Below, in pieces: positions 1 through 18,112 of a stretch of 18,112 nt of DNA. The stretch is from DASVDK01 sp036381125 [NCBI: Thermodesulfobacteriota bacterium] (GTDB lineage: Bacteria; DASVDK01): positions 1 to 18,112 of the forward strand of contig DASVDK010000109.1 of assembly GCA_036381125.1 (NCBI GenBank). Direction: 5' to 3'. The notes beneath the pieces are model-generated. The model made no database searches. It was not told the DNA's origin and saw nothing but the letters and a program-made list of their open reading frames with translations. Both the position numbers and the translations under genes were made by a program. Each line of letters begins with the position of its first letter. Position 1 is the stretch's first letter.

Positions 1-35
1 GGAAAAAGTAAAGACCTGACCCCAGTCCTTATTCC
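1..35. repeat. Dispersed REP-like 35-base repeat, copy 1
   Basis: This stretch matches 3080-3114 at 33 of 35 positions in the same orientation; the differences are at element positions 7 and 24. The core is GTAAAGACCTGACCCC followed by GTCCTTATTCC. The ends GGAA and TTCC and the inner GAC/GTC can pair, giving an imperfect hairpin. It ends 13 bases before the tctB start, so it occupies the place of the promoter or ribosome binding site. The second copy has an inverted partner on its left side; any partner for this copy would lie outside the window. From memory, similar GGGGTCAGGTCTT-type repeats are scattered in many GC-rich environmental genomes, possibly linked to REP-associated transposases. 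That link is inference. Confidence 0.8.
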
Positions 36-48
36 TTACACGATACAC

Positions 49-492
49 ATGCTCACCACCGACCGCGTCTCCGGTCTCGTGCTCGTCGGGGTCGCCGCCG
101 TGGCCGCCGCCGGGACCCGCGCACTCCCCGTCGGCAGCCTCCGCGAGCCGGGGCCCGGGTTCCTGCCGCTCGTCCTGGCCGGCCTCCTCGCCCTCTTCGG
201 GCTGGTCGTCGCCTTCGCCGACCGCCGGTCGGGCGCGCTGCGCGCGCTCGAGTGGCCGGAGGCGCGACACGCGGTCGCCATCCTCGCCGCCTGCGCCTTC
301 GCCGCCTTCGCGCTCGAGCGTCTGGGCTACCGGGTGACGGTCTTCGTGATGGTCGCGGTCCTCGCCGGCGCCGTCGAGCGGCGCCGCCCGCTCGCCGCGC
401 TCGCCGTCGCGGCCGGCCTCTCCGCCGTCACCTACTTTGTCTTCGCCGACCTGCTCAAGGTGCCGCTTCCCCGCGGCCCGTTCGGGCTCTGA
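49..492 (+). CDS. TctB family small membrane subunit of a tripartite tricarboxylate transporter
   Basis: A 147-residue hydrophobic protein with about four to five membrane segments (roughly residues 8-25, 38-56, 75-90, 95-109 and 115-133). The GPGFLP motif at 35-40 and the C-terminal LLKVPLPRG ending are typical of TctB. In this family TctB is the small integral membrane subunit that works with the large TctA permease and the periplasmic TctC receptor to import carboxylates using an ion gradient. The gene is followed after 3 bases by tctA, which supports one transcription unit. The ATG at 49 has no recognisable Shine-Dalgarno sequence and lies just downstream of the 35-base repeat. The order B-A-C differs from the classical C-B-A order. 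The substrate cannot be told from sequence. Confidence 0.88.
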   Translation: MLTTDRVSGLVLVGVAAVAAAGTRALPVGSLREPGPGFLPLVLAGLLALFGLVVAFADRRSGALRALEWPEARHAVAILAACAFAAFALERLGYRVTVFVMVAVLAGAVERRRPLAALAVAAGLSAVTYFVFADLLKVPLPRGPFGL

Positions 493-495
493 GCG

Positions 496-2043
496 GTGCT
501 CGAGACGCTGGGCGGCCTCGCGCACGGCTTCGGCGCGGCGCTCGAGCCCGGGCTCCTCGGCTACGCCTTCGCCGGCTGCATCGTCGGGACGCTGGTGGGG
601 GTGCTGCCCGGCGTCGGCCCGCTCGCCGGCATCAGCCTGCTGCTCCCGGTCACCTTCGGCCTCGACGCCACGCGCGCCATCGTGCTCCTCGCCGGCATCT
701 ACTACGGCTCGATGTACGGGGGCTCGACCACGTCGATCCTCATGCGGATCCCGGGCGAGGCGGCGTCGGTCATGACCTGCCTCGACGGCTACGCGATGAC
801 CAGGAAGGGCCGGGGCGGGGCGGCCCTGGCCGTCGCGGCGGTCGGCTCCTTCGTCGCCGGGACGCTCAGCGTCGTGGCCCTCATGCTGCTCGCGCCGCCG
901 CTCGCGGAGTTCGCCCTGCGCTTCGGGCCGCCCGAGTACACGGCGCTCCTCGTGCTGGGCCTCCTCGTGCTCGCCTTCATGAGCACCGGCTCGATGCCCA
1001 GGGCGCTCGCCATGGCGACCGTCGGCCTCCTGGCCGGCATGGTGGGCATCGACACGATGACCGGCTTCACCCGCTTCACCCTCGGGGTGGTGGAGCTGTC
1101 GGACGGGCTCGGCATCGTGCCGATCGCGGTCGGCCTGTTCGGCATCTCGGAGATCCTCCTCAGCGCGGGGCAGCCGACGCCGCCGGTCGTCGCCAGGCCC
1201 CGGTTGCGGGAGCTGCTCCCGTCGCGAGAGGAGTGGCGCCGCTCGGCGGCGCCGATCGGCCGCGGCACGCTGCTGGGGTTCCTGATCGGCGTGATCCCCG
1301 GGTCGGCCCACATCATCGCGTCGTTCGTCTCCTACGCCGTGGAGCGCCGGCTCTCGCGGCGCCGCGACGAGTTCGGCCGGGGGGCGATCGAGGGGGTCGC
1401 GGGCCCCGAGTCGGCCAACAACGCCGCCGCCTCCGGCGCCCTGGTGCCGATGCTCGCGCTCGGCGTCCCGTCCGGCCCCATCCCCGCGGTCATGCTGGCA
1501 GCCATCATGGTCCACGGGCTCCAGCCGGGCCCCATGCTGATCCAGCAGTCGCCCGACCTCTTCTGGGGGTTCATCGCGAGCATGTACGTCGGCAACGTCG
1601 TGCTGCTCGTCCTGAACCTCCCCATGGTCGGCCTCTTCGTCAACCTCCTGCGGATCCCCTATCGCTGGCTGTACCCGGCGATCCTCGTCTTCTGCGTGCT
1701 CGGCGTCTACGCGGTGAACGGCAGCGTCGTGGACGTCTGGATCATGACGGCGGCCGGCGCGGCCGGCTATCTCCTCCGCAAGTTCGCCTTCGAGCCGGCG
1801 CCGATCGTGCTCGGCCTCGTGCTCGCGCCGACGCTCGAGATGAGCTTCCGGCAGTCGCTCGCGCTGTCGGGCGGCGACTACACGGTCTTCGTCACGCGGC
1901 CGATCGCGGCCGCCATGCTGGCCTTCGCGGTCGTCCTCCTCGTCCTCGGCGCCCTGCCGGCCCTGGCGCGCGGGGGAGCCGTGCGGGCCCGCCTCGGCCT
2001 TGCCAATGCATCCGCTACCACTCCGGAGGACACGAACCGATGA
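496..2043 (+). CDS. TctA family large permease subunit of a tripartite tricarboxylate transporter
   Basis: A 515-residue polytopic membrane protein, the usual length for TctA. Family-typical stretches are VGVLPGVGP at residues 34-42, the YYGSMYGGSTTSIL region near 69-82, and a second, internally related glycine-rich half with GPESANNAAASGALVP and LGVPSGPIPAV. TctA forms the transport channel and takes substrate from the TctC receptor. The start is GTG at 496, three bases after the tctB stop, without a clear Shine-Dalgarno sequence, so translation is probably coupled to tctB. The 3' end overlaps tctC as ATGA (2040-2043). Confidence in the family is high; the substrate (citrate, tricarballylate, an aromatic acid or another carboxylate) is unknown. 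Confidence 0.95.
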   Translation: MLETLGGLAHGFGAALEPGLLGYAFAGCIVGTLVGVLPGVGPLAGISLLLPVTFGLDATRAIVLLAGIYYGSMYGGSTTSILMRIPGEAASVMTCLDGYAMTRKGRGGAALAVAAVGSFVAGTLSVVALMLLAPPLAEFALRFGPPEYTALLVLGLLVLAFMSTGSMPRALAMATVGLLAGMVGIDTMTGFTRFTLGVVELSDGLGIVPIAVGLFGISEILLSAGQPTPPVVARPRLRELLPSREEWRRSAAPIGRGTLLGFLIGVIPGSAHIIASFVSYAVERRLSRRRDEFGRGAIEGVAGPESANNAAASGALVPMLALGVPSGPIPAVMLAAIMVHGLQPGPMLIQQSPDLFWGFIASMYVGNVVLLVLNLPMVGLFVNLLRIPYRWLYPAILVFCVLGVYAVNGSVVDVWIMTAAGAAGYLLRKFAFEPAPIVLGLVLAPTLEMSFRQSLALSGGDYTVFVTRPIAAAMLAFAVVLLVLGALPALARGGAVRARLGLANASATTPEDTNR

Positions 2044-3029
2044 TCACTCGCCGATCGATCGTCGTCTGCCTGACTCTGGCCGCGCTCGGCCTGCCCGGGG
2101 CGAGCGCCGCGCAGGAGCCGTACCCGAGTCGCCCCATCACGATCGTCGTCCCCTTCCCGCCCGGCGGCCAGGCCGACCTCAACGCGCGCCCGGCCGCGGC
2201 CGCGCTCGAGAAGGTGCTCAGGAACCCGGTCGGCGTCGTGAACCGGACCGGCGCCGCCGGAGCCGTGGGGATGGCCTCGGTCGCCAACGCGAAGCCCGAC
2301 GGCTACACGCTGCTACTCGCGCTCTCGTCGATCTCGATCATCCCGGAGGCCGACAAGCTCTTCGACCGCAAGCCCGCGTACACGATGGACCAGCTCGCGC
2401 CCATCGCCCTCCTGTCGGCCGACCCGACGATCCTCGTCGTCCCGGCCGATCGCCCCTGGAAGTCGGTGAAGGACCTCGTCGAGGACGCGAAGCGGCGCCC
2501 GGGGCAGATCGCCTTCTCGTCGTCCGGCGTCTACGGGACGCTGCACCTCGCCATGGAGATGTTCGCCCACGCGGCGGGCATCACGTTCAAGCACATCCCC
2601 TACAGCGGCGCCGGCCCTGCCCTCACGGCGATCCTGGGCGGCCAGGTGGACCTCCTCGCCTCGGGTCCGGCCGTGGTCGTGCCCCACATCAAGTCGGGGA
2701 AGCTCAGGGCCCTGGCCGGCTGGGGCGCGAAGCGCGTCGCCGCGCTCCCCGACGTGCCGACCTTCAAGGAGCTGGGGTACCCCGACGTGGAGTTCTACAT
2801 CTGGGCGGGGCTCTTCGCGCCGGCGGGGACGCCGGAGCCGATCCTGACGACGCTCAGGGGAGCCGTGCGGCAGGCGGTACAGGACCCCGACTACAAGGCG
2901 GCCATGGCGAAGCTCGCGACGCCGATCAGCTACCTCGACGCGCCCGAGTTCAAGGCGTTCTGGGACAAGGACGCGCGGATGCTGGCCGAGGCGGTGCGGC
3001 GCGTCGGGCGGATCGAAGGGGCGAAATGA
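2040..3029 (+). CDS. TctC/Bug family periplasmic substrate-binding protein
   Basis: A 329-residue exported protein. Residues 1-24 look like a Sec signal peptide: arginines at 4-5, a hydrophobic core, and a GASAAQ cleavage region near 23-24. The mature start with YPSRPITIVVPFPPGG, then SGAGPALTAILGGQVDLL and FKELGYPDVEF, are hallmarks of the TctC/Bug receptor family. These bind carboxylates in the periplasm and deliver them to TctAB. The ATG at 2040 overlaps the tctA stop, and a Shine-Dalgarno sequence (GGAGGA, 2025-2030) sits 9 bases upstream within tctA. This start is much better supported than the very long open frame that runs into it from 252, which is a shadow of tctB and tctA. Many Bug proteins are orphans; here the receptor travels with its membrane partners. 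Confidence 0.95.
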   Translation: MITRRSIVVCLTLAALGLPGASAAQEPYPSRPITIVVPFPPGGQADLNARPAAAALEKVLRNPVGVVNRTGAAGAVGMASVANAKPDGYTLLLALSSISIIPEADKLFDRKPAYTMDQLAPIALLSADPTILVVPADRPWKSVKDLVEDAKRRPGQIAFSSSGVYGTLHLAMEMFAHAAGITFKHIPYSGAGPALTAILGGQVDLLASGPAVVVPHIKSGKLRALAGWGAKRVAALPDVPTFKELGYPDVEFYIWAGLFAPAGTPEPILTTLRGAVRQAVQDPDYKAAMAKLATPISYLDAPEFKAFWDKDARMLAEAVRRVGRIEGAK

Positions 3030-3036
3030 GATGGCC

Positions 3037-3114
3037 GGGGGTCGGGTCTCGAGTTTTTCCGCGCCGGCCGAGCGCGCCGGGAAAACGTAAAGACCTGACC
3101 CCCGTCCTTATTCC
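3037..3114. repeat. REP-like repeat copy 2 with an inverted partner (composite dyad)
   Basis: Positions 3080-3114 are the second copy of the 35-base repeat. The 24 bases at 3037-3060 match the reverse complement of 3080-3103 at 19 of 24 positions, including GGGGGTC, GGTCT and TTTTCC blocks, around a 19-base GC-rich spacer. The whole forms a long imperfect hairpin. It begins 7 bases after the tctC stop, and the TAA stop of the minus-strand gene (3108-3110) lies inside it. It may act as a boundary or 3'-end structure for the two convergent genes. No U-tract follows the stem in either direction, so it is not a classical intrinsic terminator. Confidence 0.75.
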
Positions 3115-3539
3115 CTCTTCTCCTCCAACGCCTCGCGCACCTCGTTGAGCCCGGCCACGATCGCCTCGCCGGCCAGGCGCATGCCGCGCATGAAGCCCTC
3201 GAGGTTCGCGCGAAACGCATCGAACTCGAGCCCCTCGCGGCCGAGGAGCGCCACCTGCGTGAGCTTGATGGACCCGCCAGGCTCGACGCCGACGCGCGCG
3301 CCGAGGAGGCCGGCCTCGGCGTTGAGGGCGAGGAGGCGCTGGTAGAACGGCTCGGCGTGCACGCCCGGCGCCTGTCCGAGGGCGGCCGACAGGAGCAGGG
3401 TCGAGCCGAAGTGGTAGACGTACACCGGGCAGGGACCGACCGGGAAGGTCCAGCACTCCCCTTGCGTCACCCCCTCGACCGGCGTCGCGGGAAGGTTCAG
3501 GCGCGGGAAGTACCCTCCGAGCAGCGACTCGGTCCCCAT
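3108..3539 (-). CDS. Small conserved protein, probable YbjN/CesT-like fold
   Basis: A 143-residue soluble protein without signal peptide or membrane segments. The pattern of an N-terminal region with the aromatic-rich strand CPVYVYHFGSTLLL, then LLALNAEAGLLGARVGV and LLGREGLEFDAFRANLEGF, and a C-terminal amphipathic helix resembles YbjN-type sensory transduction regulators and the related type III chaperone (CesT) fold. This is pattern recognition rather than a motif with known catalytic residues. The start is well supported: GGAGGAG lies just upstream of the ATG and a TATACT hexamer lies 30 bases upstream. The TAA stop is inside the REP-like repeat. The gene stands alone between tctC and an unknown gene on the same strand. 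Function is unknown; a protein-binding or chaperone-like role is a guess. Confidence 0.7.
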   Translation of the reverse strand: MGTESLLGGYFPRLNLPATPVEGVTQGECWTFPVGPCPVYVYHFGSTLLLSAALGQAPGVHAEPFYQRLLALNAEAGLLGARVGVEPGGSIKLTQVALLGREGLEFDAFRANLEGFMRGMRLAGEAIVAGLNEVREALEEKRE

Positions 3540-3569
3540 GGCTCCTCCGGGCTGAAGGTGTAAAGGTGG

Positions 3570-3575
3570 AGTATA
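3570..3575 (-). promoter_or_regulatory. Probable -10 element TATACT for the YbjN-like gene
   Basis: On the minus strand the hexamer TATACT stands out in very GC-rich surroundings, 30 bases before the ATG at 3539. A CTGACG sequence about 19 bases upstream could serve as a weak -35. This gives a leader of about 24 bases that includes the GGAGGAG Shine-Dalgarno sequence. Confidence 0.5.
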
Positions 3576-3596
3576 GCGCCTCCGGCCGGGGCCCCG

Positions 3597-4637
3597 TCAG
3601 GCGGGTCGCCCCTCACGGTAGGGGTCGAAGTCCCCGCCGGCCCGCTCGCTGATCGTCAGGCGCCCGGCCAGGGCGTCGAGGAACCGCGACGCCGGGATCC
3701 GGGAGACGAGCCGGCGGCCGTCGGGCCCGATCGGATGGAGGCTCGGCGTGATGTCGCGGACGTCGTCGGCGTACCAGCGCGCGGCCACGGCCCCGCCGGG
3801 GGTGTGGTCCACCTCGAGGCGGTCGAGGACCGGGACGAGGGGGACCAGGTCGACGCGCGGGCGAGGCCGCCGGCTCGCCAGGCGGACCCAGGTCTCGTAG
3901 CGGAGGCTGACCCCCTCCACCGCCCCGCCGGTGAGCCAGAGGACCCGCGTGCGCGGCGTCCGCGGGTAGACGGCCGCGCGCGGCAGGGGGGCGAGGCCGG
4001 CGTCCCGATCGACCACCGCGAGGTCGAGGTCCGGCCGGTCGTCGATCCGGGCGCGCCCCCGCTCGAACGCCCGCATGCCGGCCTCGACCGCCGCGAACGG
4101 CTCCTCCCAGAGCGCCCGGACCTCGGGCGCATCGGGCGCCTCGAGCCAGGCCGGCAGCCGCGCGAGGACCGCCTCGTACCGCCCCGCGACCCGATCCGGG
4201 TAGGGGCGCGTCGCCTCCGAGACGCCGAGCGGCGAGCGCGCGGGGTCGGTGAACGCCGAGATGGCGAGCGCGACCTTGAGCGCCGAGGGGTCGCGCCAGA
4301 CGAGGAAGTCCCCGGCCGTGGCGGCCGCGACGACGAGGTCGCGCCGCGCGAGCGCCGCCTCCGGCGCGACGAGCGCCAGGAGGGCCAGGGCGCCGTCCTC
4401 GTCGAAGTGGTTGTTCGTGACCGAGCGGGCGCCGGCGGCGAGGCGGTCCCGCTCCCGCGGCGGGAGGTCGAGGAACCGGAGGGCGATCTCGGCGCTCGTG
4501 TCGGCGCCGAGCCCGGCCGGCGTCGGCGTGCCGGGCCAGTGCGAGAGGGTGAGCGTCGTGCCGGGCTGCGGCGCGCCGTCGGCCACCACGTGCGGGCGGC
4601 CGGCACAGGCGCCGTAGGGGACGAACGCGAAGCGCAT
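3597..4637 (-). CDS. Conserved protein of unknown function (possibly DUF6687)
   Basis: A 346-residue soluble protein with no signal peptide or membrane segment. The N-terminal part has LSHWPG at 31-36, ADTSAEI near 45-51 and NNHFDEDG at 75-82. The last motif recalls the metal-binding DHH/HFDxDG pattern of DHH-type phosphoesterases, but no other DHH motif is obvious. From memory this arrangement resembles the family named DUF6687; I cannot verify that here. The C-terminal half has conserved-looking WLTGG and a basic/aromatic region but suggests no activity. The ATG at 4637 lies 5 bases after a TATACT hexamer and lacks a Shine-Dalgarno sequence, so a leaderless transcript is likely. The promoter lies in the gap next to the livF stop, so this gene can be transcribed separately from the liv operon. 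Confidence 0.7.
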   Translation of the reverse strand: MRFAFVPYGACAGRPHVVADGAPQPGTTLTLSHWPGTPTPAGLGADTSAEIALRFLDLPPRERDRLAAGARSVTNNHFDEDGALALLALVAPEAALARRDLVVAAATAGDFLVWRDPSALKVALAISAFTDPARSPLGVSEATRPYPDRVAGRYEAVLARLPAWLEAPDAPEVRALWEEPFAAVEAGMRAFERGRARIDDRPDLDLAVVDRDAGLAPLPRAAVYPRTPRTRVLWLTGGAVEGVSLRYETWVRLASRRPRPRVDLVPLVPVLDRLEVDHTPGGAVAARWYADDVRDITPSLHPIGPDGRRLVSRIPASRFLDALAGRLTISERAGGDFDPYREGRPA

Positions 4638-4642
4638 GATCG

Positions 4643-4648
4643 AGTATA
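4643..4648 (-). promoter_or_regulatory. Probable -10 element TATACT, leaderless type
   Basis: TATACT on the minus strand is followed by only five bases (CGATC) before the ATG at 4637. A start of transcription 6-7 bases after the hexamer would fall on or next to the A of the ATG. There is no Shine-Dalgarno sequence. Confidence 0.55.
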
Positions 4649-4655
4649 GCGGCGA

Positions 4656-5372
4656 TCAGAGGCCGAGGTAGGCGCGCCGGACCTCGGGGCTCTCGGCCAG
4701 CTCGGCGGCGGGGCCGGCCATGACGACCCGGCCCGTCTCGAGGACGTACGCGCGGTCGGCGATCCGGAGCGCCTGCCGGGCGTTCTGCTCGACGAGCAGC
4801 ACCGCCGTCCCCTCCGCGCGGATGCGCGAGACCAGCTCGAAGATCTCCGCGACGACGAGCGGCGCGAGCCCCGTGGACGGCTCGTCGAGGAGGAGCAGCT
4901 TCGGCCGCGCCATCAACGCGCGGCCGATGGCGAGCATCTGCTGCTCGCCGCCCGAGAGGGTGCCGGCGAGCTGCCGGGCGCGCTGGCGCAGCACGGGGAA
5001 GCGCGCGAGGGTCGCCTCGAGGTCCCGCGCGGCGCCGTCGCGGTCGCGCCGCGTGTAGGCGCCGAGGGCGAGGTTCTCGGCCACGGTGAGCCGCGTGAGG
5101 ATCGCCCGGCCCTCGGGCACCTGCACGACCCCGGCCCGCACGATCTCGTCGGCTCGACGGCCGGCGAGCGAGCGTCCCTCGAAGCGGACCGTGCCGGCGC
5201 GCGGCGCGAGGAGCCCGGAGATGGCGGCGAGCGTCGTCGTCTTGCCGGCGCCGTTGGCGCCGATCACGGCCACGATCTCCCCCGGCCGCACCTCGAGGTC
5301 GACCCCCTTCACCGCCGGGATCGTCCCGTACGCGACCTCGAGGCCGCGGACCTCGAGCAGCGGCTCGTTCAC
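4656..5372 (-). CDS. livF: LivF-type ABC transporter ATP-binding protein
   Basis: A cytoplasmic ATPase of the branched-chain amino acid (HAAT) transporter, 238 residues from the GTG at 5372. It has Walker A GANGAGKT at 38-45, the ABC signature LSGGEQ at 139-144, Walker B LLLLDEP at 159-165, and the LVEQN switch typical of LivF, with Gln in place of the usual H-loop His. It would dimerise with LivG and power LivHM. Two starts are possible. GTG 5372 has GGAGG 7 bases upstream and gives the usual N-terminus. GTG 5396 overlaps the livG stop as GTGA, has GGAGG 4 bases upstream and adds 8 residues. I prefer 5372. It is the last gene of a five-gene minus-strand operon. Confidence 0.95.
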   Translation of the reverse strand: MNEPLLEVRGLEVAYGTIPAVKGVDLEVRPGEIVAVIGANGAGKTTTLAAISGLLAPRAGTVRFEGRSLAGRRADEIVRAGVVQVPEGRAILTRLTVAENLALGAYTRRDRDGAARDLEATLARFPVLRQRARQLAGTLSGGEQQMLAIGRALMARPKLLLLDEPSTGLAPLVVAEIFELVSRIRAEGTAVLLVEQNARQALRIADRAYVLETGRVVMAGPAAELAESPEVRRAYLGL

Positions 5373-5392
5373 CCCCTCGCCTCCGGGGCCTC

Positions 5393-6162
<770 letters not shown>

Positions 6163-6166
<4 letters not shown>

Positions 6167-7026
6167 GGCTTGGCGCCTCGTCGCAGCATCCGGCGCACCA
6201 CGTCGGGCACCTCGAGGAGGCCGTTCGGCAGGTAGACGATGACGAGGAAGAGCACGAGCCCGGTCACCATCCCCCGGAAGTCGGCGAGGAACCGGAGCAG
6301 CTCCGGCAGGAGCGTGAGGATGGTCGAGCCGAGGATCGGGCCCCAGTAGGAGCCGGTGCCGCCGAGGACCGCGAAGGCGAGGATGTCCACGGCGGGGCCG
6401 AACCCGTACTCGCGGGGGGAGATGAAGAAGGTGAAGTGCGCGTTGAAGCCGCCGGCGAGGCCGGCCAGCATCGCGCCCAGGACGAAGACGAGGTTCTTGT
6501 GGTAGACGACGTCGATCCCCATCACGCGGGCGGCGACCTCGTCCTCCCGGATGGCGTCGAGCGTGCGGCCGAGCCGCGAGCGCCTGAGCCGCTCGAAGAA
6601 GTAGATCAGCGCCGCGCAGGCGAGGACGAGGTGCCACAGCTCGGTCTTCGGCGGGATGCCGTTGAGGCCCATGGCGCCGCCCGTCACCTCGAGGTTGAGG
6701 AAGACGACGCGGATCACCTCGCCGAAGGCCAGCGTGGCGAGCGCCAGGTAGACGCCGGACAGCCTGAGCACCGGCAGCCCGATCGCGAGGCCGACCAGGC
6801 CGGCCGCGGCGCTGCCGGCCGCGAGGCAGACGGGGAACGGCAGGTCGAGCTTCATGGTGAGGAGCGCCGAGGTGTAGGCGCCGATGCCGGCGAAGGCGGC
6901 GTTGCCCACCGAGAGGAGGCCGGTGTTGAGCGTGATGTAGATGCTCAGCGCGAGGATGGCGTGCGTGAAGAGGAGGTAGACGAGGGTGTTGTACGTCTGC
7001 CAGAAGGCGGCGAGCCACTCCACCAC
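6163..7026 (-). CDS. livM: LivM-type ABC transporter permease
   Basis: A 287-residue integral membrane protein with about eight membrane segments. Family markers are LNTGLLSVGNAAFAGIGAYTSALL near the N-terminus, LSGVYLALATLAFGE, the cytoplasmic coupling helix ALIYFFERLRRSRLGRTLDAIREDEVAARVMGID, and FAVLGGTGSYWGPILGS. The start GTG at 7026 lies 14 bases after the livH stop and is preceded by a GGGAGGGG Shine-Dalgarno sequence at 6-7 bases. A second GTG follows directly at 7023. The upstream extension of this frame into livH is a shadow. The protein is somewhat shorter at its N-terminus than many LivM proteins but contains all the expected blocks. Confidence 0.93.
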
Positions 7027-7040
7027 GGCCGGCCCCTCCC

Positions 7041-7922
7041 CTACGCCTTGCGCGCCTGCCGCCGCCCGAAGAGCCCCTGCGGCCGGACGACCAGGATCAG
7101 GAAGAGCAGCCCGAAGGCGATCGCGTCCCTGAGGTCCGACGACAGGTAGGCGACCGACAGCACCTCGACCAGGCCCAGCAGGACGCCGCCCACCATGGCC
7201 CCCTTCGGGTCGCCCATCCCGCCGAGGATGACGACGGCGATCCCCTTCAGCAGGATCGGCTCCCCCATGAACGGCGAGATGGCGTTGAAGGAGAGCCCGA
7301 TCAGCACGCCGGCGGCCCCGCCGAGCGCGCCGGTCACGGCGGCCGTCAGCAGGTAGATCCGCTCGACGTCGATGCCGAGGAGCGCCGCCGCCCGCGGGCT
7401 CTCCGCCACGGCCCGGACGGCGGTGCCGAGCCGCGTGCGGCCCAGGAGCAGGAGCAGGGCCACCATGAGCGCCGCGGCGATGGCGACGATGACGAGCTGG
7501 AGCTGGGTGACCTGGAAGGGCCCGACCTCGAAGATGCGGATCGGGACGAGCCCGATGGGGAAGCGCGACACCTGCGCGCCGAAGAGCCCCTGGGCCAGGC
7601 TCGTGAGGAAGATCGTGAGCCCGATCGTCGCGATCATCGGGGCGAGGTGCGGCGCCTTGCGCGCGCGCAGCGGCGCGAGCGCGAGGCGATCGATCAGGAC
7701 GCCGAGGATCGCCGCGCCCGCGACGGCGAGCGCCATGGCCGGATAGATGCCGATGCCGAGCGCAGTGACGGCCGCCAGGGCGAAGAAGGCGCCGAACATG
7801 GCGATGGCGCCCTGGGAGAGGTTGATGACCTCGAGGACGCCGAAGACCAGGGTGAAGCCGAGGGCGAACAGCGCGTAGACGCTCCCGAGGGCGATGCCGT
7901 TGGCAAGTTGCTGTGCGAGCAT
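7041..7922 (-). CDS. livH: LivH-type ABC transporter permease
   Basis: A 293-residue membrane permease, the usual length for LivH. The N-terminus LANGIALGSVYALFALGFTLVFGVLEVINLSQGAI is diagnostic, as are the FGAQVSRFP region, the coupling helix RTRLGTAVRAVAESPRAAALLGIDVERI, and VVILGGMGDPKGAMVGG near the C-terminus. It forms the membrane channel with LivM. The ATG at 7922 has only a weak GGGAC in place of a Shine-Dalgarno sequence. An 11-bp hairpin ends just 6 bases upstream of the start, so folding of the livK-livH leader may limit its translation or transcription. The stop is TAG at 7041-7043. Confidence 0.95.
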   Translation of the reverse strand: MLAQQLANGIALGSVYALFALGFTLVFGVLEVINLSQGAIAMFGAFFALAAVTALGIGIYPAMALAVAGAAILGVLIDRLALAPLRARKAPHLAPMIATIGLTIFLTSLAQGLFGAQVSRFPIGLVPIRIFEVGPFQVTQLQLVIVAIAAALMVALLLLLGRTRLGTAVRAVAESPRAAALLGIDVERIYLLTAAVTGALGGAAGVLIGLSFNAISPFMGEPILLKGIAVVILGGMGDPKGAMVGGVLLGLVEVLSVAYLSSDLRDAIAFGLLFLILVVRPQGLFGRRQARKA

Positions 7923-7928
7923 GTCCCG

Positions 7929-7952
7929 AGGGGGGCGGGCACCCGCCCCCCT
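7929..7952 (-). terminator. Strong hairpin between livK and livH (attenuator or mRNA stabiliser)
   Basis: Positions 7929-7939 and 7942-7952 are perfect 11-base complements around a two-base centre (GGGGGGCGGG paired with CCCGCCCCCC, plus an A-T pair). The hairpin sits in the 70-base gap between the receptor gene livK and the permease gene livH and reaches to 6 bases from the livH start. No U-tract follows, so complete termination is unlikely. Such hairpins after binding-protein genes commonly reduce downstream expression or protect the upstream message, which helps make more receptor than channel. Confidence 0.6.
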
Positions 7953-7992
7953 GCACCCCCTTTCGCTCGGGTCCGGCCTCGCGGAGCCCGGC

Positions 7993-9132
7993 TCAGTCGG
8001 TGAAGAGCGTGAACTTGCCGCCCTTCACGATGAAGACCTTGCCGTCCTGCTTCGCGTCCCGGTTGGGCTTGAACTCGAAGGGGCCGGTGGCGCCGACGAA
8101 GCCCTTGAGGTTCAGGAGCGCCTCGCGGACCTTCTCGCGATCGGACGTGGTCCTGGCCCGCTCGATGGCGGCGGCCACGATGTGGAGGCCGTCGTACGCC
8201 TGGGCCGCGAACTGGTCGGGCGGCTGGCCGTAGGCCTCGGTGTAGGCCTTCACGAAGGCGACGTTCTTCGGGCTCCTGTCCTCGATCGACCAGGGGCCGC
8301 CGACGAACGTCCCCTCGGCCGCCTTGCCGGCGATCTCGAAGAGCTTCGGGTTGTTGAACCCGTTGCCGCCGATGAAGGGGACCGAGTCGGGGATGCCGAG
8401 CTGGCGAGCCTGCAGCATGATGTTGGCCGCCTCCTCGGCGAGGGCCGAGACGACGATGGCGTCGGGCTCGAGCGACCGGATCTTCGTGAGCTGGGCCGAG
8501 AAGTCGACGTCGCCCTTGGCGAAGGTCTCGGTCGTGAGGACCTCGATCTTGTTGTCGGCCAGCGCCTGCCTGAACACCTCGTAGCCCGACTTGGTGAAGG
8601 CGTCGTCGTTGCCGTACATGACGGCCACCTTCTTCATGCCGCGCTTCTCCTTCACCGTGCGGATCACCACCGGCAGGATGTCCGCCTCGGTGATGGAGTT
8701 GCGGAAGATGTACGGGCCGATGTCGGTGATGCCCGACGCGGTGTTCGAGACGCCGAGGACCGGCACCTTGGCCGCGTTGGCGATGGGATCGGCGGCGAAG
8801 GCCGAGTTGGACAGGGTGGGGCCGACGATGGCGAGCACCTTGTCCTGGAAGATGAGCTTCTTGAAGACGTTGATGCCCTCTTCCTTCTTCCCCTGCTCGT
8901 CCTCGATGACCAGCACGAGCTTCTCGCCGTTGATGCCGCCCCGGGCGTTGATCTCCCTGGCGGCCAACTGGACGCCGTTGCGCTGCGGGGTGCCGTAGAC
9001 GGCGATGGGACCGGAGAGGGCGAAGGCGATGCCGACCTTCACGTCGGCGGCGGCAGGCCGGGCGGCGAGCGGCCCGACCAGGGCCGCCGCGGCGACGGCC
9101 GCGGCCGAGAACCAGGCAACCAGGCGCGTCAT
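7993..9132 (-). CDS. livK: LivK-type periplasmic substrate-binding protein of the HAAT transporter
   Basis: A 379-residue exported receptor. Residues 1-29 form a signal peptide (MTRLVAWF, an alanine-rich core, and cleavage near AAA-D30). The mature protein begins VKVGIAFALSGPIAVYG and contains GVQLAAREINARGGINGEKL, GPTLSNSAFAADPIANAAKVP, YIFRNSITEAD and QAYDGLHIVAAAIERA. These are the features of the type I periplasmic-binding fold of the Peripla_BP_6/LivK family. It is the first gene of the liv operon and has GGAG 11 bases before its ATG. A small perfect inverted repeat (GAGCC-C-GGCTC, 7984-7994) touches its stop codon, and the larger hairpin follows. The divergent neighbour is an adenosine deaminase family gene. 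The ligand is not predictable from sequence. Confidence 0.95.
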   Translation of the reverse strand: MTRLVAWFSAAAVAAAALVGPLAARPAAADVKVGIAFALSGPIAVYGTPQRNGVQLAAREINARGGINGEKLVLVIEDEQGKKEEGINVFKKLIFQDKVLAIVGPTLSNSAFAADPIANAAKVPVLGVSNTASGITDIGPYIFRNSITEADILPVVIRTVKEKRGMKKVAVMYGNDDAFTKSGYEVFRQALADNKIEVLTTETFAKGDVDFSAQLTKIRSLEPDAIVVSALAEEAANIMLQARQLGIPDSVPFIGGNGFNNPKLFEIAGKAAEGTFVGGPWSIEDRSPKNVAFVKAYTEAYGQPPDQFAAQAYDGLHIVAAAIERARTTSDREKVREALLNLKGFVGATGPFEFKPNRDAKQDGKVFIVKGGKFTLFTD

Positions 9133-9177
9133 GGTTCGCTGTCTCCAGGAGTGTTCGTGTCGGGTGAAAACCGCGTT

Positions 9178-9183
9178 ACGATA
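9178..9183 (-). promoter_or_regulatory. Possible -10 element of the liv operon
   Basis: On the minus strand the sequence TGCTATCGT contains a TATCGT hexamer with an extended -10 TG, 45 bases before the livK ATG. This predicts a leader of about 38 bases with the GGAG Shine-Dalgarno sequence. It is the most A/T-rich spot of the 176-base divergent gap. No convincing -35 element is seen. Confidence 0.35.
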
Positions 9184-9295
9184 GCATGACCCGGACAGGC
9201 GACGCCACGCCGCACGACGCCGCCCCTGGCCGGCCCGGGCGGCGAGCGCCCGGCGGCCGGGCGGCCGCGCGCTGGCCGCGCCGCGGCCGAGCCTG

Positions 9296-9301
9296 TAGAA
9301 T
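9296..9301 (+). promoter_or_regulatory. Probable -10 element TAGAAT, leaderless type
   Basis: TGTAGAAT is a good extended -10 match in GC-rich surroundings. Seven bases separate it from the ATG at 9309, so transcription would begin at or next to that ATG. No Shine-Dalgarno sequence precedes either candidate ATG (9300 or 9309). The ATG at 9300 overlaps the hexamer itself, which argues for 9309 as the start. Confidence 0.6.
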
Positions 9302-9308
9302 GCCCGCC

Positions 9309-10304
9309 ATGCCGAACCCGGGCCAGCCCAACCGGATCGAGCTCCACCGGCACCTCGACGGGAGCATCCCGGTCGACCTCATGTATCGGCTGCTCGAGGA
9401 CAACGACGTCCGCCCCATCCCGAGCAGGGACGAGTTCCGCTCGATGGTCGTCGCGCCGGAGCACCCGCGCACGCTCCTCGAGTACCTCGATCGCTTCCAC
9501 TACCCCCTCTGGGTCACGCAGTTCTACGAGAACATCGAGGCGGTGACCGAGGCGATCGTGGCCCAGGCCGCCGCGGAAGGGGTCGCGACGCTCGAACTCC
9601 GCTACGCGCCGACGATCCATACCTTCGCCGGCCTCACGATGCGGCAGGCGGTACGGGCCGTCCTCGACGGCCTCAACGCCGGTCAGCGCACCTACGGCGT
9701 GCGCTGCGGGCTGATCCTCATCGCCATGCGGCAGCAGGGGCCCCACATCGCGAAGATCGTCGCGCGCCAGGCCATTTCCGACGCCCAGCAGTTCCACGAG
9801 GGGGTCGGCGTCATCGGCCTGGACATCGCGGGGCCCGAGCACGGCTTCCCGCCCCGCCTCTTCCGCGAGGCGTACCGGCTCGCCGAGGCGGCCGGCCTCG
9901 GCCTCACGGCCCATGCCGGCGAGTCGGGGGGGCCCGAGTACGTCTGGGAGGCGATCGACGACCTCGGCGTCACCCGCGTGGGCCACGGCTACGCGGCCAT
10001 ACGCGACAAGGCGCTCGTGCGGCGCCTCGCGCGCGATCAGATCTGCCTCGAGGTCTGTTACACGTCGTCCATCCAGACCGGCTCCGCCACGGCCGAGACG
10101 CACCCGGTGCTCGAGTTCCTCGAGGCCGGCGTCCCCATCGCCATCTGCTGCGACAACACCACCGTCTCGAACACGAGCCTTCCGGAGGAGGAGCGTCGGC
10201 TCGCGACGCTGGGGCTGCCGGCCGACGCCTTCGGCGCCATTCACGCCGCGGCCCGGCGCCGCTTCTCCTTCCTGCGCGACGGTCTCCCCGGCCGGAGCGC
10301 CTGA
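9309..10304 (+). CDS. Adenosine deaminase family aminohydrolase
   Basis: A 331-residue cytoplasmic metal-dependent amidohydrolase. The family motifs are in order: ELHRHLDGS with metal ligands His13 and His15, TAHAGE with His202 and catalytic Glu205, RVGHG with His226, and CCDNTTVSNT with Asp282. It should deaminate adenosine or a related 6-aminopurine. The canonical NTDDP motif is here CDN, so the second Asp, which in classical adenosine deaminase contacts the purine ring, is Asn283. TDN variants exist in the wider family, for example in actinobacterial homologues, so activity is still likely but specificity may differ. Alternatives are an N6-substituted adenine deaminase or aminodeoxyfutalosine deaminase. 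The open frame extends to 9186, but the promoter position supports the start at 9309. The gene is divergent from the liv operon. Confidence 0.9.
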   Translation: MPNPGQPNRIELHRHLDGSIPVDLMYRLLEDNDVRPIPSRDEFRSMVVAPEHPRTLLEYLDRFHYPLWVTQFYENIEAVTEAIVAQAAAEGVATLELRYAPTIHTFAGLTMRQAVRAVLDGLNAGQRTYGVRCGLILIAMRQQGPHIAKIVARQAISDAQQFHEGVGVIGLDIAGPEHGFPPRLFREAYRLAEAAGLGLTAHAGESGGPEYVWEAIDDLGVTRVGHGYAAIRDKALVRRLARDQICLEVCYTSSIQTGSATAETHPVLEFLEAGVPIAICCDNTTVSNTSLPEEERRLATLGLPADAFGAIHAAARRRFSFLRDGLPGRSA

Positions 10305-10417
10305 CCGGGGCCGGCAGCCGTCGCGCGCGCCGATCCCGAGGGCCCGGCCGGGAGTCGGGCCGCACACGCCCCGGGGGAACGGCCGCGTCGCGCCCCCGGA
10401 GGAGAGGAGGTCGCGCG

Positions 10418-10861
10418 ATGCGGGACGTCTTCCGCCGGTTCGCCCACCAGGCGTCGCTGCTCGTCGGATCACCCTGGGCCTTCCTGCTCGCGGTGGTCAC
10501 CCTCGTGATCTGGGCGGTCACCGGCCCGGCCTTCGGCTACTCGGACGCGTGGCAGCTCGTCATCAACACCGGCACGACCATCGTCACCTTCCTCATGGTC
10601 TTCCTCATCCAGAGCACGCAGAACCGGGACGCGCGGGCCGTCCACCTCAAGCTCGACGAGCTGATCCGCGCCGTGAGGGGCGCCCGCACGAGCCTGGTCA
10701 ACCTCGAGGAGCTGACGGATCAGGAACTGGACGAGCTGCAGCGGGAGTTCGCCGCGCTGCACGACCGGCTCGCGCACAGGATCGGCCGCCAGGCCGCCGG
10801 CGCCTTCGCGGCGGAGCGGGAGCGCCGCGCGCGCGGTACCCATTCGGGAGGTACGCGCTAG
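10418..10861 (+). CDS. Low-affinity iron permease family small membrane protein
   Basis: A 147-residue protein with two membrane segments (about 20-39 and 47-66). It has the conserved block INTGTTIVTFLMVFLIQSTQNRD and then AVHLKLDELI, characteristic of the bacterial low-affinity iron permease family (named after yeast Fet4; transport has not been shown for most bacterial members). The C-terminal tail is helical and charged (NLEELTDQELDELQREF). The start is clear: GAGGAGG (10404-10410) lies 7 bases before the ATG. The TAG stop at 10859-10861 forms the first half of the -10 hexamer TAGACT of the next gene. The 113-base gap before it holds GC-rich inverted repeats (for example CCCGGCCGGG) but no clear promoter. 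Confidence 0.9.
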   Translation: MRDVFRRFAHQASLLVGSPWAFLLAVVTLVIWAVTGPAFGYSDAWQLVINTGTTIVTFLMVFLIQSTQNRDARAVHLKLDELIRAVRGARTSLVNLEELTDQELDELQREFAALHDRLAHRIGRQAAGAFAAERERRARGTHSGGTR

Positions 10862-10864
10862 ACT
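10859..10864 (+). promoter_or_regulatory. Probable -10 element TAGACT, leaderless type, overlapping an upstream stop codon
   Basis: TAGACT follows GCGC and lies six bases (GGCGGG) before the ATG at 10871. Its TAG is also the stop codon of the iron permease gene. The spacing equals that of the other leaderless-type promoters in the window, so it supports the ATG at 10871 as a real start. That start lies upstream of the in-frame TGA. Confidence 0.55.
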
Positions 10865-10870
10865 GGCGGG

Positions 10871-11512
10871 ATGTCGCTCTCACCTCGTACCGGCATGCAC
10901 GTCGTCGTCTACTCGGACTACGTCTGACCCTGGGCCTACAACGCGGCCGTGTGGCTGCGTCGGGCCGAGGACGAGGCGCGGGCGGAGGGCCGCCCGATCG
11001 CCGTCGAGTGGCGGACCTTCTCCCTCGAGCAGGTCAACAGCAGGACCCCCGAGACGAAAGTCTGGGACCACCCGGAGCGGCGGTGGCGCAGCGTCGCCGC
11101 GCTCGCCGCGGCACAGGCGGCGCGCCGGCTCGACCCCGGCCGCTTCCCCGCCTTCCACATGGCGCTCTTCGAGGCACGCCACCTGCGGGCCCAGGACCTC
11201 TCCGACCCGGCCACCCTCGACGCCGTCGCCGAAGCGGCCGGCTACGACCGGGCCGCCTTCGCGGCCGCGCGCGCCTCGGCGGAGGCCTGGCGGGAGGTCG
11301 GGCGCGACCACGAGGCGGCCGCCGAGCGGGGCGTCTTCGGCACGCCGACGCTCGTCTTCGGCCCGAAGGCGGTCTTCCTCAAGATGCAGCCGGCCCCGGA
11401 GGAGGAGAGCGCCCTGACCCTCCTCGAGGACATCGTCGACCTGCACCTGCGCGCCCCGTACATTCTCGAGATGAAGCAGCCCGAGGCGGTCACCGCGCGG
11501 GCGAGGGGCTGA
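10871..11512 (+). CDS. DsbA/FrnE-like thioredoxin-fold protein, probable selenoprotein with Sec19 (in-frame TGA at 10925-10927)
   Basis: The frame from the ATG at 10871 is open to 11510 except for one TGA at codon 19. Read through, it gives 213 residues: a first strand VVVYSDYV, the active site Sec19-Pro-Trp-Ala at the start of the first helix, a helical insertion (RLDPGRFPAFHMALFEA), and the cis-proline loop GVFGTPTLVFG with Pro159. This is the layout of DsbA-family FrnE/2-hydroxychromene-2-carboxylate isomerase-like proteins, where the TGA position is the nucleophilic Cys of CPxC. There is no other Cys in the protein, so Sec would be the only redox residue. A SECIS-like hairpin follows the TGA. 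A leaderless-type -10 supports the start; ATG 10895 is an alternative. Other explanations are a Cys-to-stop mutation or a sequencing error. A conventional call would begin at GTG 10949 and lack the active site. Confidence 0.75.
10933..10966 (+). promoter_or_regulatory. Bacterial SECIS-like hairpin downstream of the in-frame TGA
   Basis: Positions 10941-10948 (ACGCGGCC) pair with 10953-10960 (GGCTGCGT) as eight consecutive pairs, one of them G-U, closing the loop GTGT at 10949-10952. A lower helix pairs GGCC at 10933-10936 with GGCC at 10963-10966 across a small asymmetric internal loop. The upper stem begins 13 bases after the TGA, and the loop G lies 21 bases after it. Known bacterial SECIS elements need a stem at this distance and a G among the first loop bases for SelB binding, and this hairpin has both. 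GC-rich DNA forms hairpins easily by chance, so the structure alone is not proof. Confidence 0.6.
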
Positions 11513-11562
11513 TCGCTCCCCGGCCGAGATCGGCAACGCCGCACTCGCCGATTCCCTCGGGT

Positions 11563-11588
11563 GCCGCCGGTCACCGCCGACCGGCGGC
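11563..11588 (+). terminator. Perfect 10-bp inverted repeat after the DsbA-like gene
   Basis: GCCGCCGGTC (11563-11572) is the exact reverse complement of GACCGGCGGC (11579-11588) around a six-base loop, 51 bases after the stop of the DsbA-like gene. There is no T-tract. It probably marks the 3' end of that message. The rest of the 189-base gap (11513-11701) holds the promoter of the MFS gene and nothing else that I recognise. Confidence 0.5.
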
Positions 11589-11645
11589 TCGTGGGCGCGA
11601 CGGCGAGGACCCCGCCCGGTCGATCGATCATTGCGTCCTTCCCAC

Positions 11646-11674
11646 GTGACGCGCCGCCGCGGACGTGCTATAAG
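11646..11674 (+). promoter_or_regulatory. Probable promoter of the MFS permease gene
   Basis: GTGACG (11646-11651) and TATAAG (11669-11674) are separated by 17 bases, the standard spacing, and each resembles the sigma-70 consensus. The ATG at 11702 is 27 bases downstream of the -10 and has GGGAGG (11693-11698) as a close Shine-Dalgarno sequence. This is the most complete promoter in the window. Confidence 0.6.
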
Positions 11675-11701
11675 GCCGGCCTCCGCCATGCCGGGAGGCG
11701 C

Positions 11702-12943
11702 ATGACCACCCGAACGAAGCTCGCCTGGGTCGCCCTCGTCTACTTCGCGGAAGGGCTGCCGTACGGCCTGATCTTCGACACGTTCAACGCGTACTTCGCG
11801 ACCGCGGGACTGAACCTCCGGAGCATCGGCCTGCTCACGTCGGTGAGCCTCCCCTGGACGCTCAAGTTCCTCTGGGCCCCGGCGGTCGACCTCTGGGGGG
11901 AGCGGCGCCACTGGTTCGCCGCCGCGCAGTTTGCGGTGGCGGCGATCCTGGCGCTCTTCGCCGTCGCCCCGCCCGGGACCGACGTCGACCGGATCTGGCT
12001 CCTCCTCTTCTGCGTGGCGCTCGCCGGCGCCACGCAGGACATCGCCATCGACGCGTACACGATCGACCTGGTCGACCGCGACGAGATGGGCCGCGCGAAC
12101 GGCGTCCGCCAGACGACCTACCGGCTGGCCACCAGCGTCACCGCCGGCGGCCTCCTCCTCTGGCTCGCCGACCTGGCCGGCTGGCCGACGACGTTCGGGG
12201 TCACGTCGGCCATCTTCGTGGCCCTCGGGCTCCTCTCGCTGCGCACGCCGCGCGTCCTGCGCCCCACGCCGGCGCGCCAGGGGCGGCCATTCCGGGAGCG
12301 CCTGGAGGGCGCGGTCGTCTGGCCCTTCATGCTCTTCGTACGGCGCGCGGGGCTCGCGAGCTTCCTCGGCATCCTCGGCTTCGTGGTGCTCTTCCGCGTC
12401 GGGGAGTACGCGCTCGGGCCGATGGTCACGCCCTTCCGCGTCCAGCGCGGGCTCACCCTGGCCGAGATCGGCCTGCTGACCGGCTTCGTGTCGCCCGCGG
12501 CGACGATCACCGGCTTCCTGGCCGCGGGATGGCTCACGACCCGACTCGGCATCTTCCGCGCCCTGATCGTCCTCGGGTTCTTCCAGGCCGCCTCGAACCT
12601 CGGCTACTCGGCCGCGGCGCTCGCGCCCGAGGGGCTCAAGTGGCCGCTCTACGCCGCCTCGGCCGTCGAGTCCTTCTGCGGCGGCCTCGGCTCGACCCCC
12701 TTCATCACCTTCCTGACGGCGATCTGCTCGAGGGGCCACGCGGCAACCCAGTTCGCCCTCCTCACGGCGCTCTTCAACATCACCGGGCTCGTCGCGCGGA
12801 CGAGCTCGGGGTTCCTCGCGGAGTGGATGGGGTTCGCCGCCTACTTCGCGGCCACGTTCGTCATCTCCTTCTCGGCCTACGTCTTCCTGCCGGCGATCAG
12901 GCGATGGACGCCGAAGGACGAGACGGTCACCCGTCGAGCCTGA
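11702..12943 (+). CDS. AmpG-like MFS permease
   Basis: A 413-residue protein with about twelve membrane segments. The N-terminal YFAEGLPYG at 14-22, LPWTLKFLWAPAVD at 50-63 and the ATQDIAIDAY motif near 112-121 are those of the AmpG/PAT branch of the major facilitator superfamily. Classical AmpG imports anhydromuropeptides for cell-wall recycling, and eukaryotic relatives carry acetyl-CoA. No recycling enzyme lies nearby, so the substrate is open. The ATG at 11702 has a close Shine-Dalgarno sequence and a promoter upstream; the frame extends to 11561, but that stretch holds the promoter. The last 17 bases overlap the 3' end of the convergent response regulator gene (12927-12943). Confidence 0.88.
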   Translation: MTTRTKLAWVALVYFAEGLPYGLIFDTFNAYFATAGLNLRSIGLLTSVSLPWTLKFLWAPAVDLWGERRHWFAAAQFAVAAILALFAVAPPGTDVDRIWLLLFCVALAGATQDIAIDAYTIDLVDRDEMGRANGVRQTTYRLATSVTAGGLLLWLADLAGWPTTFGVTSAIFVALGLLSLRTPRVLRPTPARQGRPFRERLEGAVVWPFMLFVRRAGLASFLGILGFVVLFRVGEYALGPMVTPFRVQRGLTLAEIGLLTGFVSPAATITGFLAAGWLTTRLGIFRALIVLGFFQAASNLGYSAAALAPEGLKWPLYAASAVESFCGGLGSTPFITFLTAICSRGHAATQFALLTALFNITGLVARTSSGFLAEWMGFAAYFAATFVISFSAYVFLPAIRRWTPKDETVTRRA

Positions 12944-13559
12944 GGATCCCGCGCGAGAGCGCCACGGTCACCGCCTGCGTCCGGTCCTCCACGCCGAGCT
13001 TGGAGAAGACGTGGAGGAGATGCGTCTTGACCGTCGCCTCGCTGATCGCCAGGTCGCGGGCGATCTCCTTGTTGGTCCGACCCCGGCCCACCAGCTCGAG
13101 CACCTCGATCTCGCGAGCGCTCAGCGCCTCCTGCCCCGGCGCACGCATCTTCCCCATGACGCGCGACGCGACGGCCGGCGCGAGGACCGACGCTCCCGCG
13201 GCCACGGCGCGTACGGCGTGGAACAGGTCCTCCCGCCTCGCGTCCTTGAGCACGTACCCCGTGGCCCCGGCCTCGATCGCGCGCACGATGTCGGCGTCGG
13301 TGTCGTAGGTGGTGAGGACGAGCACGCGGATGCCCGGCTCCCGTCCGCGGATCGTGGCGGTCGCCGCGATGCCGTCGACACGCGGCATCCGGAGGTCCAT
13401 GAGCACCACGTCCGGGCGCGACCGAAGCGCGGCCTCGACCGCGCCGGCGCCGTCCGCGGCCTCGCCCACGACCTCGAAGTCGGGCTCCGACCCGAGCATC
13501 CCCCTGAGCCCGTCCCTGACGACCGGATGGTCGTCGGCGATCACGACCCGGATCGTCAC
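12927..13559 (-). CDS. NarL/FixJ-type response regulator
   Basis: A 210-residue transcription factor. The N-terminal receiver has the acidic pair Asp9-Asp10, the phosphoacceptor Asp55 in VVLMDLRMP, Thr83-Thr84 and Lys105 in YVLKDA. The C-terminal LuxR-type helix-turn-helix (about 146-203) has LSAREIEVLELVGRGRTNKEIA and the recognition helix SEATVKTHLLHVFSKLGV. Phosphorylation by the kinase encoded just upstream should allow dimerisation and DNA binding. The start GTG at 13559 overlaps the kinase stop as GTGA; the longer open frame upstream is a shadow of the kinase. The regulon is unknown, but the palindrome in the kinase/flavoprotein divergent region is a natural candidate site. The gene end overlaps that of the AmpG-like permease. 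Confidence 0.95.
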   Translation of the reverse strand: MTIRVVIADDHPVVRDGLRGMLGSEPDFEVVGEAADGAGAVEAALRSRPDVVLMDLRMPRVDGIAATATIRGREPGIRVLVLTTYDTDADIVRAIEAGATGYVLKDARREDLFHAVRAVAAGASVLAPAVASRVMGKMRAPGQEALSAREIEVLELVGRGRTNKEIARDLAISEATVKTHLLHVFSKLGVEDRTQAVTVALSRGILRLDG

Positions 13560-14821
13560 GACGCGAGCGCCTCGCGCGACGCGGCCGCCCGCTCGCCGGC
13601 GCGGGGCCCGAGCGGCAGCTCGACGACCAGCGACGTGCCCTCCCCGGGCGCGCTTTCGATCGTCAGAGAGCCGCCCAGCGCCTCGGCCCGCTCCCGCATC
13701 GCCACGAGCCCCAGGCCGCCCAGCCGGTCCGGGCCGGCCGGGCGGGAGCCCGCGTCGAAGCCGACGCCGTCGTCCCGGACGTCGAGCGCGACCAGGTCGT
13801 CCATGTAGGACAGCGTCACCGTGACCCGGCGCGCGCGGGCGTGGCGGCGCACGTTGGCGAGCGCCTCCTGGGCGGCTCGCATCACGGTCACCTCGAGGTC
13901 GGCGGCAAGCCGACGCGGCTCGCCCGTCACGACGGTGCGCGCGGCGATCCCGGTCTGGCGGGCCAGCTCGGCCGTCGTCCGGGCGAGCGCGTCCGGCAGC
14001 GTGCCGCGCTCGAGCGACTCCGGCCGAAGCGCCCACACGACGCGCCGCGCCTCCCTGAGCCCCTCACGCGCGGCCTCCCGCGCCTGCGCGACGTGGTCGG
14101 CGGCCGCGGCCGGCTGCGTCCGCATCGACGCCTCCGCCGCCTCGAGGAGCATCACGATGCTCGTGAACGCCTGGGCGAGCGTGTCGTGCAGCTCGCCGGC
14201 GAGGCGCTGACGCTCCTCGAGCACCCCCGCGCGCCGCTCCGTCGCGGCCAGCTCGCGGCGCGTCGCCGTCAGCTCGTCGATGAGGCGTTGCCTGCGGCGG
14301 CTCTGGTCCGCGATGGCCCGGACGGACACGACGATCAGCGTGAGCATCGCGACGCTGACGGCGGTCCAGACCAGGTGCAGCGGGTCGAGGGCGCCGCGAA
14401 CCCCGTAGGGAAGGTGGCCCAGGAGCCCGATCAGGGCCGCCGCGGCGATGCTGGCCCGCCAGCGCAGGCACCCGAGGACCTGCACCAGGGCCGTGACCCC
14501 GAGGATCTCGTAGGCGGGGTCGAGCAGCAGCAGGCCTGTCCAGGCCAGCGCGGCCCCTCCGAAGTACGTCGCCCGGAGGCGGCTCGACTTCGCGAGCGCG
14601 TCCGCCCGGCGGACCATCCACCAGGCGTACCAGGCCCCGAGCAGGCCGGCGAGGCCGGCCGCCAGTGCCCGGCGCCCCGTCGCCGCCGCTCCGCCGAGCG
14701 CGAGCGCCGTCGCCGTCGCCAGAGTCCCGTAGAACAGGAGGTGACCGAGGGCCGCCCAGCGACCGCCCGGCCCCAGGGGCGGGCAGGCGGCGTCGGCCAT
14801 CCTCGCATCCGCGTCGCTCAT
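13556..14821 (-). CDS. Membrane histidine kinase of the NarL-partner (HisKA_3) class
   Basis: A 421-residue sensor kinase. About six membrane segments fill residues 27-168 with very short loops and no extracytoplasmic domain, so it probably senses within or at the membrane. A short coiled linker leads to the HisKA_3 dimerisation domain, EERQRLAGELHDTLAQ with phosphoacceptor His212. The ATPase domain has its N-box around Asn323, G1 DDGVGFD at 350-356 and G2 GGLGL at 368-372. It pairs with the overlapping response regulator gene. The ATG at 14821 lacks a clear Shine-Dalgarno sequence; a TGAAAT hexamer lies 6 bases upstream, which may indicate a leaderless message. Met8 is an alternative start. 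Nothing in the sensor part identifies the signal. Confidence 0.93.
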   Translation of the reverse strand: MSDADARMADAACPPLGPGGRWAALGHLLFYGTLATATALALGGAAATGRRALAAGLAGLLGAWYAWWMVRRADALAKSSRLRATYFGGAALAWTGLLLLDPAYEILGVTALVQVLGCLRWRASIAAAALIGLLGHLPYGVRGALDPLHLVWTAVSVAMLTLIVVSVRAIADQSRRRQRLIDELTATRRELAATERRAGVLEERQRLAGELHDTLAQAFTSIVMLLEAAEASMRTQPAAAADHVAQAREAAREGLREARRVVWALRPESLERGTLPDALARTTAELARQTGIAARTVVTGEPRRLAADLEVTVMRAAQEALANVRRHARARRVTVTLSYMDDLVALDVRDDGVGFDAGSRPAGPDRLGGLGLVAMRERAEALGGSLTIESAPGEGTSLVVELPLGPRAGERAAASREALAS

Positions 14822-14850
14822 GCCCCCATTTCAGCACACGCGACCGGCCC

Positions 14851-14878
14851 GCGGCATCAACCGTTCGGTCGATGCCGC
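14851..14878. promoter_or_regulatory. Large dyad in the divergent kinase/flavoprotein region, possible operator
   Basis: GCGGCATCAACCG (14851-14863) and CGGTCGATGCCGC (14866-14878) are inverted repeats with 12 of 13 matches around a two-base centre. A third half-site-like copy, CGGTCGATGTCG, lies at 14913-14924 and matches 14866-14877 at 11 of 12 positions. The dyad lies 29 bases upstream of the kinase start and 76 bases upstream of the flavoprotein start. Dyad symmetry plus a repeated half-site in a divergent promoter region suggests a regulator binding site, perhaps for the neighbouring response regulator. Confidence 0.45.
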
Positions 14879-14941
14879 CCTCCCTCGGCCCGCCGAGCGG
14901 ATCGTGGCCGTCCGGTCGATGTCGGCGCGCCGCCCCGCCCC

Positions 14942-14947
14942 TAGCAT
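14942..14947 (+). promoter_or_regulatory. Probable -10 element TAGCAT, leaderless type
   Basis: TAGCAT lies seven bases (GGGGCGC) before the ATG at 14955 in otherwise GC-rich sequence. Transcription would begin at or next to the ATG, and there is no Shine-Dalgarno sequence. The repeated half-site at 14913-14924 would overlap the expected -35 position. Confidence 0.5.
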
Positions 14948-14954
14948 GGGGCGC

Positions 14955-15998
14955 ATGTTCGACACGATCGTCGTCGGTGGAGGGCAGGCCGGTCTCGCGA
15001 TGGGCTACTACCTCGCCAGGCAGGGGCGCGACTTCCTCATCCTCGACGCCCACGCCCGGGTCGGCGACGCCTGGCGCCTGCGCTGGGACTCGCTGCGGCT
15101 CTTCACACCGGCGCGGTACGACGCCCTGCCGGGGATGCCGTTCCTGGCGGCCCCCGACGCCCTGCCGACGAAGGACCAGGTGGCCGACTACCTGGAGGCC
15201 TACGCCGCGCGCCTCGGCCTCCCGGTCCGGCCCTCGGTCGCCGTCGATGCCGTGGAGGAGGAGGCCGGCCGCTACGTGCTCCGCTCCGGCGATCGGCGCT
15301 TCGAGGCGAAGCGCGTCGTCCTGGCGACCGGCGCGTTCCGGGCGCCCCGAGTACCGGCCTTCTCGTCGGACCTCGACCCCTGCATCGTGCAGGTCCACTC
15401 GAGCCGCTACCGGAACCTCGGCCAGCTACGGGACGGCCCGGTCCTGGTCGTGGGCGCCGGCAACTCGGGCGCGGAGATCGCGCTCGAGGCGGCCCCGCGC
15501 CATCCCACCTGGCTCTCGGGCCGCGATACGGGCCGCCTCCCCGGCCTGACGGGGCGGATCACGGGGCCTCTCCTCTGGTGGGCCGCGAGCCGCGTCCTGA
15601 CCGTCGACCGCGCGCTCGGGCGGTGGGCGAGGCGGCGCGCGGTCGGGCACGGCGGGCCGCTCGTGGGCATCGGACCGCGAGCGCTCCAGGCGGCCGGCGT
15701 GCGGCGGGTCGGTCGCACGGTCGGCTCGCGCGGCGGCCGCCCCGTCCTCGAGGACGGACAGGTCCTCGACGTCGCCAACGTCGTCTGGTGCACCGGCTTC
15801 GGCCCCGACTTCGGCTTCGTGCGGCTTCCGGTGCTCGGCCCGGACGGCTACCCGGTCCACGACCGGGGCGTGGTCGCCGGGGCACGCGGCCTCTACGTCC
15901 TCGGGCTCCCCTTCCAGCGCTCGCTGGCCTCGCACTCGATCGGCGGCGTCGGGGCGGATGCGGCGTACATCGCGGAGGCGATCGCTGCGGCTCGGTGA
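14955..15998 (+). CDS. FMO/CzcO-like FAD- and NAD(P)-dependent oxidoreductase
   Basis: A 347-residue two-dinucleotide-domain flavoprotein. The FAD motif GGGQAG is at 8-13 and is followed by ILDAHARVGDAW and LRLFTP; an ATG motif is at 125-127; the NAD(P)H motif GAGNSG is at 167-172; WCTGF and a C-terminal LPFQRSLASHSIGGVGADA block follow. His148 and Tyr152 keep the spacing of the flavin monooxygenase fingerprint FxGxxxHxxxY, but its F and G are not conserved. Relatives include flavin-containing monooxygenases, the YdhS/CzcO-type group and TrxR-like oxidoreductases. The substrate is unknown. The start at 14955 is chosen because it directly precedes the FAD strand and lies after a TAGCAT hexamer; the upstream frame to 14820 is the regulatory region. 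It overlaps the following methyltransferase gene. Confidence 0.88.
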   Translation: MFDTIVVGGGQAGLAMGYYLARQGRDFLILDAHARVGDAWRLRWDSLRLFTPARYDALPGMPFLAAPDALPTKDQVADYLEAYAARLGLPVRPSVAVDAVEEEAGRYVLRSGDRRFEAKRVVLATGAFRAPRVPAFSSDLDPCIVQVHSSRYRNLGQLRDGPVLVVGAGNSGAEIALEAAPRHPTWLSGRDTGRLPGLTGRITGPLLWWAASRVLTVDRALGRWARRRAVGHGGPLVGIGPRALQAAGVRRVGRTVGSRGGRPVLEDGQVLDVANVVWCTGFGPDFGFVRLPVLGPDGYPVHDRGVVAGARGLYVLGLPFQRSLASHSIGGVGADAAYIAEAIAAAR

Positions 15999-16656
15999 CC
16001 TCCTCTTCGCGCTCGCCGGCCGGCGAGGCGACCCGGTCGCAGTCTACGACCACCTGGCGCCCCGCTACGAGCGGGTCCACGGGCGCTGGCTCCGCGCGGG
16101 GGGCGCGGAGGCCCTCGCCGCGCTCGAGGGGTGCCTCGCCGCGGAACTCAGGCCGGGCGCGCGGGTGCTCGACGCCGCCTGCGGCACGGGGGCGCTCGCC
16201 CGCTGGATCGCGGAGCACGAGCCGCGCGCGAGACTCACCATGCTCGACGCGGCGCCCGGCATGCTGGCGCGCGCGGCGGCCGTGCCCGGACGGCGCGTGC
16301 AGGGCGACCTCGGCGCCCTGCCCTTCGCCGACGGCGCCTTCGACATCGTGACCTGCGCCTGGGGCCTCGAGACGCTCGCGGACCCGGCTCGCGGGCTCTC
16401 GGAGCTCGGGCGGGTGCTCGCGCCGGGCGGCCTCCTTGCCTACTGCTTCTGTACGGCGCCGAGGCGATGGAGCGTCCGGGCGCGGTCGCTCCCGATGCGC
16501 CTGGCCGTCGAGCACGTCTTCGGCGGACGGTTCCTCCGGGCCGACTTCTCGCCCGGCCTCGACGGCGCTCGTGCGCGGCGGGTCCACGGCCGCCTGGGCC
16601 TCTCGACGTTCGTGTGCTACCGGAAGCCGGCAGCGGCCGGCGCCGGCCGCCGCTGA
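15958..16656 (+). CDS. Class I SAM-dependent methyltransferase (UbiE/type 11-like)
   Basis: A protein of up to 232 residues. Motif I is VLDAACGTGALA at 70-81, an acidic strand end is in LTMLDAAPGML, GDLGALPFADGAFDIVTCAWGLETLADP carries motifs II-III, and a VLAPGGLLAYCF strand follows. This is the standard SAM-binding Rossmann core of type 11 methyltransferases acting on small molecules, quinones or lipids. The first ATG, at 15958, overlaps the flavoprotein gene by 41 bases and gives an arginine-rich N-terminus. The true start may be a little further in at a non-ATG codon, since GGAGG occurs at 15975-15979. Overlap with the flavoprotein suggests a joint pathway, for example oxidation and methylation of one metabolite, but that is inference. 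Confidence 0.85.
   Translation: MRRTSRRRSLRLGDLLFALAGRRGDPVAVYDHLAPRYERVHGRWLRAGGAEALAALEGCLAAELRPGARVLDAACGTGALARWIAEHEPRARLTMLDAAPGMLARAAAVPGRRVQGDLGALPFADGAFDIVTCAWGLETLADPARGLSELGRVLAPGGLLAYCFCTAPRRWSVRARSLPMRLAVEHVFGGRFLRADFSPGLDGARARRVHGRLGLSTFVCYRKPAAAGAGRR
16633..16650. terminator. Perfect 18-bp palindrome at the end of the methyltransferase gene
   Basis: GCGGCCGGC (16633-16641) followed directly by GCCGGCCGC (16642-16650) is a perfect palindrome within the last codons of the methyltransferase gene, 3 bases before its TGA. As RNA it would fold into a short GC stem. The two convergent genes are only 19 bases apart, so this may serve as an end structure for either message. There is no T-tract. 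Confidence 0.35.
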
Positions 16657-16675
16657 GCCGGGGGCCGGCGATCGA

Positions 16676-17551
16676 TCACCCGTCCGCCGGCAGGAACCGG
16701 TCCACCACCTCCCGCGCGAGGCCCGGCCGGTTCGTGACGATGCCGTCCGCGCCGGCGGCGAGCAGGCGGCGCATCTCGATCGGGTCGTCGACGGTCCAGA
16801 CGTGCACGGCGAGGCGCGCGGCGTGGGCGGCGGCGACGGCGCCCGGCGTGACGAGCGCGAGTCCCCGATGGCGTGGCGGGACCTGGAGGGCCGCCGACGA
16901 ATCCGGGATCCGACCGGTCTTCCGGAGCCGCTCCCCCGTGTCCCGCGGCGTGCGGCCGGGGACGCACCGGCCGGCCCAGTAGGCCACGTAGAAGGCGCGC
17001 ACCTCCACCTGTGCGAGGCCGGTCGCGATGCCGCCGTCGAGCCGCCGCACCTCGGCGAGCACGGCCGCGTCGAAGGAGGTGAGGAGCGTCCGGTCGGCCG
17101 CGCCGGCCCGGTGGACGGTCTCCACGACCGCCCGCGCCATCTCGGGGTCGTGGTCCTTGAGGTCCACGTTGATGCCGAGCGTCGGGTGCGCGGAGAGCAC
17201 CTCGGCCAGCGTCGGGACGGCGATGCCGCGGCCCCGGTACGGGAACGTCCTGCCGCCGTCCATCGTGAAGCGATACCCGGCGTCGAACCGGCGCAGCCCC
17301 TCGAGGGTGAGCGCGCGCACGGGCGCCCGGCCGTTGGTGAGGCGGTCGGTGGTGTCGTCGTGATGCACGACCACGACGCCGTCGGCCGTGAGGCGGACGT
17401 CGATCTCGAGGGCGTCGGCCCCCTGGAGCTCCGCGAGGGCGAAGGCGGGCAGCGTGTTCTCGGGCGCCTCGGCCGACGCCCCGCGGTGGGCCAGGACGAC
17501 GCGCCGCCCCGGCGTCCAGTGAGGCTCGCGCCGCCGGCTGCCGGCGCTCAC
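16676..17551 (-). CDS. Glycerophosphodiester phosphodiesterase family protein
   Basis: A 291-residue enzyme of the GDPD TIM-barrel family, which hydrolyses glycerophosphodiesters to glycerol 3-phosphate and an alcohol. Catalytic motifs are AHRGASAEAPENT (His22, Arg23, Glu31, Asn32), LEIDVRLTADGVVVVHHDD (Glu49, Asp51, His64) and the C-terminal WTVDDP and GADGIVTNRP. At the site usually written as ExK after strand 4 it has NVDLKD, so Asp replaces Glu. The protein lacks a signal peptide, suggesting cytoplasmic action. It is longer than the usual 240-250 residues, mainly because of a region around VAYWAGRCVPGRTPRDTGERL. The start GTG at 17551 overlaps the rhodanese stop as GTGA; the long upstream open frame is a shadow of the rhodanese gene. 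Confidence 0.92.
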   Translation of the reverse strand: MSAGSRRREPHWTPGRRVVLAHRGASAEAPENTLPAFALAELQGADALEIDVRLTADGVVVVHHDDTTDRLTNGRAPVRALTLEGLRRFDAGYRFTMDGGRTFPYRGRGIAVPTLAEVLSAHPTLGINVDLKDHDPEMARAVVETVHRAGAADRTLLTSFDAAVLAEVRRLDGGIATGLAQVEVRAFYVAYWAGRCVPGRTPRDTGERLRKTGRIPDSSAALQVPPRHRGLALVTPGAVAAAHAARLAVHVWTVDDPIEMRRLLAAGADGIVTNRPGLAREVVDRFLPADG

Positions 17552-18112
17552 GGGAGGTCGGGCCGCTCCGGATCGCGCCGGCGAGTCGGGTCCTCCATCG
17601 GCAGGTCCGACCGGCAGCTCCACTCGAGCCAGGCGCCGAGGTAGTTGCGGACGGCGGGGTAGCCGAGGCGCCGGAGCGCCAGGTAGGTGTGGGCCCCGCG
17701 GTAGCCGCCCTGGCAGTACGCGATGACCTCGCGGTCCGGCGTCACCCCGAGCCGCTCGAACTGCGCGGCGAGCCGGTCCTCCGGCAGGAGGCGTCCCGCC
17801 TCGTCGACGCTCCGCAGCCACTCGAGGTGGACGGAGCCGGGAATGGTGCCGGCGCGCGGGCCGCGCACCAGGCGGCCGAGGAACTCGTCGTCGCTGCGGG
17901 TGTCGACGAGCGCCGTGTCGGACCGGCCGAGCGCCGCGCGTACGTCGTCCACGGTGGCGAGCCGCTCGCGCCTCGGCCGCGGCGTGAGGACCGCCGCCGT
18001 GGGCGGCACGGCATCGCGCGTGACCGGCATGCCGGCCGCGACCCACGCGTTGTAGCCGCCGTCGAGGACGTGCACGTCCTCGTGCCCGAAGTAGTCGAGG
18101 ATCCAGAAGCCG
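17548..18112 (-). CDS. Rhodanese-type sulfurtransferase, C-terminal part (continues beyond the window)
   Basis: The gene is cut by the right edge; its 5' end lies outside. The visible 187 residues begin in the end of a first rhodanese domain (GFWILDYFGHEDVHVLDGGYNAW) and continue with a complete second domain: LVDTRSDDEFLG, GTIPGSVHLEW and the active-site loop YCQGGYRGAH with the catalytic Cys. Tandem two-domain rhodaneses of the thiosulfate or 3-mercaptopyruvate sulfurtransferase class have the active Cys in the second domain, as here. The CQGGYR loop is closer to thiosulfate sulfurtransferases (CRxGxR) than to the CGSGVT loop of mercaptopyruvate enzymes. The stop overlaps the GDPD start as GTGA. 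The internal GTG at 18075 is not the real start, because the frame is open to the edge. Confidence 0.92.
   Translation of the reverse strand, partial: GFWILDYFGHEDVHVLDGGYNAWVAAGMPVTRDAVPPTAAVLTPRPRRERLATVDDVRAALGRSDTALVDTRSDDEFLGRLVRGPRAGTIPGSVHLEWLRSVDEAGRLLPEDRLAAQFERLGVTPDREVIAYCQGGYRGAHTYLALRRLGYPAVRNYLGAWLEWSCRSDLPMEDPTRRRDPERPDLP

Follow-up and report, generated by a model that had tools for sequence, protein, structure and literature searches.

Is the in-frame TGA in the putative thiol-enzyme gene at 10871-11512 read as selenocysteine (Sec), or does it mark a damaged or misplaced gene? The window, that is, the whole stretch of DNA analysed here (18,112 nucleotides), has a GC content of 74% and contains the following features around this codon.

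10859-10864, plus strand: -10-like hexamer TAGACT (TAnnnT), which ends 6 bases 5' of ATG 10871 and includes the TAG stop of the upstream gene.
10871-11512, plus strand: predicted selenoprotein gene, a read-through open reading frame of 213 residues with Sec at residue 19 and the stop codon TGA at 11510-11512.
10895, plus strand: ATG (M9), an alternative start candidate, likewise 5' of TGA 10925-10927.
10925-10927, plus strand: predicted selenocysteine codon UGA (Sec19), occupying the place of the nucleophile in the DsbA fold; TGA in 4/4 close and TGT in 3/3 weaker full-length relatives.
10929-10970, plus strand: predicted bacterial SECIS hairpin with the apical loop GUGU at 10949-10952, 21 nt past the UGA.
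11339-11350, plus strand: GTPT loop with the cis-proline of the thioredoxin fold (Pro159).

The comparisons described below indicate that the gene very probably encodes a DsbA-fold selenoprotein in which UGA 10925 is read as Sec. The frame is open from 10871 to 11512 except for TGA 10925-10927. An earlier, sequence-only reading of the window had pointed to such an intact frame with a lone TGA, and to a motif YSDYV-TGA-PWAYNAA with an undamaged GTPT loop; both descriptions hold in the read-through frame. Pro159 is invariant in all nine aligned proteins.

The read-through protein is predicted to be a DsbA-fold domain, both by structure modelling and by the Pfam DSBA profile (PF01323). The model, built from nine sequences with Cys in place of Sec, has a pLDDT of 86.1 and a pTM of 0.82. 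The profile scores 73.1 bits (3.4e-20, cut-off 25.6), and the score drops to 53.4 bits without the first 19 residues. The protein also reaches PF22234, the Rv2466c family, at 27.6-27.7 bits against a cut-off of 27. Three TGA-containing relatives, introduced below, score 24.0 (L006), 19.8 (L007) and 23.4 (L008), and a fourth (L009) is absent from the PF22234 matches at E<=0.01. At that threshold PF22234 is matched almost end to end in six of the nine aligned proteins, and the match is clear in the Cys-containing relatives L016 and L025. Among NCBIfam models, only NF041057 (the selenolipoprotein family Rcas_1661, described as DsbG-like) matches the window protein at E<=1; its 35.6 bits fall short of the cut-off of 190, which gives no membership in that family.

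The active-site motif of the family is U-P-[WYF]-A. Alanine occupies the +3 position in all five close members, the window protein included, and none has a resolving Cys. The window protein and L007 contain no Cys at all, the Sec position aside. The proposal that the TGA replaces the nucleophile of a CPxx motif is thus right as to the position, and the +3 residue sets the site (UPWA) apart from the CPxC-type motif of DsbA and FrnE. Membership in FrnE or classical DsbA was rejected for the same reason, UPWA having no resolving Cys. The label "FrnE-like" given earlier captures the DsbA fold but is too broad, as the nearest solved protein is DR2335 and the resolving Cys is missing.

DR2335 (DR_2335) of Deinococcus radiodurans (PDB 7dk9/7dka) is the best PDB match by sequence (1.5e-8) and by profile (3.4e-26). 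It is also the top fold match, with a Z of 23.4 and an rmsd of 3.0 over 191 residues at 28% identity. Its active site, CPYA, lies at the aligned place and contains one nucleophile and Ala at +3, as in the window protein; the nucleophile is Cys in DR2335 and Sec in the window protein. A review (PMC8945050) describes DR2335 as having a single conserved Cys and no functional data.

Rv2466c (Mrx2, PF22234) ranks second by VIA Z (19.1). The two proteins share the nucleophile at residue 19 and an ELKR-type C-terminal end, but the site of Rv2466c is CPWC, with a resolving Cys and no Sec, where the window protein has UPWA. The window sequence alone did not find Rv2466c in the PDB search at E<=0.001, although it found DR2335 and FrnE; the profile reached Rv2466c at 8.9e-23, two Rv2466c-like Cys rows being part of that profile. 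Foldseek places Rv2466c, DsbA and FrnE about level.

Kappa GST (Z 18.0) and HCCA isomerase (Z 16.7) are further fold matches, not far behind Rv2466c. SPYAY is a pattern of kappa GST and HCCA isomerase enzymes, and UPYAY resembles it. The gene might therefore encode a selenoprotein that performs glutathione transfer or isomerisation, with Sec replacing the glutathione-activating Ser, rather than a disulfide reductase. We regard this as unlikely. DR2335 is the better match in fold and in profile (3.4e-26, versus 7.7e-9 for HCCA isomerase), although the two Rv2466c-like Cys rows in the profile favour thiol enzymes in this comparison, and the codon specifies Cys rather than Ser in the weaker relatives.

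That the codon itself is Sec is argued by the homologues. The search query consisted only of the part 3' of the TGA and was thus blind to that codon. Among the species genomes, 38 pattern matches yielded one relative (L001, 45% identity), with TGA at the same codon; it comes from the MAG Deltaproteobacteria bacterium isolate NC_groundwater_360. In 395 genomes drawn from the phylum of L001, 44 had a match at E<=0.001. Four of the matches are full-length at E<=7e-27 (L006, L007, L008 and L009), L006 being the gene of L001. In all four, TGA directly precedes the matched region at the identical codon. Each of the four shares 37-46% identity with the window protein, with no gap in the alignment near the codon. 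The three weaker full-length relatives (L016, L017 and L025) all have TGT (Cys) at this codon. These counts exclude the remaining matches in the 395 genomes, which span only query residues within 32-164.

These results bear on whether, in the window copy, a Cys codon was recently mutated to a stop or misread in sequencing. TGA differs from both TGC and TGT by a single base, but the identical codon recurs in 4/4 close relatives, which come from separate genomes and are 37-46% identical, and is therefore not a chance event. No second internal stop occurs in these genes, and a strong hairpin lies immediately 3' of the window TGA. A pseudogene or sequencing error is thus very improbable. The earlier expectation of homologues with TGA or Cys at the codon and conservation on both flanks is borne out, and the assorted stops that would have spoken for decay are absent, this TGA being the single internal stop in all four close relatives.

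Further searches left the set of relatives unchanged. A second draw of 366 genomes from the phylum returned the same four orthologues and none new. Searches at the order level around the orthologue genomes G001, G083 and G027 (1, 5 and 1 genomes) and at the class level around G001 (1 genome) added no orthologue. The plasmid and phage collections gave no tblastn match, and 10 pattern matches in viral contigs included no relative. In a tree of the nine proteins, five of the six inner branches are open, and the tree is therefore not used to argue for a gain or a loss of Sec.

The segment 5' of the TGA is kept as protein in five genes, reading VVVYSDYV, LTVYVDYL, LVVFYDYL, LEIWSDYL and LTVYSCYI. 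It ends in DY[VL] in four of them and in CYI in L009. This conservation implies that translation passes through the TGA. It also bears on a start 3' of the TGA, with the TGA as an ordinary stop and a shortened protein as the product. A frame of 187 residues from GTG 10949 is indeed present in the list of open reading frames. Its product, however, would lack the first strand of the fold and the active-site residue, the conserved residues 5' of the TGA would be left unaccounted for in all five genes, and the -10-like hexamer stands at the upstream ATG 10871. Such a late start has an even smaller chance of being correct than a pseudogene or error. In the selenoprotein reading, translation starts 5' of the TGA. 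A start farther upstream than ATG 10871 is ruled out, since the in-frame TAG 10859-10861, which is also the stop of the upstream gene, is followed by no start codon up to ATG 10871.

The earlier claim of a -10 hexamer 6 bases before the ATG, as at other genes of the window, is confirmed for TAGACT. Across both strands of the window, TAnnnT at -14 to -10 precedes five of 909 ATG/GTG/TTG triplets. Four of these triplets begin a gene or probably do so: 4637(-), codon 42 of an adenosine deaminase, the gene at 10871, and codon 46 of an FAD oxidoreductase. Codon 42 is a plausible start for the adenosine deaminase, whose listed frame has its Pfam match only from residue 51 on. In terms of ATG starts, TAnnnT lies 5 to 7 bases upstream at 4637(-), 9309(+), 10871(+) and 14955(+) and is rare elsewhere in the window. 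Such hexamers near the starts suggest that these genes, including the gene at 10871, may have leaderless transcripts.

Genome-wide reading of TGA as Trp or another standard residue would open the frame as well, but it is rejected on the stop usage of the window and retains a negligible probability: TGA ends 17 of the 20 outlined genes, the only internal stop is that in gene 10871-11512, and the weaker relatives align Cys at the codon. TGA is therefore an ordinary stop in the source organism. Several starts in the 20-gene outline are approximate, and its last gene runs past the window edge.

The machinery for Sec insertion was compared between genomes with and without a gene of the window type. 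A selB gene scores above the cut-off in all four genomes carrying an orthologue, and tRNA-Sec (anticodon tca by ARAGORN) and selA are each found in three of them. The orthologue genome G355 gave no match for tRNA-Sec or selA; its assembly is in many contigs, and an incomplete genome is the likely, though unproven, cause of the gap. In L001, selB (638 residues, L001:3783-5699(-)) lies some 250 bases upstream of the orthologue in divergent orientation. In the other three genomes, selB and the orthologue are on different contigs. Seven further genomes without a TGA gene of the window type, picked non-randomly as kin or Cys carriers, contain tRNA-Sec in 6/7 and selB in 5/7 cases. Since tRNA-Sec is also present in these genomes, the machinery by itself is weak evidence, consistent with Sec insertion rather than decisive.

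Two observations concern the tRNA and sel genes themselves. Contig 31 of G083 (L067) contains a second Sec gene set, made up of tRNA-Sec, selA and a selB-like frame running into an N stretch; G083 has a further selA and a complete selB on different contigs. Two tRNA-Cys genes of 94-97 bases (anticodon gca; L068:734-830(-) and L072:749-842(-)) score above the tRNA-Sec family cut-off; they are perhaps the tRNA-Sec-like Cys tRNAs already known from publications.

The predicted SECIS hairpin of the window gene has a folding energy of -30.8 kcal/mol, with a z of -4.1 against 400 synonymous shuffles (p 0.003). The 156 other positions of the gene that were tested all fold less strongly. The bacterial SECIS constraints given in PMC13188914 are a loop of 3-9 nt, a stem of 4-16 bp, a G within the first two loop positions, a spacing of 16-37 nt and an energy of -7.5 kcal/mol or lower. 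All seven TGA genes (the window gene, its four close relatives, and two UPxC genes described below) and neither of two Cys genes (L016 and L025; L017 was left out) satisfy these constraints, which are loose and were fitted over five fold lengths. Among 400 shuffled versions of the window gene, 275 satisfy them as well, as do 53 of 156 other places in the gene; across the seven TGA genes, 123 to 335 of 400 shuffles do. Folding is stronger than in shuffles at the 0.05 level in two of the seven, the window gene (p 0.003) and L060 (p 0.037); in the remaining five it is not (p 0.07 to 0.36). Strong folding at the same place is likewise seen in L016, a Cys gene (p 0.005). Covariation in the hairpin, over five sequences, is not above controls. 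An Rfam search of 10800-11600 gave three matches, none above the cut-off and none to a SECIS family.

Two of the partial matches, the two genes in which the catalytic site was inspected, are additional DsbA/FrnE-type genes with an in-frame TGA at the same codon: L060 in G001 (5615-6232(-)) and L038 in G027 (1252-1845(+)). Both occur in genomes with a gene of the window type and share with it the Pfam domain and the TGA codon, but they differ by a Cys at +3, with the motifs UPWC in L060 and UPYC in L038. All seven TGA genes share the heptamer TGACCCT unchanged, although the Pro codon is free to vary; the invariance possibly reflects the lower hairpin stem or the decoding context.

DsbA-like selenoproteins are already known from bacteria and metagenomes, as stated earlier for this locus and as the tables of PMC13188914 and PMC2398784 document. 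Table 1 of PMC13188914, a 2026 catalogue, lists form 1 with UxxC and form 2 with DxxUP. The GOS survey (PMC2398784) lists DsbA 1 and DsbA 2 with UxxC and DsbA 3 with UxxV. DsbA 3 thus likewise has no Cys at +3, whereas DsbA 1, DsbA 2 and form 1 have one, unlike the window protein. UxxA is not among the motifs given in these tables for GOS DsbA 1-3 or DsbA-like form 1. Form 2 shares PF01323 with the window family, and DxxUP fits four of the five genes (DYVUP once and DYLUP three times; L009 has CYIUP). As compared by its table entry, form 2 is catalogued as a crotonase/enoyl-CoA hydratase family protein with MDP6049977.1 as its representative, and the window protein may belong to the same family as form 2. 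The earlier call of a new selenoprotein is hence supported as to the selenoprotein and uncertain as to its newness, since the catalogued form 2 (PMC13188914) could match. Literature searches over titles and abstract openings did not find a UPxA DsbA selenoprotein, and the word DsbA does not occur in the main text of PMC12013277.

In the mechanism that we propose, ribosomes would read UGA 10925 as Sec with the aid of the SECIS hairpin just 3' of it, to which SelB would bind together with Sec-tRNA. The active site U-P-W-A would present a single selenol at the nucleophile position of DsbA. The target of the selenolate would be a disulfide, a peroxide or some other electrophile, and the product a selenylsulfide or a selenenic acid. 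A small cellular thiol would then resolve this intermediate, as mycothiol does for Rv2466c. According to PMC11841060, Rv2466c is a mycothiol-dependent reductase in which Cys19 reacts with mycothiol and Cys22 competes through an internal disulfide; the same paper notes that mycothiol seems confined to actinomycetes. The window protein is probably cytoplasmic, as no leader precedes its first strand.

Given that the protein is a selenoprotein, its fold and motif make a small-thiol-dependent monoselenol reductase a tentative assignment, for which the chances fall slightly short of even. The case is nearly balanced for a separate, uncatalogued family of Cys-free or Cys-poor DR2335-type enzymes with a lone selenol, U-P-[WYF]-A, that would depend on a small thiol for its resolution. 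The motif UPxA as such is absent from the tables of DsbA-like selenoproteins in PMC13188914 and PMC2398784.

Standard annotation would truncate the protein after 18 residues or begin it too late. With Ala at +3, the lone Sec cannot form an internal bond to a resolving Cys and would have to be resolved from outside; this leads to the testable prediction that the enzyme depends on an external thiol. The DR2335-type branch has a solved structure and no assigned function, and the Sec version, together with the genomes that carry it, would provide a handle on the role of this branch.
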